Origin: Candidatus Phyllobacterium onerii
GTDB lineage: Bacteria; Pseudomonadota; Alphaproteobacteria; Rhizobiales; Rhizobiaceae
Assembly: GCF_028331445.1 (NCBI RefSeq)
Contig: NZ_JAQMHX010000009.1
Location: forward strand, 62,001-126,000
DNA length: 64,000 nucleotides
Direction: 5' to 3'
Shown here in pieces: positions 1 to 64,000 of this stretch (position 1 is the first letter of the stretch; the number at the start of each line of letters is the position of its first letter). Below the pieces are notes generated by a model that saw only the letters and a program-made list of their open reading frames with translations, was not told the origin of the DNA and searched no databases. Both the position numbers and the translations under genes were made by a program.

Positions 1-289
1 TCATTGCCAGATCACCCCTCGGCGTTGTGTATTCGCCCGCTGCAGTGCGTTCCGCCTCATCGACCTGCTCCAGAATGGCCTTGCTCGCCTCGACATAGGC
101 GCGGCCTGCATCGGTCAGCGAGACATGGCGGCTCGAACGGATAAGCAAACGCGTCTTCAGATGCGCCTCAAGGTCGGAGATTTTGCGACTGACCGTGGCA
201 AGCGGAATCCCAAGGCGGCGCGAAGCGGCGGATAGGCTTTCTGCCTCTATAACAGCAAGAAGCACGGCCATTGCATCCAGACGATCCAT
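1..289 (-). CDS. LysR-family transcriptional regulator, C-terminus cut by window edge
   Basis: Only the first 96 or so residues are present. They begin MDRLDAMAVLLAVIEAES and contain the LysR winged helix-turn-helix (AASRRLGIPLATVSRKISDLE at about residues 21-41) followed by the start of the linker helix. The ligand-binding half lies beyond base 1. It is divergent from the FMN-binding protein at 402, which is the usual LysR arrangement and makes that gene a likely target, although no operator was recognised. The ATG at 289 is the natural LysR start. Family assignment is firm; the effector is unknown. Confidence 0.9.
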   Translation of the reverse strand, partial: MDRLDAMAVLLAVIEAESLSAASRRLGIPLATVSRKISDLEAHLKTRLLIRSSRHVSLTDAGRAYVEASKAILEQVDEAERTAAGEYTTPRGDLAM

Positions 290-401
290 TCAAACCTTCC
301 ACTTTTCGGAATGAAAACTCCAATAACCGATGTCTACAGCAATTTCATGGAAGAAACTATGTTACGCGTTCACGTATCTGAATCCCTCCGAGGAGTTGGT
401 C

Positions 402-1022
402 ATGTCATCCGGACACGCCTTTTCCAGCGACGTCGCTTTCACGCCGACCGTCAAAGCGATCCAGACCCGCAAGGGGTCTCGCCATGGCTATGAGAGCATG
501 GAGCAGCGTGGCTCGTGGCAAACGCGTATTACGCCAGACCTGGCGGATTTCATCCGCAACCAGACCAGTATTTTCTTCGGCACCGCGAATGACGAGGGTC
601 AGCCTTATATTCAGCACCGCGGCGGCCCGCCCGGCTTTCTGCGCGTCATCGACGATACGACCATCGCGTTCGCGGATTTTGCCGGCAATCGGCAGTACAT
701 AACCTCCGGTAATCTCGCGGATAACTCCAAGGCGTTCCTGTTTCTCATCGACTACCGCAATCGCCAGCGGGTGAAACTATGGGGCGAAGCGCGAACTGTC
801 GAAGACGACCCAGATCTCATGCAAAAACTGATGCCGGAGGGCTATCGCGCACGGCCTGAGCAAACGATCTTGTTCACAGTTACTGCGTGGGACATGAACT
901 GCCCGCAGCACATTCCCATGCGTTTCGAGGCCAGCGACGTGGCCGCATTGTTGGCCGAGCGCGACGAGCGTATCAAGGCGCTCGAAGCGGAACTCGCCCG
1001 CTTGCGGAACCCGGCGCTCTAA
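402..1022 (+). CDS. Pyridoxamine 5'-phosphate oxidase-like FMN-binding protein
   Basis: A 206-residue protein of the flavin-reductase/PNPOx-like split-barrel type. It shows the core pattern of the family: FFGTANDEGQPYIQHRGG, then GFLRVIDDTTIAFADFAGN and a later RVKLWGEAR strand. A C-terminal charged coiled coil (ALLAERDERIKALEAEL) ends the protein and may mediate dimerisation. I chose ATG 402 because GGAG lies six bases upstream; an upstream ATG at 330 has no such site. Such proteins bind FMN or F420 and reduce or oxidise small substrates; the substrate here cannot be told. It is divergent from the LysR gene. Confidence 0.8.
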   Translation: MSSGHAFSSDVAFTPTVKAIQTRKGSRHGYESMEQRGSWQTRITPDLADFIRNQTSIFFGTANDEGQPYIQHRGGPPGFLRVIDDTTIAFADFAGNRQYITSGNLADNSKAFLFLIDYRNRQRVKLWGEARTVEDDPDLMQKLMPEGYRARPEQTILFTVTAWDMNCPQHIPMRFEASDVAALLAERDERIKALEAELARLRNPAL

Positions 1023-1032
1023 GGTTTGGGTC

Positions 1033-1293
1033 CTAGTTGTAAGACGCCGGATTACCCGTCTTCAAGCACTCGATCCGGCTTGCCAGGAGTGACGAGAATT
1101 GCGAATTCCCGACCCTCGAACCAATCTCGGCGATTTCGTCGAAGTCGACGTCGAGCAACAAGCCGCGTGCACTCAGCAAGGACATCACGCCTGTGACGAG
1201 CGTGCGTTCTACCGCATAGTCCATATTGAGTTGTGCTATTTCGTCTGACTGTTCTTTGAGAATGCTAAAAAGCTGCCCCAGTTTTTCGTTCAT
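1033..1293 (-). CDS. Hypothetical 86-residue protein
   Basis: An 86-residue ORF, mostly helical by eye, with no signal peptide, membrane segment or recognised motif. It ends ten bases after the convergent gene at 402-1022. No clear ribosome binding site precedes ATG 1293. Coding potential is plausible because residues such as DVDFDEIAEIGSR look protein-like, but I do not recognise the family and it may be lineage-specific. Confidence 0.45.
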   Translation of the reverse strand: MNEKLGQLFSILKEQSDEIAQLNMDYAVERTLVTGVMSLLSARGLLLDVDFDEIAEIGSRVGNSQFSSLLASRIECLKTGNPASYN

Positions 1294-1430
1294 TATTCGG
1301 TGCCCACCACGTAACCCCTGCCTGAATCATTCCAAGATTCTTGACGGAAACGTAATAGACCGTAAGAGCTATTTTATCGTCAGTTTGCTAACCAATGTGA
1401 TTTAGGGCCTCGGGCGACGGGCCATTTTGT

Positions 1431-1706
1431 TCACAGTCCCGGGATCATGGTGCTGGCAATGCTTCCTTCGACATAGATATCCGCTTCCTTGGCTGCCTCG
1501 ATGAACATGGACCGCGCCATGTCGCCGGTCGCACTTCCGTCCATGGCTTCAAGACACGCCAGTTGTGCGAGACCATGCAGTCGTCCGCGTTTGCCGGGCC
1601 ATTCGTTCAAGAGAAATTCTGCAGCCTCCGCGACGGAGGCTATCGTGCGAAGCCTATCGGGAAAAAGCGACTCTACTGTTACAGATCTGAAGTGAACGTT
1701 TTCCAT
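1431..1706 (-). CDS. DUF982 domain protein
   Basis: A 91-residue protein with the DUF982 pattern seen in many small rhizobial proteins: RTIASVAEAAEFLLNEWPGK, then a helix with the cysteine in AQLACLEAMDG, then a helix ending IEAAKEADIYV. The function of DUF982 is not known. I prefer ATG 1706 (MENVHFRSV), where the domain begins; the reading frame stays open to 1832 with other possible starts. Bases 1294-1430 between this gene and the previous one hold no recognised signal. Confidence 0.7.
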   Translation of the reverse strand: MENVHFRSVTVESLFPDRLRTIASVAEAAEFLLNEWPGKRGRLHGLAQLACLEAMDGSATGDMARSMFIEAAKEADIYVEGSIASTMIPGL

Positions 1707-1904
1707 GGTGCTAGAACGCAAGGGCTCAAATTTAGGTTCCCGTTTCAAAACTTGCATCCTTGTAGCTAGTTGAACTTCGCCGTGCATTGCCTGTTTACTT
1801 CGGCGACCATGTGCTACGTTCGCTGAAATCAAATTGGATACATTCGCCTGGTTCGCGCGGCGAATAGGCGAAGACCTTCAAATCACGACCAAGGGAGAAA
1901 CGCG

Positions 1905-2564
1905 ATGGGCCTTCGCATTAATGACACTGCACCGGATTTCACTGCTGAAACCACGCAGGGCGAAATCCATTTCCACGACTGGATCGGCGGTAGCTATGCC
2001 GTGTTGTTCAGTCATCCGAAGAATTTCACGCCAGTCTGCACGACCGAGCTTGGCTACATGGCCGGACTTGCTCCGGAGTTCGCCAAACGCAATGCCAAGA
2101 TCATCGGCATTTCGGTCGATCCTGTCGAAAACCACGACAAGTGGAAGGCGGATATCAAGACGGCAACTGGGCATGAGGTCGACTACCCCCTCATCGGCGA
2201 CAGGGATCTGAAGGTCGCGAAACTGTATGACATGCTGCCCGCGGAAGCCGGCGATACGTCCGAGGGCCGCACACCCGCCGACAACGCCACCGTACGCTCC
2301 GTCTTCGTCATTGGTCCGGACAAGAAGGTGAAGATGACCCTCACCTATCCGATGACCACGGGCCGTAACTTCGACGAGATCCTGCGCGCAATCGACAGCA
2401 TCCAGCTCACCGCGAAACACCAGGTTGCGACACCGGCCCAGTGGAAGCAGGGTGAGGATGTCATCATCACCGCAGCGGTTTCGGATGAGGACGCGAACCA
2501 GCGTTTCGGCGGCTTCGAGCGTGTGTTGCCCTACTTGCGCAAGACCAAGCAGCCAAGCGCCTGA
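1905..2564 (+). CDS. 1-Cys peroxiredoxin (Prx6 family)
   Basis: A 219-residue cytosolic thiol peroxidase that would reduce hydrogen peroxide and alkyl hydroperoxides. The peroxidatic cysteine is C45 in NFTPVCTTELG, which is the Prx6-type PVCTTE motif rather than the 2-Cys VCPTE motif. The long C-terminal dimerisation arm (QWKQGEDVIITAAVSDEDA) is also typical of 1-Cys enzymes, and the length is normal for the group. GGGAG lies eight bases before ATG 1905. It is monocistronic, with a strong terminator just downstream. Confidence 0.93.
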   Translation: MGLRINDTAPDFTAETTQGEIHFHDWIGGSYAVLFSHPKNFTPVCTTELGYMAGLAPEFAKRNAKIIGISVDPVENHDKWKADIKTATGHEVDYPLIGDRDLKVAKLYDMLPAEAGDTSEGRTPADNATVRSVFVIGPDKKVKMTLTYPMTTGRNFDEILRAIDSIQLTAKHQVATPAQWKQGEDVIITAAVSDEDANQRFGGFERVLPYLRKTKQPSA

Positions 2565-2574
2565 ACGATACGAC

Positions 2575-2609
2575 ATGAAACCCGCCCTGACCGGCGGGTT
2601 TCATTTTTC
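2575..2609 (+). terminator. Rho-independent terminator of the peroxiredoxin gene
   Basis: A perfect 12-bp stem, ATGAAACCCGCC (2575-2586) pairing with 2593-2604, encloses a six-base loop and runs into a T tract. It starts 10 bases after the peroxiredoxin stop and could also serve the convergent lipoprotein gene. Confidence 0.92.
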
Positions 2610-2622
2610 TATCACGTTGTTC

Positions 2623-3201
2623 CTATTGTAATCCGCAACTCGCTAGCTGCGCGGCATAGGTACCAGCCACAGTGGCAGTCCGCCGCGCGGTTCGATCGAT
2701 GCCCGGCTTGCTCCGCCACGTTCCACGCGCATAGTCATTCGGCCCTGCATAGTAAGCGGCGTAGAGATTATAGGCATCGTTGAGCGGAATGCCGTTCAGC
2801 AGATGGCTTCTTGCGTGGTACCATCCAATGAAACGCACGGCGTCGCTGAAATCCGTTCGCCGGGCTGTCCAGCGTCCGGTTTCCCTCTGATAGTCTGCCC
2901 AGGTCCCATCCAGAGCCTGCGAATACCCATATGCGGTGGATGGCCGTGACCATGGAATAAAGCCGAACAATTTTGTACGCGGCGGCTTGACCCGGGCCTG
3001 ATAGCCGGATTCCGTATAGATCGTCGCCATGAGGATGGGAACCGGCACGCCATATTCCGTCTCGACGCTCTTGGCCTGCTTGTACCAATTGTTGAAGAAG
3101 CCGTCTCTCTGATCGAACACGGCACAGACATTGCTGGTCTGGGTTGGCGCTGTGGCGCAGCCTGTGAGCAACAACAACGCGATGAACATGATGCGGCGCA
3201 T
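2623..3201 (-). CDS. Transglycosylase-SLT-type lipoprotein
   Basis: A 192-residue predicted lipoprotein. The N-terminus has a signal peptide ending in the lipobox LLTGC (Cys at residue 15). The body resembles the lytic transglycosylase SLT fold: VPVPILMATIYTESGY carries the likely catalytic glutamate, followed by AYGYSQALDGTW and NLYAAYYAGPNDYARG. It would cleave peptidoglycan glycan strands at the outer membrane face. It is a single gene, convergent with the peroxiredoxin. Family assignment is good; exact cleavage activity is inferred. Confidence 0.85.
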   Translation of the reverse strand: MRRIMFIALLLLTGCATAPTQTSNVCAVFDQRDGFFNNWYKQAKSVETEYGVPVPILMATIYTESGYQARVKPPRTKLFGFIPWSRPSTAYGYSQALDGTWADYQRETGRWTARRTDFSDAVRFIGWYHARSHLLNGIPLNDAYNLYAAYYAGPNDYARGTWRSKPGIDRTARRTATVAGTYAAQLASCGLQ

Positions 3202-3412
3202 GGGCGAGTCCTTGGTCTAGATCCCTTCACCTATTCCGCAATTCCTAACGACTGGTTACCGGTTAATTGATTCGTAATCTCCTCCTTAAAATTTGATTAA
3301 AGATCGATTTGGCACTGCGCGGCTTCGCCTCTTGACCCGTCAATTAATACCGTCATACAATACTACGATGCGCGACAAACATCTCCATCCATGCTGAAGC
3401 GGAACAATTACC

Positions 3413-4240
3413 ATGAGCGATTTGATGCCCACTCAAACGATAGGCTTTGCGGAAACCCGCGACGGGATAAGGCTTTCCTATCGCATCGTCCCGGGGAACG
3501 GCGAAGGCCGCTGCGTTCTCATTCATTCGCTGGCCATGGACAAGTTTTTCTGGGAGCCAACCGCGGCGGCACTCGCCGGTGCATCCGAGGTTCTCATTTA
3601 TGACTGCCGCGGTCACGGCGTTTCCGGCAAACCGGCAGGCCCCTACAGCACTGCGCAATTCGCCGATGATCTCGCCGATCTCATGAACCATGTCGGCTGG
3701 TCATCGGCCGTCGTCGCCGGTGCGTCGATGGGTGGCTGCATCGCCCTTGCCTTTGCCGCAGCCTATCCTGAGCGTGTCAACGCTCTTGGTCTCTTCGACA
3801 CCACGGCCTGGTACGGAGAAAATGCTCCCGCAGCCTGGGCTGAACGCGCTGAAAAAGCCAGGAACGAAGGCCTGAAGGCGCTTGTCGGTTTCCAGAAGAC
3901 GCGCTGGTTCAGCGATGGCTTTCACGAGGCAAATCCGGACGTGGTGGAAGCCGCTGTCTCGACCTTCCTCGCCAATGAAATCGACGCCTATGTCGCGACC
4001 TGCAACATGCTCGGTGCAGCCGACCTGCGCGAAGCATTGCCGAAGTTTGACTTCCCTTGCCGCGTTCTTGTCGGAACCGAGGATTATGCGACGCCGCCGG
4101 AAATGGCGCGTGTGCTCGCAGATAACATTCCCGGCGCTACGCTGACGATCCTCGAGGGCGCCCGCCATTTTACCCCGCTGGAAGTACCGGCCATCATCGC
4201 CGGCAATCTGCAGCTGCTGATCGAGGCCGCCAAGGCCTGA
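3413..4240 (+). CDS. Alpha/beta hydrolase (enol-lactonase / deformylase-like)
   Basis: A 275-residue cytosolic alpha/beta hydrolase. The nucleophile elbow is GASMGG with Ser105, the oxyanion region is HSLAMDKFFWEP, the acid is the Asp of VGTEDYATPP and the histidine is in GARHFTPLE. Overall shape matches PcaD-like 3-oxoadipate enol-lactonases and the NicD-type N-formylmaleamate deformylases. It is convergent with the amidohydrolase at 4281-5027, and that pairing recalls late steps of pyridine carboxylate breakdown. That link is inference from context; substrate specificity is not visible. Confidence 0.85.
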   Translation: MSDLMPTQTIGFAETRDGIRLSYRIVPGNGEGRCVLIHSLAMDKFFWEPTAAALAGASEVLIYDCRGHGVSGKPAGPYSTAQFADDLADLMNHVGWSSAVVAGASMGGCIALAFAAAYPERVNALGLFDTTAWYGENAPAAWAERAEKARNEGLKALVGFQKTRWFSDGFHEANPDVVEAAVSTFLANEIDAYVATCNMLGAADLREALPKFDFPCRVLVGTEDYATPPEMARVLADNIPGATLTILEGARHFTPLEVPAIIAGNLQLLIEAAKA

Positions 4241-4252
4241 GGGGATATAAAG

Positions 4253-4276
4253 GACGGCGCGATCACTCGCGCCGTC
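4253..4276. terminator. Bidirectional hairpin between convergent genes
   Basis: GACGGCGCG (4253-4261) pairs perfectly with 4268-4276 across a six-base loop, placed between the stops of the hydrolase (4240) and the amidohydrolase (4281). No long T tract follows, as is common for terminators in this group. Confidence 0.65.
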
Positions 4277-4280
4277 TGAC

Positions 4281-5027
4281 TTATTCCGCCGCCTTTTGGC
4301 TGGCACCACGCGGCAGATTGTACATGCCGCGCGGCAGTCGTGACAGAAATTCGATGACTTCGCTGCTGTCGATGACATCTGCATACTTGGCGTTCATGTC
4401 GCACAGCGTCATGGCGTGGCTCGCCTCGGAACGCTCAAAGCACCCGTCTTCGACCATCGTCACCCGTAGATTATAGCTGAAGGCATCGACCACCGTCGCG
4501 CGCACACAGCCGCTGGTTGCGGTTCCAGCAACGATGACACTGTCACAGCCGAGCAGCGTCAAATAGCTGATGAGGTTGGTACCGTGGAAAGCGCTGGGCT
4601 TCTGCTTGTAGATGACAACGTCGCTCGGTTCGGGCGCGATCTGCGGCATGATCTCGTTGCCGTCACGATTGCTGCCGCCAGGTTTTTCACCGCTGCGTTC
4701 ATTCTTCCAGGCCCAGCTGCCCGCGTCCCAATTGTCGGAGCGTCGCACTCCGGTCGTATAGATCACCGGGACTTCGCGGTCGCGGGCTGTTCCAATCAGG
4801 TTCTGCAGAACAGGCAGGGCATCCCAGGCGGCTTCGCCACCCGACTGGCGCCAGCGTTTGACCGATTCAAGCAGCGGCTCCCGCTTGTCGCCGCAGAACG
4901 CGTAGTTGACGTCGACGATCAGCAGCGCCGGTCGCTTGCCAAAGCCTGCCCGCGCGCCATATCCGGCTAGCTTGAACACTTCCTTGTCGCGCTCCGTCAG
5001 GAATTTGTCCCAAATTCGCTCTGCCAT
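4281..5027 (-). CDS. Isochorismatase-family amidohydrolase (N-carbamoylsarcosine amidase / maleamate amidase type)
   Basis: A 248-residue cysteine hydrolase. The family triad is visible as Asp39 in ALLIVDVNYAF, Lys143 in KQKPSAFHGT and Cys174 in AGTATSGCVRAT, so it is an amidase-type member rather than a degenerate one. ATG 5027 is chosen because GGAGGA lies just upstream; the open frame to 5198 has no such site. Relatives hydrolyse N-carbamoylsarcosine or maleamate. The gene is divergent from the ABC importer at 5262, and shares its intergenic region with a palindrome at 5165-5181. The substrate is not determined. Confidence 0.88.
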   Translation of the reverse strand: MAERIWDKFLTERDKEVFKLAGYGARAGFGKRPALLIVDVNYAFCGDKREPLLESVKRWRQSGGEAAWDALPVLQNLIGTARDREVPVIYTTGVRRSDNWDAGSWAWKNERSGEKPGGSNRDGNEIMPQIAPEPSDVVIYKQKPSAFHGTNLISYLTLLGCDSVIVAGTATSGCVRATVVDAFSYNLRVTMVEDGCFERSEASHAMTLCDMNAKYADVIDSSEVIEFLSRLPRGMYNLPRGASQKAAE

Positions 5028-5164
5028 TGTGTCTATCCTCCATCCTCTGAAAATCACCGGAAAACCATGCCATGGCGTCGCCGATCGGATGAAAACACGC
5101 TTCCGTGTACCCTCCTTCCGACAAAAAGATGCCTTGGCGACTTGACTTCTCCCACAAATTTGTT

Positions 5165-5181
5165 TGTATGGCAAACATACA
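5165..5181. promoter_or_regulatory. Palindrome in the divergent amidohydrolase/ABC importer promoter
   Basis: TGTATG-N5-CATACA is a perfect inverted repeat in the 234-bp gap between divergent genes. The string TGTATGGCA recurs as TGTATGACA at 14494 in the divergent promoter of the Mo-hydroxylase and UbiD genes, so both may bind the same regulator, possibly the GntR/FCD protein at 16381. Confidence 0.4.
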
Positions 5182-5261
5182 TTATAACAGAATGACAAGA
5201 GAAATTAAGCCAACTGCATTTGCGTGAATGCCCGGCACGGGCGCCCTTGGAGGAGGAACTC

Positions 5262-6257
5262 ATGATTCACAAGTCTCTTAAAACCCGTTTTGCCTGCGCT
5301 TTCGCCGGTGTGATCCTTGCGTCAACCGCAATGACGTCGATAGCCAGCGCTCAAGAGGCGTGGCGCCACGGCATCGTTGAAGCCAAGGGCGATTCCGGTT
5401 TCCTCTTTCAAGCTGCAGAAGGCGGCTTCGATGACAAGCACGGCATCAACATCGACATGGTGCAATTCACCGGTGGTCCAACTGCGTTGAAGGCGCTCAT
5501 CGCCGGCGATCTCGACAGTTTCGAGGCGAGCCCCGTTATCGCGCTCTCCGCATTGCATCAGGGCGCCGACGTCAAGATCATCGGCTGCGACTGGCCCGGC
5601 ATGACCTATACGGTCTTTTCCGGTAAAGACATCGCGAGTGCGGCTGATCTCAAAGGCAAGACGGTCGGCGTTTCTGCGCCTGGCTCGCTTCCCGATATTT
5701 TCACCCGCCTCGCGCTTGAAGCGTCCGGCCTTGCCAATACGGACGTAACGTTTGCCAATGCCGGCGGCAGCGCCGATCGCGTCAAGGCAGTTGGCGGCGG
5801 CGTCGTTGCTGCTGCTGCCAGCTCAAGCGAATTTGCCGTCGATGCAGACGCCTTGAACGTCAAGCCGCTTTTGAAGGGTGTCGAGGTTACACCGCAGTTC
5901 CTCAAGGTGTGCATCATGACCACCGGCAAGAAGATCGCCGAGCGCCGCGAAGCGATGACCAATTTCCTCGCCGCCGAGATGGAAGGCCTCGCTCATGCGA
6001 TTGCCAACAAGGACGCAATGCTCGAGGTTGCACGCAAGGTCGGTCACCTGCCCGAGGACGACAAGACCGCCGAGTTCATTTACAATGAAGCTATCGAATA
6101 CAAGGCGATCAATGCGGATCTGGCCATCCCCTTGGACAAGCTGCAGTGGGTTGACGATGAGATGGTCAAGCTCAAGTTCCTCGACGGCAACGCCGATACC
6201 AAGAAGTTCGTCGATGACAGCGTGCGCACCGAGGCTCTCGCACGCGTCAAGAAATAA
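5262..6257 (+). CDS. ABC transporter substrate-binding protein, NitT/TauT (NMT1/SsuA-like) family
   Basis: A 331-residue periplasmic binding protein. Residues 1-30 form a Sec signal peptide ending ASA before QEAW. The mature part has the SsuA/NMT1 pattern: GFDDKHGINIDMVQFTGG, DLDSFEASPVIALSALHQGA, and DLKGKTVGVSAPGSLPD. ATG 5262 has a very strong GGAGGAGG site; the longer open frame upstream is not needed. It is the first gene of a three-gene importer with the ATPase and permease that follow. Family members carry sulfonates, nitrate, riboflavin precursors or aromatic acids. Context suggests an aromatic acid, which is inference. Confidence 0.9.
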   Translation: MIHKSLKTRFACAFAGVILASTAMTSIASAQEAWRHGIVEAKGDSGFLFQAAEGGFDDKHGINIDMVQFTGGPTALKALIAGDLDSFEASPVIALSALHQGADVKIIGCDWPGMTYTVFSGKDIASAADLKGKTVGVSAPGSLPDIFTRLALEASGLANTDVTFANAGGSADRVKAVGGGVVAAAASSSEFAVDADALNVKPLLKGVEVTPQFLKVCIMTTGKKIAERREAMTNFLAAEMEGLAHAIANKDAMLEVARKVGHLPEDDKTAEFIYNEAIEYKAINADLAIPLDKLQWVDDEMVKLKFLDGNADTKKFVDDSVRTEALARVKK

Positions 6258-6269
6258 CTGGAAAAGAAT

Positions 6270-7031
6270 ATGGCCCATCTGGAAGTACAGAACATCACCA
6301 AGTCCTTTGGCACGCATCATGCCCTGGACGGTGTCTCCTTCAATGTCGAAAAGGGTGACGTCGTTGCCCTGATCGGCCCAAGCGGATGCGGCAAGACGAC
6401 CGCCCTGCGCATTATCATGGGCCTTGAGACAGCCACGTCCGGGCAGGTCAAAGTCGCCGGGCGTCCTGTCTCCGGCTGTGGTCACGACCGCGGCATGGTG
6501 TTCCAGCATGCCGAATTGCTGCCTTGGCGCAATACGCTCAGCAATATCGGCTATGGGCTGGAGATGAAGGGCATGAAGGAGCCTGAACTTTCCCGGACGG
6601 CCATGCATTATCTGGAACTGGTCGGTCTGACCCTGGCAAAGGACAGACGCCCTCACCAGCTTTCCGGCGGCATGAAACAGCGCGTGGGTATTGCTCGCGC
6701 GCTGGCGATCGATCCCGAAGTCCTTCTGATGGACGAGCCTTTCGGCGCGCTGGATTCACAAACGCGTGAGGGGCTTCATGGCGAACTGCTTTCCATCCAT
6801 GCCAAGACCCAGAAGACGATCATTTTCGTGACCCATGATCTCGACGAAGCGGTGATGCTCGCAGACCGCGTTGCGGTCATGCATGGCGGCAAGATAAGCC
6901 AGATCATTCCGATCGAACTGGAGCGCCCGCGCCTCGATATGCGCGCCATCCGCACTTCGGCGGAATATTCCAAGAAACGCACGCTGATCTGGGAAGCCCT
7001 GCACGATGCGGGCGTTTCGGCTGCAGCCTAA
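6270..7031 (+). CDS. ABC transporter ATP-binding protein (NitT/TauT type)
   Basis: A 253-residue cytosolic ATPase. Walker A is GPSGCGKT at residues 36-43, the signature is LSGGMKQR near residue 131 and Walker B is [12 protein letters not shown]. The Q-loop region reads [11 protein letters not shown], typical of the SsuB/TauB branch. It starts 12 bases after the binding protein and ends 9 bases before the permease, so the three are one operon. Confidence 0.95.
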
Positions 7032-7040
7032 GGAAAGACT

Positions 7041-7877
7041 ATGACGACAGACGCAGAAATACAGGCGCCAGCCCGCGTGGAGCGCCGCACAGGTCAGGCA
7101 AGCTGGACAACCACTGTACCGGCGTGGGTGATCACCACCATATCGGTCGCCGTAGCGACTGGTCTCTGGGAGTTCTTCGGCCGCGACGTCAACCCGTTGC
7201 TTGGCACCTACCCCAGCGCCATCATCAAGGCATTCTTCTCGATGCTGCAGACCGGCCGCCTGCAGGACGCGCTCATTCAAAGCAGCCAGCCATTCATCGT
7301 TGGTTATATCGTCGCTGCGATCGTCGGTATCCCGGTCGGTCTTCTCCTCGGCCGATACCGCATTCTCGAGTCCGCCCTGGGCATCTATGTCACCGCTGGC
7401 TATGCCACCCCGCTGATTGCCCTTGTTCCCTTGCTGATCCTGTGGTTCGGTCTTGGCTTCATGGTCAAGGCCGTTGTGGTTTTCCTCCTCTCCTTCTTCC
7501 CGATCTGCATCAACACGTGGTTCGGTGTGAAGGCCGTGCCGAAAACCATGATCGAGGTCGGCACCGCCTTCTGCGCCTCGCAGACGGCCATCATGCGCGG
7601 CATCATTCTGCCGGCAACAATCCCTTACATCATGGCAGGTCTGCGTCTCGGTATCGGCAAGGCGGTCATCGGTATCGTCATCGCCGAGTTCCTCACCGCG
7701 ATCTCCGGCCTCGGCGGCATCATCATCACTTCGGCCAATAGTTTCCGCACCGCAGAGATGTTCGTGCCCGTCATTCTGATCATGGTGCTCGCCGTGGCCT
7801 TGACCGCGCTGGTCGGATGGCTGGAAAAATACGTTGCCCCGTGGCAGAGCGAAATCACCGGCCACGACAGCGTCTGA
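7041..7877 (+). CDS. ABC transporter permease (NitT/TauT type)
   Basis: A 278-residue inner membrane protein with about six hydrophobic segments and the EAA-like loop EVGTAFCASQTAIMRGIILPATIPYI, characteristic of SsuC/TauC permeases. It completes the importer begun at 5262 and is followed by a terminator at 7905, which closes the operon. The N-terminal 25 residues are polar and cytoplasmic. Confidence 0.93.
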   Translation: MTTDAEIQAPARVERRTGQASWTTTVPAWVITTISVAVATGLWEFFGRDVNPLLGTYPSAIIKAFFSMLQTGRLQDALIQSSQPFIVGYIVAAIVGIPVGLLLGRYRILESALGIYVTAGYATPLIALVPLLILWFGLGFMVKAVVVFLLSFFPICINTWFGVKAVPKTMIEVGTAFCASQTAIMRGIILPATIPYIMAGLRLGIGKAVIGIVIAEFLTAISGLGGIIITSANSFRTAEMFVPVILIMVLAVALTALVGWLEKYVAPWQSEITGHDSV

Positions 7878-7904
7878 AACGACAAGGTCCATCGCTTATT
7901 GAAG

Positions 7905-7937
7905 AATCCGCTGCGGGCAACCGCGGCGGTTCTTTTT
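7905..7937 (+). terminator. Terminator of the NitT/TauT importer operon
   Basis: A GC-rich stem of about nine pairs (CCGCTGCGG with CCGCGGCGG, one G-T pair) with a short loop, followed by TTCTTTTTG. It lies 28 bases after the permease stop. Confidence 0.8.
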
Positions 7938-7957
7938 GCTTTGACCGATTTAATAAT

Positions 7958-8057
7958 ATGTCGATATAAATTGATTTTGTCGACATAATAGGGCATCGTG
8001 TCGACCCAATCGACATGTAACAATGATACGTCGATGAAAACCGAGAACATCGACATG
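7958..8057. promoter_or_regulatory. Symmetric six-site operator array upstream of the Fic gene
   Basis: Six TCGA-centred boxes (TGTCGAT/TGTCGAC and complements) lie at 7961, 7980, 8001, 8010, 8031 and 8050. The spacings are 19, 21, 9, 21 and 19 bases, so the whole array is mirror-symmetric about 8007 and stays close to whole helical turns. The last box touches the Fic start codon. This is most easily read as a cooperative repressor site. Confidence 0.6.
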
Positions 8058-9155
8058 ACCTTTCGGCCTGAACGTCCCTACAATGATTTGCCTCTTTTGC
8101 CCCCATCGCGGGATATAGAGACAAAGTCTATACTAAAGGCCTGCACCGAGGCACGCGTAGCCTTGACAGAACTGCTGGTATCGGGCCAACTCATACCCAA
8201 CCAAGCTGTGTTGATCAGTTCCATCCCTCTCCTGGAAGCACAGGCAAGTTCCGAGATCGAAAATATTGTCACAACAACGGATCGTCTGTTTCGCTTTGTC
8301 AACGAAGAAAGCAATCAAGCGGATGCGGCAACAAAGGAGGCTTTACGATACCGCACCGCTCTTCGGGAAGGGTTTCGACTGCTCGAACAACGCCCACTCT
8401 CCACGTCAATAGCAGTTAAGGTTTGCCGTACGATCAAAGGTCTTGATCTGGATATTCGTGCTACACCCGGGACAGCACTTGTGAACGAGGCAACCGGCGC
8501 CGTTATTTATACGCCCCCTGATGGGCAGGACTTGCTGCGCGATAAGCTCGCAAACTGGGAGCGTTATATCCATGAAGCGGAAGACATCGATCCAATCATC
8601 CGCCTTGCGGTAATGCATTATCAGTTCGAGGCAATCCACCCGTTCACTGACGGGAACGGCAGAACAGGCCGTGTCTTGAATCTTTTGTTTCTCGTCGACA
8701 AAGGATTGTTGGAAATTCCGATCCTCTATCTTAGCCGCTACATTATCCGGAACAAATCGCTCTACTATCAGCGGCTTCTGGCCGTCACTACAAATAGCGA
8801 ATGGGAGAACTGGATTCTTTTCATGATTGAAGCAGTGAAGGAGACTGCACAATGGTCGACATTGAAGATCCGCGCAATTCGCGACCTTTTGAATGAAACT
8901 ACCGCCAGAATTCGTCAAGAACTGCCAAAAATCTATTCTCGAGAGCTTGCAGAAATTATCTTCGTTAATCCTTATTGCCGCATTGGCGATCTGGTTGACT
9001 CAGGAATTGCCAAGAGGCAAACGGCCTCCACCTATCTGAAAGCGCTCGTAGAAATAGGCGTGCTTCGGGAAATCAAATCAGGACGCGAAAACCTTTTCAT
9101 CAATCCGGCAATGCTGGATCTCCTGTCCGAAGGCGGCGGATTGAACGGAGCATAA
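8055..9155 (+). CDS. Fic-domain AMPylase with N-terminal inhibitory helix and C-terminal winged helix
   Basis: A 366-residue Fic protein. The start MTFRPERPYNDLPLLPP is the standard N-terminus of this subgroup. The inhibitory motif S65-x3-E69-N70 (SSEIEN) marks a class II, self-inhibited enzyme, and the active motif HPFTDGNGRTGR is complete at residues 195-206. Such enzymes transfer AMP from ATP to target proteins. The C-terminal 80 residues (VNPYCRIGDLVDSGIAKRQTAS and onward) look like a winged helix, so it could also bind DNA and its own operator array. Codon use is more AT-rich than the neighbours, suggesting transfer. Earlier in-frame starts at 7998 or 8034 exist but lie inside the operator array. 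Confidence 0.9.
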   Translation: MTFRPERPYNDLPLLPPSRDIETKSILKACTEARVALTELLVSGQLIPNQAVLISSIPLLEAQASSEIENIVTTTDRLFRFVNEESNQADAATKEALRYRTALREGFRLLEQRPLSTSIAVKVCRTIKGLDLDIRATPGTALVNEATGAVIYTPPDGQDLLRDKLANWERYIHEAEDIDPIIRLAVMHYQFEAIHPFTDGNGRTGRVLNLLFLVDKGLLEIPILYLSRYIIRNKSLYYQRLLAVTTNSEWENWILFMIEAVKETAQWSTLKIRAIRDLLNETTARIRQELPKIYSRELAEIIFVNPYCRIGDLVDSGIAKRQTASTYLKALVEIGVLREIKSGRENLFINPAMLDLLSEGGGLNGA

Positions 9156-9176
9156 CTCCATCAGCATGATCTATCA

Positions 9177-9992
9177 TCATTCGATCAATGTGCCGCCGAG
9201 GTTTTCCACTGCACGGCGGGTCACGACCCCGACAAGATGCGCGCGGTAATCGGCAGGAGCGTGCATGTCGCCCATCAGGTCGTTCTCATCTGGCAGCAGC
9301 CCTTTCACCGCATCGGGCTCGAACCGCGCCTGCAGCGCTTCCTCGGCCTCCGTCCAGCGAAAGACGCCGGCGTTTCCGGCCCCCGTGATCGCCACATGGA
9401 TATTGCCGTCGCGATGACGGGCAACGAACGCAGCTGCCAAGGCATACCGTGACGCCGGATTGCGAAACTTGGCATACCCGGCAATCTCCGGCATCTTGAA
9501 CTCGATACGGACGAGAATTTCACCAGGCTCCAGCATCGTGGTGTAGAGCCCGGCGAAATATTCGGAAGCCGGGATGCTGCGGCGATCCGTATGCAATGTC
9601 GCATCGAGCGCCAGCACGGCCGACGGGTAGTCGGCTGCCGGGTCATTATTGGCAACCGAGCCGCCGATCGTGCCGACATGCCTGACCTGAACGTCACCGA
9701 TCGAACCGGCAAGGCCACAAAGCGACGGAATGAGCGCCCTGATCTTTTCGGATGCAGCGACGGTGGCATGCGTGGTTGCCGCACCGACGATGATTCGATC
9801 GGGACCAACGGTAATACCCGAAAGCTCGGGAATGCGGCGAACATCGATCAGATGGGCAGGCGCCGCCAGCCTTCCCTTCATCGTGGGGATCAGCGTATGC
9901 CCGCCGGAGAGGTAAGCGGCTTCCTCGACTTTGGAGAAAAGACTGACTGCTTCCTGCAGCGTTCCCGGCCTATGATAGGTTGTTTCATACAT
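9177..9992 (-). CDS. Molybdenum hydroxylase FAD-binding subunit (CoxM/CutM-like)
   Basis: A 271-residue flavoprotein subunit that passes electrons from the iron-sulfur subunit to FAD. The two FAD motifs are SGGHT at residues 29-33 and TIGGS at 108-112. It is the last gene of a five-gene minus-strand operon (14432 to 9177), 15 bases after the 2Fe-2S subunit. It lacks the extra cysteines seen in the second FAD subunit of this window (22255), so it is the ordinary CoxM type. Confidence 0.93.
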   Translation of the reverse strand: MYETTYHRPGTLQEAVSLFSKVEEAAYLSGGHTLIPTMKGRLAAPAHLIDVRRIPELSGITVGPDRIIVGAATTHATVAASEKIRALIPSLCGLAGSIGDVQVRHVGTIGGSVANNDPAADYPSAVLALDATLHTDRRSIPASEYFAGLYTTMLEPGEILVRIEFKMPEIAGYAKFRNPASRYALAAAFVARHRDGNIHVAITGAGNAGVFRWTEAEEALQARFEPDAVKGLLPDENDLMGDMHAPADYRAHLVGVVTRRAVENLGGTLIE

Positions 9993-10007
9993 TGGCGTCT
10001 GCCTTCT

Positions 10008-10499
10008 TCATTCCGCCGCGACGGCGTGCGCCGCGCGGTGCTTTTCAGCGGCGGAGAGTACCGCCTTGATGATGTTGTGATATCCCGTGCAACGGCAAAG
10101 ATTGCCCTCGAGCTCGTGGCGAACCGTTGCCTCATCGAGAACACCGTCGTGTCGCTCAATCATGTTGACCGATGCCATGATCATGCCGGGCGTGCAAAAA
10201 CCGCACTGCAACCCGTGGTGTTCATGAAAGGCCGCCTGCACATCGTGCAGCTTTTCGCCATCGGCCAAGCCTTCGACCGTGGAAACCGATGCTCCTTCGA
10301 TCGAGGCCGCAAGTATCGTGCAGGATTTGACAGCCTTGCCGTCGACGATGACCGTGCAGGCGCCGCACTGCGTCGTGTCGCAGCCGACATGTGTTCCGGT
10401 CAGGCCAAGATGATCACGCAGGAACTGGACGAGCAACGTACGGTCTTCGACCTCCTTCGTGTGGAGCGTGCCGTTGACGGTGATGGCGACTTTGGACAT
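10008..10499 (-). CDS. Molybdenum hydroxylase 2Fe-2S subunit (CoxS/CutS-like)
   Basis: A 163-residue protein with a plant-ferredoxin-type cluster domain (C40, C45, C48 in [11 protein letters not shown] and a fourth Cys near residue 60) and the second all-helical cluster domain (CGFCTPG and CRCTGY). It links the molybdenum subunit to FAD. No Tat signal is present, so the enzyme should be cytosolic. It lies between CoxG and the FAD subunit in the operon. Confidence 0.95.
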
Positions 10500-10513
10500 G
10501 GGTGCCTTCCCTT

Positions 10514-11023
10514 TTATCTGGAGAACCAGCGGGCCTTGGGGCGTTCCGCTGGTGTTTCAATCGCTATCGCCACAGCGTCAACAGGGGCGGCGCGGGCCGC
10601 AAGGCTGGCGAAGAACTCGTCTGCAAGCTTCTTGGCCGTTGAATCGATCAGCCGGGAACCAAGCTGTGCCAGCTTGCCGCCTACCTGCGCCTTGGCGACA
10701 TAGGTCAGGACGGTTTCGCCATCGACATCGGCAAGGTTGACGTCGGCGCCACCCCTGGCGAAACCGGCGATACCACCCTTGCCAGCACCGGAGATGGTAT
10801 AGCTCTCGGGCGCTACAACGTTGCTCAGGGTGACTTCACCTTCAAATGTCGCTTTGACCGGGCCGATCTTGGTGGTCACGCGGGCGGTAAACCCATCCTC
10901 CAGCGAGCCTTCAAGGCTATTGCAACCGGGGATACATTCGCGCAGCGCCTGCGGGTCATTGATCAGCGCCCAGACATGCTCGCGCGGCGCAGCGATGCGG
11001 TATTCACCTTTGAGATCCATCAA
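10514..11023 (-). CDS. CoxG-like SRPBCC protein
   Basis: A 169-residue START/SRPBCC-fold protein beginning MMDLKGEYRIAAPREHVWALIND, then ECIPGC and a C-terminal tail after residue 140. This is the CoxG (CO dehydrogenase subunit G) family. Family members are tied to membrane attachment and quinone handling of Mo-hydroxylases. Its place between the binding-protein homologue and the 2Fe-2S gene supports a role as electron-transfer partner of this enzyme. No lipid anchor is visible. Confidence 0.9.
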   Translation of the reverse strand: MMDLKGEYRIAAPREHVWALINDPQALRECIPGCNSLEGSLEDGFTARVTTKIGPVKATFEGEVTLSNVVAPESYTISGAGKGGIAGFARGGADVNLADVDGETVLTYVAKAQVGGKLAQLGSRLIDSTAKKLADEFFASLAARAAPVDAVAIAIETPAERPKARWFSR

Positions 11024-11032
11024 ACTCTCCTC

Positions 11033-11974
11033 TCAGTTCGCGCCAGTCACGGCCTCGTAGTGCGACAGGTCCAGATACCTCGCCGGATCGGTCAGTGGTG
11101 CCCCGGCTATGCCGTAGCGCGAGCGCAATTCGAGCACGCGCTGCATGCCTTCCGGAATGATTTTCGCATCCGGTGTCAGGCCCGATTTCGCCGACAGCAG
11201 GCTGTTCATGACAGACTGCAGCGCAGCGGGCTGGATTTCCGGCATCTTCGCCTGCAAGAGCTGTTCAGCCGCCTCGCGATTTGCCGGATCAAGCGTCCAG
11301 GCAAGGCCCTTCAGGTAACCGCGGATGAACGCGCGAACAGCTTGCGGATTCTCCGCCGCCCATGCGCGCCTCGCCGTGACTACGCCACCTTGATAGCTGT
11401 CGTAGATCCGGGTCGACACGTCGAGCACGTTGAAGCCCGAACGGCGGGCAATGCTGGTGAATGGCTCGATCGTCAAGGTCGCAGCGTGCTCTCCGCCCTT
11501 CACCGATTGCCAACGCTGCGGCGTCGCTCCAACGGGTGCGTAGGTTGCGTCGTCCCGCTTCAATCCGCCATCTTCGAACATATCGAACAGCACAAACGCG
11601 AACCCCGTCGAAAGTGCATCGAGCGCGACGGATTTGCCTTTGAGATCCGAATATTCCTTGATCTCGGGCGCGGTAACGATGGCAAGCTCGAGCTGCGTTC
11701 CGCCCATGAGCACGACATAGCCCGGATCAACCCCGGCGCCAGCAGCTCCCTGCCCCTCGCCATAAGCCACGACATTATCAAAAGCGGTAAAGACGATGTC
11801 GAATTCGCCCGCGGCAGTCCGCTGCGCCTGCTCAACCGAGCTCCCCGTCAACGTCAGATCAACCGACAGGTTTTCATCGGCGAAGAACCCCTGTTCCACC
11901 GCTGCGAATGTCGGCAGGTTGGGAGCGCCCGGAAAGGCGATGATGCGGATATTGGTCTTGGTTTCGGCAGTCAT
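11033..11974 (-). CDS. NMT1/SsuA-like binding protein lacking a signal peptide
   Basis: A 313-residue homologue of NitT/TauT periplasmic binding proteins: APNLPTFAAVEQGFFADENL, EFDIVFTAFDNVVAYG and YSDLKGKSVALDALSTGF all match the family. It begins MTAETKTNIRIIAFPG with no hydrophobic signal segment, and AGGAGG just before ATG 11974 supports that start, so the protein should stay in the cytosol. It lies inside the Mo-hydroxylase operon, 16 bases after the large subunit and 9 before CoxG, with no permease or ATPase beside it. It may bind the substrate or product of the enzyme inside the cell; this is inference. Confidence 0.85.
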   Translation of the reverse strand: MTAETKTNIRIIAFPGAPNLPTFAAVEQGFFADENLSVDLTLTGSSVEQAQRTAAGEFDIVFTAFDNVVAYGEGQGAAGAGVDPGYVVLMGGTQLELAIVTAPEIKEYSDLKGKSVALDALSTGFAFVLFDMFEDGGLKRDDATYAPVGATPQRWQSVKGGEHAATLTIEPFTSIARRSGFNVLDVSTRIYDSYQGGVVTARRAWAAENPQAVRAFIRGYLKGLAWTLDPANREAAEQLLQAKMPEIQPAALQSVMNSLLSAKSGLTPDAKIIPEGMQRVLELRSRYGIAGAPLTDPARYLDLSHYEAVTGAN

Positions 11975-11990
11975 TTGCGAGAAATCCTCC

Positions 11991-14432
11991 TCAGGACGCA
12001 CGAGCATCGCGCTCGCCTTTCGATTGATGAATGGCCCGCCACACCGCATGCGGGGTGACCGGCATATCGATATCGGTGACGCCGTAGTCCTTGAGCGCGT
12101 CGAGCACGGCGTTGACGACCGTAGCCAGCGCCGGCGTTGTTCCGCCTTCGCCGCCGGCCTTGATGCCAAGCGGATTGGTCGGAGAAATCACTTCGGCAAT
12201 CTCGCACTTGAAGGAAGGCATGTTGTCGGAGCGCGGCATGCCGTAATCCATGAATGATCCGGCGAGCGGCTGGCCCGACGAGGCATCGACGGCGCAAAGC
12301 TCCCACATCGCCTGCCCTACGCCCTGCGCAATGCCGCCATGGGTCTGGCCATGAACGATCAGCGGATTGATGCAGCGGCCCACATCGTCCACGGTCGCGT
12401 AGCTGGTAATGAGAACGTGTCCGGTTTCCGGATCCACCTCGACTTCGCAGATCGCTGCGCCATTCGGAAACACCGGAGTGTGCATCTCATTGTCACGCGC
12501 CACCCGCAACGGCCCATCCTTCTCACGCGTCAGGTCGCCGAGCGTGAAGATATCGATCGTCTGGTTGGTGCCGCGCAGCTTGAAATGACCGCTTTCGAAA
12601 TCGATAGCGTCGAAGTCTGCGCCGAAATGTTCCGCTGCGCGCCGGCGACCTTCCTTCAGGAGGTCTGCAGACGCCATGGCCATGACGGTTCCCGCGTGGC
12701 GCATCGAACGGCCCGAATGCGACCCGCCGCCAACGCTGACGATGTCGGTATCGCCAAGGATAATCCATACCTTTTCGACAGGCACCTGGATCATGTCGGC
12801 GACCACTTGCGCAAAGCTCGTCTCATGACCCTGGCCGCTCGGTTGGGTACCGATGACAACTTCGACCGTGCCATCTTGCTTGATTTCGATCTCGGCACGT
12901 TCCTTCGGTGAACCGATGGACGACTCGACGTAATTGGCAAAGCCCCGGCCCAGCAATTTGCCGCGGCTGGCCGCTTCCTCGTGGCGCACCTCGAAGCCGT
13001 CCCAATTGGCAAGCTCAAGCGCGCGGTCCATGTTCTTTTCGTATTCGCCGCTGTCATAGATCGAACCGACGGCATTGGTGTAAGGCATCATATCCGGCGA
13101 AACGAGGTTCTTGCGGCGCAGTTCGAGCTTGTCGAAACCGAGTTCGCGCGCGGCCTTCTCGACAAGACGCTCGATCGCGTAGGTTACTTCCGGCCGGCCG
13201 GAGCTACGGTAGGCCTGCGTGCACATCGTATTGGTGAAGACGGCGCGGGCGCGCAGCGTCGCCACCGGAATGTGATAGGAGCCGGTAATGAGACCGGAGC
13301 CCTTGCTGAGCGGCGACAGCGACACGCACCGACCGCCGACATTGCTGAGGTTGTCCGCCCGCATCGCCAGGAACTTGCCCTCGCGATCAAGCGCCAGTTC
13401 GACCTTGGTTATGAGATCGCGACCCTGATAATCCGTCAGAAACGCCTCGGAGCGCGTCGCCGTATATTTCACCGGCCGCCCGATCTTCTTCGACGCCCAA
13501 AGCACCAGACCAAACTCCACATAGACGCGATTGCGCGCGCCGAAATTTCCGCCGACGTCGTATGAAAGCACACGCAGGTTCTTCGGCTCTATACCGAGAA
13601 CCTTGGAAAGCTCGCCCTTCTGGCGCACAGCGCCGCCGCTGCCGGCATAAAGCGTATAGCGCCCGGTCTCCTCGTCGAAATGACCGAGCGACGAGCGCGG
13701 CTCGATCGGTACGGCGGTCACGCGGCCGATATGGAATTCGGCCGTGACCACGTGATCGGCCGCCGCGAAGGCTGCTGCTGTCCCCGCTTCGTCGCCAAAG
13801 CTCGAGTCAATGAAGACATTGTCCGGCACTTCGTCCCACACCGCGGGTGCGCCGGGCTGCGCGGCCTTTTTGGTTTCGGTGACGTGCGGCAATTCCTCGT
13901 AATCGACAAACACTTTTTCGGCCGCATCCGCCGCCTGGGCCGCTGTCTCGGCAACCACCACAGCCACGGCTTCGCCCACATGGCGGGCCTTGTCGGCCGG
14001 GAGCAGATAATGTGGACCTGTGAATGGTATGCCGCCGCCGGCAGCCGTCAGCTTCACATCGAATTTCGTCGAAGGAACGGGATTGTGCGGGATTGGCTCA
14101 AGTCCGTCAGCCAACAAATCGGCGCCAGTCAGGACGGCCAGAACGCCGGGACTGGCCAGCGCTTCCGCTGTGTCGATGCCGAGGATCCGCGCATGCGGAT
14201 ATGGCGAGCGAACCATCGCAGCGAACGTCTGCCCGGGCAGGCTGAAATCGTCGGAAAACCGGCCCTTGCCGGTAATGAGCCGCCCGTCTTCCTTGCGCGG
14301 AAGCGGCTTTCCGACATGGCGGAACAACGCATCGCGTACAAGCTTCATTTCCGGCGACAGATCAGCCATCTCGGGCTTTTCCAATACCGCTGTCCCAGGT
14401 CCGCTCGTGCTTTTATGAAGTGGGCTTCCCAT
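11991..14432 (-). CDS. Molybdenum hydroxylase large subunit (xanthine dehydrogenase family, molybdopterin-binding)
   Basis: An 813-residue catalytic subunit of normal length. The MoCo-binding pattern GGNFGARN is present, the catalytic glutamate is in KAGGEGGTTPAL, and IAQGVGQAMWE is conserved. The loop that tells CO dehydrogenases apart reads AYRSSGRPE, not the AYRCSFR of form I CO dehydrogenase, so CO is not the expected substrate. Hydroxylation of an aromatic or N-heteroaromatic ring is likely. AGAGGA lies before ATG 14432. It heads the operon large subunit, binding protein, CoxG, 2Fe-2S, FAD, and is divergent from the UbiD gene. Confidence 0.93.
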   Translation of the reverse strand: MGSPLHKSTSGPGTAVLEKPEMADLSPEMKLVRDALFRHVGKPLPRKEDGRLITGKGRFSDDFSLPGQTFAAMVRSPYPHARILGIDTAEALASPGVLAVLTGADLLADGLEPIPHNPVPSTKFDVKLTAAGGGIPFTGPHYLLPADKARHVGEAVAVVVAETAAQAADAAEKVFVDYEELPHVTETKKAAQPGAPAVWDEVPDNVFIDSSFGDEAGTAAAFAAADHVVTAEFHIGRVTAVPIEPRSSLGHFDEETGRYTLYAGSGGAVRQKGELSKVLGIEPKNLRVLSYDVGGNFGARNRVYVEFGLVLWASKKIGRPVKYTATRSEAFLTDYQGRDLITKVELALDREGKFLAMRADNLSNVGGRCVSLSPLSKGSGLITGSYHIPVATLRARAVFTNTMCTQAYRSSGRPEVTYAIERLVEKAARELGFDKLELRRKNLVSPDMMPYTNAVGSIYDSGEYEKNMDRALELANWDGFEVRHEEAASRGKLLGRGFANYVESSIGSPKERAEIEIKQDGTVEVVIGTQPSGQGHETSFAQVVADMIQVPVEKVWIILGDTDIVSVGGGSHSGRSMRHAGTVMAMASADLLKEGRRRAAEHFGADFDAIDFESGHFKLRGTNQTIDIFTLGDLTREKDGPLRVARDNEMHTPVFPNGAAICEVEVDPETGHVLITSYATVDDVGRCINPLIVHGQTHGGIAQGVGQAMWELCAVDASSGQPLAGSFMDYGMPRSDNMPSFKCEIAEVISPTNPLGIKAGGEGGTTPALATVVNAVLDALKDYGVTDIDMPVTPHAVWRAIHQSKGERDARAS

Positions 14433-14493
14433 AAATCCTCTACCCTTACCGGCTGAAATTACGCCGACGACATTCTGTTGCTCTTCGTATTAA

Positions 14494-14513
14494 TGTATGA
14501 CAGTATGTCGGAG
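14494..14513. promoter_or_regulatory. Possible operator in the Mo-hydroxylase/UbiD divergent promoter
   Basis: TGTATGACA at 14494-14502 matches eight of nine bases of TGTATGGCA at 5165, and runs into a short inverted repeat GACA-N3-TGTC. It lies in the 211-bp gap between divergent catabolic genes. A GntR/FCD site is a guess. Confidence 0.3.
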
Positions 14514-14643
14514 TAATGCAATCGAAAAGATGCAATATCTTTCTGATTGGGCGGATCGCTCTTATGATTATGAGTGGGTTTTGCGCTTTTTATCTCGCCT
14601 GCACGGCACTGGAGAGGCGCATCTTCGGGAGAATGAGACTTAC

Positions 14644-16278
14644 ATGACGACGCACAAGCGCAAGGCTCCACTGGACCTGCAAGAACATCTGGAACGGCTG
14701 GAAGAACGAGGCCTGCTGACGCGAATTCAGGTGCCGATCGACAAGGATAGCGAACTGCATCCGCTGGCGCGCTGGCAGTTCCAGGGCGGTCTGCCCGAAT
14801 CGCAACGACGCGGCTTTCTTTTCACCGACGTGAAAGATGCGAAGGGCGAGAAATACGATATCCCGGTTGCCGTCGGGGTCCTCGCCGCTTCGCCGGAAAT
14901 CTATGCCATCGGTCTTGGCGTTCCCGAGAGCGAGATCGGCGATGTCTGGGTCAACGCCATGGAAAACCCCATCGACCCTGTCATGGTCGAGGACGCGCCA
15001 TGCCAGGAAGTCGTCATCACGGGCGACGATCTCAAGCTCGAAGGCCGTGGTCTCGGCAGCTTGCCGGTTCCGGTATCGACACCGGGCTTCGACAGTGCCC
15101 CCTATTTCACCGCGACGCTTTGCGTCACACGTGATCCGGAAAATGGCATCCGCAACATGGGCACCTATCGCGCCGCGCTGAAAGCCGAGGACCGGCTTGG
15201 CGTGCGCATGGCAAGCCGCCTGTCCGGTGCCGGCGGGTATCAGCATTGGCTGAAGTATCAGAAACGCGGCGAACCTATGCCCTGCGCCATTGTTATCGGC
15301 TGTGCTCCTGCCGTACTTTTCACCGGGCCCCAGAAGCTGCCTATCGATCAGGACGAACTCGGCGTTGCCGGCGGTCTCATCGGCGAGGCCGTTCGTATCG
15401 TCAAGTGCAAGACTATCGATCTTGAAGTGCCGGCCGACGCTGAAATCGTCATTGAAGGCCTCATCGATACTGAGCTGCTTGAGCCGGAAGGGCCGTTTGG
15501 CGAAAGCCATGGCCACGTCGCGCTCGAAGATTTCAACATGTCGATGCGCGTGACGGCGATCACCCGCAAGCGCAAACCCGTGCTTGTCTCGATCGTCAGT
15601 CAGGTTACACCCAGCGAATCGAGCGTTCTCAAGCGCGTTGCCTATGAGCCGCTATTCTTCAATCACCTGAAGAAAGTGCTCAACATCAAGGGCATCAAGC
15701 GCGTCGTCATGCATGAGCCTTTGACCAACATCCGCAAGGTGATCTTCCTGGAATTCGACCGCAGCGCGCCGCAGTCCGAGATCTGGCGCGGCCTGCAGGG
15801 TGCGGCGATGCTTCAGGCGCAGTGCGGCAAGATCGTCATCGCCGTTTCTGACGATATCGACGCCCGCAATGCCGACGCCGTGTTCTGGTCGCTCGCTTAC
15901 CGCGCCAATATGATCGATGACGTGCATGTGACGCCCTACCGCTCGGGCGGGCATGGGCCGAAATCGGCAAACAAGAATGCCGAAGGCACCCTTCTCATCG
16001 ATGCAACGTTGAAAGCACCGATGCCGCCTCTCGCCCTGCCCGCCGAACCCTATATGGTGCGGGCCCGCGAGATATGGGAAAACCTGCAATTGCCACCGCT
16101 CTCGCCGCAGCCACCATGGCACGGTTATTCGCTCGGCGACTGGAGCGATGTCTGGAGTAACTTTGCCGACAAGGCTGTCAGCGGCGACTGGCGCGCCAAT
16201 GGCGAAAACACTTTCTCCCGGCGTAAAGGTGGTATGAAACCCGAAACACCGGCGCGTGATATTGAAAAGAAAGCATAA
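14644..16278 (+). CDS. UbiD-family prFMN-dependent decarboxylase
   Basis: A 544-residue decarboxylase. Family hallmarks are NMGTYRAALKAEDRLGVRMA, carrying the prFMN-contacting arginine, and EGPFGESHGHV, carrying the two catalytic glutamates of the Glu-Arg-Glu set. Such enzymes remove or add carboxyl groups on aromatic, heteroaromatic or acrylic acids using prenylated FMN made by UbiX. A UbiX gene follows at 17070 with only the regulator between. ATG 14644 begins the family's natural N-terminus; the frame is open upstream to 14497. The exact acid is unknown, and a role in ubiquinone synthesis is unlikely given the context. Confidence 0.93.
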   Translation: MTTHKRKAPLDLQEHLERLEERGLLTRIQVPIDKDSELHPLARWQFQGGLPESQRRGFLFTDVKDAKGEKYDIPVAVGVLAASPEIYAIGLGVPESEIGDVWVNAMENPIDPVMVEDAPCQEVVITGDDLKLEGRGLGSLPVPVSTPGFDSAPYFTATLCVTRDPENGIRNMGTYRAALKAEDRLGVRMASRLSGAGGYQHWLKYQKRGEPMPCAIVIGCAPAVLFTGPQKLPIDQDELGVAGGLIGEAVRIVKCKTIDLEVPADAEIVIEGLIDTELLEPEGPFGESHGHVALEDFNMSMRVTAITRKRKPVLVSIVSQVTPSESSVLKRVAYEPLFFNHLKKVLNIKGIKRVVMHEPLTNIRKVIFLEFDRSAPQSEIWRGLQGAAMLQAQCGKIVIAVSDDIDARNADAVFWSLAYRANMIDDVHVTPYRSGGHGPKSANKNAEGTLLIDATLKAPMPPLALPAEPYMVRAREIWENLQLPPLSPQPPWHGYSLGDWSDVWSNFADKAVSGDWRANGENTFSRRKGGMKPETPARDIEKKA

Positions 16279-16380
16279 TCAGGCGACTATCGCCCGATTC
16301 TGATATAGTTTCAGCGCCGGCGGGGGTCGGCGCTGAGGGACAGACAACACAACGCAGGCAGCAGCATTGCGAGGGATAAA

Positions 16381-17067
16381 ATGAACGATCCGGTCATGGA
16401 ACCATTCGGTCCGCTTACACATGAGTCTGCGCCGCTGAGAAACAAGATCATGAAGTCGCTGCGGCGTGCAATCGAGACAGGATTGCTGGAGCCAGGTACG
16501 CGTCTTGTGGAGAAAGATCTGTGCCAGCAGCTCAACGTCAGCCGCACATCGCTGCGTGAAGCGCTGCGCCAGTTGCAGTCCGAAGGTATTCTTACCGACC
16601 TCAACAATCGCGGCCTTGCCGTGGTCACAGTGACATCGGAGGACGCGGAGAATATTTATCGCATCCGCGGCGTGCTCGAACCCCTTATCGTCGAACAGTT
16701 CATCGAGAATGCGCCGGATGCAGAGGTCGAAGCCTTGAAAGCCCACTTCCTGCGTTTGAAGGAAGCTTATCTGCATGGCAATGCCGAGGAAATCGTCGCC
16801 AGCAAACGCGATTTCTATGACCGTATCTGCACCGGAGCACGCAATCCTATTGCATTCGGTGTCTTGAGCAAGTTGACCGTTCTCACGTCCCCGCTGCGCC
16901 GGCGTTCCGTCGTGCGTCCCGAGCGGCGCGTCCAGAGCATCGCCGAAATCGAGAAGATCGTCACTTCCATCGCCAAACGCGACAAGGCCGCTGCAAAAGC
17001 TGCTGCCGAGGAGCATGTTGCCCACTCCGCCCGCTCGGCGCTCCATGCTTCAGAGTCGGCGAACTAG
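16381..17067 (+). CDS. GntR-family regulator with FCD effector domain
   Basis: A 228-residue repressor. Residues 18-85 form the GntR winged helix (LCQQLNVSRTSLREALRQLQ), and the rest is an all-helical FCD domain that usually binds an organic acid with a metal. It lies between the UbiD gene and UbiX, three bases before UbiX, so it is probably a local regulator co-transcribed with UbiX. GAGGGA precedes ATG 16381. Targets may include the divergent promoters at 5165 and 14494. Confidence 0.92.
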   Translation: MNDPVMEPFGPLTHESAPLRNKIMKSLRRAIETGLLEPGTRLVEKDLCQQLNVSRTSLREALRQLQSEGILTDLNNRGLAVVTVTSEDAENIYRIRGVLEPLIVEQFIENAPDAEVEALKAHFLRLKEAYLHGNAEEIVASKRDFYDRICTGARNPIAFGVLSKLTVLTSPLRRRSVVRPERRVQSIAEIEKIVTSIAKRDKAAAKAAAEEHVAHSARSALHASESAN

Positions 17068-17069
17068 TC

Positions 17070-17654
17070 ATGCGCCGTCTCATCATCGCCATAACCGGGG
17101 CCTCCGGGGTCATCTATGGCGTTCGTGCCTTGCAGCTCTTGCGCGACGTCGAAGACGTCGAGACGCATGCAATCGTCTCGCCATCAGCACTGCGCACCGC
17201 GGCCGACGAACTCGACATGAGTGCCGAAGAAATCCGCGGCCTCGGCGACAAACTCTATAACTATCGCGATATTGGCGCCGCCATCTCGTCGGGGTCCTTC
17301 CGCACCGCCGGCATGCTGGTTGCGCCCTGCTCGGTGAAGACCTTGAGCGGCATCGCCAATTGCTACAATGACGAACTGATCGTGCGCGCCGCCGATGTCT
17401 GCCTCAAGGAGCGTCGCCGGGTCGTTTTGCTGCTCCGCGAAACGCCGCTGCACGCCGGGCACATTGCGCTGATGGATCAGGCCACGCGCAATGGCGCCAT
17501 CATCATGCCGCCCGTTCCGGCCTTTTACAGCAAGCCAAAGACCATCGACGACATGGTCAACCAGACAGTCGGACGCGCATTGGACTTGTTCGATATCAAT
17601 CTGCCGCTCGTCAAACGCTGGAAAGAAGACGAAACCGGGCAGCAGCAATCATAG
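17070..17654 (+). CDS. UbiX-family flavin prenyltransferase
   Basis: A 194-residue protein that makes prenylated FMN from FMN and dimethylallyl phosphate. The N-terminal nucleotide-binding loop AITGASGVIYGVRALQLL and the C-terminal LLRETPLHAGHIALMDQAT with PPVPAFYSKPKTIDDMV are typical. It starts three bases after the GntR stop. Its job here is to supply the cofactor of the UbiD decarboxylase at 14644. Confidence 0.95.
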   Translation: MRRLIIAITGASGVIYGVRALQLLRDVEDVETHAIVSPSALRTAADELDMSAEEIRGLGDKLYNYRDIGAAISSGSFRTAGMLVAPCSVKTLSGIANCYNDELIVRAADVCLKERRRVVLLLRETPLHAGHIALMDQATRNGAIIMPPVPAFYSKPKTIDDMVNQTVGRALDLFDINLPLVKRWKEDETGQQQS

Positions 17655-17722
17655 GCCGACCAGTTCCATCAAACGACGCCGAAGCACTGTGAATTTGGCC
17701 CGAGTTCGCTGGCAGAACAGTC

Positions 17723-18238
17723 CTACTTGGCCAAAATTTGCTCTATTGCCCGTTCCACTGTTGCGATGGACTTGCGAGCTTCGGAATCCAGGGTCGAGCC
17801 ATGATAATAACGCACGACGAGTGGCAGGTTCTCATCGGTCGAACGGTTGCTATCGTCTGAAATCGTGGCGAGTGCCAGCCCCGCCGTTTCAAGTTCCATA
17901 AGCTCGATGCGTTCCGCGGAAAGCTCGGCCGCTTTCACGGCGTCGCGCAGGGTTTCAGTGTGTTTGTCAGGTCCCGGTTTTGGTCCGGTCTTCATGCGCT
18001 GGCGGATGGCGCGCAATGGGGCAACGACGTCATCGCGCCATTCGTCGACCAGCCCGATGATCTGGACTGTCTTTGCCGGAGAAAGTGCGATGGAACCATG
18101 TTTGAGCCAGGCGGCGAACAACAGCACCGTCACGTCGACGCCATTGCGCTCCTGCAATGCCAGGCATGCATCGGCGACGTCAGGGGCTTTGTAGAGGCGC
18201 AGCGCGAAATCCCATAGCCCGATATTCATGTCCTGCAT
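17723..18238 (-). CDS. TIGR02444-like small alphaproteobacterial protein
   Basis: A 171-residue protein with the pattern of the TIGR02444 (DUF2390) family: LWDFALRLYKAPDVADACLALQ, then NGVDVTVLLFAAWL and VDEWRDDVVAPLRAIRQRMK. No function is established for the family. ATG 18238 (MQDMNIG) is preferred because GAGGGA lies six bases upstream; the frame is open to 18361. It lies downstream of the homocysteine methyltransferase on the same strand but is separated by a strong hairpin. Confidence 0.8.
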   Translation of the reverse strand: MQDMNIGLWDFALRLYKAPDVADACLALQERNGVDVTVLLFAAWLKHGSIALSPAKTVQIIGLVDEWRDDVVAPLRAIRQRMKTGPKPGPDKHTETLRDAVKAAELSAERIELMELETAGLALATISDDSNRSTDENLPLVVRYYHGSTLDSEARKSIATVERAIEQILAK

Positions 18239-18257
18239 GCTTTCCCTCATCGCAATT

Positions 18258-18287
18258 GCGGGGCCGGATGACTTGATCCGGCCCCGC
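18258..18287 (-). terminator. Strong hairpin downstream of the homocysteine methyltransferase gene
   Basis: A perfect 12-bp GC-rich stem (GCGGGGCCGGAT at 18258-18269 with 18276-18287) and a six-base loop lie 33 bases past the stop at 18321 and just before the next gene on the same strand. On the minus strand no T tract follows, so termination may be incomplete. Confidence 0.55.
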
Positions 18288-18320
18288 TTTACCAGTTTCG
18301 CGAGCATGAAGGAAGGCAAA

Positions 18321-19268
18321 CTAGGCCGTTTGCGTTGAACAGGCCTCGCAGATCGCCGCAACGTGGCGATGGTCCGTGCCGCAGCAGCCGCCGAGGATAC
18401 GCATCTGCGGAAATGATCGGGTCAAACCATTATACCACCGCCCGAGATCGGCAGGATCTCCGGCATCGAGCGTAACTGAATCATCGAGTTCCGCATGGCT
18501 CTTGGTCGAAGCATTCGCCTTGGTCCCGCGCACACGGTCGAGCCACGCCTCGCCTTTCTCCAGTGCATCGACGAAATGGCTCGGATGTGCACAGTTGATC
18601 ATATAGTAGGCTGGTGAACCTCCGGTTGCATCGTCCACCCGGTTGATCGCATCGCCGAGCGACAAGCCGGTCACCAGTTTTCCGTCAGTCTCGACCGTGA
18701 ACGAGATGACGCTAGGTATGGCATAGGTCTTGGCAGCTTTTGCAATCCCTATGGCCTCATTGTAATTGGTCAACGTATAGGCGGCGACCATGTCCGCTTC
18801 GGTTTGTGCGAAACTCTCGATCTGCGCCGCGTGGTATGTTTCAGCCTCGTTGGCATTCATGTTGCCAGCCTTGTACCCATCGCCGCGCGGTCCAATGACC
18901 CCGTCGATCACACAAGGCGTCGCGGCCGTTTCAAACTCCTTGCGAAGTTCAAGCAGCAGATCGACCGAATCCCGGTTGATTGCACGCAGGCCCTCGGCGT
19001 CATAGCCGAGCTTGGCGCCCCAATCGGGGTTTGCCCGCCATGTCGGCGTATCGAGGATGAAGCCGGTGCCGTTCTCGCGGGCAATTTTGAGATAGCTGAT
19101 ATAGTAGTCTTTTAATCGCTGTCGGCCTTCCGGCGTCCCCATCAAAACGAAAGATGCGAATTCGGGCAGGTCGATCCCGTCATGAAAGATGAATGTCGTC
19201 TCCATGCCACCGTCACTGAGGAAAGTGGTCCCCGCGAGTTGCGGCAGGTTTTTGCGGTACTTGGCCAT
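18321..19268 (-). CDS. Homocysteine S-methyltransferase family protein
   Basis: A 315-residue zinc methyltransferase. The zinc ligands are the Cys of MINCAHPSHF and the Cys pair of LGGCCGTDHRH; FLSDGGMETTFIFHDG is the usual N-terminal strand. Relatives move a methyl group from S-methylmethionine, S-adenosylmethionine or betaine to homocysteine, giving methionine. GAAGGGACG precedes ATG 19268. It stands alone. The methyl donor cannot be read from sequence, though a betaine oxygenase lies 35 kb away at 53.5 kb. Confidence 0.9.
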   Translation of the reverse strand: MAKYRKNLPQLAGTTFLSDGGMETTFIFHDGIDLPEFASFVLMGTPEGRQRLKDYYISYLKIARENGTGFILDTPTWRANPDWGAKLGYDAEGLRAINRDSVDLLLELRKEFETAATPCVIDGVIGPRGDGYKAGNMNANEAETYHAAQIESFAQTEADMVAAYTLTNYNEAIGIAKAAKTYAIPSVISFTVETDGKLVTGLSLGDAINRVDDATGGSPAYYMINCAHPSHFVDALEKGEAWLDRVRGTKANASTKSHAELDDSVTLDAGDPADLGRWYNGLTRSFPQMRILGGCCGTDHRHVAAICEACSTQTA

Positions 19269-19473
19269 GATTATCGTCCCTTCCAAGAGTGACCGGCATG
19301 GGCTGATTGCCTCTCCACCCGGCATGTTCTGTTTTGCGCCTTTCAGTTGACGCAATCTAGAAACCTCATGGTCGGGTTGTCTCACATATGAGAAAACACA
19401 AGTAGATTCAGTCGGATAGGCGATATCGTGGCGACAGAACCCTCCCCCGTGCTACACTCCAACAGCCGAAACC

Positions 19474-19486
19474 GTACCGGCGGTAC
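19474..19486. promoter_or_regulatory. Inverted repeat upstream of a TetR gene
   Basis: GTACCG-G-CGGTAC is a perfect inverted repeat centred 29 bases before the TetR start, followed by a further TATACCGG half. A self-regulatory TetR operator is likely. Confidence 0.5.
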
Positions 19487-19508
19487 AGTATACCGGGGGG
19501 ACAACATC

Positions 19509-20255
19509 ATGCGCAAGGGAGACGAAACCCGCGAACGTATTCTGGAAATCGCCGAGATGTCGGTGCTGGCCAAGGGCTTCGCGGCGACCTGGATAGAGGA
19601 GATTATCGCTGAAGCGGGCATTACGAAAAGCGGGTTCTTCTATCACTTCAAGGACAAGAACGAACTCGCGCACATTATGCTGAAGCGCTACGTCTGCGCC
19701 AATGACCGGGTGTTCGACGATGTCATCGAGCGCGGGCATCAACTGTCAGATGATCCTCTCCAGGCATTCCTGATCAGCCTGAAGCTTCTCGCCGAGGTCA
19801 TGTCCGATCTGCCGAACGGTCACCCCGGCTGTCTGATCGCTTGCATTTGCTATCAGGAGCGCCAGTTCGACCGTGAAGTCCTGAACCTGACGGCGCGATC
19901 GGTTGAAGCATGGAACGCCAGGTTCCGCGCCATTCTCGACAATATCGCACTCGAGCACCCTCCGCGCGACCCGATTGATTTCGACGATGTAGCGGACATG
20001 CTCTCCTGCGTCGTCGATGGCAGCATCATCATGTCCAAGGCACTGAACGACCCTTCAAGGATTGAGCGGCAGGTCATGGCCTTTCGCAGTTTTATAAAAC
20101 TGCTGTTTTCGTCAACCCCGCAAATAAGGGTCCCGATGCCGAATTCCACGGGGGCTCGGGAACGGTCAACTGATCGGGCTAGAGCTTACGCGTCGACTGT
20201 TCTCATCAAGAACAGTCGGCCCTCCGGGTCGACCTGTGTGCGCAGGTCCTGGTAG
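19509..20255 (+). CDS. TetR/AcrR-family regulator
   Basis: A 248-residue regulator. The N-terminal helix-turn-helix is clear (ETRERILEIAEMSVLAKGF, then EAGITKSGFFYHFKDKNEL). GGGGGGA precedes ATG 19509. The C-terminal 45 residues after LLFSST are arginine- and serine-rich and read over the 3' end of the convergent phosphatase gene by 70 bases, so the last part may be a recent read-through extension. Its operator is probably the palindrome at 19474. The neighbour it regulates is uncertain. Confidence 0.88.
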   Translation: MRKGDETRERILEIAEMSVLAKGFAATWIEEIIAEAGITKSGFFYHFKDKNELAHIMLKRYVCANDRVFDDVIERGHQLSDDPLQAFLISLKLLAEVMSDLPNGHPGCLIACICYQERQFDREVLNLTARSVEAWNARFRAILDNIALEHPPRDPIDFDDVADMLSCVVDGSIIMSKALNDPSRIERQVMAFRSFIKLLFSSTPQIRVPMPNSTGARERSTDRARAYASTVLIKNSRPSGSTCVRRSW

Positions 20256-20863
20256 TCGTGAATGGTCGTATGCGCAGTCTCGATAGGGTGCTTATGCGTA
20301 GCCGTGATCACCATCACATCGGCTCCGGCGGCATCGCCTGCCAGAATGCCCGGTACGGCATCCTCAAAGACGAGGCAATCTTTCGCGTCAACCCCAAGCT
20401 TGCGCGCCGCCAGCAGGTAGCAGTCCGGATTTGGCTTGCCAACCTTGACGTCTTCGGCCGTGACGAGATTGTCCGGCACGGGAATCCCCGCTGCGGCCAG
20501 CCGGCGTTTTGCCAGTTCGAGCGGCGATGAGGTGACGATCGTCCATTTTTCCCGCGGGAGTGCTTTCAAGAATTCCGCAGCCCCCGGCAGCGGAACGATG
20601 CCCTCCACATCCTGGATTTCGGCATCGGTGATCTTGTTGGCTTCCTGCTCTGGATCGACGCCGGGCAGACCCAGCCGGCGCACCGTATCGACAGCCCGGG
20701 CGCCATGCATCGTCGGCAGGAATGTCTTGACGTCGAGCCCCTGTTCTTCCGCCCATCTTGCCCAGACACGTTCTGCCGCGGCCGTGGAATTAATCAGCGT
20801 ACCATCCATATCAAAAAGGAACGCGGCGTATTTCTTGTCGAAGGCGGATGGCGTTGTCGGCAC
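20186..20863 (-). CDS. HAD-superfamily phosphatase (sugar or polyol phosphatase type)
   Basis: A 225-residue cytosolic HAD hydrolase of subfamily IA. Motif I is LFDMDGTLINS, motif II is IVTSSP, and motifs III-IV read KVGKPNPDCYLLAARKLG and LVFEDAVPG. The closest style is the yeast GPP1/DOG-type phosphatase acting on glycerol or 2-deoxyglucose phosphates. No ATG fits; GTG 20863 (VPTTPSAFD) follows AGAGAGAA and puts motif I at residue 15. It overlaps the convergent TetR gene by 70 bases. Confidence 0.85.
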   Translation of the reverse strand: MPTTPSAFDKKYAAFLFDMDGTLINSTAAAERVWARWAEEQGLDVKTFLPTMHGARAVDTVRRLGLPGVDPEQEANKITDAEIQDVEGIVPLPGAAEFLKALPREKWTIVTSSPLELAKRRLAAAGIPVPDNLVTAEDVKVGKPNPDCYLLAARKLGVDAKDCLVFEDAVPGILAGDAAGADVMVITATHKHPIETAHTTIHDYQDLRTQVDPEGRLFLMRTVDA

Positions 20864-20906
20864 GATGGTTCTCTCTTCTCTTTGTTGTAAATGGAAGGCG
20901 CTACTA

Positions 20907-20950
20907 CCCTCATGGTGAGCGCCTGAGCCTGTCGAACGGCAAACCACGCA
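20907..20950. repeat. One arm of a rhizobial GTGCGTGGTT/CCCTCATGGTGAG palindrome
   Basis: CCCTCATGGTGAG followed by GTCGAAC and AACCACGCA is a diverged single arm of the element that is complete at 41701-41851. It sits between the HAD phosphatase and the TetR gene. Confidence 0.6.
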
Positions 20951-20953
20951 AAT

Positions 20954-21553
20954 TCATCGTCGGGATCTTGCCGATCCCCAGCGAAGCCCATCCATCAGCA
21001 GCGCGACAAGGCGGCGGGATCGATCGCGCCAATCGGGCGTATCCGGCGCTGAATAAATCCCCGACAATGCCTGAGAAATATCCGATATATCGATATCGCT
21101 GCGAACGGAACCGTCTGCAACGGCAGCATCGACAAGGCGCTGCAAAGCCGATGCAATCATACCGGCGGTATTGGCAAACACCTCAGAATTCGCATCGAAA
21201 AGGATGCGCAGGCTGTTGGCCATGCCGCGCTTTGCTGCGATGTAGTCGACGAAGCGCTGCATCCATTCGGCAAGCGCCACATCCGGAGCATTGTGCTGTG
21301 CGAGTTCATCCGCGGCAGCGCAAAGCACCTCGACCTCCCGGCGGTACACCACTTCGACCAGATGTTCGCGCGTTGGAAAATGCCGGTAAAGCGTGCCAAT
21401 CCCAACGCCAGCCTTGCGCGCTATCTCTTCAAGGGAGGCGCTGCCGCCGCGTTCGGCAAATTCAATCGCAGCAATCCCAATGAGCTTTTCCCGATTCCGG
21501 CTGGCATCCGCCCGCAACCGCTTCGCGGGTGCCGGTCGCTTTGCTTCCTTCAA
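20954..21553 (-). CDS. TetR/AcrR-family regulator beside the aldehyde oxidoreductase operon
   Basis: A 199-residue regulator with the helix-turn-helix SLEEIARKAGVGIGTLYRHFPTREHLVE cut across residues 40-67 or so and a ligand-binding C-terminal domain. TTG 21553 is the best start: AAGGAG lies nine bases upstream, whereas the longer frame to 21649 has no site. It is divergent from the PaoABC-like genes and the operator candidates at 21641-21673 lie between them, so it probably represses that operon in response to an aldehyde or similar. Confidence 0.88.
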   Translation of the reverse strand: MKEAKRPAPAKRLRADASRNREKLIGIAAIEFAERGGSASLEEIARKAGVGIGTLYRHFPTREHLVEVVYRREVEVLCAAADELAQHNAPDVALAEWMQRFVDYIAAKRGMANSLRILFDANSEVFANTAGMIASALQRLVDAAVADGSVRSDIDISDISQALSGIYSAPDTPDWRDRSRRLVALLMDGLRWGSARSRR

Positions 21554-21640
21554 TTCGGGCAGCTCCTTATGATGCAATATTTCGGCTCCAGAGGCGATTG
21601 GGGCTTGAACCCGCTTGGCCAAGCCGCTATGTTCAAGAAA

Positions 21641-21673
21641 CGGAGGCACCTCCGATTATCTTGTCACCTCCGG
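21641..21673. promoter_or_regulatory. Operator candidates for the divergent TetR / PaoABC promoter
   Basis: CGGAGG-CA-CCTCCG is a perfect inverted repeat at 21641-21654. Its half CACCTCCG recurs at 21665-21672, 18 bases on. Confidence 0.5.
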
Positions 21674-21781
21674 ACTAATACCCTATTTGGGGCCTGCATG
21701 TCATGTTTTTTGCGCCTTGAACGCAACTGAACGCTGGCGGCCCCGTTGGACTCTTCCCAAGCATACTGGAGCAGGACTCCC

Positions 21782-22258
21782 ATGACCAATCAAACCACCA
21801 TCAATCTCGAAATCAATGGCCAGGCACATACCCTCGTCGTTGAACCGCGCGTGACCCTTCTGGATGCACTGCGTGATCACCTGGAACTGACCGGCACCAA
21901 GAAAGGCTGCGACCAGGGCCAATGCGGTGCCTGCACTGTTCATGTCGACGGTGAGCGCGTGCTTTCCTGCCTGACGCTGGCAGTTCAGGTCGAAGGCCGC
22001 GCGGTCACCACCATCGAAGGCCTCTCCGATCCCGGAGCCGAACTCCATCCCGTCCAGTCGGCCTTCCTCGAACACGATGCCTTCCAGTGCGGTTACTGCA
22101 CGCCGGGTCAGATCATGTCCGCCGTTTCCTGCATCCGCGAAGGCCATGCAGGCTCCGATGATGAAATCCGCGAATATATGTCGGGCAATCTCTGCCGTTG
22201 CGGTGCCTATCCGCACATCGTCGAGGCCGTCCGCGAAGCTGCTAAGGTGATGTCATGA
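21782..22258 (+). CDS. paoA: Aldehyde oxidoreductase 2Fe-2S subunit (PaoA-like)
   Basis: A 158-residue iron-sulfur subunit with both cluster domains (GCDQGQCGACTVHVDG, then CGYCTPGQI and CRCGAYPHI). E. coli PaoA carries a Tat signal; this one does not, so the complex is expected in the cytosol. GGAG precedes ATG 21782. It is first in a three-gene operon with four-base ATGA overlaps to the FAD subunit. The pao name rests on the distinctive FAD subunit. Confidence 0.88.
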   Translation: MTNQTTINLEINGQAHTLVVEPRVTLLDALRDHLELTGTKKGCDQGQCGACTVHVDGERVLSCLTLAVQVEGRAVTTIEGLSDPGAELHPVQSAFLEHDAFQCGYCTPGQIMSAVSCIREGHAGSDDEIREYMSGNLCRCGAYPHIVEAVREAAKVMS

Positions 22259-23238
22259 GAGATTTCTCCTATCTGCGCGCCAGCTCGGTCGACGAAGCGC
22301 TCAGCGCTGCGTCCATGCCCGCAACCATGCTGCTCGCCGGCGGCACCACTTTGCTCGATCTGGCCAAATGCGGTGTCAACGCACCTGAACGGGTTGTCGA
22401 TATCACCCACCTCAAGGGTCTCGATGCAATCCGTGTCGATGCCAAGGGTGCTTTCATCGGCGCGCTCGCAAAAATGAGCCGCGTCGCTGCCGATCCGGCG
22501 ATCCTTGCCGAATTTCCCGCGGTGTCGGAAGCGCTTTGGCAGGCGGCTTCGGCGCAGATCCGCAACATGGCAACGATTGGCGGCAATCTTCTGCAGCGCA
22601 CGCGCTGCGCCTATTTCCGTGACCCGGCAAGCTTTCCCGCCTGCAACAAACGCGTTCCGGGTAGCGGCTGCTCCGCTATGGAAGGCGTCAATCGCGGCCA
22701 TGCGGTTCTCGGCACCAGCGACGCCTGCATCGCAACCTATCCGGGTGATCTCGCCGCTGCCCTCGTCGCCTTCGATGCTGTCGTGCATCTGGGCGAACGC
22801 AAGGTTCCCATCGACGATTTCTTCCTCTTGCCTGGCACCACACCGCACAAGGAACACGCGATGCACCCGGGCGAGATGATCACTGCGATCACCATCCCCG
22901 CCTCTGCTGCCGCGCGGCATTCTACCTATCTGAAGGTGCGCGACCGCCAGTCCTATGAGTTCGCCGCCGCCAGTGCTGCTGTCGGCATCGAGTTCGAGGC
23001 GGATCACGAGACCATCCGCGATATCCGCATCGGTCTCGGCGGTGTTGCGACGAAACCCTGGCGCGCCCGCACCGTCGAAGATGCTCTTCGCGGCAAGGTC
23101 CTGGAGCCGGACACCATCAAGAGCGCCAGCCGTCTCGCCGTCGAGGGCGCCATCGCCCATGGCGGCAATCACTACAAGATCGAGCTCGCCCCCCGCGTCG
23201 TTGAACGCGCCATCCTGAAATCGGGAGCTTTGGCATGA
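22255..23238 (+). CDS. paoB: Aldehyde oxidoreductase FAD subunit with extra Fe-S cysteines (PaoB-like)
   Basis: A 327-residue flavoprotein subunit. Besides the FAD motifs (LLAGGTTLLDLAK and ATIGGNLLQRTRC) it has a cysteine-rich insertion, RCAYFRD, PACNKRVPGSGC, and SDACIATYPGD, which matches the 4Fe-4S-binding segment of E. coli PaoB (YagS) and of 4-hydroxybenzoyl-CoA reductase-like enzymes. This separates it from the CoxM-type subunit at 9177. It overlaps both neighbours by four bases. The complex would oxidise aromatic aldehydes to acids. Confidence 0.92.
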   Translation: MRDFSYLRASSVDEALSAASMPATMLLAGGTTLLDLAKCGVNAPERVVDITHLKGLDAIRVDAKGAFIGALAKMSRVAADPAILAEFPAVSEALWQAASAQIRNMATIGGNLLQRTRCAYFRDPASFPACNKRVPGSGCSAMEGVNRGHAVLGTSDACIATYPGDLAAALVAFDAVVHLGERKVPIDDFFLLPGTTPHKEHAMHPGEMITAITIPASAAARHSTYLKVRDRQSYEFAAASAAVGIEFEADHETIRDIRIGLGGVATKPWRARTVEDALRGKVLEPDTIKSASRLAVEGAIAHGGNHYKIELAPRVVERAILKSGALA

Positions 23239-25529
23239 CCATTGTCGACACCAAAATAAAACATGGCGACGCCTCCGACGGCTTGCTCGGCGGGCGTCTT
23301 GCCCGCATCGACGGCCCGGCGAAGATCACCGGCGCCGCTGATTATGCTATGGAACACTCTCCGGAAGGCATGGTCTACGCTGTCATCATCGACAGCACGA
23401 TCGCTTCCGGCCGCGTGGTCGCTATCGATACGAGCGCTGCCGAGGCCTATCCCGGCGTTCTGCTCGTCCTGACACCGGACAACGCCTTGCCGATCAAGAC
23501 CGCGACCGACTGGACTGGCGCACCGCCGCCAGAGGTTCCCTACGAGCCGCTGGCACGCGAGATCACTTTCGCCGGCCAGCACATCGCTGCTGTCATCGCC
23601 GAGACCTTCGAGCAGGCGACCGCTGCCGCAGCGCTCGTCAAGGTTACCTACGAAGAGAGCGCGCCGATTTCGAGTTTCGATGATCCGCGCTCCGGCGAGG
23701 CCTTCCCGATCGACATGATGACCAAGGAATGGGGCGATGCTGATGCTGCGCTCGCTATTGCTCCAGTCCGCATCGAGCAGGAGTACAAGACACCGCGCGA
23801 ATACAACGTGCCCATCGAGCCGCACGGCCTGATTGCTCATTGGGAAGGCGATATGCTCACCCTGTGGGAGCCGAGCCAATGGATCGACGGCATGTCCCGC
23901 ACCTATGCGGAATGGTTCAGCATTCCGTTCGAGAACGTGCGCATGCTGTCGCCCTATATCGGCGGCGGCTTCGGTTCCAAGGCGTTGCCAACGCGCTACG
24001 GCGCGGTTGCGGCCATTGCTGCAAAAATGCTCGACCGGCCCGTCAAGCTTGCCATCACCCGGCCGCAGACCTTCACCGCTTTCGGCGGCCGTCCTGCGAC
24101 ACGACAGACCATCGCACTCGGTGCTACCCGCGAAGGCAAACTGCTGTCGATCGTGCATCGCAGTGCCAATGAGACGTCGATGGACGACGTCGCGATCGAA
24201 CCCTTGGGCTCGGTCACCTCGATCATGTATGCGGTTCCGAATTTTTCGTCGCGCCAGAACATCGTGCCGGTGAACACGGTCAAGCCGGGCGCCCTGCGCG
24301 CTCCCGGTGAAAACCCCAGCGCCTTCGGCATCGAATGCGCCATTGACGAACTGGCCTACGAGGTCGGTATCGATCCGCTCGATATCCGCCTGCTCAATTA
24401 TGCCGAAGAAGACCCGCACGCCAAAAAGCCGTGGTCGACGCGCCGCTTGCGCGAAGCCTATGCTGCGGGCGCTGAAGCTTTCGGCTGGGCGAAGCGCAGC
24501 CCAAGCGTCCGCTCCATGCGCGAAGGCAAGCAGCTGATCGGCTACGGCGTTGCCGCGGGCACATATCCGGTTCGCCGCACCCCGGGTGAAGCAATGGTCC
24601 GGATCTTGAGCAATGGCACCATCGAGGTCGCCAGCAGCGGCATCGATATGGGCCAGGGCACCTATACGATCCTCGCGCAAACGGCGGCTGAGGCGATCGG
24701 CGTGCCGGTCGAGACAGTCGTGGTCAAGCTCGGCGACTCTTCACTGCCGCGCGCCCCGGTTGCCGGTGGTTCGCAGCTTGCCAATCTGATGACCGGCGCC
24801 GTGCACGTAGCAGCTCTCGCCGCCCGCGACGAACTTATCGGTCTTGCCATCAACGATCAGAATTCGCCGTTCCGCGACCTGCAGGCCAATACGCTGACCA
24901 TCGAGGGCGGGCAGATGTCATCGCCACGCGATGCGGGTTCAAGCGTTGCCATCGCCGAGGTGATGCGACGCACAGGGCGAGATCGTATCGAGGCGCTGCG
25001 CAACACGCTGCCGGAAAACCTGCGCAACAAGGATGACCATTTCCGCAACTTCACGACGATCTCGACCATGCTTTCACCGACCGAGGGCGACTACTCGATG
25101 CACAGCTGGTGCGTACATTTCGTCGAGGTGCGGGTCGATGTCGATTTCGGCACGGTCCGCGTTTCGCGCATGGTGTCGGCTCTGGATTCGGGCCGGCTCT
25201 ACAATCCCAAGTTGGCCGAAAGTCAGTGGAAGGGCGGGATCATCATGGGCATCGGCCAGGCCCTCCTCGAGGAAGGCCTTGTCGATCAGCGCAACGGCCA
25301 CGTGATGAACAATAACCTCGGCGACTACCTTGTCCCGACCAATGCGGACATCCCTGATTTGAAGGTGATTTCAGTCGGCATTCCCGATACGAATGCTTCG
25401 ATCCTCGGCGGCAAGGCCGTGGGCGAACTCGCCATCGTCGGTGTCGCGCCAGCCATCGCCAACGCGGTCTACCATGCCACCGGCATTCGTGTCCGCGACC
25501 TACCGATCACGCTCGAAAAGCTGATCTAG
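23235..25529 (+). CDS. paoC: Aldehyde oxidoreductase molybdenum subunit (PaoC-like)
   Basis: A 764-residue xanthine dehydrogenase-family catalytic subunit. MoCo contacts include GGGFGSKALPTRYG, the loop KPGALRAPGENPSAFGIE and SGIDMGQGTYTILAQ; the catalytic glutamate lies in GGKAVGELAIVGVA. Sequence and length fit PaoC (YagR). No XdhC/PaoD-type cofactor insertion chaperone is present in the window, so it must be supplied from elsewhere. The gene is the last of the operon and is followed by a nested palindromic repeat. Confidence 0.92.
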   Translation: MTIVDTKIKHGDASDGLLGGRLARIDGPAKITGAADYAMEHSPEGMVYAVIIDSTIASGRVVAIDTSAAEAYPGVLLVLTPDNALPIKTATDWTGAPPPEVPYEPLAREITFAGQHIAAVIAETFEQATAAAALVKVTYEESAPISSFDDPRSGEAFPIDMMTKEWGDADAALAIAPVRIEQEYKTPREYNVPIEPHGLIAHWEGDMLTLWEPSQWIDGMSRTYAEWFSIPFENVRMLSPYIGGGFGSKALPTRYGAVAAIAAKMLDRPVKLAITRPQTFTAFGGRPATRQTIALGATREGKLLSIVHRSANETSMDDVAIEPLGSVTSIMYAVPNFSSRQNIVPVNTVKPGALRAPGENPSAFGIECAIDELAYEVGIDPLDIRLLNYAEEDPHAKKPWSTRRLREAYAAGAEAFGWAKRSPSVRSMREGKQLIGYGVAAGTYPVRRTPGEAMVRILSNGTIEVASSGIDMGQGTYTILAQTAAEAIGVPVETVVVKLGDSSLPRAPVAGGSQLANLMTGAVHVAALAARDELIGLAINDQNSPFRDLQANTLTIEGGQMSSPRDAGSSVAIAEVMRRTGRDRIEALRNTLPENLRNKDDHFRNFTTISTMLSPTEGDYSMHSWCVHFVEVRVDVDFGTVRVSRMVSALDSGRLYNPKLAESQWKGGIIMGIGQALLEEGLVDQRNGHVMNNNLGDYLVPTNADIPDLKVISVGIPDTNASILGGKAVGELAIVGVAPAIANAVYHATGIRVRDLPITLEKLI

Positions 25530-25545
25530 ATAAAGGTGCAACGCT

Positions 25546-25730
25546 TATCTCCCCCCTTGTGGGGGAGAAAGTGATTTCAGCATCTTAGCTCTTGCTAAGT
25601 GCTAGAAATCACAAGGGAGGGGATCGTTTGCCGTGTATTCCAAATCCCCTCTCTGGGATTTTCTAAGGGGTTTAGCGAAGGGGCTAAACCCAAGAAAATC
25701 CTTTCTCTCCCACAAGGGGAGAGATAATCG
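25546..25730. repeat. Nested palindromic intergenic element (CTCCCC-TTGTGGGG family)
   Basis: Outer arms TTATCTCCCCCCTTGTGGG (25546-25564) pair with 25709-25728. Inside lie two further hairpins, GTGATTTC with GAAATCAC (25571-25611) and GGATTTTCT with AAGAAAATCC (25656-25702). Related outer arms recur at 44692-44837, 63217-63345 and partly at 31308. It separates two convergent genes. Confidence 0.75.
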
Positions 25731-25758
25731 GCATCGGCTGCCGGGCGGAGACAAAGAT

Positions 25759-26802
25759 TTATGCCGCGTCCTGAATGGCAGCCAGCTTCCAGTCCGAATC
25801 GGGCTTGCGCACGAACGTCCAGACTTCGGTCGTCTGCGAGGGCTGCTCTTCGTCGCCCTTGACGACGCGTCCGGTCTGCCTGTCCACCATGGAATCGACG
25901 CTCTCATACCGCATGGCCGTAGTCGCGTATTGCGCGTCGCCTTCGGCCCAGGCTTCGGCGATATCGGCCTGCAGGAGCTTCACATCGGAGACGCTGTTGC
26001 GCAACCCGTCCGTCGCATTCTGGCCGAGCTCCTCCGCGAGGTAGGACATGGCTTCCGGCGTGGTAAGATTGCGCAGCGTCGCGTAATCTTCCTTGCCATA
26101 GGCCGTCTGCACCTCGGTCAGAAGCTTCTCGAACGTTTCGAGATCATCCTGCTTGAGGCCGATTTCATCCGACGCCCCAGCAAGGCCGGCCGTCGCGTAA
26201 CCCTTGTTGTTGTTACCCGCAGGAGCCTGACCGGCCGTATTCTGGTTCGAGGCAGAGCCGATCGTCGGCACGCGCATCGGCGAGACGTTCGATGGTTCTT
26301 CATCATAGGCGTTACGTCCAAAGCCCTGCGCCGTACCGGCAGCTGCCGGCGAAGACTGGCGCGAACGGAAGAAGCGCATGGCCAGCATGACTGCTCCGAT
26401 CACCAATGCGATCTGCAACAGCATGCCGAGCATGCCTGCAGCGCCACCGAAACCGTATCCAAGGAACGCGCCGAGCAGGCCGCCGAGAAGCAGGCCACCC
26501 AGCAGCGAACGGCCCATGCCGCCGAACAGTCCCGGACGTTGCTGCGCCGCCGTCGGCGCCGTGGCACCCGGCTGATTTTGCGGCCTCGGCGTCATCGAAC
26601 GCTCGATTGGCGCAGCAGGTGCTGGCGCCGTACGCGTCGGCGCAGGCGCCTGGAAGGTACGCGAGCCGCGGCTGCCGAAACCACCACCACCAAAACCGCC
26701 GGCACGCCGGGCATCGGCCTCATAAACAGCGCTGAACGATACCGCCAATCCTATGACGAGTATCGCGGCTATCCTGCCAAGGCGAGAAAGGTAAAGCGGC
26801 AT
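25759..26802 (-). CDS. Tim44-domain membrane protein
   Basis: A 347-residue protein. A signal or anchor helix near residues 8-28 is followed by a Gly/Arg and Ala/Pro/Thr-rich low-complexity segment, two glycine-rich hydrophobic segments (LLGGLLLGGLLGAFLGYGFG and MLGMLLQIALVIGAVMLAM), a linker, and a C-terminal Tim44-like domain of about 130 residues (DDLETFEKLLTEVQTAYGKED to WKLAAIQDAA). Bacterial relatives are widespread in alphaproteobacteria and linked to membrane protein handling. Function is unproved. It stands alone between two repeat elements. Confidence 0.88.
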   Translation of the reverse strand: MPLYLSRLGRIAAILVIGLAVSFSAVYEADARRAGGFGGGGFGSRGSRTFQAPAPTRTAPAPAAPIERSMTPRPQNQPGATAPTAAQQRPGLFGGMGRSLLGGLLLGGLLGAFLGYGFGGAAGMLGMLLQIALVIGAVMLAMRFFRSRQSSPAAAGTAQGFGRNAYDEEPSNVSPMRVPTIGSASNQNTAGQAPAGNNNKGYATAGLAGASDEIGLKQDDLETFEKLLTEVQTAYGKEDYATLRNLTTPEAMSYLAEELGQNATDGLRNSVSDVKLLQADIAEAWAEGDAQYATTAMRYESVDSMVDRQTGRVVKGDEEQPSQTTEVWTFVRKPDSDWKLAAIQDAA

Positions 26803-26923
26803 GCAGATGATCTCCTCTATGCGTGTCCTGTGACACTTCGTCCACGCATATGGTGAGGGCTTCAGCGGATTTGAAGGATTGACGCTAAAATATCGAAAGA
26901 ACGAGAATGACCGGGTGCGGCGC

Positions 26924-27066
26924 GAGACCGTTCGAGAATTCGGCCTGATGAGTCAGCTGGTGTGGTTGTCGAGAACCGAAGCGCAGCGGACTTATTGGTC
27001 CGTGAGCATCGGAAGCGCAGAAAACCGCATCAGATGGCCATCGGGATGAATAAATCGAACGGTCTC
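26924..27066. repeat. RIME-like palindromic element, copy A
   Basis: The terminal arms GAGACCGTTCGA and TCGAACGGTCTC pair perfectly. The core carries the shared strings CCTGATGAGTCAGCTGG, GCGCAG-GGAC and CATCAGATGGCCATC. The right arm runs into the TGA stop (27065-27067) of the minus-strand molybdoprotein gene. Copies B, C and D are at 31331, 42950 and 56424. The name is by resemblance to rhizobial RIME elements. Confidence 0.85.
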
Positions 27067-27838
27067 AGATTCCGGCGTACCACTCGTAACCCCGATCCTC
27101 CCAGAACCCGCCCTTGCCTCCTGCGAGGTTCTTGAAACTGTCCACGAGCTCAATACCCATGACGTATTTGGCGTGCTTGTAGCCGAGCTGACGTTCAACG
27201 CGCAGCCGTAGTGGCGCGCCGTGGGCGACTTCAAGGTCCTTGCCATTCATGCTGTAGGCAAGGATCGTTTGCGGATGCCAGGCATCGACGAGATCAATGC
27301 TTTCATAGTACCGGCCGCTGCCGTCGAGTGATGGTTCGAGGTCATCGGCGCAATGGAACACCGCATAGCGGGCGCCCGGTGCAAGGCCGGCCTTTTCCAG
27401 CACGAGGCCGAGCGGCACGCCGGTCCACTTGCCAATGGCGCTCCAGCCTTCGACGCAGTCGTGCCGGGTGATCTGAGTGCGCGACGGCATCGCCTTGAGG
27501 TCGGCCAGCGACAGGTTCAGCGGCGTCTTTACCATGCCGTTCACGACGAGTTTCCAGTCGGCGAAATTGTTTTCCGTCATGCGCGCGTAATCTTCGCTGT
27601 CCGGCTGCGAGGTGCCATTGGCCTTGAAGACCGGGGACAGGTCAGCCTCGGAAAATTCGCGTGCCAGCGTCTGCTGTGACATCAGCAACCGTTGTGCGCC
27701 CATCGACAGGGACTCGGCTTTTTGCAGGATGTCGTTGACGGTCGTGCTCTGCACCATTGCATCACAGCCTGTGAGCAGTCCTGTCGCCGCGACACTCGAG
27801 CCGATCAGGAAACGGCGGCGGGTAAGATCGAAGCTCAT
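27065..27838 (-). CDS. YedY/MsrP-like molybdopterin oxidoreductase, Tat-exported
   Basis: A 257-residue protein of the sulfite oxidase superfamily. The N-terminus has a twin-arginine signal (TRRRFLIG at residues 6-13) overlapping a lipobox-like LLTGC at 21-25, so it may be a Tat lipoprotein. Cys128 in TRHDCVEGWS is the molybdenum ligand, and NGKDLEVAHGAPLRLRVERQLGY is the conserved MoCo-binding end. It overlaps the cytochrome b gene by four bases (ATGA). MsrP-type enzymes reduce methionine sulfoxide in periplasmic proteins; this one is shorter than MsrP and paired with a b561-like cytochrome rather than MsrQ, so its substrate is open. Confidence 0.88.
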   Translation of the reverse strand: MSFDLTRRRFLIGSSVAATGLLTGCDAMVQSTTVNDILQKAESLSMGAQRLLMSQQTLAREFSEADLSPVFKANGTSQPDSEDYARMTENNFADWKLVVNGMVKTPLNLSLADLKAMPSRTQITRHDCVEGWSAIGKWTGVPLGLVLEKAGLAPGARYAVFHCADDLEPSLDGSGRYYESIDLVDAWHPQTILAYSMNGKDLEVAHGAPLRLRVERQLGYKHAKYVMGIELVDSFKNLAGGKGGFWEDRGYEWYAGI

Positions 27839-28707
27839 TTCGACACCTCGTTCTTTGGTTCGAATTTCAGCGCGTAGTAGCCGGTGATCATCGATCGCAG
27901 ATTGTTCCAGACGCCGGAAACCAGCACCATGACGATGTGGACAATAACGAAGATGACGATCAGCGACGCGGTGATGAAATGAATGGTACGTGCCGACTGC
28001 CGGCCGCCGAAGACATCGAGCAGCCAGGGGAAGATCGCATTGAAGCCCGGCGACATGGTTAGCCCGGTCAGCACCATCAACGGCAGGATGATGAAGATAA
28101 CGGCCATATAGGTCAGCTTCTGTAGAGAATTGTAATGACGCGCTTTCTCGCCCTTGGGAAACTTGAGCCGCGCATGATCCGCAATCTCCTGCGCCAGATG
28201 GCCCGGCGTCAATTGATCCTTGGTTGGTACGATATCGCGGCGGAAGTGCCGGCCGATCAGGCCATAGAGCAGATAGACCAGACCATTGATGACGAAGAAC
28301 CAGGCGAAGAAGAAGTGCCAGCGACGGCCCGTCGCAAGATCCTGATAGCTCGGGATGGTGATCCAGGCAGGGAAAGCACGCGGGCTGAGCTCGCCGTCCT
28401 CGGTCGAGGCGCCGAGCACACCGGTCGTATTCACCGAAAGCGAACCGATGCGTGTCACGCCCTTGATCGTATTGCCATCCTCGACAGCACCGATGGAAAT
28501 GAACGAAGGGTCGGGAAGCGCATCGGCGCCGTATTGGCCCCAGTAAAGATTTGGATGGGCGTTGAAGATTTGCAGGCCGCTCATCAGAAGGAAGCTCAGG
28601 CACAAGACGTTCAGCCAGTGGGTGATGCGCACCGCCACGGAATGACGGTAGAACAAAACCTTCTTCGGCTTGGCGGTGTCTGTGACACCTGATGTGACGC
28701 TTGCCAT
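27835..28707 (-). CDS. Cytochrome b561-type membrane subunit
   Basis: A 290-residue inner membrane protein with about four to five hydrophobic segments. Histidines likely to bind haem b lie in FYRHSVAVRITHWLNVLCLS, WHFFFAWFFVINGL and HFITASLIVIFVIVHIVMV. It has a long periplasmic insert after the first helix. It resembles the thiosulfate reductase/Ni-Fe hydrogenase cytochrome b group and would pass quinol electrons to the molybdoprotein it overlaps. ATG 28707 is chosen for GGAGG just upstream; ATG 28719 is an alternative. Confidence 0.88.
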   Translation of the reverse strand: MASVTSGVTDTAKPKKVLFYRHSVAVRITHWLNVLCLSFLLMSGLQIFNAHPNLYWGQYGADALPDPSFISIGAVEDGNTIKGVTRIGSLSVNTTGVLGASTEDGELSPRAFPAWITIPSYQDLATGRRWHFFFAWFFVINGLVYLLYGLIGRHFRRDIVPTKDQLTPGHLAQEIADHARLKFPKGEKARHYNSLQKLTYMAVIFIILPLMVLTGLTMSPGFNAIFPWLLDVFGGRQSARTIHFITASLIVIFVIVHIVMVLVSGVWNNLRSMITGYYALKFEPKNEVSK

Positions 28708-28729
28708 TCGAGCCTCCATGGTACTGGAA

Positions 28730-28799
28730 ATTGGTTGTACGTGGTTTACCCTTTGACGAGCTTGCCGCTTGTAAAACGGCGAACCACGCACAACCCAAT
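28730..28799. repeat. Imperfect inverted repeat of the GTGCGTGGTT class
   Basis: ATTGGTTGTACGTGGTT (28730-28746) faces GAACCACGCACAACCCAAT (28781-28799). It lies between the cytochrome b gene and the MXKDX gene and shares GAACCACGCAC with the perfect element at 41701-41851. Confidence 0.6.
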
Positions 28800-28805
28800 C
28801 AAATA

Positions 28806-29096
28806 TTAGTTTGTCGTCTTCTTCTTCGGAGCCATCGTGCCCATGGCATCAGGCTTCATCGCATCCTTTTTCGTCATGGTGCTTTTCTTCATTGTATCCT
28901 TTTTCATCGCCATTGTGTCGCATTCCTTCATCATGGAATCCTTCTTCATGGCGTCTTTTTCCATGCCGGCATGTTTCATACAGTCAGCCTTGTTCATGGG
29001 CTTCATGGCGTCTTCGGCCTGGGCAATGCTGGCTCCAGCAAATGCTGTTGTCAAAGCGAAAGCCGAAAGCGCGAGGCTGCGTGTGAGAATGTTCAT
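28806..29096 (-). CDS. Secreted pentapeptide MXKDX-repeat protein, methionine-rich
   Basis: A 96-residue protein. Residues 1-27 are a Sec signal ending AQA. The mature 69 residues hold 14 methionines and many lysines and aspartates, arranged as repeats such as MEKDAMKKDSMMK and MKKDTMKKSTMTKKD, the hallmark of the pentapeptide MXKDX family (TIGR02953). Two cysteines are also present. Function is not established. GGGAG precedes ATG 29096. It sits between a cytochrome b/molybdoprotein pair and a DUF1223 protein, next to an ECF sigma factor, which suggests an envelope redox or metal stress role. Confidence 0.85.
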   Translation of the reverse strand: MNILTRSLALSAFALTTAFAGASIAQAEDAMKPMNKADCMKHAGMEKDAMKKDSMMKECDTMAMKKDTMKKSTMTKKDAMKPDAMGTMAPKKKTTN

Positions 29097-29200
29097 GGAT
29101 GTTCTCCCTTGGTTTGAATGAGACACGAATGCAAGTGTCTTCGAGTTTCAGATGCCCTTTGACATCCGCGTGATCCTGGGAACACCAGGAATTCTTTGAA

Positions 29201-29917
29201 TTATTCGGTGGCGGCGGCGAGTATCGGTCCGCCATTCGGTGTCTGTACGAGAACGGCTGTCCGCAGCCCCGGCTTGGTAGCGGGGAAAGTCACCGTCTGC
29301 GGCTTGCCGCTCCAGCTTCCAACCTTGGTCAAGCTGTGAACGACGTTTTTATGGGGGAGCGTGTGGCCGCTATTCTCGCCGCTTCTGACCGGCACGTTTA
29401 CGGTGTGGTCATTGTAGGTGACGAGCCAGATGTCGGCATTGCCGCCGGGTGCTTTGCCCTCGCCGATCGTCAGGGAACGGTCTTTCAAATCCAGCCGCGG
29501 CGCACTGAGTGTTCCTTGCGCCTTGATAAGCTGGTCCACTTCGGAAATCCTGTTGCCGACAACATCGGCGCGCCCGTTAACCACCATTTGCGGCGTGAAA
29601 GGTCCATCGCGGCCAAGCGGCGTCTCATAGACCTCCTGGCGGTCCGTATATTCTGGCTTGGCAAAAATATCCTTCCACCCGAGTCGGTCCCAATAGGTCA
29701 CGCCAAAACTCAGGGCAAGGATGCCCGGGCGCTTGCTGAGCTCGATCAGATTGGCGTTTGCCGGCGGGCAGGAAGAACAGCCTTGGCTGGTGAAGAGTTC
29801 AACCACGGTGAGCGGCCGCGAGGTGTCGGCATAGGCTCCACCGCCCGCGCCAAGCATGACAGTTGCGGCGGTCAATGCGATGGACACCATGTGAGAGCGC
29901 TTTGGCTGAATTCCCAT
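29201..29917 (-). CDS. DUF1223 secreted thioredoxin-like protein
   Basis: A 238-residue exported protein. A signal peptide of about 30 residues ends near GGAYA. The DUF1223 motif VVELFTSQGCSSCPPANANL carries a thioredoxin-like CSSC pair, followed by YWDRLGWKDIFAKPEYTDRQ and GPFTPQMVVNGR. GGAG lies before ATG 29917; TTG 29923 is an unlikely alternative. It is divergent from the ECF sigma gene and has a matching ECF-type promoter at 29970-29997, so it probably belongs to that regulon. Confidence 0.9.
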   Translation of the reverse strand: MGIQPKRSHMVSIALTAATVMLGAGGGAYADTSRPLTVVELFTSQGCSSCPPANANLIELSKRPGILALSFGVTYWDRLGWKDIFAKPEYTDRQEVYETPLGRDGPFTPQMVVNGRADVVGNRISEVDQLIKAQGTLSAPRLDLKDRSLTIGEGKAPGGNADIWLVTYNDHTVNVPVRSGENSGHTLPHKNVVHSLTKVGSWSGKPQTVTFPATKPGLRTAVLVQTPNGGPILAAATE

Positions 29918-29969
29918 CTTCAACTCCTGAAAACTGCAAATGAGCGGTCATGTGCCGGTCACATCAGGG

Positions 29970-29997
29970 AATACGAAGGGAACCAGAAATAGGTTAC
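29970..29997 (-). promoter_or_regulatory. ECF-type promoter for the DUF1223 gene
   Basis: On the minus strand GTAACC (29992-29997) is followed after exactly 16 bases by CGTATT (29970-29975). This has the same layout as the promoter before the sigma gene on the other strand. It lies about 53 bases before the DUF1223 start. Confidence 0.65.
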
Positions 29998-30075
29998 AGC
30001 GATCACGGTTTGGTGATCAATCTTTGGTGGAATCCAGTTTCAAGCATTGACGTGCCGCCATGTTCCATCTCATCT

Positions 30076-30103
30076 GTAACCTTTATCCCGCATCGCGCGA
30101 ATA
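30076..30103 (+). promoter_or_regulatory. ECF-type promoter for the sigma/anti-sigma operon
   Basis: GTAACC (30076-30081), a 16-base spacer and CGAATA (30098-30103). The GTAAC and CGWA boxes fit autoregulated ECF sigma promoters in alphaproteobacteria. Confidence 0.7.
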
Positions 30104-30117
30104 AGGATTGAAACGGA

Positions 30118-30672
30118 GTGAATCCGGTCGAAACGCGGTTGAAAGAACTGATGCTCGCGAGCCTCGATGGCGATGCGCGGAGCTATGGCATTCTCCTGAA
30201 TGACCTTGCCAGGCATCTGCGCTTTTATTTCCTGCGCCGGTTGTCGGATGCGCACAAAGGCGATGCCGACGACCTGGTGCAGGAAACCCTGATGTCGCTG
30301 CATACACGGCGCGCGACATACGAGACCGACCGGCCTTTTACAGCGTGGCTGCATGCGATCGCACGCTACAAGCTGATCGATCATTTCAGGCGAAACCGTA
30401 TTCGCGTAACGGTTCCGCTCGACGATGCGGAGGATCTGTTCGCTGTTGACCAGTCCGACGCAGCGGCGGATCGCATGGATGTGGAGCGGCTGTTGCAATC
30501 GGTACCTGAGAAATCGCGGGACCTGATCTACAGGACGAAGATCGAAGGCCAGTCTATCGCCGAAGTGGCGCAGAGCACAGGCTTGTCGGAGGCTTCGGTC
30601 AAGGTAGGGATACACAGAGGAATCAAGGCGATTGCCGCGAAGTTGAAAGGACGGGCAGATGACGACCGATGA
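30118..30672 (+). CDS. ECF sigma factor (SigF/EcfF-like)
   Basis: A 184-residue group 4 sigma factor. Region 2 includes DADDLVQETLMSLHTRRATYE and FTAWLHAIARYKLIDHFRR; region 4 includes IEGQSIAEVAQSTGLSEASVK. No ATG fits, so GTG 30118 is used. The gene overlaps the NrsF-type anti-sigma by 14 bases. In Caulobacter the SigF-NrsF pair answers heavy metal and oxidative stress; the same cue is plausible here. Both this operon and the divergent DUF1223 gene carry GTAACC-N16-CGWAT promoters. Confidence 0.92.
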   Translation: MNPVETRLKELMLASLDGDARSYGILLNDLARHLRFYFLRRLSDAHKGDADDLVQETLMSLHTRRATYETDRPFTAWLHAIARYKLIDHFRRNRIRVTVPLDDAEDLFAVDQSDAAADRMDVERLLQSVPEKSRDLIYRTKIEGQSIAEVAQSTGLSEASVKVGIHRGIKAIAAKLKGRADDDR

Positions 30673-31300
30673 CCTGATCGCCCGCCTGACCGGCGAGTTG
30701 AAACCGGTATCGCGCCTGGCCGTTTTTTGGCGGGTCGTGATCGGCCTCGGCATCAGCCTCGTTGTCTCGTCCGCCATGATGTACTTCTGGCTCGGCATGC
30801 GGCCCGACATGATGACGGCCACGGGAACGATGATGTTCTGGACCAAGTTCGCCTATACGCTGATCCTCGCTGTCGCTGGTACATGGGCGGTCAAGCGCAT
30901 CGCTTATCCGCTCGGTAGCATCCGGGTGAGTCTCGCCGTGATGGCCGCAACGATTGTGGTGATGATCGTTCTTGCCATGGCGAAACTGGCGATGACACCG
31001 CCCGATCAACATATGGCGATGATGACGGGGCATACGATTGCCGTTTGTACCCGCAACATCGTCCTTCTGTCGCTGCCCTTGCTGGTCGGTGCGTTCTGGG
31101 TGCTGCGCGGTCTGGCGCCGACGCGTCTGACGGTGGCGGGTGCTGCGGCAGGTCTTGCCGCCGGCGCCATTGCTTCGCTGGTTTATTCGTTCCACTGCGA
31201 TGAAAGCGCCATGCCGTTTATTGCGGTCTGGTACACGCTCGGCATTCTGATCCCCGGCCTGATCGGCGCCATTGCCGGGCGTTTCGTACTGCGGTGGTAG
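30659..31300 (+). CDS. NrsF-like (DUF1109) membrane anti-sigma factor
   Basis: A 213-residue membrane protein with a short cytosolic start (MTTDDLIARLTGEL) and six hydrophobic segments. A cysteine in GHTIAVCTRNIVLLS and one in SFHCDESAMPF are at the membrane faces where the NrsF family keeps redox-responsive cysteines. It should hold the sigma factor encoded just upstream at the membrane until a stress signal. The 14-base overlap supports coupled translation. Confidence 0.88.
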   Translation: MTTDDLIARLTGELKPVSRLAVFWRVVIGLGISLVVSSAMMYFWLGMRPDMMTATGTMMFWTKFAYTLILAVAGTWAVKRIAYPLGSIRVSLAVMAATIVVMIVLAMAKLAMTPPDQHMAMMTGHTIAVCTRNIVLLSLPLLVGAFWVLRGLAPTRLTVAGAAAGLAAGAIASLVYSFHCDESAMPFIAVWYTLGILIPGLIGAIAGRFVLRW

Positions 31301-31330
31301 CTCTTTGCCCTCCCCTTGCGGGAGGGGGAT

Positions 31331-31473
31331 TGAGACCTTTTGAGAATTCAGCCTGATGAGTCAGCTGGAGTGATTTTCGAGAACCGAAGCGCAGTGGACA
31401 TTTGGGTCCATGAGCACCGGAAGCGGAGAAAATCGCATCAGATGGCCATCAGGGTGGATTGGCAAAGGTCTCA
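31331..31473. repeat. RIME-like palindromic element, copy B
   Basis: Terminal arms TGAGACCTTT (31331-31340) and AAAGGTCTCA (31464-31473) are perfect complements; the last three bases are the TGA stop of iolB on the minus strand. The core matches copies A, C and D. A short CCCTCCCC-TTGCGGGAGGGG hairpin lies just before it at 31308. Confidence 0.85.
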
Positions 31474-32265
31474 TTTCATGAGCCATTCGTGCTCCACAGC
31501 ATTGTGGAATTTCCACGTGCGCTTTGGCCCGGCCATGACGTTGAGATAGTAGAGATCGTAGCCGTGGCAGGCGGCGCAGGGGTGATAACCCTTGGGCACC
31601 ATCACCACGTCGCCGTCCTCGATTGCCATGGCCTCGTCCAGCGAGCGGTCATCCGTATAGACCCGCTGAAAGCCAAAGCCCTGGCGGGGGTTGAAGCGAT
31701 GATAGTAGGTCTCTTCCAGGTAGGACTCTGCGGGAAGGTTGTCCTGGTCGTGCTTGTGCGGCGGGTAGCTCGACGTATGTCCCCCCGGCGTGATCACCTC
31801 GACGACCAAGAGCGAATCCGCCGGCTCGTTCTCCGGCAGAATATTGGTGACGTAGCGGGTATTGGTCCCCTTGCCGCGCGTTTCCTGGGAAAGACCCTCC
31901 GGCGAAATTATCCGCACCGGCAAGCCGCCGCCAAGACCCGGCGCCGAACAAACGGCGAGCTCGACGTCGGTCTCCGCAGATACCCACCAATCGGACCCTT
32001 GCGGCAGATACACCGACGAGGGCTTGCCTTCGAAGGGCGACATGCGGGTCCCGAGCAGCCCGAGGTCCTCGCCATTGGCTGTGACTTTGCCTTTGCCCGT
32101 CACGAAGACCAGGCAGACTTCCTTGTCTTCCGTTTTTCCGCAAACCGACTGGCCGGCATCCAGCTTGTGCAAATCGAAACCGACATAGCTCCAGCCCGCT
32201 GTTTCAGGCGTCACATGAGCCACATGGCCCGGGCCTTGCATGGCCTTCAAAAGCAGTTTCGACAT
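31471..32265 (-). CDS. iolB: 5-deoxy-glucuronate isomerase
   Basis: A 264-residue cupin-fold isomerase of inositol catabolism that turns 5-deoxy-D-glucuronate into 5-dehydro-2-deoxy-D-gluconate. The metal-binding segment SYPPHKHDQD and the following EETYYHRFNP are typical. It is the last gene of iolC-iolD-iolE-(small gene)-iolB on the minus strand. Its TGA stop is formed by the end of RIME-like copy B. Confidence 0.95.
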   Translation of the reverse strand: MSKLLLKAMQGPGHVAHVTPETAGWSYVGFDLHKLDAGQSVCGKTEDKEVCLVFVTGKGKVTANGEDLGLLGTRMSPFEGKPSSVYLPQGSDWWVSAETDVELAVCSAPGLGGGLPVRIISPEGLSQETRGKGTNTRYVTNILPENEPADSLLVVEVITPGGHTSSYPPHKHDQDNLPAESYLEETYYHRFNPRQGFGFQRVYTDDRSLDEAMAIEDGDVVMVPKGYHPCAACHGYDLYYLNVMAGPKRTWKFHNAVEHEWLMK

Positions 32266-32268
32266 GGT

Positions 32269-32508
32269 TTACTCCTTATCGGTGCCAGCGTCTTCCGACT
32301 TGACAGTTTCCGCCGGCTGAACGGGTTCGGATGCATCGAAGATGATGAAGAATTGCCAGATCCCGTAGGCGGCGAAAGCCAAAACGATGATGCCCCAGAA
32401 TGGTGTCCCGGTTGCGAACTCGAAGATCGACCACGCAATACAGAACGCTACAACGGCGACGCGCCGCCACAGCGGGCGAAACCAGGGGTGATTACTGTCT
32501 TTGTTCAT
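32269..32508 (-). CDS. Small DUF3329-like membrane protein in the iol operon
   Basis: A 79-residue protein with two hydrophobic segments (VAVVAFCIAWSIFEFATG and WGIIVLAFAAYGIWQFFI) and a charged C-terminal tail. The start NHPWFRPLWRR resembles DUF3329 family proteins. It lies between iolE and iolB, three bases before iolB, so it is co-transcribed with inositol catabolism. Its role is not known. ATG 32508 is preferred to the longer frame from 32526. Confidence 0.75.
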   Translation of the reverse strand: MNKDSNHPWFRPLWRRVAVVAFCIAWSIFEFATGTPFWGIIVLAFAAYGIWQFFIIFDASEPVQPAETVKSEDAGTDKE

Positions 32509-32522
32509 GTTGAACCCACTTT

Positions 32523-33452
32523 TCAACCCTTGGGGAAACCCTGAGTCTCGACCGTATAACCGGCGGCAGTCATGACCCGCATCAGCTCCTTATACCCGAC
32601 TTGCGCCATCTTGAGCGGTGGATTTTTCTTCGGATCCTGTTCGGCCTCGACCACGAACCAGCCTTCATAGCCGTAATCGGCAAACTTTTGGACGATTGCA
32701 CCGAAATCCAGCGAGCCGTCACCCGGTACGGTGAAGGCGCCGAGGGCAACCGCGTCGAGGAAGGACTGCCTCGAGCGGTCCAGACCGTCGATCACCGTCA
32801 TGCGAACATCCTTGACATGCACGTGGTTGATCCGCCGGTGATGATTGTCGATTGCGCGCAGTACGTCGCCGCCGGCGAAGGCCAGATGGCCGGCATCCAG
32901 CAGGAGCGGAATACCCTCGCCGGAATGTTTCATGAAGGCGTCGAGCTCCGGTTCGGTTTCGACGACTGCCGCCATGTGGTGATGGTAGGAGAGCGGCATG
33001 CCCTGCTGTGCGCACCATTCACCGAACTCGGTGACCTTGCGAGCATAGGCCTTCATCTCCTCGTCGCCGAGTTTCGGTTTGGTAGCCAGGGGCTTGGACC
33101 GATCGCCCTGGATCGAGCGGCCGACCTCGCCATAGACGATGCAGGGCGCATTCACGGCCTTGAAAAGGTCGATCATCGGCTGGATGCGTTCCTTGTTCTT
33201 CGCCAGATCCTCGTCAACCAGCGTGCCTGAGAACCAGCCGCCGCACAGCGTAACATCCGCCTCCCGCAGGATCGGCAGCATCACATCCGGATCGTTGGGA
33301 AATCGGCGACCCATTTCCATGCCGGTAAAGCCCGCAAAACGCGATTGGCGAAGGCACTCCTCCAGCGAGACGTCGTCACTGAGCTCCGCGAGATCATCGT
33401 TCCACCATGCGATCGGGGACATGCCCAGTTTTGCCTTCACGTCATTCTCCAT
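32523..33452 (-). CDS. iolE: Myo-inosose-2 dehydratase
   Basis: A 309-residue TIM-barrel enzyme that dehydrates 2-keto-myo-inositol to the diketone. It starts with the family pattern KLGMSPIAWWNDDLAEL, and has CGGWFSGTLVDED, LSYHHHMAAVVE, PLLLDAGHLAFAGGD and HVKDVR with the metal-binding His, Asp and Glu residues. It follows iolD in the operon. Confidence 0.96.
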   Translation of the reverse strand: MENDVKAKLGMSPIAWWNDDLAELSDDVSLEECLRQSRFAGFTGMEMGRRFPNDPDVMLPILREADVTLCGGWFSGTLVDEDLAKNKERIQPMIDLFKAVNAPCIVYGEVGRSIQGDRSKPLATKPKLGDEEMKAYARKVTEFGEWCAQQGMPLSYHHHMAAVVETEPELDAFMKHSGEGIPLLLDAGHLAFAGGDVLRAIDNHHRRINHVHVKDVRMTVIDGLDRSRQSFLDAVALGAFTVPGDGSLDFGAIVQKFADYGYEGWFVVEAEQDPKKNPPLKMAQVGYKELMRVMTAAGYTVETQGFPKG

Positions 33453-33556
33453 TCCGAATTGAGGTTTTGTTTTTGCCAGTCGAGAACCAGGCAGTCATCA
33501 CTCGGCTCTATAACCTGTCACCCCCTCTGGCCAGAGGGATCAATTTGTCACGACAT

Positions 33557-35407
33557 TCAGTTCCCGGCCGACCTCAGCTTGATCGCTTCCTCATAGGCCT
33601 TGCGCTTGGTATTGACCTCGCTGCGCTGGCTGACCTCAGGCACAGCGACATCCCACCAGAATCCACCCTCCTCGGTGGATATCAGGGGGTCGGTATCGAT
33701 GACGATGACCGTCGTTCGGTCATTCCGTTTGGCTCGCTCCAAAGCGCTCTCCATGTCGGCAATGGAGCTGACCTTCTCGGATATTGCACCGAGACTACGA
33801 GCGTGTGCAGCGAAGTCTATCTCCAGCAAGACCTCGTGCCTGGCGTCCTTCAGGAGATTGTTGAAGTTCGCCCCGCCTGTGCCCATCTGCAGCCGGTTGA
33901 TGCAGCCATAGCCGCGATTGTCGAGCAGTACGATATTGATCTTCTGGCCGAGCATCACCGATGTGGCGATCTCCGAATTCAGCATCAGGTAAGAGCCGTC
34001 TCCAATCATGACCACGACCTCATCGTTAGGCTTGGCCATCTTGGCACCGAGCCCTCCGGCGATCTCATAACCCATGCAGGAGAAACCATATTCGGCATGA
34101 TACGATCCCGGCGCGCCCGCCTGCCAGAGCTTGTGCATCTCGCCCGGCAAGCCTCCAGCCGCGTGCAACACCGTTGCTTCGCTGCCCATGGTTCGTTGAA
34201 CGGCACCGATGACCTGCGCGTCAGAAGGCAGCGCTGCATTTGTCGGGCCTGTGACCTTTGCCGCAGCTCTCTGCCATTCCGCCTTGCCATTTTCGGCTTT
34301 CTCGGTCCAGCCTTTCGGAGCGCGATAGTTCTTGAGCCCGGCGGTAAGTTCGATCAGGCCCTCTCGTGCGTCACCCACCAGCGGCAACGCCCGGTGCTTG
34401 GCCGCATCGAACGGCTGGATGTTGAGCCCGATAAAGGTCTTCTCGGTATTCTGGAACAATGCCCAGGAGCCGGTGGTGAAGTCCTGGAGCCGCGTTCCGA
34501 CCGCGAGGATGACATCGGCCTCCTGCGCCAGCCGGTTGGCAGCGGACGTACCGGTAACGCCGATCGCCGCCATGTTGAGCGGGTGCCTGTCGGGCAGCGA
34601 AGATTTGCCGCCCTGGGTCTCGCAGACCGGAATGCCGGCCGCCTCGACGAAATCGGCGAGTTCGCGGGAGGCTTCGGAATAGATGACACCGCCGCCGGCG
34701 ATCACCAGCGGCTTTTTGGCCGAACGCAGCGCGCCGATTGCGGCGGCAAGCTCGCCGACATCGGGCCGCGGACGTCTCGGTGCCCAAAGCCGCTCCTCGA
34801 AGAAGCTTTCCGGATAGTCATAGGCTTCGGCCTGCACATCCTGGCACAGGGCGAGCGTGACCGGCCCGCATTCGGCAGGGTCGGTGAGCACGGTCATCGT
34901 TCGTTGCAGCGCAGGAATGATCTGTTCGGGCCGCGTGATCCGGTCGAAATAGCGCGAAACCGGGCGGAAGCAGTCGTTGGCCGAGACGGTACCGTCGCCA
35001 AAGGATTCCACCTGCTGCAGCACAGGATCCGGAACACGGTTGGCGAAGACATCGCCGGGCAGGAGCAGCAGAGGCAGCCGGTTGACATGTGCCAGCGCCG
35101 CAGCCGTCACCATGTTCGTTGCGCCGGGCCCGACGGAACTCGTCACCGCCATCATGCGGCGGCGGAAAGTCGCCTTGGCAAACGCGATGGCGGCATGGGC
35201 CATCGCCTGTTCGTTGTGGGCGCGATAGGTCGGCAGTTCTTCGCGGACCTGATAAAGCGCCTCGCCGAGACCAGCGACATTGCCATGACCGAAGATGGCC
35301 CAGACGCCTGCGAAGACCGGAACTTTCTTCCCGTCGATCACTGTCATCTGCTGGCTCAGAAACCGCGTCAGGGCCTGTGCCATGGTCAGGCGTATTGTCT
35401 TCGTCAT
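33557..35407 (-). CDS. iolD: 3D-(3,5/4)-trihydroxycyclohexane-1,2-dione hydrolase (ThDP-dependent)
   Basis: A 616-residue thiamine diphosphate enzyme that opens the inositol ring. The activating glutamate is in EELPTYRAHNEQAMAHAA, the middle FAD/ADP-like domain follows, and the ThDP motif is MIGDGSYLMLNSEIAT. Length is normal. It lies 24 bases after iolC and 104 before iolE. The large antisense open frame over it is a shadow. Confidence 0.96.
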   Translation of the reverse strand: MTKTIRLTMAQALTRFLSQQMTVIDGKKVPVFAGVWAIFGHGNVAGLGEALYQVREELPTYRAHNEQAMAHAAIAFAKATFRRRMMAVTSSVGPGATNMVTAAALAHVNRLPLLLLPGDVFANRVPDPVLQQVESFGDGTVSANDCFRPVSRYFDRITRPEQIIPALQRTMTVLTDPAECGPVTLALCQDVQAEAYDYPESFFEERLWAPRRPRPDVGELAAAIGALRSAKKPLVIAGGGVIYSEASRELADFVEAAGIPVCETQGGKSSLPDRHPLNMAAIGVTGTSAANRLAQEADVILAVGTRLQDFTTGSWALFQNTEKTFIGLNIQPFDAAKHRALPLVGDAREGLIELTAGLKNYRAPKGWTEKAENGKAEWQRAAAKVTGPTNAALPSDAQVIGAVQRTMGSEATVLHAAGGLPGEMHKLWQAGAPGSYHAEYGFSCMGYEIAGGLGAKMAKPNDEVVVMIGDGSYLMLNSEIATSVMLGQKINIVLLDNRGYGCINRLQMGTGGANFNNLLKDARHEVLLEIDFAAHARSLGAISEKVSSIADMESALERAKRNDRTTVIVIDTDPLISTEEGGFWWDVAVPEVSQRSEVNTKRKAYEEAIKLRSAGN

Positions 35408-35431
35408 GTCAGTCTCCTCCCGGGCTATATG

Positions 35432-37360
35432 CTATGCCGCTTGTTTGTTGCGGCTGGCAAGCCAGGCCTTGGTCAATTTTTCGAAACGATCGGCCATGTC
35501 ATCGATCGCGGCGTCATCGGAAAGTTTGCCCGAAAGCCAGCCTTCCGCCGCACCCATGAACAATGTCCGGCCGACGGCAAAGCCCTTGACAATGGGAGTC
35601 CCTGCGGTTGCGACAAAGGATGCCTCCAGCTCGTCATGCGGCGCCTCCAGCCCGAGCAGCACGACGCCGCGGCACCAGGGATCGTGCTTTTCGATCACTG
35701 CCTCGATGTTCTTCCAGGCCGTCGCCGAGGCTTGCGGCTCGAGCTTCCACCAGTCCGGTTTGATACCCAGCGTATAAAGTTCTTCCAGCGCTCGCGGAAT
35801 GGTGTTGTCGTCGAGTTTGCCGTGTTTGCCGGCGATGATTTCGATCAGCAGTTCGCGTCCGACCTTGCGCGCGGCTTCGAACAGCGTGCGTAACTTCTGC
35901 TGCTGTTCCAGCTTCAAATCGGCCGGATCATCCGGGTGGTAGAAGCACAGGCACTTTATGCAATGGTCCACCGGCCATTCCACCAGTTGCGAGCCGATAT
36001 CCTGCGAAAACTCGAAGCGCAGCGGACGCGACCCGGGCAGTTCCACCGGCCGTCCAAGCCAATTGAAATTGTGGCGAGCGAACTCAAACATGGCTTCACG
36101 CCCAAACTTCTCGTCAAGCAGCATGCCGTAACCACCACGACCATCCGCAACCTTTGCCGCTGCCTTCACCGCCAGCTCCTTGAATGCACGGATTTTGGCG
36201 GCGTCGGCACCGACCTTCTGCGCAAGGTCCTCCAGCTGCACACGATGATCGATGGCGAACGTCATCATCGAGGGTATCTCGCGCCTCCGCGTCGTTGCCC
36301 AATGCACATGGTTGATTGCCTCGTCCTTGCGCAGGGCGTGAAATTTGCTGCCATGCTTGAGGAAATATTGCAGTTCCTCGAAGGTCGGAATCTCGGGTGC
36401 GCACAGCAGGCGCGACACCGCAAAGGCACCGCACGCATTGGCCCATGTCGCGGCGGTCGCCAGCGATTCGCCGCCGAGCCAACCGCGTAGGAAGCCCGAC
36501 ATGAAGGCATCTCCCGCGCCGAGGACGTTGAACACCTCGATTGGAAAGCCCTTGCCGACAATGCCATCCTCGAGATCGTCGGAAATCGCGCCTTCGTAGA
36601 CGATGCAGCCCATCGGCCCGCGCTTCAATACGATTGTCCCACTCGATAGGGCCCGAATGGTTTTCAATGCGCTGAGAAGATCCTCTTCACCCGACGCAAT
36701 CAGTACTTCCTCTTCGGTGCCCACGATCAGGTCGCAATCGGCAAGGACGGTCTTCAGATGGCTCGACACCGCATCGGAGGCGATGTAGCGGCTATCTCCC
36801 TCGCCGTGCCCTGCGAGACCCCACAAATTGGGGCGATAGTCGATATCGAACACGACCTTCCCGCCCGCTTCTTTCATCAGACGAATGGCCTTGCGTTGCG
36901 CCGCGTCGGGCTTTGGCTTGGAAAAATGCGTGCCGGTGACTACGACGGCGCGGGCCGAACGGATGAATTCAGGATCGACATCTCCCTCGTCAAGCGCCAT
37001 ATCGGCGCAGTTCTCACGGTAGAATATCAGCGGAAAACTCTTGTCGTTCTCGACCGAGAGGATAACAAGGGCCGACAGCCGCTCCGCATCTGTGATGATT
37101 CCGTCCGTCGCGACGCCTTCGCGTACCATCTGCTCGCGTATATACCGGCCGATCTGCTCGTCGCCCACGCGGGACAACAGCGCTGAGCGCAGACCGAGGC
37201 GCGCCGTACCGATCGCTATATTGGCAGGGCATCCGCCGACCGACTTGGCGAAGGACGTAATATCCTCGAGCCGGGAGCCGATTTGCTGGCCGTAGAGATC
37301 GACGGACGAGCGGCCGATGGTAATGACATCGAGCGCGTGGCCCGTATCAGCTCTGTCCAT
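35432..37360 (-). CDS. iolC: 5-dehydro-2-deoxygluconokinase fused to DUF2090 aldolase-like domain
   Basis: A 642-residue two-domain protein. Residues 1 to about 330 are a PfkB sugar kinase (VITIGRSSVDLYGQQIG, and the anion-hole motif LGAGDAFMSGFLRGW) that phosphorylates 5-dehydro-2-deoxygluconate. The C-terminal 310 residues are a DUF2090 domain with a TIM-barrel aldolase look (ELLIEIIAGKHGK, GLEAPHDELEASFVATAG) and may do the following IolJ-type aldol cleavage. This fusion is usual in rhizobia. GGGAGG precedes ATG 37360. It heads the iol operon, behind likely IolR sites. Confidence 0.95.
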   Translation of the reverse strand: MDRADTGHALDVITIGRSSVDLYGQQIGSRLEDITSFAKSVGGCPANIAIGTARLGLRSALLSRVGDEQIGRYIREQMVREGVATDGIITDAERLSALVILSVENDKSFPLIFYRENCADMALDEGDVDPEFIRSARAVVVTGTHFSKPKPDAAQRKAIRLMKEAGGKVVFDIDYRPNLWGLAGHGEGDSRYIASDAVSSHLKTVLADCDLIVGTEEEVLIASGEEDLLSALKTIRALSSGTIVLKRGPMGCIVYEGAISDDLEDGIVGKGFPIEVFNVLGAGDAFMSGFLRGWLGGESLATAATWANACGAFAVSRLLCAPEIPTFEELQYFLKHGSKFHALRKDEAINHVHWATTRRREIPSMMTFAIDHRVQLEDLAQKVGADAAKIRAFKELAVKAAAKVADGRGGYGMLLDEKFGREAMFEFARHNFNWLGRPVELPGSRPLRFEFSQDIGSQLVEWPVDHCIKCLCFYHPDDPADLKLEQQQKLRTLFEAARKVGRELLIEIIAGKHGKLDDNTIPRALEELYTLGIKPDWWKLEPQASATAWKNIEAVIEKHDPWCRGVVLLGLEAPHDELEASFVATAGTPIVKGFAVGRTLFMGAAEGWLSGKLSDDAAIDDMADRFEKLTKAWLASRNKQAA

Positions 37361-37419
37361 GATATCCTCCCGATAGACTGATAAACTCCGGCACACAAAG
37401 GCCAGGAATTTTCCTATAT

Positions 37420-37463
37420 GAAATAATAATTCTATCGAATCGTCAATATGGAATGTCTGTTCT
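37420..37463. promoter_or_regulatory. IolR-like sites upstream of iolC
   Basis: GAAA-N6-TTCT at 37420 and GGAA-N6-TTCT at 37450 resemble the GGAA-N6-TTCC motif described for rhizobial IolR. Similar strings occur at 39073 and 45985 before other genes of the same pathway. Confidence 0.5.
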
Positions 37464-37546
37464 TTTTATCTTTTGGAGCACGCTTTCACATTGAATGTTA
37501 AACGTACGTGCATTATAATTACATAAAGTATATACAGGAGTATTCC

Positions 37547-37849
37547 ATGCCACGCACCACTCAGCATCCCAAGGCAGATACATTCAACTTCCGGATAGAC
37601 CCTGACCTGAAGGCGGCTTTTACCCATGCAACCGAGGCTGAGGACAAGCCTGCCGCTCAAGTTCTGCGGGACTTCATGCGCAGCTATGTGGACCGCCAAC
37701 AGCGCAAGGCATTTGAACTTGAAGCGCGGCGGCAATCTCTTGCAATTGCAAGAAGATCTCGCAATCCAGCGACGGATGAGTACGCGTCACTGCAGGAACT
37801 GGAAGCTCTGTTTGACGAGACCGCTATCGATGATGATAGCGCCAAATGA
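37547..37849 (+). CDS. Ribbon-helix-helix antitoxin of a MazF-type pair
   Basis: A 100-residue protein. The N-terminal part (KADTFNFRIDPDLKAAFTHATEAEDKPAAQVLRDFMRSYVD, quoted only to show position 10-50) is a ribbon-helix-helix DNA-binding domain; the C-terminal 45 residues are helical and acidic, as expected for the toxin-neutralising part. CAGGAG precedes ATG 37547. It overlaps the toxin gene by four bases. The AT-rich promoter with ACGTACGT and ATTATAAT palindromes is a likely autoregulatory site. Confidence 0.88.
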   Translation: MPRTTQHPKADTFNFRIDPDLKAAFTHATEAEDKPAAQVLRDFMRSYVDRQQRKAFELEARRQSLAIARRSRNPATDEYASLQELEALFDETAIDDDSAK

Positions 37850-38178
37850 AGCGAGGCGATTTGGTAACGATCGTTGTCAATGGTGATTATGGCAAACCTC
37901 GTCCGGCACTCATTGTGCAGTCGGATGCATTTGACCTGCTTCCGTCAGTAACGGTGCTCCAGTTGACGAGCGACGTCCACGATGAACACCTGGCACGCAT
38001 CACAGTTAGCCCCACGATTGAAAATGGTCTACGTGAGCGTTCACAGGTAATGATCGATCGCGGCATGACAGTGCCGCGAACAAAGGTTGGACGGGTGTTC
38101 GGACATTTGGACAGCGAGACGATAGCCAATATCAACAAGGCGATGACGCGCTTTCTGGGATTGGATGAAAGCGCCTAG
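37846..38178 (+). CDS. MazF/PemK-family endoribonuclease toxin
   Basis: A 110-residue toxin. MKRGDLVTIVVNGDYGKPRPALIVQ is the standard MazF/PemK N-terminus with the RPALIVQ strand, and RSQVMIDRGMTVPRTKVG with GHLD completes the fold. It would cut single-stranded mRNA and is held by the upstream antitoxin. Its stop overlaps the stop of iolR on the opposite strand by two to four bases, so the pair has been fitted tightly into the iol locus. Confidence 0.92.
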   Translation: MKRGDLVTIVVNGDYGKPRPALIVQSDAFDLLPSVTVLQLTSDVHDEHLARITVSPTIENGLRERSQVMIDRGMTVPRTKVGRVFGHLDSETIANINKAMTRFLGLDESA

Positions 38179-39008
38179 AAACTCCGCCGCTTCTCCGCCA
38201 CGCTGACCGTCAGCGCCATGGCGAGCGCCATTGTTCCCGATAGCGACCGGAACCCGGAGAAATCCCCTTCCGCCGCTTCAAACCACACCTTGGCAGACTG
38301 GGCGAGCGGCGAAAACGCACTGTCCGTGATGGCGACGACGGGCACATTACGTGCGGCCAGTGCAGCCGCATGCTCGATTGTCGCCGAGGCATAGGGCGAA
38401 AAGCTGATGGCGATGGCGGCGTCGGTCGGCTTGGCAAAGGAGAGGATTTCCGGATCGATACCAGCTGTCGATTCGATCAACTGGTTGCGGATTTTCAGCT
38501 TGCCGAAGGCGTAGGCCATATAGGCGGTGATCGGATAGGAACGGCGCCGCGCCAGCAGATAGATCGTCTCGGCTCCCGCCAGGATATCTACCGCGCTAGC
38601 CAACACGTCCTCTTCGACATTATGCGAAATCGTCTCGATTGAATGGCTGGCCGCAGTCAAAAATCCGTTGAGAATGACGCGATTTTTGGAAAGGCCGTGC
38701 GTATCGCCGCGCAGCGCTGACAGCCGCTCCTCATAGGAAACCTGCCGCTCGCGCAGCCGTTCCCGGAATACCGATTGCAGGCTGGTGAAACCGTCGAAAC
38801 CGAGATGCTGGGCAAAGCGGATCAACGTCGAAGGTTGAACGCCTGCTGTCTGGGCAATGCTTGCCGCCGTGCCGAAGGCGATCTCGTCGGGATTGCTTAA
38901 CGCATAGGCCGCGATCTGCGCCAGACGCTTCGGCAGCATCTCGCGACGATCGAGGATCATCGTGCGCAGCGCATCGAAATCCCGTGGCAACGACACTTCA
39001 TTGTCCAT
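38175..39008 (-). CDS. iolR: RpiR-family regulator of inositol catabolism
   Basis: A 277-residue regulator. The N-terminal helix-turn-helix (FGTAASIAQTAGVQPSTLIRFAQHLGF) is joined to a SIS sugar-phosphate-binding domain (IYLLARRRSYPITAYMAYAF and AIAISFSPYASATIEHAA). Rhizobial IolR of this type represses iol genes until an inositol-derived metabolite is present. It lies next to iolC, separated by the toxin-antitoxin pair, and is divergent from the dehydrogenase at 39163. Confidence 0.9.
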   Translation of the reverse strand: MDNEVSLPRDFDALRTMILDRREMLPKRLAQIAAYALSNPDEIAFGTAASIAQTAGVQPSTLIRFAQHLGFDGFTSLQSVFRERLRERQVSYEERLSALRGDTHGLSKNRVILNGFLTAASHSIETISHNVEEDVLASAVDILAGAETIYLLARRRSYPITAYMAYAFGKLKIRNQLIESTAGIDPEILSFAKPTDAAIAISFSPYASATIEHAAALAARNVPVVAITDSAFSPLAQSAKVWFEAAEGDFSGFRSLSGTMALAMALTVSVAEKRRSF

Positions 39009-39072
39009 GCTTTCCACCCGCAGAGTTCCCTCGTTGCTGCTCCTGGTCCGAGCAAAATATTTATATCAAGAC

Positions 39073-39086
39073 GGATCAGTTATTCC
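39073..39086. promoter_or_regulatory. IolR-like site between iolR and the MocA-family gene
   Basis: GGAT-CAGTTA-TTCC fits the GGAA-N6-TTCC pattern with one change and lies in the divergent promoter 65 bases from the iolR start and 77 from the dehydrogenase. Confidence 0.45.
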
Positions 39087-39162
39087 ATTTTCTCTTGTTA
39101 TAGATTATTTCAATCGAGAACTGCAAGCGATGGCCCAAGCTGAATCGTCAGGAGAGAGAGCA

Positions 39163-40272
39163 ATGTTAGGTGTAGGACTGATCGGAACGGGCTTCATGGG
39201 AAAATGCCATGCATTGGCGTGGAATTCGGTTCGCGCCGTCTTCGGTGATGTGCCGGCAGTGCAGCTCGTGCATCTCGGCGAAACCAACACGGAGTTGGCC
39301 GTGCGCCGCGCCAACGAGTTCGGTTTCCAGAAAGCCTCGGGCGATTGGCGTGCCGTCATCGACGATCCGCAAGTCGATGTGGTCTCCATCACCACCCCCA
39401 ACCAGTTTCACCCGGAAATGGCGATTGCGGCGCTGAAAGCCGGCAAGCATGTCTGGTGCGAGAAGCCCATGGCGCCAACATTCAGCGACGCGGAAGCCAT
39501 GCTCGCCGCGGCGAAACAGTCGGGCAAGGTTGCAGCCCTCGGCTACAACTATATCCAGGGGCCTGCCATTCGCCACATTCGCAAGCTGCTAGCCGAAAAG
39601 ATTATCGGCGACGTCAACCATCTGCGTATCGAGATGGATGAGGACTTCATGGCCGATCCCGATGCCCTCTTCAACTGGAAGCACGAGGCCACGTCCGGCT
39701 ATGGTGCGCTGGACGATTTTGCTGTCCATCCCCTGTCGCTGCTGTTCACATTGTTTGGCCGGGTTTCCCGCGTCATCTGCGATATGTCGAAGCCCTACGC
39801 CACCCGCAAGACGGCCAATGGCACGGACCGCGCGGTCGAAACGTACGATAGCGCCAGCGTCCTCATGCACATGGAGAACGGCGTTGCCGGCACCTTGCAG
39901 GCCAATCGCTCCGCCTGGGGCCGCAAGGGCCGCATCGCTCTGCAGATTTTCGGCTCCAAGGGTTCGATCCTGTTCGATCAGGAACGCGCCAACGAGTTCC
40001 AGCTCTACGTCACCGCAGATCGGCCCACCGAGCAGGGCTACCGCACCATTCTTACGGCGCCGCACCATGAGCCCTACGGCCAGTTTATCCCGGCCCCGGG
40101 CCATGGCCTCGGCTTCAACGACCTCAAGATCATCGAGTGCCGCGAGTTGATCAAGCGCATCAACGGCCAGCCCGCCCACCTTATCGAATTCGCCAACGGG
40201 CTCGAAATAGAACGCACCGTGCATGCGATGGCGCGTTCCTATCAGGAGCAGCGCTGGGTGGATGCCAGGTAG
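39163..40272 (+). CDS. Gfo/Idh/MocA-family dehydrogenase
   Basis: A 369-residue NAD(P)-dependent sugar or cyclitol dehydrogenase. The nucleotide-binding loop is LGVGLIGTGFMGKCHA, the catalytic lysine is in WCEKPMAPT and the Asp/His pair is in ALDDFAVHPLSLL. It is a good candidate for MocA, scyllo-inosamine or other inositol isomer dehydrogenase, given the mocDEF genes nearby. GGAGAGAG precedes ATG 39163; the frame is open further upstream. It is divergent from iolR and shares an IolR-like site. Confidence 0.9.
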   Translation: MLGVGLIGTGFMGKCHALAWNSVRAVFGDVPAVQLVHLGETNTELAVRRANEFGFQKASGDWRAVIDDPQVDVVSITTPNQFHPEMAIAALKAGKHVWCEKPMAPTFSDAEAMLAAAKQSGKVAALGYNYIQGPAIRHIRKLLAEKIIGDVNHLRIEMDEDFMADPDALFNWKHEATSGYGALDDFAVHPLSLLFTLFGRVSRVICDMSKPYATRKTANGTDRAVETYDSASVLMHMENGVAGTLQANRSAWGRKGRIALQIFGSKGSILFDQERANEFQLYVTADRPTEQGYRTILTAPHHEPYGQFIPAPGHGLGFNDLKIIECRELIKRINGQPAHLIEFANGLEIERTVHAMARSYQEQRWVDAR

Positions 40273-40340
40273 CACCGGCATATGATGCCGATGATCTCTC
40301 CCTTGTGGCGGATATGACGCGGAAGTGGCTCATAGATAGT

Positions 40341-40556
40341 TTAGGTTGCATTCAGGGCCCGATGATGCGCAACGAGGGCATTGGCGTGACCATGACCCAT
40401 CTTGTGCTCTGATTTCAGCGTGGCCACCATCTCCATGTGCTTCTTTTCCTTCATTTCATCCAACATCGTTAGCCAGTGACTTATTGGCTTGCCATATGTC
40501 TTCTCAATGGAAGGAAAGTACGAAGCAGGGCCCTTCAGCTTGTTCTCTGCCGACAT
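40341..40556 (-). CDS. DUF4287 domain protein
   Basis: A 71-residue protein that is nearly all DUF4287: KGPASYFPSIEKTYGKPISHW, then MVATLKSEHKMGHGHANALV. Family members are small, soluble and of unknown function. TAGGAG precedes ATG 40556 by about 11 bases; the frame runs on to 40610. It lies between two dehydrogenase genes and may be independently transcribed. Confidence 0.85.
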   Translation of the reverse strand: MSAENKLKGPASYFPSIEKTYGKPISHWLTMLDEMKEKKHMEMVATLKSEHKMGHGHANALVAHHRALNAT

Positions 40557-40640
40557 TTTAAACCAACTCCTATCTTTTATAGTCACGCTTCTGGGTTCGC
40601 GGCCAAACACAACTCCGCCAGCGAAGAGATATCGGAGGCT

Positions 40641-41630
40641 TCAAACCTTGATCGTCCTGCCTTCCTTCACCGACCTCACGGCTGCGTCGGCGAGCGCCAG
40701 TGCAATCAGCCCATCCTCGCCGCTCGGCGCCGCCTTCGTGCCCTTCGCAATCGCGCTGATAAATGCGGCGATCTCGTTGGCATAAGCCTCCGTATAGCGC
40801 GTCATGAAGAAATCGTGCAGCGGCGGGCGCGTATAGCCACTGCCGTTGGCGATCTCGATCGACACCGGCCGCTGGTTTTCCGCCGCGACCATGCCCTTTG
40901 ATCCATGCACTTCGATGCGCTGGTCATAGCCATAGGTCGCGCGACGCGAATTGGAGATCACGCACTGTTTGCCGGACGCCGTCGACAGGATCACGCTGAC
41001 GCTGTCGTAATCGCCAAGCTCGCCGATCTTCTTGTCCACCAGCACCGAGGCATGCGCGGTGACGGCAACCGGATCTTCGCCGAGAAGAAACCGCGCCATG
41101 TCGAAATCATGGATGGTCATGTCGCGGAAAATGCCGCCGGAGCGGCTGATATATTCGGCCGGCGGTGCACCCGGATCGCGCGACGTGATCGTCACCATTT
41201 CGACATCACCGATCTGTCCATCGTCGATCGCCTTGCGTACCGCAGCGAAATGCGGATCGAAACGGCGGTTGAACCCGACCATCAGCGTAGCGCCTGTTTC
41301 GCGCACCACCGCAAGGCATTCTTCAACCCGCTTCACGTTAAGATCGATCGGCTTTTCACAGAAGATCGCCTTACCGGCGCGGGCAAAGCGTTCGATCAGG
41401 TCCGCATGCGTATCGGTCGGCGTACAGATGATAACCGCATCGATATCGGATGCCTTCTCGATCTCGTCGATGGTGCGAATCTCACAGCCATGCGCAGCGG
41501 AAAGATCCTTGGCCGCCTGTTCAAAGGCATCGGCGACGGCGACGAGCTTCGCCTCTGGGTTCGACGTCACCGCTTTCGCGTGAACCTTGCCGATACGGCC
41601 TGCACCGAGCAGGCCAAAACGTACAGTCAT
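40641..41630 (-). CDS. idhA: Inositol 2-dehydrogenase
   Basis: A 329-residue NAD-dependent enzyme that starts myo-inositol breakdown by oxidising it to 2-keto-myo-inositol. It has RFGLLGAGRIGKVHAKAV, IFCEKPIDLN with the catalytic lysine, and GGIFRDMTIHDFDMARFLL with the catalytic Asp and His. The match to rhizobial IdhA/IolG is close throughout. It is downstream of the sugar ABC importer on the same strand, across the long palindrome at 41701. Confidence 0.94.
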   Translation of the reverse strand: MTVRFGLLGAGRIGKVHAKAVTSNPEAKLVAVADAFEQAAKDLSAAHGCEIRTIDEIEKASDIDAVIICTPTDTHADLIERFARAGKAIFCEKPIDLNVKRVEECLAVVRETGATLMVGFNRRFDPHFAAVRKAIDDGQIGDVEMVTITSRDPGAPPAEYISRSGGIFRDMTIHDFDMARFLLGEDPVAVTAHASVLVDKKIGELGDYDSVSVILSTASGKQCVISNSRRATYGYDQRIEVHGSKGMVAAENQRPVSIEIANGSGYTRPPLHDFFMTRYTEAYANEIAAFISAIAKGTKAAPSGEDGLIALALADAAVRSVKEGRTIKV

Positions 41631-41700
41631 TTCTTACCTCATTAAAGAAGCCCGGTGGGAGTCCCAGGCGTTATTGATTGATTTGGGCAGCAGATCCATT

Positions 41701-41851
41701 GTGCGTGGTTCGACGGGGCTCACCATGAGGGAGGTGAGTTGATTGCAGGGAGTCAAGACTTTGATGTTGGCCATTACGGCCGCAACCGTTCCTGCCTTGG
41801 CCCCCTGCAAAACTCAAGTCCCCTCATGGTGAGCCCCGTCGAACCACGCAC
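41701..41851. repeat. 151-bp element with perfect 31-bp inverted arms
   Basis: Arms 41701-41731 and 41821-41851 are perfect reverse complements, starting GTGCGTGGTTCGACGGGGC and containing CTCACCATGAGGG. The 89-bp middle has CTGCAGGG/CCCCCTGCA-like secondary pairing. Diverged single arms are at 20907 and 28730. It lies between the importer permease and idhA. Confidence 0.85.
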
Positions 41852-41887
41852 ATGGTCATGCACGCCTGGCTAGTCTCGAGAGCACTG

Positions 41888-42916
41888 TCAGACTTTTCTC
41901 TTCTTCTGGCGATACACATCCACGATAACCGCGGCAACGATGATCACGCCCTTGATGATTTCCTGGTAGTAGGCATCGACCCGGAGGAACGTAAAGCCGG
42001 AGATCATGATGCCAAGGATGATCGCGCCGATCACCGTGCCGGTAATACGCCCGACGCCGCCGGCAAGCGAGGTGCCGCCGATGACGGCCGCCGCGATTGC
42101 GTCGAGTTCATAATTGACGCCCATGCCGGCCTGCGCAGTCTGTGCCCGGGCAGCGGTAACGATGCCTGCAAGTCCAGCCAGCAATCCGGCAATGGCGTAC
42201 ACCTTGATGAGATGTTTCTCGACATTGATGCCGGAAACCCGCGCCGCCTGCACATTTGCGCCGATGGCGTAGGTGAACTTGCCATAGCGCGTGTAGCGCA
42301 AGGCGATGTGGAAAACGAGCGCCACGACGAGAAACACAACCACTGGCCAGATGCTCGTGCCGATGAAGTTGAACTGGTCAGTCAGGCCCGAAACCGGCGA
42401 GCCCTTGGTGTACCATTTTGCTATGCCGCGGGCCGACACCATCATGCCGAGCGTGGCGATGAATGGCGGTATCTTTGTATAGGCGATCAGCCAGCCATTG
42501 ATGATGCCGGCGAAAAGGCCGATGCCAAGGCCGATACCGATCGGGATGAAAAACGGCAGGTCCGTCAAGGCGGGATAGACCGGCCGCGCCCAGGTGGAGG
42601 CCTGCGCGAAACTGGCCGCAATCATTGCCGTCATGCCCACTACGGAGCCAGAGGAAAGGTCGATACCGCCGGTGATGATCACCTGCGTGACGCCCACCGC
42701 AATGATGCCGATGACGGAGACCTGCAGGATGATGATCCGCAGGCGCTGTACGTTCATCAGGAAGCTCTGTCCGGCAAAAATCCAGCCGAGTATTTCGAAA
42801 ACCAGCGCAATACCGATCAGCACCAAAAGAATGTTGACCTCGGGCGGCATACGCCGGCGGTGCTTGCGCCCGAGTGCGGGTGTTGTTGCCTTGGCCGTCA
42901 CCTGCTCGCTTGTCAT
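41888..42916 (-). CDS. Sugar/cyclitol ABC transporter permease (RbsC family)
   Basis: A 342-residue inner membrane protein with about eight to ten hydrophobic segments. [19 protein letters not shown] and [19 protein letters not shown] are the hallmarks of RbsC-type permeases. GGGAGG precedes ATG 42916. It follows the ATPase gene across RIME-like copy C, and forms a full importer with the ATPase and binding protein upstream. Inositol, rhizopine or a related cyclitol is the likely cargo from context. Confidence 0.93.
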
Positions 42917-42949
42917 TGTAAATTCCTCCCAATATTTCAGGCAGCGCCA

Positions 42950-43093
42950 AACAACCGTTTAAGAATTCAGCCTGACGAGTTGGCTGGTGCGATTTTTGAG
43001 GACCGGAGCGCAGCGGACGTTAAAGTCCGTGAGCACCGGAAGCGCAAAAAATCGCATCAGAGAACCGTCAGGGTGAATTATCAAATGGTTGTT
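42950..43093. repeat. RIME-like palindromic element, copy C
   Basis: Terminal arms AACAACCGTTT (42950-42960) and AAATGGTTGTT (43083-43093) pair with one mismatch and differ in sequence from copies A, B and D. The core matches them. The right arm touches the TGA stop (43093-43095) of the ATPase gene. It lies inside an operon, so it cannot be an absolute terminator. Confidence 0.82.
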
Positions 43094-44634
43094 CATTTCG
43101 ATGCCAGCTCCATCACTTTCACCTGCGTGGCTTCGGCGCGATCGAGGAAACCGGTAACCCGGCCCTCATGCATCACCATGACCCGATCGCTCATGCCGAG
43201 CACTTCCGGCATTTCCGACGAGATCATGATCACCGCGACGCCCTGTTTGGCGAGCTGCGATACGAGGCGGTGAATCTCCGCCTTGGCGCCAACATCGATG
43301 CCGCGTGTCGGTTCGTCGAGAATGAGTATCTTGGGATTGGTCAAAAGCCACCGGCCGATCAATACTTTCTGCTGATTACCGCCGGAAAGGTTCTCGACCC
43401 TTTCCTCCATGTTCGGAGTCTTGACCCGCAACGTATCGCTCATCTTGGTGCATGCCGCGGTAATGCCCTTCTCCTGGACAAACCCATACTTGACGAAACG
43501 GTCCTGCAGCACGGCGATCTGCATGTTTTCGAGAACGTCGAGGATAAGCAGGCAGCCCGTTTCCTTGCGGTCCTCGGTGATAAAAGCCATGCCGTGGCTG
43601 ATGGCCTGCGTCGGCGAAGTCATCTTGACCACCTCGCCTTTGATCTCGATGGTTCCGCTCGTCGCGGGTGTCACGCCGAAAATCGTCTCGGCAACGTTCG
43701 AGCGCCCGGAACCGACCAGTCCGGCAACGCCGAGGATCTCGCCCGCACGCACGTCGAATGACACATTGTGGAAAACGTTTTTCAGCGAGAGGTCTTTTAC
43801 CGAAAGCACCACATCGCCGATTGGCACCTCCTCTTTCGGAAACATCTGCGTGATCTCGCGCCCGACCATCATCTTGATGATATCGTCGCGCGTCACATCG
43901 GTGGAAAGATGCGTGCCGATATAACGGCCGTCGCGGAACACCGAGAACTCGTCCGCGATCTCGAAGAGCTCGTTCATCTTGTGGGTGATATAGACGATGC
44001 CGATGCCCTGTTCCCGCAGACTACGGATAATCTCGAACAGATGTGCCACCTCGCGCTCGGTCAGCGCCGACGTCGGCTCATCCATGATCAGGACATCGGA
44101 TTCGTATGAAACCGCCTTGGCGATTTCAACCATCTGCCGGTTGGCGACACTCAAATCCCGAACCTGGCTTTCCGGATCGAGTTTGATGTTCAGCCGCTCG
44201 AACAGGTCTGCGGTCATGTCGTACATCTTGCCGTGATCGACGAAGCCGAAGCCGTTCTTCGGTTCGCGCCGGATCCAGATATTCTCTGCCACCGTCATGA
44301 ATGGCATCAGATTGAGCTCCTGATGGATCATGGCGATACCATTTTCCAGCGCGTCGAGCGGCGATTTCAGGCGAATCGGCAGGCCTTTCAGATGAACCTC
44401 GCCCTCATCTGGAATATATATTCCAGCAAGGATCTTCATCAACGTGGATTTACCGGCGCCGTTCTCGCCCATCAGCGCGTGAACCGTGCCGCGCTTCAAC
44501 CGGAACTGCACATTGTCCAGTGCCAGAACGCCGGGAAATTCCTTGCGGATGTTTTCGACGTTCAAGAGATATTCCGATTGCGGTACAGCGCCACTGGCGC
44601 GCACCGCCGCCATGGTCGAGGGACTGACTGCCAT
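43093..44634 (-). CDS. Sugar/cyclitol ABC transporter ATPase with two ABC domains (RbsA family)
   Basis: A 513-residue double ATPase. Domain 1 has Walker [10 protein letters not shown] and Walker [12 protein letters not shown]; domain 2 has the degenerate [10 protein letters not shown] in place of Walker A and [15 protein letters not shown] with [12 protein letters not shown], as is normal for RbsA. GGGAGGAG sits six bases before ATG 44634, which decides that start over ATG 44640. It lies between the binding protein and the permease. Confidence 0.95.
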
Positions 44635-44691
44635 GATCATCTCCTCCCAGAGGGGCTCTCGTTTCAATCATACGCCAAACGTTGACGCATT

Positions 44692-44837
44692 CCCTCCCCC
44701 TTGTGGGGAGGGTCGGACCGCAGGTCCGGGGCGGGGTCTTTCTTGCAACGAGTAAGGCGTAGTGCGCCATCGCAAGAATGAAGGCTCAAAGGCCCCTCCC
44801 CGTCGCTTCGCTCCGTCCCTCCCCACAAGGGGGAGGG
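44692..44837. repeat. Inverted repeat element, CCCTCCCC-TTGTGGGGAGGG class
   Basis: Arms CCCTCCCCCTTGTGGGGAGGG-like at 44692-44712 and 44817-44837 are reverse complements. The middle has a GACCGCAGGTC palindrome and GGGGCGGGG/CCCCTCCCC. It lies between the binding-protein gene and the ATPase gene and could form a stem that lowers expression of the distal genes. Confidence 0.8.
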
Positions 44838-44867
44838 TGAAGCTCGGCGTGGTTTGAAACAGAAGTC

Positions 44868-45797
44868 TTAATTGGACTTCTGATACTTCGACAGGTTCTC
44901 AGGCGTCACCAGCTCAAACGGCACATAGACCTTGGTCTCGACCTTTTCGCCCTTGGCGAGCTTCAGCGCCGCATCGACCGAACCCTTGCCCTGACCGGCA
45001 GCGTTCTGGAAAACTGTCACATCGAGGTCGCCGGCAGCCATGGCGGCAAGCGCGTCCTGTGTGGCATCGACGCCGCCGATAACGACGCTGTCCATCGAGC
45101 GGCCCGCAGCCTTCAGGGCCTGGATCGCACCGATGGCCATTTCGTCATTGTTGGACACGACCGCATCGAATTCGAGACCAGCCGAAAGCCAGTTCGTCAT
45201 CAGGTCGGAGCCTTCCGTGCGCGACCAGTTGGCGGTCTGCTCTTCGACGATTTGAAGCCCCTTGCACTCGTCGGTTGCAATCACATCATGCACGTCCTTG
45301 GTGCGCTGGCGGGCGGCCTGATTGGAGAGTTCGCCCATCATCACCACGATCTTGCCCTTGCCCTTGAGCAGGCGGCAGACTTCCTTGGTTTCCAGCGTGC
45401 CGGATTCAACTTCGTTGGAAGCAACGAAAGCCTGCTTCTCCGGCAAGCTGTCGACATTTGCCGGCTCGCGGTTGACATAGACCAACGGGATGCCCGCATC
45501 GGCGGCAATCTTCGACATGGCGCCGGTAGCGTCCGTGTCGACCGGATTGACGATGATCGCATCAACCTTGGAAGCGATGAAATTCTGGATCTGGCTCTGC
45601 TGTTTGGCAACGTCGTTCTGCGCGTCCTCGACCTGCAGGTTCACGCCATCAAGCGTCTTGGCATAGTCCTGCATGCCATTGCGCAGGACGGTCAGGAAGT
45701 TATCGTCGAACTTCGCCATCGAGACGCCAATATTCGCGGCCGAAGCCGAACCAGCCATCAATGCTGAAACAGCCACTCCAAGCAAAAACTTTTTCAT
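44868..45797 (-). CDS. Sugar/cyclitol ABC transporter periplasmic binding protein (IbpA/MocB-like)
   Basis: A 309-residue binding protein. The signal peptide is MKKFLLGVAVSALMAGSASA. The mature part has the Peripla_BP_4 ribose/inositol pattern: VEDAQNDVAKQQSQIQNFIA, DAIIVNPVDTDATG, VYVNREP, and VSNNDEMAIGAIQALKAAG. It is first in the importer operon. The family includes inositol-binding IbpA and the rhizopine-binding MocB; the setting fits either. Confidence 0.93.
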   Translation of the reverse strand: MKKFLLGVAVSALMAGSASAANIGVSMAKFDDNFLTVLRNGMQDYAKTLDGVNLQVEDAQNDVAKQQSQIQNFIASKVDAIIVNPVDTDATGAMSKIAADAGIPLVYVNREPANVDSLPEKQAFVASNEVESGTLETKEVCRLLKGKGKIVVMMGELSNQAARQRTKDVHDVIATDECKGLQIVEEQTANWSRTEGSDLMTNWLSAGLEFDAVVSNNDEMAIGAIQALKAAGRSMDSVVIGGVDATQDALAAMAAGDLDVTVFQNAAGQGKGSVDAALKLAKGEKVETKVYVPFELVTPENLSKYQKSN

Positions 45798-45920
45798 GTC
45801 TTCTCCTCCACAAATGGTGCCCCGGCTGCACCTGTTTTAATCCGGAACCCTTCATACCCCGATCCTGCCAACCCACCTTGTCCCTGGCTGGCAATATCTT
45901 GATATGAAGCGTGCGCGGCG

Positions 45921-45998
45921 TTTGCGCGCAAATCTTAATCTGAACACTCATTACGGAATATACGAACCGTTATGCCCAGCTTCTGAAATATTTATTCC
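45921..45998. promoter_or_regulatory. Promoter region of the cyclitol importer, with IolR-like site
   Basis: The 340-bp gap 45798-46137 holds the palindrome TTTGCGCGCAAA (45921-45932) and GAAA-TATTTA-TTCC (45985-45998), which fits the IolR-like pattern with one change. No open frame of note was seen in the gap. Confidence 0.45.
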
Positions 45999-46087
45999 AT
46001 TTTATGCAAGGAGCGTCAAGCGGGATTTGAGGACTATAGACCAATTATTGAGAGGTCGCAGATTGCACTGCTGTGCAGCCTGCTTGC

Positions 46088-46113
46088 GGAACTTTCTGGG
46101 CGGCACGCGGTTT
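46088..46113 (+). promoter_or_regulatory. EcfG-type general stress promoter candidate
   Basis: GGAAC (46088-46092), 17 bases, then GTTT (46110-46113) approximates the GGAAC-N16/17-CGTT pattern of alphaproteobacterial EcfG sigma factors. It places transcription start some 20 bases before the small gene at 46138. Confidence 0.45.
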
Positions 46114-46137
46114 AACTCCGTAACCGGAGACAATCAC

Positions 46138-46269
46138 ATGCGCGTTCAAACATGGATATCGACGGCTGTTATTATCGCCCTGGCGGTCGCGGCATTCGTT
46201 TGGCTTTACTCGGCCGGCGATCAAACACCCGGCCAACCTGCTCCGCATGCGCTGGATCAGTCCAATTAG
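46138..46269 (+). CDS. Small single-span membrane protein
   Basis: A 43-residue protein with one hydrophobic helix (TWISTAVIIALAVAAFVWLY) and a short polar tail. GGAGACAATCAC before ATG 46138 gives a good ribosome binding site, and a possible EcfG promoter lies upstream. Its TAG stop is the first part of the palindromic repeat that follows. Such tiny membrane proteins are common in the general stress regulon of this order. Function unknown. Confidence 0.55.
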   Translation: MRVQTWISTAVIIALAVAAFVWLYSAGDQTPGQPAPHALDQSN

Positions 46270-46371
46270 AGCAATTCCAGGAAAAGTGTGAAGCGGTTTT
46301 CCGCCCGGAATTGCGTATAAACAAAGAACCAGAGCAATTCCGTGATTCGAAGAGAAACGGAATTGCTCTAG
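46267..46371. repeat. Rhizobial AGAGCAATTCC palindromic repeat
   Basis: TAGAGCAATTCC (46267-46278) and GGAATTGCTCTAG (46359-46371) are inverted arms; the middle holds GAAGCGGTTTTCCG and CCGGAATTGCG. This is a familiar dispersed intergenic repeat in Hyphomicrobiales. Only one copy was seen in the window. Confidence 0.75.
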
Positions 46372-46396
46372 TTCCTAACAAACAAAGGATCAAATA

Positions 46397-46543
46397 GTGA
46401 ATCGCAATGGCCTGTATCTGATTATTGGAGCGCTTCTCGTCGCTGTTATCGGTCTCGGTGTCTACGCCTACCGGGAGGAAACAAAGCCCGCAGGCGTCGA
46501 ACTGAAAATCGGAGAGGGCGGCGTGTCCATCCAGGAGAATTGA
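46397..46543 (+). CDS. Small 48-residue membrane protein with GTG start
   Basis: A 48-residue protein: an N-terminal hydrophobic helix (NGLYLIIGALLVAVIGLGVY) and a short tail containing GVELKIGEGGVSIQEN. GTG 46397 follows AAAGGA by about seven bases. The pattern of helix plus KIGEGG-type tail appears to be conserved among rhizobia from memory, but the role is unknown. A terminator follows at 46555. Confidence 0.6.
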   Translation: MNRNGLYLIIGALLVAVIGLGVYAYREETKPAGVELKIGEGGVSIQEN

Positions 46544-46554
46544 TCCCGGGAAAT

Positions 46555-46590
46555 CTAGGGGCAGGACCAGCTAACGGGTCCTGACCCTAG
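46555..46590. terminator. Bidirectional terminator between convergent genes
   Basis: CTAGGG-G-CAGGACC (46555-46568) pairs with GGTCCTG-A-CCCTAG (46577-46590), a 13-pair stem with one mismatch and an eight-base loop. It ends one base before the stop of the isomerase gene. Confidence 0.8.
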
Positions 46591-46591
46591 T

Positions 46592-47419
46592 TCAAATCAA
46601 GCCGGCCTTGATCGTATCCATGCTGGAGGCCAGCGCTTCGGACGGGTTTTCCAGTTCCTGCACTTCCCGCGCGAACGGTTCGAATGAAAACAGGCCGGTA
46701 TAACCCTGGTCGATCAATTCGCGCATCTGGCGGACATTGCCGAGCCGGTCATCCGCATCGACCAGCACCCGGTGCGGATCGCGCATTTCACCAACCACAA
46801 GTTCAGGGTCGGTAACCCCTGAAATATGAACCATGCCCGTCATCGCCGGAAACAACTCGGGCTCGCCGGCAAGGTGGTGATGGAAAGTGTCATGCACGAG
46901 TTTGAACCGGTCCCGGCCGCCGACAGCCTCGATCGCTTCCGCCGCTTCGCGCTTTGAACGCAGCGAACAGATCTCGAAGCCGAGCGGTTCGACGAAACCC
47001 ATGAGACCGCGCTCTTCGAGGATAGGCTTCAGTGCCGTCAATGCGGTGCGCAGGTTCGCCTGACGCTCGCCATCTGTCTGGCCGGAACCATCATTGACCG
47101 GGACAAGAACCAGCGCGCTTGCACCCACATCGCGCGCATAGTCGGCAAGCTCGATCGCCTCCCGTTCGCGCTCCGGCGTCCACTCGTTGAAGCGCTGCAG
47201 CGCATTGATCGTAGCGATGCGAACGCCTGCCGATTCAGCCATCGCCCGGACCTCTGCCGCGGGCGTTCCGTCGACAATAGCATTGCCGCCGAGGTCGTTG
47301 CGGATCTCGACATCGCTGAGGCCGAGCGACTTCGCCATCTGGAAAAATTCGGCCGGTGTCATGTTCGGTGCGGCGATATGATTGATCGCAAAGACGGGGT
47401 GAGAAATCGTGTCGCTCAT
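46592..47419 (-). CDS. TIM-barrel sugar phosphate isomerase/epimerase (IolI/IolO/MocC-like)
   Basis: A 275-residue AP-endonuclease 2-type TIM barrel. Likely metal ligands are in GFVEPLGFEICSL, KLVHDTFHHHLAGE and HISGVTDPELVVGEMRDPH. Closest types are inosose isomerases (IolI, IolO) and the rhizopine protein MocC. GGAG precedes ATG 47419. It is a single gene on the minus strand behind a 311-bp promoter region with a LacI-type operator and phased repeats, so it is probably under the LacI regulator at 47731. Confidence 0.87.
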   Translation of the reverse strand: MSDTISHPVFAINHIAAPNMTPAEFFQMAKSLGLSDVEIRNDLGGNAIVDGTPAAEVRAMAESAGVRIATINALQRFNEWTPEREREAIELADYARDVGASALVLVPVNDGSGQTDGERQANLRTALTALKPILEERGLMGFVEPLGFEICSLRSKREAAEAIEAVGGRDRFKLVHDTFHHHLAGEPELFPAMTGMVHISGVTDPELVVGEMRDPHRVLVDADDRLGNVRQMRELIDQGYTGLFSFEPFAREVQELENPSEALASSMDTIKAGLI

Positions 47420-47541
47420 CTGAATAATACTCCAGGTAGTACTTAAAACTGAATGCATCCATGGGTTGACAAGAGCCCGCAAATCCGGCGCAACCATCTG
47501 TCGAAGCCGCTATTCCGTCAATCTCCGTCTTGCCTAAAAAA

Positions 47542-47557
47542 CTATCATTTCTGATAG
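47542..47557. promoter_or_regulatory. LacI-type operator before the isomerase gene
   Basis: CTATCA-TTTC-TGATAG is a perfect inverted repeat. It uses the same TGATAG half as the sites at 48776 and 48819 around the LacI/mocD divergent promoter. Confidence 0.55.
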
Positions 47558-47611
47558 ATTCCGATGCGCGAGAAAAAAAGAACGGGGTTTGCGGGATCCG
47601 GCGGAGCTTTT

Positions 47612-47682
47612 GCGCAAGAATGTCCGGATCTGGCGCAAGAACATGCAAAAATGGAACAGGGATCCTCGATTCCGGCGCAAGA
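47612..47682. repeat. Phased GCGCAAGA direct repeats
   Basis: GCGCAAGA occurs at 47612, 47633 and 47675, that is at spacings of 21 and 42 bases, two and four helical turns. They lie between the end of the LacI gene and the isomerase promoter. An activator or nucleoid protein binding array is possible. Confidence 0.45.
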
Positions 47683-47730
47683 ATTTCAATCGGCACGGGC
47701 AATTTGATTGTGGCCGCGTGTAAATGCCGC

Positions 47731-48762
47731 TCAGATGTTCTCTGGAAGGTAGATATCGAACGGCAAAAAGGTCTGACCCGGAGCGTTAGCCGCACCGCTT
47801 TCGATGGCGTGACCCATCAGCTCTGTGAGCTCCCGACAGAGCCTTGGCAAGGGCGTCGCGATGACCATGATGACGATGTTGTCGGCCAGTGCCGCCCGCG
47901 ATTCCGGCGTGATTTCATTGACGATCATCACCGGCGGCTGTTCCAATTGCGCCCCGCGGACAGCGGTGATTGCGCCTTCCATTCCACCGCCTGCCACATA
48001 GCAGCCGGCAAGATCCGGATGGCGGCGCAGCAGCTCCGACATCGCCTCATTGGTGATCTGGCGCGTCTCCAGATTGACCATCGTGTCTAGCACAGTGAAC
48101 TCCGGCGCCTCCTCACGGAAGAAGGCACGAAAACCGATTTCGCGCAGTTCGTGCCCGTGGAAGCGATGACTTCCGACGAAAATCGCGACTTTTCCGGGCA
48201 TTTTGGCAGCTTTCGTGATCATCCAGGCCGCCGTGCGCCCTACCTTGCGGTTGTTGACGCCAACGTAGCCTTCGCGAATTCCGGCGGCATGGTCTGAAAG
48301 CAGCGAAAAAACCGGGATGTTCTTTGCCTTCAATTCATCGACAGCAGCCGTGATGGACGGATGATCCGGCGCGACGAGACCTATTGAATGGCAGCGTCCC
48401 GCCAGCGACTTCAGTTTGGCGACAATCTCGTCCGGCGCCTGTGATGCGCAAAACTCTATCGCAGAAACCCCTCGGAAATGCGATGCCTGACCGACAGCAT
48501 TCTCGATCTCCCGCGCGAACTCCTGATAGAAATAATGTCCGGGTTTCTGCAACAGAAAACCCAGGCGGTATTCAGGCAGTTCCTGCCGCATACGCTGGCG
48601 GATCAATCCCGCCGCATGGTATCCGATGCTGTTGGCCGCCTCATACACCCGCCGCGCCGTTTCCTCGCGCACCGGCAACCGTCCGTTCAGCACCCTGTCG
48701 ACTGTCGCGACGCCGACCCCCGCCGCACGCGCCAGATCGGAGATTGTCGGCCTGTTTGCCAC
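47731..48762 (-). CDS. LacI-family regulator of the mocDEF-type operon
   Basis: A 343-residue repressor: helix-turn-helix TISDLARAAGVGVATVDRVLN at residues 4-24, hinge, and a periplasmic-binding-protein-like sugar domain (LGFLLQKPGHYFYQEFAREI, GLVAPDHPSITAAVDEL, MIVNEITPESRAAL). GTG 48762 is preferred: GGGAG lies eight bases upstream, and the earlier ATG 48795 would put the operator palindrome inside the gene. It is divergent from mocD, and matching operators lie here and before the isomerase gene at 47542. Confidence 0.9.
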   Translation of the reverse strand: MANRPTISDLARAAGVGVATVDRVLNGRLPVREETARRVYEAANSIGYHAAGLIRQRMRQELPEYRLGFLLQKPGHYFYQEFAREIENAVGQASHFRGVSAIEFCASQAPDEIVAKLKSLAGRCHSIGLVAPDHPSITAAVDELKAKNIPVFSLLSDHAAGIREGYVGVNNRKVGRTAAWMITKAAKMPGKVAIFVGSHRFHGHELREIGFRAFFREEAPEFTVLDTMVNLETRQITNEAMSELLRRHPDLAGCYVAGGGMEGAITAVRGAQLEQPPVMIVNEITPESRAALADNIVIMVIATPLPRLCRELTELMGHAIESGAANAPGQTFLPFDIYLPENI

Positions 48763-48775
48763 CTGATGCGCTCCC

Positions 48776-48834
48776 TGATAGAATCTATCAGTCATTTATA
48801 CCAATCTCTGATTGAAAATGATAGAATTTCATCA
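48776..48834. promoter_or_regulatory. Paired LacI operators in the LacI/mocD divergent promoter
   Basis: TGATAGA-A-TCTATCA (48776-48790) is a perfect 15-base palindrome. TGATAGAATTTCATCA (48819-48834) is a weaker copy 43 bases on, four helical turns away. Both lie between the regulator start and mocD. Confidence 0.65.
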
Positions 48835-48896
48835 TTTCAGATTGAGGCAGGTTGCAGCAACGCGTATCTTCTCCCGACGATTGAGGGAGGTCTCAT

Positions 48897-50000
48897 ATGC
48901 AAGCAGCAGCGCTAGCCGTTCCGACAAGGCGCGATTACAGCCTTATCGGCCGTGACTCGCAACTGGCTGTGGAGTCGGGTCTTGCTGCGGCCGAATGGTA
49001 TCACACCGATATTCCCCGCAAGCAAATGAAAGAGCTGATGAAGCGCTCTGATGGCCCGGCAATCCGCGACACTGCGATCTGGCTCGGCAGCATGTTGATT
49101 TTCGCCGGCCTTGGCGTTTATTTCTGGGGTACCTGGCTTTGCGTGCCGTTTTTCCTTGCCTATGGCGTCCTCTATGGTTCCGCCTCGGACAGCCGCTGGC
49201 ATGAATGCGGTCACGGTACGGCGTTCAAGACACGCTGGATGAATGATGTCGTCTATCAGATCGCCTGCTTCATGATCATGCGCAATCCCGTCACCTGGCG
49301 CTGGAGCCATACGCGACACCACACGGACACGGTTATCGTCGGCCGCGATCCGGAAATCGCGGTCATGCGTCCGCCCGATCTGTTGCGCGTCGCATTGAAT
49401 TTCTTCGGTATTTTGGATGTCTGGCACGCCATGGGAGATCTCATCCACAACGCCTTGGGAATTGTCAGTGCCGAGGAAAAGACCTTCATACCCGAGCAAG
49501 AACAGCCAAGGGTCGTACGCATCGCCCGCATCTGGGCCGCGATCTACGTCGCCACGATCGGGTTTTCATTGTACCTCGGATCAATCCTGCCGCTGGTGCT
49601 GATCGGTCTGCCCCGACTGTATGGTGCCTGGCATCATGTCTTGACTGGACTGTTGCAGCATGGCGGGCTCGCCGACAATGTCACCGATCATCGGCTCAAT
49701 AGCCGTACCGTCCTGATGAACCCGGTGAGCCGGTTCATCTACTGGAACATGAACTACCACGTCGAACACCATATGTTCCCGATGGTGCCGTATCACGCGC
49801 TGCCGCAGCTTCATGCGATGATCAAGCATGATCTGCCGGTGGCCAACGCGTCGATCCTGTACGGGTACCGCGAGATGGTGCCTGCATTCCTGCGCCAGCT
49901 ACGCAACGAAGACTATTTCCTCAAGCGGGAATTGCCGCCGACCGCCAAGCCTTATCGCGAGGAATTCCACAGCGAACCTGTCGCGGCGGCGGCGGAATAA
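48897..50000 (+). CDS. mocD: MocD-like membrane di-iron oxygenase (fatty acid desaturase fold)
   Basis: A 367-residue membrane oxygenase with the three histidine boxes HECGHGT, HTRHHTDT and HVEHH and hydrophobic segments between. It fits MocD, the oxygenase part of the rhizopine (3-O-methyl-scyllo-inosamine) demethylating system, and is followed directly by Rieske ferredoxin and ferredoxin reductase genes as in mocDEF. GGGAGG precedes ATG 48897. Electrons should flow NAD(P)H to reductase, ferredoxin and this enzyme. The substrate is inferred from family and from the inositol genes around it. Confidence 0.88.
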   Translation: MQAAALAVPTRRDYSLIGRDSQLAVESGLAAAEWYHTDIPRKQMKELMKRSDGPAIRDTAIWLGSMLIFAGLGVYFWGTWLCVPFFLAYGVLYGSASDSRWHECGHGTAFKTRWMNDVVYQIACFMIMRNPVTWRWSHTRHHTDTVIVGRDPEIAVMRPPDLLRVALNFFGILDVWHAMGDLIHNALGIVSAEEKTFIPEQEQPRVVRIARIWAAIYVATIGFSLYLGSILPLVLIGLPRLYGAWHHVLTGLLQHGGLADNVTDHRLNSRTVLMNPVSRFIYWNMNYHVEHHMFPMVPYHALPQLHAMIKHDLPVANASILYGYREMVPAFLRQLRNEDYFLKRELPPTAKPYREEFHSEPVAAAAE

Positions 50001-50029
50001 TAGTCCATAAACGACCGGGAGATCGAACG

Positions 50030-50344
50030 ATGAGCAACTGGGTGGAAGCCTGCACTTCAGACGACATAGACGAAGAAGACGTCATGCGTTTCGACCATGC
50101 GGGAAAGACCTTTGCGATCTACCGCAGTCCTGACGACGAGTTCTTTGCTACGGATGGGCTGTGCACTCATGAACACATCCATCTCGCCGATGGTCTTGTG
50201 ATGGACGAGATCATCGAGTGCCCCAAGCATAACGGCCGCTTCAATTACAAAACCGGAGAAGCCAAGGGAGCGCCGGTCTGCATCAACCTTAAAACCTACC
50301 CGGTTAAGATCGAGGCCGGTAAAATATTGATACAGCTGGGATAA
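50030..50344 (+). CDS. mocE: MocE-like Rieske ferredoxin
   Basis: A 104-residue soluble Rieske 2Fe-2S protein. The ligands are in CTHEHIHL (C, H) and CPKHNGRF (C, H). It would carry electrons from the reductase at 50344 to the oxygenase at 48897. GGGAGA precedes ATG 50030, and its TAA stop overlaps the next ATG by one base (TAATG). Confidence 0.92.
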   Translation: MSNWVEACTSDDIDEEDVMRFDHAGKTFAIYRSPDDEFFATDGLCTHEHIHLADGLVMDEIIECPKHNGRFNYKTGEAKGAPVCINLKTYPVKIEAGKILIQLG

Positions 50345-51582
50345 TGGCGATGGAACGAGGAATGGTCATCATTGGCGCCGGCGAATGTGGAGTGCGCGCG
50401 GCGTTTGCCTTGCGGGAAAACGGCTATGACGGGCCCGTCACCTTGATTGGCAGTGAAAAGCACCTCCCCTATGAGCGCCCGCCTCTTTCCAAGGCAGCAA
50501 TTGTTTCGGAGGACCATCCGGCACCTCGCACCATAGCCGCCCTATCCCTGTTTAACGAAACGAACATCGACTTCATCGGCAGCTCGACGGCGACGTCAAT
50601 CGACCGAGGGGAGAAGAGCGTGGCACTCGAGGATGGCCGGAAAATTCCCTATGAGCGTCTTCTGTTTGCGACAGGTGCCAGTCCGCGCCCTCTGCCCCTC
50701 GCGGCGGGCAGCAAGCATTGCACCACTCTGCGCAGTTTTGAGGATGCGCTTGCCATCCGGGCAAGGTTTCAGCCCGGTGCACGCATCGTCATTGTCGGCG
50801 GCGGATTCATCGGGCTTGAACTTGCGGCTAGTGCTCGCAAGCGCGGCGCGTCGGTCACTGTGATCGAGGCGCAAAGCCGCATCATGATGCGCGGCGTCCC
50901 TGAGGAAATCGCCAAAGTCATCGATACGCGCCATCGCGACGAAGGCGTGACCATCCTATGCGATACCGGAATTGTCTCCTTTGCTGACAGTGCAGAAAAC
51001 GTTGCGATCACGCTTTCGACAGGAAACGTCATCGTGGCGGACCTCGCGATCATCGGCATAGGCGCGACGCCGGTCACCGCGCTGGCCGAAGCGTCCAGCC
51101 TCGAAACCGGCAACGGTATTGTGGTCAATGACTGGTTGCAGACCAGCGATCCGAATATTTACGCGGCTGGCGACTGCTGTATCTTCCCGCTCGCTGTTTA
51201 CGGCGGGCGCCGGGTGCGGCTCGAAGCATGGCGCAATGCTCAGGAACAAGGAACACTGGCTGCGCGCAACATGCTCGGTGCACAGGAGCCGCATCAATCG
51301 GTACCCTGGTTCTGGTCGGATCAGTACGAGCTTGGACTGCAGGTCGCTGGCCTATCCGACGAGGGTACGCAAACGATCCGGCGCGACCTCGGCGATGGCG
51401 CCTTCATTCTGTTCCACCTTGCTGCCGATGGCCGTCTTATTGCCGCGAGCGGCATTGGCCCCGGCAATTCGGTAGCGAAGGACATAAGGCTTGCCGAGAT
51501 GCTGATTGCCCGTGGCGCGAGACCGGATTCGCACCAGCTCGCTACAGCGGACGTGAAACTCAAATCACTGCTTGCAGCCTAG
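50344..51582 (+). CDS. mocF: MocF-like ferredoxin reductase
   Basis: A 412-residue FAD/NAD(P)H oxidoreductase of the rubredoxin/ferredoxin reductase group. FAD-binding GAGECGVRAAFALRENGY begins the protein, the NAD site is IVIVGGGFIGLELAASARKRG, and the second FAD motif is IYAAGDCCIFPL. The start overlaps mocE by one base and the PanB-like gene begins one base after its stop, so the four genes are translationally linked. Confidence 0.92.
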   Translation: MAMERGMVIIGAGECGVRAAFALRENGYDGPVTLIGSEKHLPYERPPLSKAAIVSEDHPAPRTIAALSLFNETNIDFIGSSTATSIDRGEKSVALEDGRKIPYERLLFATGASPRPLPLAAGSKHCTTLRSFEDALAIRARFQPGARIVIVGGGFIGLELAASARKRGASVTVIEAQSRIMMRGVPEEIAKVIDTRHRDEGVTILCDTGIVSFADSAENVAITLSTGNVIVADLAIIGIGATPVTALAEASSLETGNGIVVNDWLQTSDPNIYAAGDCCIFPLAVYGGRRVRLEAWRNAQEQGTLAARNMLGAQEPHQSVPWFWSDQYELGLQVAGLSDEGTQTIRRDLGDGAFILFHLAADGRLIAASGIGPGNSVAKDIRLAEMLIARGARPDSHQLATADVKLKSLLAA

Positions 51583-51583
51583 G

Positions 51584-52378
51584 ATGAACACAAGAAGCCA
51601 ACGACCCACCGTCGCCGACATTCTCGCGCTGAAGGGTCGGCGTCAATTGACGATGCTGCGCGTGGAAACGTTGGAGGAAGCACAGGCGGCCGAACGCGCC
51701 GGCGTAGACATGCTATCTGTCCCGCCATCACTGCTTACGCCCGAGTTTCGCGACGCTGCGCCCTCGGTGTTCGCGGTGCCCGGGTTGGAGTATGGTGATT
51801 TCGTAACCGCAGAAGAGTACATCCGCGCGGCGTTGAAGGCGCTTAGGGCGGGCGGCGATGCGGTTTATTGCGCCGCAAGCCTCGCCACCGTACGGAGCAT
51901 GCGTAACGAAGGTATCCCTGTTTGCGGTCACGTAGGGCTAATCCCGTCGCAGGCGACTTGGACCGGCGGTTTCAAAGCTGTAGGGAAAACGGCCGAAAGC
52001 GCATTCGAGGTATGGCGACAGACCAAAGCGTTGGAAGATGCTGGCGCATTCGCAGCAGAAATAGAACTCGTCCCTGTTCCGATTGCGACAGCAATTTCCG
52101 AGCGCACATCGCTGTTTATGATTTCAATGGGCGCCGGCGCGGGCTGTGATGCGCAGTACCTGTTCGCGCAAGATGTTCTTGGCTCGAATCGCGGCCATTA
52201 TCCACGTCACGCCAAGGTCTATCGCAACTTCAGCGCCGAATATGACCGCCTGCAGCAGGAAAGGGTCGCAGCCTTTGCGGAGTTTGTCGCCGATGTTCAA
52301 TCGCAAGTCTATCCTGGCCCGGAACATACGGTCGGAATCCGGCAAGACGAGTTGAATCGGTTTCTAAAAGAACTTTGA
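51584..52378 (+). CDS. PanB-fold protein lacking the canonical metal and catalytic residues
   Basis: A 264-residue homologue of ketopantoate hydroxymethyltransferase. The second half matches PanB well (GIPVCGHVGLIPSQ, GGFKAVGKT, KALEDAGAFAAEIELVPVPIA, GAGAGCDAQYLFAQDVLG, YPGPEHTVG). In the first half the usual GDSLGM is VPPSLL (46-51), the ADLPF strand is AVPGLEY (64-70), VKIEGG is AVYCAAS (93-99), and about 20 residues between the first two are missing. So the Mg ligands D45, D84, E114 and K112 of E. coli PanB are absent while the histidine in CGHVGL and E161 remain. It starts one base after mocF. A different reaction is likely. Confidence 0.85.
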   Translation: MNTRSQRPTVADILALKGRRQLTMLRVETLEEAQAAERAGVDMLSVPPSLLTPEFRDAAPSVFAVPGLEYGDFVTAEEYIRAALKALRAGGDAVYCAASLATVRSMRNEGIPVCGHVGLIPSQATWTGGFKAVGKTAESAFEVWRQTKALEDAGAFAAEIELVPVPIATAISERTSLFMISMGAGAGCDAQYLFAQDVLGSNRGHYPRHAKVYRNFSAEYDRLQQERVAAFAEFVADVQSQVYPGPEHTVGIRQDELNRFLKEL

Positions 52379-52394
52379 AGCAGTTAAAGGCGTT

Positions 52395-53489
52395 TCAAGC
52401 CTCAATTTCAACATTGCCGAGTGGCTTGGAACAGCACGCGAGCACATAGCCCTCGTCGATCTCATCGTCGAGAATACCGCCATTGTGGTCCATCTCGACC
52501 TCGCCGGAAATTTTCATGACCTTGCAGGTGCCGCAGAGCCCCGATTCACAAGCCGCCGCAATGCGAATACCGGCGCCGCGTGCGGCCTTCAGGATCGTTT
52601 CGCCCGGGGCACATGCCACTTCCATGCCCGACATGGAAAAACTGACCATCGCTGATCTCTCAACGGCCTCTGTTGATATCGCATCCATCATCGGCAACAC
52701 CGGTTCGGCGGCCGGTCCGAAACTCTCTTGGTGGTAATGCGTCATGTCGAAGCCGGATGTTTCGAGCATGGTGCGGACATCGCGCATGAAGGTTTCAGGC
52801 CCACAACAGAAAATTGTTCTGTATTTGAAGTCCGGCGAAAGCAACGGCAATCGCGCCTCTTCAAAACGGCCGCGAATACCGGTCCACACCTGCCCCATCT
52901 CGTGTTCCTTTATAAGGAAGGCAAGCTTCAGGTTCGGCATGCAGCTTGTCAGATATTCAAGCTCCCTGCGAAAAATGATGTCGCTCGGCCGGCGTGCGCA
53001 GGTCACGAAATTGATGTCGCTTTGCGGGGCGCAATCGTGCATCCAGCGCGTCATCGACATCATCGGCGTGATGCCAGAACCCGCCGAGATGAACAGGTAC
53101 TTTTCGCCGGGATGCTTGCGCATGGAGAAATCGCCAAGCGGCCCGAATGCCTTCAACCGCGCACCCGGCGTCAGATGGTCGAGCATCCACCGTGCACCTA
53201 TACTGCTGTCCTGGGCTTTCACTGTCACGGCAATGGTGAATGGCCGGGACGGACTGGAGGACAATGTGAATGTGCGCAAGGCGGCTTCCGGCTGCACCGG
53301 CAATTCGAACGTCATGAACTGGCCGGGCTCATAGCGAAACCAGTTCTGATTGTCCGATTTGAACGTGAAAGTTTTCACATTGGGCGCTTCCTCGATGACC
53401 GACAGGCACTCCAGCAGATGCAGCCGATCATTCCATGGCTGCATCTGATCGAGGTGTGGATAGGTCTGAGGAAGCGTCATATTCATCAT
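52395..53489 (-). CDS. gbcB: Oxygenase reductase with C-terminal 2Fe-2S domain (GbcB-like)
   Basis: A 364-residue flavin reductase. The ferredoxin-NADP reductase module has RYEPGQFMTFELP and LRTFTLSSSP for FAD and GSGITPMMSMTRWMHD and CCGPETFM for NAD(P)H. The C-terminal plant-type ferredoxin domain has CESGLCGTCKVM and the final CC in VLACCSKP. It passes electrons to the Rieske oxygenase, with which it overlaps by four bases. GbcB of glycine betaine demethylase is the nearest named type; stachydrine or other quaternary amine systems look alike. Confidence 0.88.
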   Translation of the reverse strand: MMNMTLPQTYPHLDQMQPWNDRLHLLECLSVIEEAPNVKTFTFKSDNQNWFRYEPGQFMTFELPVQPEAALRTFTLSSSPSRPFTIAVTVKAQDSSIGARWMLDHLTPGARLKAFGPLGDFSMRKHPGEKYLFISAGSGITPMMSMTRWMHDCAPQSDINFVTCARRPSDIIFRRELEYLTSCMPNLKLAFLIKEHEMGQVWTGIRGRFEEARLPLLSPDFKYRTIFCCGPETFMRDVRTMLETSGFDMTHYHQESFGPAAEPVLPMMDAISTEAVERSAMVSFSMSGMEVACAPGETILKAARGAGIRIAAACESGLCGTCKVMKISGEVEMDHNGGILDDEIDEGYVLACCSKPLGNVEIEA

Positions 53490-54727
53490 GCTACCTTGCT
53501 GAGCTTGTTATTGCCGGAAAGCCTTGTTTCCATGGAATTGCTGTACCATTCGAGGAATTGCAGCACGCCGCCCTCGTGTTCGACCGAATATGGCCCCGGT
53601 TCATAGGCCGGCGAGCGGATACCGAATGCATTTTCTTCCACGATACGGCGGTCCTGATTGTTGGTTTCGAGCCAGACATGCGTCAGTTCTTCGAGATTGT
53701 AATCGACACCTTCAACCGCATCCTTGTGGACGAGCCACTTCGTCGTGACCTCGGTCTCGTTCGGTCCGAGCGGGAGCACGCGGAAAGAAATCGCCTGGTC
53801 GCCGAGAACATGGTTCCACGTGGTCGGGTAATGATAGAGCAGCAGCGAACCGATCTGCTGCGCGTTGACGTCATCACTAAGTTGTCTGCCGACCGCACGC
53901 TTGCCACTAATAGTATAGCTCTCGGCACCGCTGAGCAGTGGTACGCGCGTGGCGCGATACTGCCCGTCCTCTGCAATACGGAACACACTTGGGAGGCCAA
54001 CTGCCTCGCACTTGTCCCAATGCGCGACCATTTCAGGATCCTCCTTGGAGCCCTGGATTCCGGTAGCGCTTGGCGCTTCGGGGAAGGTCTTGCACAGTTC
54101 CGGGTGGTTGGCGACGCAGTGGTAGCATTCGCGATTGTTTTCCCAGACGAGCTTCCAGTTGCCTTTTTCGACAATCGAACTCTGGAATGCCACCTTGGTC
54201 TCGGTCAGGCGATGCGGCGCGAGATAGGGTTCGAGCAGTGCGCGTGTCGGGCCAAAATCCGGAGCGACCGGCGCCAGGCAAATGAAGATGTAGCCCCCCA
54301 CGCTTTCGCAATGCACCGTTTTCAGGCTGTGCTGGCTAGCATCGAAATCGTCGCCCATCTGGCGGGCGAACAACAAACGGCCGTCCAGTTCATAGGTCCA
54401 CTGATGGTAGGGGCAGACGAGCTTTGCCGCTGTACCCCTTTCAGCGGCACAAACACGCGATCCGCGATGGCGGCAGGAATTGTGGAAAGCGCGGATCTGT
54501 TTTTGGCGGTCGCGTACGATGACGACCGGATAGTCGCCAACCTGAACCGTGAAGTAGTTGCCCGGCTTGGCCACCTCGCAATCATGGCCGATGAACAGCC
54601 AATCGCGATAGAAAATATTCTCCATGTCGAGGCGGTAGTAGTCCGGATCGGAATAGAATGCCTGTTCAAGTCCGTAGCCCGGTTTCCGGTTCCTGAGATT
54701 CCGGAGCAGTTCGTTACGAATGTCCAT
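53486..54727 (-). CDS. gbcA: Rieske non-haem iron oxygenase alpha subunit (GbcA-like)
   Basis: A 413-residue oxygenase. The Rieske cluster ligands are C85, H87, C105 and H108 (SCRHRG and CPYHQW); the mononuclear iron ligands include H203 and H208 in NRECYHCVANHP and the Asp of NNQDRRIVEENAFGI. Length and motifs fit glycine betaine monooxygenase GbcA, which demethylates betaine to dimethylglycine and formaldehyde. CGAGGA precedes ATG 54727. The 405-bp upstream gap holds a cobalamin riboswitch, so this operon is probably shut off when vitamin B12 is plentiful. Confidence 0.88.
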   Translation of the reverse strand: MDIRNELLRNLRNRKPGYGLEQAFYSDPDYYRLDMENIFYRDWLFIGHDCEVAKPGNYFTVQVGDYPVVIVRDRQKQIRAFHNSCRHRGSRVCAAERGTAAKLVCPYHQWTYELDGRLLFARQMGDDFDASQHSLKTVHCESVGGYIFICLAPVAPDFGPTRALLEPYLAPHRLTETKVAFQSSIVEKGNWKLVWENNRECYHCVANHPELCKTFPEAPSATGIQGSKEDPEMVAHWDKCEAVGLPSVFRIAEDGQYRATRVPLLSGAESYTISGKRAVGRQLSDDVNAQQIGSLLLYHYPTTWNHVLGDQAISFRVLPLGPNETEVTTKWLVHKDAVEGVDYNLEELTHVWLETNNQDRRIVEENAFGIRSPAYEPGPYSVEHEGGVLQFLEWYSNSMETRLSGNNKLSKVA

Positions 54728-54827
54728 GTCGTGTCCTCGCCCTAAAAGCTGCAAAGAACTGACTGGTGGTGACGGAGAAGAACGTCCATACAGTCAACGG
54801 ATGTCGACCGCACAAAAGCATGCTCCT

Positions 54828-54846
54828 TGATCGCCCACCGCGATCA
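54828..54846 (-). promoter_or_regulatory. Hairpin downstream of the riboswitch, possible expression platform
   Basis: TGATCGC-N5-GCGATCA is a perfect seven-pair stem placed 11 bases after the end of the aptamer on the minus strand and about 100 bases before gbcA. AAGGAG follows it. Its switching role is a guess. Confidence 0.45.
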
Positions 54847-54857
54847 GTCGGTTTTGT

Positions 54858-55041
54858 CACTCGAGGCTGGTTTCCGGGCTCTGGAGTTGCCTTGTCTGGC
54901 TTCGCGACGCCTTCCCGGGGTGCACTCCCAGTGGCTGTTTTGCCGCGTTTTCCACTCCACTACCGTTGCGGGGGCAGCGCCGGGTTTTTTGACCGGCTTC
55001 CCAATTCTCCGCTCTCTCCCTGGAAAGCGGCACCTCAAGTG
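54858..55041 (-). promoter_or_regulatory. Cobalamin (B12) riboswitch upstream of gbcAB
   Basis: On the minus strand the closing stem CACTTGAGG / CCTCGAGTG (55033-55041 with 54858-54866) encloses the conserved B12 aptamer parts: GAATTGGGAAGCCGGT, the core GCTGCCCCCGCAACGGTA (54961-54978), the B12-box-like CAGCCACTGG (54928-54937), GGGAAGGC (54909-54916) and GCCCGGAAACC (54869-54879). The next gene on this strand is gbcA. Bound cobalamin normally lowers expression. Confidence 0.93.
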
Positions 55042-55132
55042 TCTCGATAAGAGCACTCGGCAGAACAAAAGAATAGGCGCGGAAACGACATCGCATTTAC
55101 GCAAGACGACACGGAAGAAATACCCCCCGAGT

Positions 55133-56410
55133 TTAAGCTTTGTACAAATACTGTTTGATCGACTCCGGCTTCATCTCGATCGAGAAACCCGGCAATGACG
55201 GCGGCATATAGGCGGCATTCTGGATGTTGCACGGATCGACGAAATGTTCATGCAGATGGTCGACATATTCGATGACTCTGCCCTCTTTCGTGCCCGACAC
55301 CGCGACATAGTCGATCATCGACAGATGCTGCACATATTCGCAAAGGCCCACACCGCCTGCATGCGGCCAAACCGGCAGATCATACTTCGCCGCGATCAGC
55401 AGCACAGCCAGCACCTCGTTGAGCCCACCCATGCGGCAAGAATCGATCTGCACCACGTCGATGGCGCCCTCGGCGATGAACTGCTTGAACATGATGCGGT
55501 TCTGGCACATCTCGCCTGTCGCAACCTTCACCGGGTGAATGGCCTGCCGAATCTTGCGATGCCCGGCAACATCGTCTGGACTCGTCGGCTCCTCGATGAA
55601 GAACGGTTTGACGAAGGCGAGCTTGCTTACCCAGTCGATAGCCTCGTTGACCTCCCACACCTGATTGGCATCGATCATGAGGATGCGGTCGTCGCCGATC
55701 ACCTCGCGGGCAATAGTCAGACGGCGGATATCATCGTCGAGATCGCGACCGACTTTCATCTTGATGTGATTGAAACCTGCGTCGATAGCCTCCTGGCAAA
55801 GGCGACGCAGCTTGTCATCCGAATAGCCAAGCCAGCCCGCCGAGGTTGTATAGCAAGGATAACCTGTCGCTTTCAGATCAGCGATCCGCTCCTGCTTGCC
55901 CTTCTCCGCCTTGCGCAGAATTTCAAGCGCCTCATCCCGTGTCAGTACATCGGTCAGATAGCGGAAATCGACAATACTGACGATCTCTTCCGGAGTCATT
56001 TCGCCGACAAGTTGCCAGACCGGTTTCCCGGCTTCCTTTGCCAGCAAGTCCCACACGGCGTTTACGACAGCACCGGTTGCGAGGTGCATCGCGCCCTTGT
56101 CCGGTCCGATCCAGCGAAGCTGGCTGTCGCCTGTGACGAAATGCCAGAAGCGACCCGGATTTTCCTTCACCCAATCCAGTTCCAGCCCGATGACGAGGTG
56201 CTTCAGCGCCTCGATCGCCATACAGACGATTTCATTGCCGCGCCCTATGGTGAAGGTCAGGCCATGGCCGGCAAGTCCATCCGCATCCGTGTCGAGCACG
56301 ACATAGGCCGCCGAATAGTCCGGATCCGGGTTCATCGCATCCGACCCATCGAGACTTTGCGACGTGGGAAACCGGATATCGAAAACGCGAAGATCGGTAA
56401 TGCGGGTCAT
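55133..56410 (-). CDS. fucD: L-fuconate dehydratase (enolase superfamily)
   Basis: A 425-residue dehydratase. Family marks are IKMKVGRDLDDDIRRL with the catalytic lysine, DANQVWEVNEA, FFIEEPTSPDD and ATGEMCQNRIMFKQ for the metal ligands, and LPVWPHAGGVGLCEYVQHL with the catalytic histidine. Sequence and length fit L-fuconate dehydratase, the ENOSF1/FucD type. It is the last gene of the sugar acid operon, separated from the dehydrogenase gene by RIME-like copy D. GGAG precedes ATG 56410. Confidence 0.9.
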   Translation of the reverse strand: MTRITDLRVFDIRFPTSQSLDGSDAMNPDPDYSAAYVVLDTDADGLAGHGLTFTIGRGNEIVCMAIEALKHLVIGLELDWVKENPGRFWHFVTGDSQLRWIGPDKGAMHLATGAVVNAVWDLLAKEAGKPVWQLVGEMTPEEIVSIVDFRYLTDVLTRDEALEILRKAEKGKQERIADLKATGYPCYTTSAGWLGYSDDKLRRLCQEAIDAGFNHIKMKVGRDLDDDIRRLTIAREVIGDDRILMIDANQVWEVNEAIDWVSKLAFVKPFFIEEPTSPDDVAGHRKIRQAIHPVKVATGEMCQNRIMFKQFIAEGAIDVVQIDSCRMGGLNEVLAVLLIAAKYDLPVWPHAGGVGLCEYVQHLSMIDYVAVSGTKEGRVIEYVDHLHEHFVDPCNIQNAAYMPPSLPGFSIEMKPESIKQYLYKA

Positions 56411-56423
56411 AATGTTACTCCAA

Positions 56424-56566
56424 TAGAGACATTTGAGAATTCAGCTTGATGAGGCAGCTGGTGTGGTTTTCGAGAACCGGAGCGCAGTGGACATTTTGGT
56501 CCATGAGCACCGGAAGCGGAGAAAATCGCATCAGATGGCCATCAGGATGGATTGGCAAAGGTCTCT
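56424..56566. repeat. RIME-like palindromic element, copy D
   Basis: Terminal arms AGAGACATTT (56424-56433) and AAAGGTCTCT (56557-56566) pair with one mismatch. The core is nearly identical to copy B. The right arm overlaps the TAG stop (56565-56567) of the minus-strand dehydrogenase gene. It sits inside the operon, before the L-fuconate dehydratase gene. Confidence 0.85.
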
Positions 56567-57299
56567 AGACGGTCCAGCCGCCATCAATGTTATATGCTTG
56601 GCCAGTCGTATAGGTCGCGGCGGCGAGATAGACGGCAAGGTCAGCGATCTCTTCCGGCAAGCCGAGACGCCCCATCGGCTGGCGCGCGATGAAAGATGCC
56701 CGCGTCGCGTCATAGTCGCCACCGGCACGCATGCGCTGTTCGAGCGACGGGCTTTCGACCGTACCCGGGCAGATGGCGTTGCAGCGAATGCCCTGGGTGA
56801 TGTAGTCGGCAGCCACAGCCTTGGTCAGGCCCAAGACGGCAGCTTTGGTCACACCATAGGCAAAGCGGTTCGGCACGCCCTTAACGCTGCTGGCGACCGA
56901 CGACATATTGACGATCGCGCCATCCTTGCGCTCGATCATACCCGGCAGAATAGCCCTGATCGTCCGGATCATGGCGCGGACATTGAGGTCCAGCGCAAAG
57001 TCCAGGTCCGCATCCGGCATTTCGAGAATGGAACCGCCGTGGACGAACCCGGCGCAATTGAACAGCACATCGATTGCACCGAGTTCGCCGATCACCTGAT
57101 TGACTTCGTCCGTCTTCAGCACGTCGAGCTTCCGCGGCTTGATCCCCGCCTCTTGCGGCAGCCCATCCAGCAGTTGCTGGTTGATATCCGTCGCGTGCAC
57201 GATTGCACCTTCGCGGGCGAACGCAAGCACCGAGGCGCGGCCAATACCCTGCCCCGCGGCTGTGATCAAAACCCGCTTGCCTTCAAGCTTACCAGTCAT
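56565..57299 (-). CDS. Short-chain dehydrogenase (2-keto-3-deoxy-L-fuconate dehydrogenase-like)
   Basis: A 244-residue SDR. The NAD loop is TAAGQGIGRASVLAF, the structural motif is NCAGFVHGG, and the catalytic set is Ser in NMSSVASS with YGVTK. Next to L-fuconate dehydratase the probable job is oxidation of 2-keto-3-deoxy-L-fuconate. GGAG precedes ATG 57299. Its stop lies within RIME-like copy D. Confidence 0.9.
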   Translation of the reverse strand: MTGKLEGKRVLITAAGQGIGRASVLAFAREGAIVHATDINQQLLDGLPQEAGIKPRKLDVLKTDEVNQVIGELGAIDVLFNCAGFVHGGSILEMPDADLDFALDLNVRAMIRTIRAILPGMIERKDGAIVNMSSVASSVKGVPNRFAYGVTKAAVLGLTKAVAADYITQGIRCNAICPGTVESPSLEQRMRAGGDYDATRASFIARQPMGRLGLPEEIADLAVYLAAATYTTGQAYNIDGGWTV

Positions 57300-57317
57300 T
57301 GCAAATCTCCAATCGCT

Positions 57318-57773
57318 TTATGTCGCCGTGCCCTTGCGCTCGGCTATGAGAATATGGTCGGCGGCAAGCACGACCTCGTCGCGTTGATTGATGACCTCGC
57401 AGCGTTCGACAACGCGTCCACTGCCGGGCCGCTTTGGATCATCATCCTTGGCGCTGATTGTTACGCGTGTGCGGATCGTATCGCCAATGAAAACCGGCCG
57501 GACGAAGCGCAGGCGATCATAGCCATAGGAAAACGCCACCGGATTGATCAGGCTTGCGGTCAGCCCGACGCCGATTGAAAAGATCATCGTGCCATGGGCA
57601 ACGCGCTGACCGAAGGGGGTGGTCTTCGCAAATTCCGCATCCATGTGATGCGGAAAGAAATCGCCCGTATGGCCGGCGTGGACCACGAAATCAGTCTCGG
57701 TAATGGTGCGTCCCGTCGTGACACGCACATGCCCGAGTTCATAGTCCTCGAAATAGATGGCTTGTTCGGACAT
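57318..57773 (-). CDS. MaoC-like hot-dog hydratase in a sugar acid operon
   Basis: A 151-residue MaoC-type protein. The hydratase 2 motif is present as [21 protein letters not shown]-like residues 27-47 with [14 protein letters not shown] after it. Relatives hydrate enoyl-CoA thioesters, so its presence among sugar acid genes is unexpected. The start codon follows directly on the TGA stop of the upstream dehydrogenase (TGAATG), with GGAG six bases before, so it is a genuine operon member. Confidence 0.87.
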
Positions 57774-58847
57774 TCAGGGCTCCGGCTTCTGTGCGAGCGG
57801 GGTCGCCGGAGTCGCACTGGATTGATAGGCCGCTTCGACCAGCGCCATGGTGTGCCATGCGTCTTCGACGGAACTGACGAGTTCCTTGTCCTCGCCGCTG
57901 GCGAAGCGTTGCAGGTTGGCCATCCTTCCAACAAAAGCGTCGGGAAACCAAGCACCCTGCAAGGGGACGCTGATCCAATCGGAACCGCCCTTCGGATAAA
58001 TCATCAATTCGTCCGGCTCACCCCGCGGATAATCGAGATTAACGCCGAGCTTCACATAGGCTGCCCCTTCGGTGCCACTGACGCGGAATTCGCAGGCCTG
58101 GAATTTGCGCCCGAATTTGTGGTCGTGATTGACCGACAGCGAGCAACGCACCTTGTTGCCGTAGTCGAGAATGGCACTCGTTCGCGTCTGCGCTACCTTG
58201 TGGTTGGGATGGCCCAGTGTCTTGGCGTGGACACCAAGCGGGTTACCAAGGATCTGCCGGATCAGGTCGATATAGTGAATCGAGTGCATGGCAATCTCGA
58301 CACGCGGCAAGCCGTTCAAGAACGGCCACAGAGACCATGGCGTGTCCAAGGCGAGCCATGCATCGAAATCGATCACTTCACCCAGCCAGCCTTGCCGGAT
58401 CGCGTCCTTAAGTGCGAGCATCATCGGAGCGAAACGCAACTGGAAATTGACCGCTGCGGTGATATTGCGCTCGCGGCAGATGCGAAGGATTTCGGAAGCT
58501 TCCGCAAGATCGCTGCCCATCGGTTTCTGAATCAACGCAAAGGAACCCTCCGGCAGGGCCTTCAGTATATCGGCATGACGTGAAGGTGGCGTAGCAAGAT
58601 CGAAGATCGCATTTTCCAAGGCTGCCGCCTCGGCAACCGAAGCATAGGCAGTCACGCCCCATTCGTCGGCCAGCTTTCTTGCCTTCGCCTGATCCGGGTC
58701 GAACAGCCCGGCAATTGGAAACCCGCCTTTTCTATAAGCTGGATAGTGCGCATCGCCGACGATGCTGCCCGCGCCGAAGGTCACGATCGGGCGTGGTTTC
58801 GCCGGAAGCGGCCAGCTCTGCTGCAAGGTTACGGGATCAAAACTCAT
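57774..58847 (-). CDS. Gfo/Idh/MocA-family dehydrogenase
   Basis: A 357-residue NAD(P)-dependent oxidoreductase: IVTFGAGSIVGDAHYPAYRKGG at the N-terminus, FALIQKPMGSDLAEASE with the catalytic lysine, and MHSIHYIDLIRQILGNPLG with the His/Asp pair. It probably oxidises a sugar of the L-fucose or L-rhamnose type at an early step of this operon. GAGGAC precedes ATG 58847. Confidence 0.88.
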   Translation of the reverse strand: MSFDPVTLQQSWPLPAKPRPIVTFGAGSIVGDAHYPAYRKGGFPIAGLFDPDQAKARKLADEWGVTAYASVAEAAALENAIFDLATPPSRHADILKALPEGSFALIQKPMGSDLAEASEILRICRERNITAAVNFQLRFAPMMLALKDAIRQGWLGEVIDFDAWLALDTPWSLWPFLNGLPRVEIAMHSIHYIDLIRQILGNPLGVHAKTLGHPNHKVAQTRTSAILDYGNKVRCSLSVNHDHKFGRKFQACEFRVSGTEGAAYVKLGVNLDYPRGEPDELMIYPKGGSDWISVPLQGAWFPDAFVGRMANLQRFASGEDKELVSSVEDAWHTMALVEAAYQSSATPATPLAQKPEP

Positions 58848-58857
58848 TACGCGGTCC

Positions 58858-59187
58858 TCAATCGAGATGGAACACTTCTTCCATCATCGCCCACCATTCA
58901 CCTTCGGCCCGCGAATCAAGCGGCTCCTGGCAAGGCATGCACACAGCCCACCATTCCTTGTTCTTCGGATTGGCAGCCATTTTTTCCATATCTGCCGCGA
59001 AATCTGTGCCATGATATTCCCATGTGCCGAACAGGATGTTCTCCGGTTCGCGCAGGAAAATCGTATAGTTGCGGATGTTGCAGCTCGAGATCAACTCGAG
59101 GATTTCCGGCCACACCGCGGCATGTAGGCGCTTGTACTCAGCGATCTTGTCGGCGTTCAGCCCGATCATCATCCCCATACGTTGCAT
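58858..59187 (-). CDS. L-rhamnose/L-fucose mutarotase family protein
   Basis: A 109-residue dimeric alpha-beta barrel protein. RMGMMIGLNADKIAEYKRLHAAVWPEIL has the catalytic His region and NYTIFLREPENILFGTWEYHG follows the RhaM pattern. It interconverts sugar anomers. GGAG precedes ATG 59187. It lies four bases after the enolase-superfamily gene. Confidence 0.92.
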   Translation of the reverse strand: MQRMGMMIGLNADKIAEYKRLHAAVWPEILELISSCNIRNYTIFLREPENILFGTWEYHGTDFAADMEKMAANPKNKEWWAVCMPCQEPLDSRAEGEWWAMMEEVFHLD

Positions 59188-59191
59188 GGTG

Positions 59192-60304
59192 CTAGCTCCG
59201 TATCTCGGTTGTGAATTCGTCGACGCTTCGACCTTTCATCGCATCCCAATCCCAGTCGATGCCAATCCCCGGCTCTGACGGTGCGATCGCGTAGCCATTC
59301 TCGACACGCATCTGTGTGTGCGTAAGGTCATCCAGCTGCGGAATATACTCGACGTATTTGCCGTTCTGCACAGCGCAGGTCAGGCTTACATGAAGCTCCA
59401 TCAGGAAATGCGGGCAGACCGGCATGTCGAACGCCTCTGCCGTGTGTGCCACTTTCAGCCAAGGCGTGATGCCGCCAATGCGGCCAACATCGACCTGCAC
59501 GATGGAGCAGGCGCGTTTCTGCATGTATTCGCGGAAATGCCGGATCGAATAGAGCGACTCGCCAACGGCAATCGGCGTTTGTGTTGACGACGAAAGCCGC
59601 ACGTGACCGTCTATGTCGTCGGCCGGCAGCGGCTCTTCAAACCAGGCAAGATCGATGTCGCGCAGCACCTGCGAACGGCGAATGGCCTCATCGAGGGAAA
59701 AGCCCTGATTGGCGTCGGTCATGATCTCGAAACCGGAACCAACCGCGTCGCGAACTGCCGATAGCCGGTCCAGATCTTCGGAACCATGCGGACGGCCGAT
59801 CTTGACCTTGGCGCCCTTGAAGCCCTTGGCTTGCGCTTGTAGTGCGTCGTCGACAAGCGCCTGCTTCTCGATATGCAGCCAGCCACCCTCGGTGGTATAA
59901 AGCGGGCAGCGATCCTTCGCGCCACCTGCCAGTTTCCATAGCGGCAGGCCCTGCTTCTTCGCGCGCAAATCCCAGAGCGCGATATCGACGGCCGCGAGAG
60001 CAATGGCGGTGATCGCACCGATAGTCGTCGCATGAGTCGCGAATTCCAGATCGCGCCAGATTGCCTCGATCTGGTCGGCATCCTTGCCGAGGAGACGCGG
60101 TGCCAGGTGATCGGACAGCAGCCGCATGACGGATGAACCGCCGGTGCCAATCGTATAGCTGTAGCCTGTCCCCACCGCGCCATCGCTGTCGGTGATCGTA
60201 ACGATCGGTGTTTCCTGGCTGACAAAGCTCTGGATCGCGTCGGTGCGCAACACCTTCGGCGGCAGATCCACCATACGCAGTTCAATTTTTTCGATCTTGG
60301 CCAT
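59192..60304 (-). CDS. Mandelate racemase/muconate lactonising enzyme family dehydratase
   Basis: A 370-residue enolase superfamily member. KGAKVKIGRPHGSEDL carries the KxK lysines, DANQGFSLDEA and WFEEPLPADD and AVGESLYS the metal ligands, and MPVCPHFLMELH the catalytic histidine. The MR subgroup includes several sugar acid dehydratases; this is a second, distinct dehydratase in the operon beside the L-fuconate type at 55133. ATG 60304 is used; GTG 60313 is possible. Confidence 0.88.
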   Translation of the reverse strand: MAKIEKIELRMVDLPPKVLRTDAIQSFVSQETPIVTITDSDGAVGTGYSYTIGTGGSSVMRLLSDHLAPRLLGKDADQIEAIWRDLEFATHATTIGAITAIALAAVDIALWDLRAKKQGLPLWKLAGGAKDRCPLYTTEGGWLHIEKQALVDDALQAQAKGFKGAKVKIGRPHGSEDLDRLSAVRDAVGSGFEIMTDANQGFSLDEAIRRSQVLRDIDLAWFEEPLPADDIDGHVRLSSSTQTPIAVGESLYSIRHFREYMQKRACSIVQVDVGRIGGITPWLKVAHTAEAFDMPVCPHFLMELHVSLTCAVQNGKYVEYIPQLDDLTHTQMRVENGYAIAPSEPGIGIDWDWDAMKGRSVDEFTTEIRS

Positions 60305-60309
60305 TGGAA

Positions 60310-61407
60310 TCACCCCCGCAGCGTTTTGCCGGTTTCAGGCGAGAACAGATGCGCCTGCGACAGGTCGAAACTAAATTTTACCACTTCACCGGCGCCCATG
60401 GGACGTGGATTGAGCATGCGTGATACCCATTCGCGCTCTGCCATGGTGATGAAAAGCAGCGTCTCGTTGCCGAGCGGCTCCGTGATCGATACCGGCAGTT
60501 CCATTTCGTGCACGTCTGTCGCTTCGCCGGAATTGATGCCATGCCCTGTCGGGTAAATGTCATCGGGGCGCAGGCCAAAAATCACCTTATCGCCGGCCGC
60601 AACCTTGCTGCGGAACTCGGCCGGTAGCGGCAGGGTCTGCCCGCCTGCAAATACCAGCTTCCCATCGGCGATTGTCGCTTCGTTCAGGTTCATGGGCGGA
60701 GAACCGATAAACCCTGCGACGAAGCGCGTCGCCGGCCGTTTAAACACTTCCTCAGGAGTGCCGACCTGCTCGATATAGCCGTCGCGCATGATGACGATAC
60801 GGTCGGATAGCGTCATCGCTTCAACCTGGTCATGCGTCACATAGATCATGGTCGCCTGCACCCTCGCATGCAGACGCTTGATCTCGGTACGCACCTGTGT
60901 GCGCAATTTTGCATCGAGGTTGGAGAGAGGTTCGTCGAACAGGAATACGTCCGGCTTGCGCACGATCGCCCGGCCCATGGCCACGCGCTGGCGCTGACCG
61001 CCGGAAAGTTGCGACGGGCGGCGGTCCATATACTTGTCGAGATCGAGGATTGCCGCAGCCTCATTGACCCGCGTATCGATCTCGGCTTGCGCGACTTTGC
61101 CGATCTTCAGCGAGAAGCCCATGTTCTCGCGCACCGTCATATGCGGATAGAGCGCGTAGGACTGAAAGACCATGGAGATGTTGCGCGCACGCGGCGGGAG
61201 GTCGTTCACCGGCTTGCCGCCAATTTCAACGACGCCGCCACTGATGTCCTCGAGCCCGGCGATCATGCGCAATGTCGTGGATTTTCCACAGCCGGAGGGG
61301 CCAACCAGCGCGATGAATTCGCGGTCATTGACCTCAAGGTCGATGCCATGGACCACATCGACGTTGCCATAACTCTTGACGAGCTTTTTGAGTGTTACGG
61401 GAGCCAT
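60310..61407 (-). CDS. Sugar ABC transporter ATPase (UgpC/MalK family)
   Basis: A 365-residue ATPase. Walker A is GPSGCGKST, the signature is LSGGQRQRVAMGRAI, Walker B is VFLFDEPLSNLDAKLR, and a C-terminal TOBE domain follows residue 235. It energises the importer formed with the permeases at 61414 and 62282 and the binding protein at 63358. It lies five bases before the enolase gene. Confidence 0.95.
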   Translation of the reverse strand: MAPVTLKKLVKSYGNVDVVHGIDLEVNDREFIALVGPSGCGKSTTLRMIAGLEDISGGVVEIGGKPVNDLPPRARNISMVFQSYALYPHMTVRENMGFSLKIGKVAQAEIDTRVNEAAAILDLDKYMDRRPSQLSGGQRQRVAMGRAIVRKPDVFLFDEPLSNLDAKLRTQVRTEIKRLHARVQATMIYVTHDQVEAMTLSDRIVIMRDGYIEQVGTPEEVFKRPATRFVAGFIGSPPMNLNEATIADGKLVFAGGQTLPLPAEFRSKVAAGDKVIFGLRPDDIYPTGHGINSGEATDVHEMELPVSITEPLGNETLLFITMAEREWVSRMLNPRPMGAGEVVKFSFDLSQAHLFSPETGKTLRG

Positions 61408-61413
61408 GACAAG

Positions 61414-62280
61414 TTAACCTTTCACCGCGCCGAATGTCAGTCCGGATACGAGATGCTTCTGAATGATGAACGTTAAAGTAAGCGCCGGGATGATCATCAC
61501 TACCGCAAGCGCGCACATGCCCCGCCAGTCGATGGTGAACTCCGATGTATAGTCGAGAAGGCCGACCGGCAGTGTCTTTGAGTTGACCGAACGGGTGATC
61601 TGCGAGGCCAGCGCATATTCATTCCACGAGGTGAGAAAGGCGAAGATGCCTGCCGACGCGATACCTGGTCCCGCCAATGGAAATTCCACCTGCCAGAAAG
61701 CCTGCCAGCGCGTGCAGCCGTCGATCTGTGCGGCTTCCGCCAGATCCTTCGGCACCTGCCGGAAGAAACCGTCGATGAGCCAGATCGTGAACGGCACGTT
61801 CAGCGCCACGTAGATGAGGATCATCGCGAAATGCGTGTCGATGATGCCGACACGGGCAAAGATCATGAACAGCGGTAGCGACAGTGCAATACCTGGGACA
61901 GCGCGCGTCAGCATGAAGCCGAGGAACACACCCGATTTTCCCTTGAACTTGTAACGGGCAAAAGCATATCCGCCCGCCATGCCGATGATTAGCGCAATGA
62001 TTGTCGAGGTGATCGAAATGATCAGGGAATTGCGGAAATATTCCCACACCGGAATGCCGCCCTGCCCCGCACCGCCAAACATGGCGCGATAGGCATCGAG
62101 CGAGATGTCGCGCGGTATCCAGACCGGTGGCTTCGCCATGATCTCGACTGTCGGTCGCAGCGAACTCAAGACGATCCAGAGGCCCGGCAAGCAGATAACG
62201 AGCATCGCCAGGAACAGGCCGATAAAATGCGCGACTTTGAGCCAGCGGCGTTTCAGACGATGCGAACTGTTCTTGTCCAT
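61414..62280 (-). CDS. Sugar ABC transporter permease (MalG family)
   Basis: A 288-residue CUT1 inner membrane permease with six hydrophobic segments and the EAA loop DLAEAAQIDGCTRWQAFWQV. ATG 62280 is one base from the stop of the partner permease and fits the family start; the open frame to 62466 overlaps that gene. It forms the channel with the permease at 62282. Confidence 0.93.
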   Translation of the reverse strand: MDKNSSHRLKRRWLKVAHFIGLFLAMLVICLPGLWIVLSSLRPTVEIMAKPPVWIPRDISLDAYRAMFGGAGQGGIPVWEYFRNSLIISITSTIIALIIGMAGGYAFARYKFKGKSGVFLGFMLTRAVPGIALSLPLFMIFARVGIIDTHFAMILIYVALNVPFTIWLIDGFFRQVPKDLAEAAQIDGCTRWQAFWQVEFPLAGPGIASAGIFAFLTSWNEYALASQITRSVNSKTLPVGLLDYTSEFTIDWRGMCALAVVMIIPALTLTFIIQKHLVSGLTFGAVKG

Positions 62281-62281
62281 C

Positions 62282-63178
62282 TTACCACTCCGCTCCGATT
62301 TGATGGCGCGCGGCAGCGAGCTTTCTGAAGAAATATACGGTGAACAGGATCGAGAGCAGGATGGAGATATATGCCATCGCATTGGCAAGACCCATGCGTG
62401 CGTCGCTATAGGCCGTGCGTCCGACCAGCGTCCACAGGAGTTCGGTGCGTTTGGCCGGCCCGCCATCGGTCATGATCTTCACGATGTCATAGGCGCGCGC
62501 CACGTCCAGCGATCGGATCGTCATAGCGATAAAGGCAAAAGGCATTAGGTAGGGCCAGGTGACGTAGCGGAATGTCTGCCAGGGCGTGCAGCCATCGACC
62601 CGTGCCGCTTCTACCGGTTCCTGAGGCATCGCCAGCAGTCCAGCCAGGATCAGGATGGCAAAGACGGACGTTGAAGACCACACCTCGGCAATGATGATTG
62701 AAAACAGCGCCAGATTGCCATCGATCAACCAAGGTATCGCATTGGTGGTCAGCCCGAGCGACTGCAGCGCATTGTTGACGAAACCGATATTGTCGTTGAA
62801 CAGGAACTTGAACTGGAAGCCGACCAGTACCGGCGAGAACATCATCGGAAACATCATCAATGTCCGCAAGATGCGTTGACCGCGCGTCGCCTTGTTGACC
62901 AGCATGGCAAGGCCAAGGCCAAGGAACATCTCGGCATTTAGGGCGATGGTCAGGAGCAAGACCGTACGGCCAAATGCTGCCCAGAACTCGTAATTGGTCA
63001 GAACGCTCACGTAGTTGCGGACGCCGATGAATACCCAGATCGATTCAGGCTTGGTCAGCCGAAATGGCGTGAAGCTCGAATAGAGCGAGAACAGCAATGG
63101 CAGCACGATAACGGCGGCAAGAACAATGATGGCAGGCAGCAGCAGAAGCGTCGGCGCTGATAGTTTGGGAAATTTCAT
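62282..63178 (-). CDS. Sugar ABC transporter permease (MalF family)
   Basis: A 298-residue CUT1 permease with about six hydrophobic segments and the EAA loop EPVEAARVDGCTPWQTFRYV. It is the partner of the MalG-type permease. The gap to the binding protein gene holds a palindromic repeat at 63217-63345. Confidence 0.93.
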   Translation of the reverse strand: MKFPKLSAPTLLLLPAIIVLAAVIVLPLLFSLYSSFTPFRLTKPESIWVFIGVRNYVSVLTNYEFWAAFGRTVLLLTIALNAEMFLGLGLAMLVNKATRGQRILRTLMMFPMMFSPVLVGFQFKFLFNDNIGFVNNALQSLGLTTNAIPWLIDGNLALFSIIIAEVWSSTSVFAILILAGLLAMPQEPVEAARVDGCTPWQTFRYVTWPYLMPFAFIAMTIRSLDVARAYDIVKIMTDGGPAKRTELLWTLVGRTAYSDARMGLANAMAYISILLSILFTVYFFRKLAAARHQIGAEW

Positions 63179-63216
63179 TTGAAATATTGGCCTTCTGAAC
63201 TCTGCATTTCCACTTC

Positions 63217-63345
63217 AGCCTCCCCTTGTGAGGAGGGTGGCTGCAAAGCAGCCGGGAGGGGCACTACCCGTTTCTCATGTTGTGTTGATCGAAAAGCCTC
63301 TTCCCGGACCTGCGGTCCCTCCCTCCCCACAAGAGAGAGGGACCA
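63217..63345. repeat. Inverted repeat element, CCTCCCC-TTGTGAGGAGGG class
   Basis: CCTCCCCTTGTGAGGAGGG near 63220 faces CCCTCCCCACAAGAGAGAGGG near 63325, with GGCTGCAAAGCAGCC and GGACCTGCGGTCC hairpins between. It is the same class as 25546 and 44692, and like 44692 it lies right after a periplasmic binding protein gene inside an ABC importer operon. Confidence 0.75.
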
Positions 63346-63357
63346 CAGCGCTTGCCA

Positions 63358-64000
63358 CTAAAGCTTGCCAGCATCCTGAAGGATTTCGGTCGCCTTTTTC
63401 GCCGCAGTGTCGAGCGCTTCCTTGGACGTCTTGTCGCCAAGGATGGCCGATTGCAGTTCCGGATAGACGGCGTTGGAAATCTCGATCCATTCAGCCAATG
63501 GCGGAACCGGGAATGCGTTCTTTGCTTCTTCCTGGAAGGCGTTCAGCACTTCGGTCTTGTATGGATCGCCCTTGGCCTGCTCGATGTCCCATTCCCATAC
63601 CGCCGTGCGCGTCGGCAAGGGGCCGGCTTTCGCCTCGAGCTTCTGGCTGTCCTCGTTGGTAAGCCACCAGACGAGCGAGGCCGCAGCGTCCTTGTGGGCG
63701 CAGGCTTCTGTCACCGAGAAGCCATGATGACCCGACCAGCCAGTACGCTTGCCGGAAGAACCGGCGGGCGCCACCTTCACGCCGACATTACCGGCAACTT
63801 TCGAGGATTTGGGATCGTTGAAGAAGCTCGCCCAGCCTGGCCAGTCAAGATTGATGGCGATCGACCCTGACGCAAAACCCTGGCCGAGATCATCCCAGAG
63901 ATAGTTGGTGGTACCTGCCGGAACAGCCTTGGCCTTGTAAAGATTGACGAACCAGTCGAGCGCCTTGACGCCGGCTTCGGAGTTGAAAGCCGGCTTGCCG
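63358..64000 (-). CDS. Sugar ABC transporter substrate-binding protein, N-terminus beyond window
   Basis: The last 213 residues of a CUT1 extracellular sugar-binding protein. Typical parts are NSEAGVKALDWFVNLYKAKAVP, IAINLDWPGWASFF, GFSVTEACAHKDAAASLVWWLTNEDSQKLEA and the C-terminal KATEILQDAG. The frame is open to the window end, so an internal ATG at 63780 is not the start. It heads the L-fuconate-type importer operon. Confidence 0.92.
   Translation of the reverse strand, partial: GKPAFNSEAGVKALDWFVNLYKAKAVPAGTTNYLWDDLGQGFASGSIAINLDWPGWASFFNDPKSSKVAGNVGVKVAPAGSSGKRTGWSGHHGFSVTEACAHKDAAASLVWWLTNEDSQKLEAKAGPLPTRTAVWEWDIEQAKGDPYKTEVLNAFQEEAKNAFPVPPLAEWIEISNAVYPELQSAILGDKTSKEALDTAAKKATEILQDAGKL

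Follow-up and report, generated by a model that had tools for sequence, protein, structure and literature searches.

The window analysed here is a 64-kb stretch (64,000 nucleotides) of a Candidatus Phyllobacterium onerii contig, and its minus strand carries a cobalamin riboswitch followed by a gene pair for a Rieske oxygenase and its reductase. The first gene encodes a GbcA/Stc2-like Rieske oxygenase subunit (P0001, 413 aa, 53486-54727, ATG start codon at 54727) and the second a GbcB/Stc4-like ferredoxin reductase (P0002, 364 aa, 52395-53489), with the two ORFs overlapping by 4 nt. P0001 has the Pfam domains Rieske and Ring_hydroxyl_A, P0002 has Fer2 and NAD- and FAD-binding domains, and nothing beyond these Rieske, ring-hydroxylase, FAD/NAD and 2Fe-2S domains was found in either protein. 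The pair has the make-up of a two-component Rieske N-demethylase, i.e., a Rieske CxH...CxxH motif and a ring-hydroxylase catalytic domain with an adjoining FAD/2Fe-2S reductase. On this strand, a 425-aa ORF that by eye is a putative enolase-superfamily dehydratase ends upstream of the riboswitch, at 55133.

A preliminary description of this DNA named the first gene on the strand gbcA, overlapping gbcB. Its position and overlap hold, and the best NCBIfam models are GbcA for P0001 (NF058607, 516.7 bits) and GbcB for P0002 (NF058606, 384.1 bits), but these scores are below the curated cut-offs of 670 and 500, so the name gbcA is a lead rather than an assignment. The best PDB matches of P0001 are 3n0q (a putative aromatic-ring hydroxylating dioxygenase) and 3vca/4qup (ring-hydroxylating dioxygenase; monooxygenase/demethylase), the last two of which we take to be S. 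meliloti Stc2. P0001 shares 56% identity with the oxygenase encoded next to stc4 in S. meliloti and 47-50% with three GbcA matches that exceed the curated cut-off. In a quick tree with SH-aLRT support only, it is on a branch separate from the stachydrine-locus protein and does not group with Stc2. P0001 belongs to the GbcA/Stc2 superfamily but, by the tests made, falls outside both the GbcA equivalog and the Stc2 branch, and glycine betaine is our first choice as the most likely substrate of the pair.

The riboswitch aptamer lies at 54848-55052 on the minus strand, with 120 nt between its 3' end and the oxygenase start codon. The preliminary description had recognised a B12 aptamer on this strand and proposed a covariance search as a check, and that search bears it out: RF00174 matches with 105.3 bits (gathering threshold 31.5) and an E-value of 2.5e-25, with model positions 1-189 aligned, which is full-length. 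Rfam cmscan gives no other match over gathering in the whole window. The interval reported earlier (54728-55041) consists of the aptamer minus its first 11 nt, plus the leader down to the start codon. In an alignment of 19 sequences, the aptamer core is invariant across genera and compensatory changes occur in 19 of 48 predicted pairs. Both the E-value and this pattern contradict the idea that the aptamer is a chance match or a decayed element without function, the probability of which we consider negligible. The window carries a genuine, conserved cobalamin riboswitch upstream of the Rieske pair.

Two predicted structures follow the aptamer. Immediately after it is a hairpin (54828-54846, minus strand) with the loop motif GCGGTGGGC (54833-54841), and the general form of this motif, GCGGNGGGY, occurs in 54 of 55 leaders (GCGGTGGGC in 33, GCGGCGGGC in 19 and GCGGAGGGC in 2), the exception being locus L057. 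Only one of 10 other B12 leaders contains it, at a distant position, and it is absent from the four metE/nrdAB leaders examined. Closer to the gene, a hairpin predicted at 54724-54766 (minus strand) encloses the Shine-Dalgarno sequence GAGGAC (54733-54738) and the start codon, making it a candidate expression platform. The window leader has a fold z-score of -2.62, and its predicted probability of Shine-Dalgarno pairing is 0.99, compared with a mean of 0.81 when the upstream sequence is shuffled. Over 55 leaders, the mean is moderately above that of shuffled sequences (0.86 vs 0.69), with the difference reversed in L024, L046, L053, L079 and L084. A scan for intrinsic terminators yields one minus-strand candidate (54816-54785, tail CGTTCTTCTC, a poor T run), and candidates on both strands number 3 vs 0.6 in shuffles. 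On these fold predictions, we favour translational OFF control over intrinsic termination.

Further upstream, at 55085-55111 of the minus strand (G000:C9:117085-117111), there is a direct repeat of TGTCGY with a 21-bp period. Among the best 80 related loci listed, a TGTCG repeat with a period of 20-22 bp (mostly 21) is found in 51 of the 54 that have the riboswitch (all but L007, L050 and L051) and in 26 of the 26 that do not, compared with 5 of 800 shuffles. The repeat starts 384 nt ahead of the oxygenase start codon in the window and 128-245 nt ahead of it in riboswitch-negative loci, leaving aside L082, where the copy differs in position and spacing and is probably due to chance. The riboswitch therefore looks like a module placed between promoter and gene. 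The repeat is probably an activator site that responds to an inducer, and its retention with or without the riboswitch suggests two inputs: inducer present and B12 low. No sigma-70 promoter was found at the locus by consensus scan, although by eye there is a candidate -10 element, TTATCG, at 55045-55050 (minus strand), which reads TTAGAT in many relatives. A stricter form of the repeat has a second match in the source genome (C11:127344-127370), which we take as chance: it lies 8 nt past a 485-aa ORF, apparently purL, with no gene evidently ahead, and the reversed-pattern control also gives one match in this genome.

Relatives were surveyed with covariance models, as a B12-box regular expression missed nearly all Mesorhizobium copies. 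The best 80 related loci listed come from named records, mostly of Hyphomicrobiales, with 68-86% identity, the closest from a named genome among the matches listed being that of Phyllobacterium myrsinacearum (86%). The survey of promoters in related genomes, also proposed in the preliminary description, places an aptamer upstream of the oxygenase orthologue in 54 of these loci and none in the other 26, as judged by a model that we call R1. This model was built on 19 sequences (the window and 18 of the 80 loci), which match by construction, and Rfam gives the same call for each of the 23 distinct loci compared among the 80 (15 positive, 8 negative). A filters-off search for hidden weak aptamers in eight riboswitch-negative loci gave a best hit of 11.6 bits (E 0.045), which is inside the gene itself. 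Of 219 genomes sampled evenly across the order, 24 encode an oxygenase homologue (E<=1e-150). Besides the window's own genome, the aptamer is present in 13 of the remaining 23 (in one genome, both of two copies have it), and Rfam confirms it in all 12 of these 13 that were scanned.

The riboswitch is also present at the S. meliloti CP090106 and Ruegeria TM1040 megaplasmid loci. No cobalamin riboswitch was found at the Paracoccus versutus pTAV3 locus, at the S. meliloti stc4-side locus (L098), or in the 1.5-kb flanks of the three loci whose GbcA exceeds the cut-off. The window pair differs from two of its closest known counterparts. The stachydrine demethylase Stc2/Stc4 of S. meliloti has the same two-gene architecture, but its oxygenase is on a separate branch and its locus lacks the riboswitch. 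Likewise, the glycine betaine monooxygenase GbcAB of Pseudomonas and Chromohalobacter, as outlined in the accessible part of PMC12478193, shares the two-component arrangement of Rieske oxygenase and reductase, whereas the window pair scores below both curated cut-offs and the over-cut-off GbcA loci have no cobalamin riboswitch.

Some oxygenases on the stachydrine side of the tree are preceded by a cobalamin riboswitch (L096 at 2961-3164, L115 at 3792-3986 and L119 at 5613-5809), including that of Ruegeria TM1040, so the association is possibly older than the window's clade. The source genome encodes two further Rieske oxygenases with full-length similarity to P0001 (41%, G000:C6:143855-145051, and 34%, G000:C5:325966-327126), and model R1 finds no cobalamin riboswitch in the 1.5-kb flanks of either.

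The 6.0-Mb source assembly contains four cobalamin riboswitches. By eye, the other three appear to head an ABC-transporter region, a bluB-like gene and cbtAB/cob genes. Putative genes of a B12-dependent route are on the same contig as the cbtAB/cob region, about 8-27 kb from it: two MttB-family proteins (PF06253), a metF-like gene, a RACo-type corrinoid activator, an MtgD-like pterin methyltransferase over the NF005719 cut-off and a BHMT/MtgE-like protein over the NF005718 cut-off. The corrinoid protein of this set has B12-binding domains but scores 213 (cut-off 370) and 177 (cut-off 310) in NCBIfam, and we call it MtgC-like based on its domains, its position and its likeness to the system in the part of PMC12478193 available to us. 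Given this set of MttB-, MtgC-, MtgD- and MtgE-like proteins near the cob region, the source genome very probably has a B12-dependent betaine route. In the available text of PMC12478193, Ruegeria pomeroyi is shown to require MtgC and MtgD both to demethylate glycine betaine and to make methionine, the S. meliloti mtgBCDE genes adjoin a cob operon, and the S. meliloti route of glycine betaine catabolism is presented in revised form.

These genes also bear on the substrate. The pair could follow the same B12 logic with another quaternary ammonium compound (e.g., proline betaine), its counterpart then being an MttB paralogue. This would suit the closer identity of P0001 to the stc4-side oxygenase than to over-cut-off GbcA proteins, the PDB matches 3vca and 4qup, and the presence of up to seven MttB matches in several genomes, some of which are fragments of one gene. 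It fits less well with the quick tree, which separates P0001 from the stachydrine-locus protein, with the lack of a riboswitch at that locus, and with an OpuAC-domain betaine-type binding protein encoded beside MttB in the source genome. We consider another substrate possible, with roughly one chance in four, and glycine betaine more likely.

If the Rieske pair is an alternative to the corrinoid route, the riboswitch should be found where that route is, and it largely is. In 26 riboswitch-positive and 26 riboswitch-negative genomes, PF06253 (MttB family) is present in 25 and 1, respectively, and these same genomes carry an MtgC orthologue (81-100% identity). For the rest of the 52, the only MtgC-like matches are at ~33-36% and fall mostly within ORFs of MetH size. 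With S. meliloti and 22 genomes of the order sample included, the panel grows to 75, of which 39 have both riboswitch and MtgC, 31 have neither, 1 has only the riboswitch and 4 have only MtgC (70 concordant, 5 discordant), with MtgC in 39 of 40 riboswitch-positive genomes. In the order sample alone, MtgC is in 13/13 riboswitch-positive and 3/10 riboswitch-negative genomes. The S. meliloti record CP090106 (labelled pSymB, 3.7 Mb) holds the riboswitch-led pair and mtgC together.

Fisher values for this association (2.7e-12 and 1.3e-15) ignore kinship. Close relatives are not independent, and we therefore counted independent pairs on the oxygenase tree. In the 52-genome panel, three pairs change in the same direction, none in the opposite direction and two show no difference; in the 75-genome panel, the averages are 3.4, 0 and 2.6. 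With approximately three informative changes, none of them contrary, the kinship-corrected sign test is not significant (median p 0.25), so the association is consistent but not significant after correction.

The discordant genomes are few. Those with MtgC but no riboswitch are L075, L114 (60% identity) and the 53-55% identity homologues L120 and L121. L075 has retained MtgC while its riboswitch is gone, and a permissive Rfam scan of its positions 4000-5100 found no aptamer. The L121 homologue falls with the stachydrine-locus protein in the tree, and its substrate may be a different betaine. The sole riboswitch-positive genome without MtgC is L057, whose aptamer (4642-4834) is the weakest of the 54, with 95.1 R1 bits (next 148.5), 57.9 Rfam bits and altered core letters; its sister L035 has no riboswitch. 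This is what would be expected if the switch decays once its partner route is gone, and L057 looks to be a candidate case of a riboswitch decaying after that loss. One other account of riboswitch loss, that it reflects a loss of B12 sensing in general, was rejected: the riboswitch-negative genomes G018, G024, G026 and G027 keep 2-4 other B12 riboswitches each (4/4 checked).

Gene neighbourhoods in relatives point the same way. In L050 (Mesorhizobium sp. J18; 169-10124) and L038 (a Mesorhizobium MAG; 73-10440), the riboswitch-led oxygenase-reductase pair is flanked by riboswitch-led nrdA nrdB and a convergent riboswitch-led metE, making each cluster a possible "B12-independence island". In both loci, nrdA, nrdB and metE exceed their NCBIfam cut-offs and Rfam confirms all three aptamers. 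Across 108 neighbourhood loci, which include some near-duplicates, many negatives that are close Rhizobium kin, and differing lengths, nrdA is near the pair in 6/70 riboswitch-positive vs 0/38 negative loci, nrdB in 5 vs 0 and metE in 2 vs 0. These neighbours matter for the sign of the switch. There is a report of a corrinoid riboswitch that activates (PMC10653944, of which part was accessible), and by that precedent the pair could be made when B12 is high, but aptamers of the same family heading the neighbouring metE and nrdAB make sense only as OFF switches, and we regard an activating switch as very improbable.

A further idea in the preliminary description was that the demethylase feeds one-carbon units when MetH is short of B12. 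Low B12, with MetH stalled and methyl-folate trapped, would then switch the pair on for formaldehyde and one-carbon supply, and betaine catabolism would be secondary. The support for this is weaker and non-specific. A metH-like sequence is near the pair in 7/70 riboswitch-positive vs 0/38 negative loci; among these, the L011 metH passes TIGR02082 and a fragment cut off in L109 scores 1010.4 against a threshold of 1010.85. The source genome has no MetE by TIGR01371, which should leave its production of methionine vulnerable to a lack of B12. Against this, the riboswitch follows MtgC, while the matches in mostly MetH-sized ORFs persist in both groups, and MetE, the direct remedy for methionine, is over its cut-off in 6/26 riboswitch-positive and 1/11 riboswitch-negative genomes. 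We consider a primary role in one-carbon supply unlikely.

The preferred reading is that the Rieske pair is the B12-independent counterpart of MtgBCD betaine demethylation, repressed by adenosylcobalamin, probably at the level of translation. We hold this to be likely. The preliminary description had offered such an alternative to a corrinoid route as one possibility, and it now gains support from the riboswitch tracking MtgC in the 75 genomes, the MttB/MtgC/MtgD/MtgE-like proteins of the source genome, and the riboswitch-led nrdAB and metE flanking the pair in two relatives. Adenosylcobalamin binding, repression, the translational mechanism, control by an inducer and the substrate are the parts of it that we infer. 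P0001 and P0002 would together form a two-component Rieske N-demethylase that removes methyl groups from a betaine (glycine betaine being the likeliest) as formaldehyde, and would stand in for the cell's usual corrinoid-dependent MttB/MtgB-MtgC-MtgD system. Transcription would start at a promoter whose direct repeat of 21-bp period is probably the site of an activator responding to an inducer, and the resulting leader would open with the aptamer. When adenosylcobalamin is plentiful, it would bind the aptamer, keeping the Shine-Dalgarno sequence paired and translation off. When B12 is short, the pair would be made and betaine could still be demethylated with O2.

MtgBCD and the Rieske pair would share a substrate and, presumably, the same overall conversion, with a likely version of MtgBCD(E) in the source genome (named after the system in the accessible part of PMC12478193). 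They differ in chemistry: MtgBCD(E) performs a B12-dependent methyl transfer towards tetrahydrofolate, whereas the Rieske pair would release formaldehyde in an O2-dependent reaction. Two gene neighbourhoods fit with the latter. In L110, an 88% homologue of Paracoccus fdhA (glutathione-independent formaldehyde dehydrogenase) follows the pair, and in Paracoccus L095, the pair has fdhA and a gene for a BCCT transporter after it and a GlxA-family regulator before it. Such neighbours suit a formaldehyde-releasing betaine demethylase but would suit one for any N-methyl betaine. With somewhat less confidence, we think it probable that many Hyphomicrobiales and some other Alphaproteobacteria have alternative betaine routes arbitrated by B12, with the corrinoid methyltransferase route in use when B12 is at hand and the Rieske route released by its own riboswitch when it is not, together with an inducer operator (an AND gate), and that genomes which lose the corrinoid route go on to lose the riboswitch but retain the operator.

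The closest parallel is the metE riboswitch, which has the same aptamer family and likewise controls a B12-independent isozyme alongside a B12-dependent enzyme of that genome; a metE of this kind adjoins the Rieske pair in L050 and L038. The difference is that an O2-dependent catabolic Rieske demethylase is controlled here and the system replaced would be MtgBCD, not MetH. The nrdAB genes (class I ribonucleotide reductase), another known cobalamin riboswitch target, follow the same logic and are found near the pair as counted above, but they encode an essential enzyme of DNA-precursor synthesis and the Rieske pair would degrade a nutrient. The metE/metH precedent for B12-repressed isozymes is set out in the accessible part of PMC9600662, and a category of "isozymes of B12-dependent enzymes" exists in that of the B12-regulation paper PMC3766115. 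The Rieske pair is a real, conserved and sensible addition to the B12-independent isozymes under B12-riboswitch control.

The preliminary description knew of no account of this pairing, and we likewise found no report of a cobalamin riboswitch with a Rieske betaine demethylase in the open-access literature searched, although classic B12-regulon tables may mention it. The words Rieske, dioxygenase and betaine do not occur in the main text of PMC3766115 (the part seen), and in the available part of PMC12478193, the one mention of "riboswitch" is in the title of a cited work about glycine in SAR11. If the preferred reading is true, a catabolic, O2-dependent enzyme joins the short list of isozymes controlled by B12 riboswitches, and rhizobia have a functional reason to keep both Rieske and corrinoid betaine routes. 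B12 status would then decide the fate of betaine methyl groups (into folate or out as formaldehyde), tying betaine use by plant-associated bacteria to the supply of cobalt and B12. S. meliloti offers a clear test, with the riboswitch-led pair and mtgC both on CP090106.

Two arrangements of methionine synthase genes were seen beside riboswitch-led pairs. In L105, L107, L109 and L112, which belong to one family of the order, a metH-like gene is directly downstream of the pair on the same strand, an odd place for a B12-dependent enzyme if it is co-transcribed with an OFF-switched pair. In L113, the N-terminal part of MetH is apparently split into two ORFs, 3-1837 (-) and 1964-2890 (-), beside a MetR-like gene that is below the MetR cut-off, and a second B12 riboswitch at 3414-3618 (-) sits back to back with the one that heads the Rieske pair.
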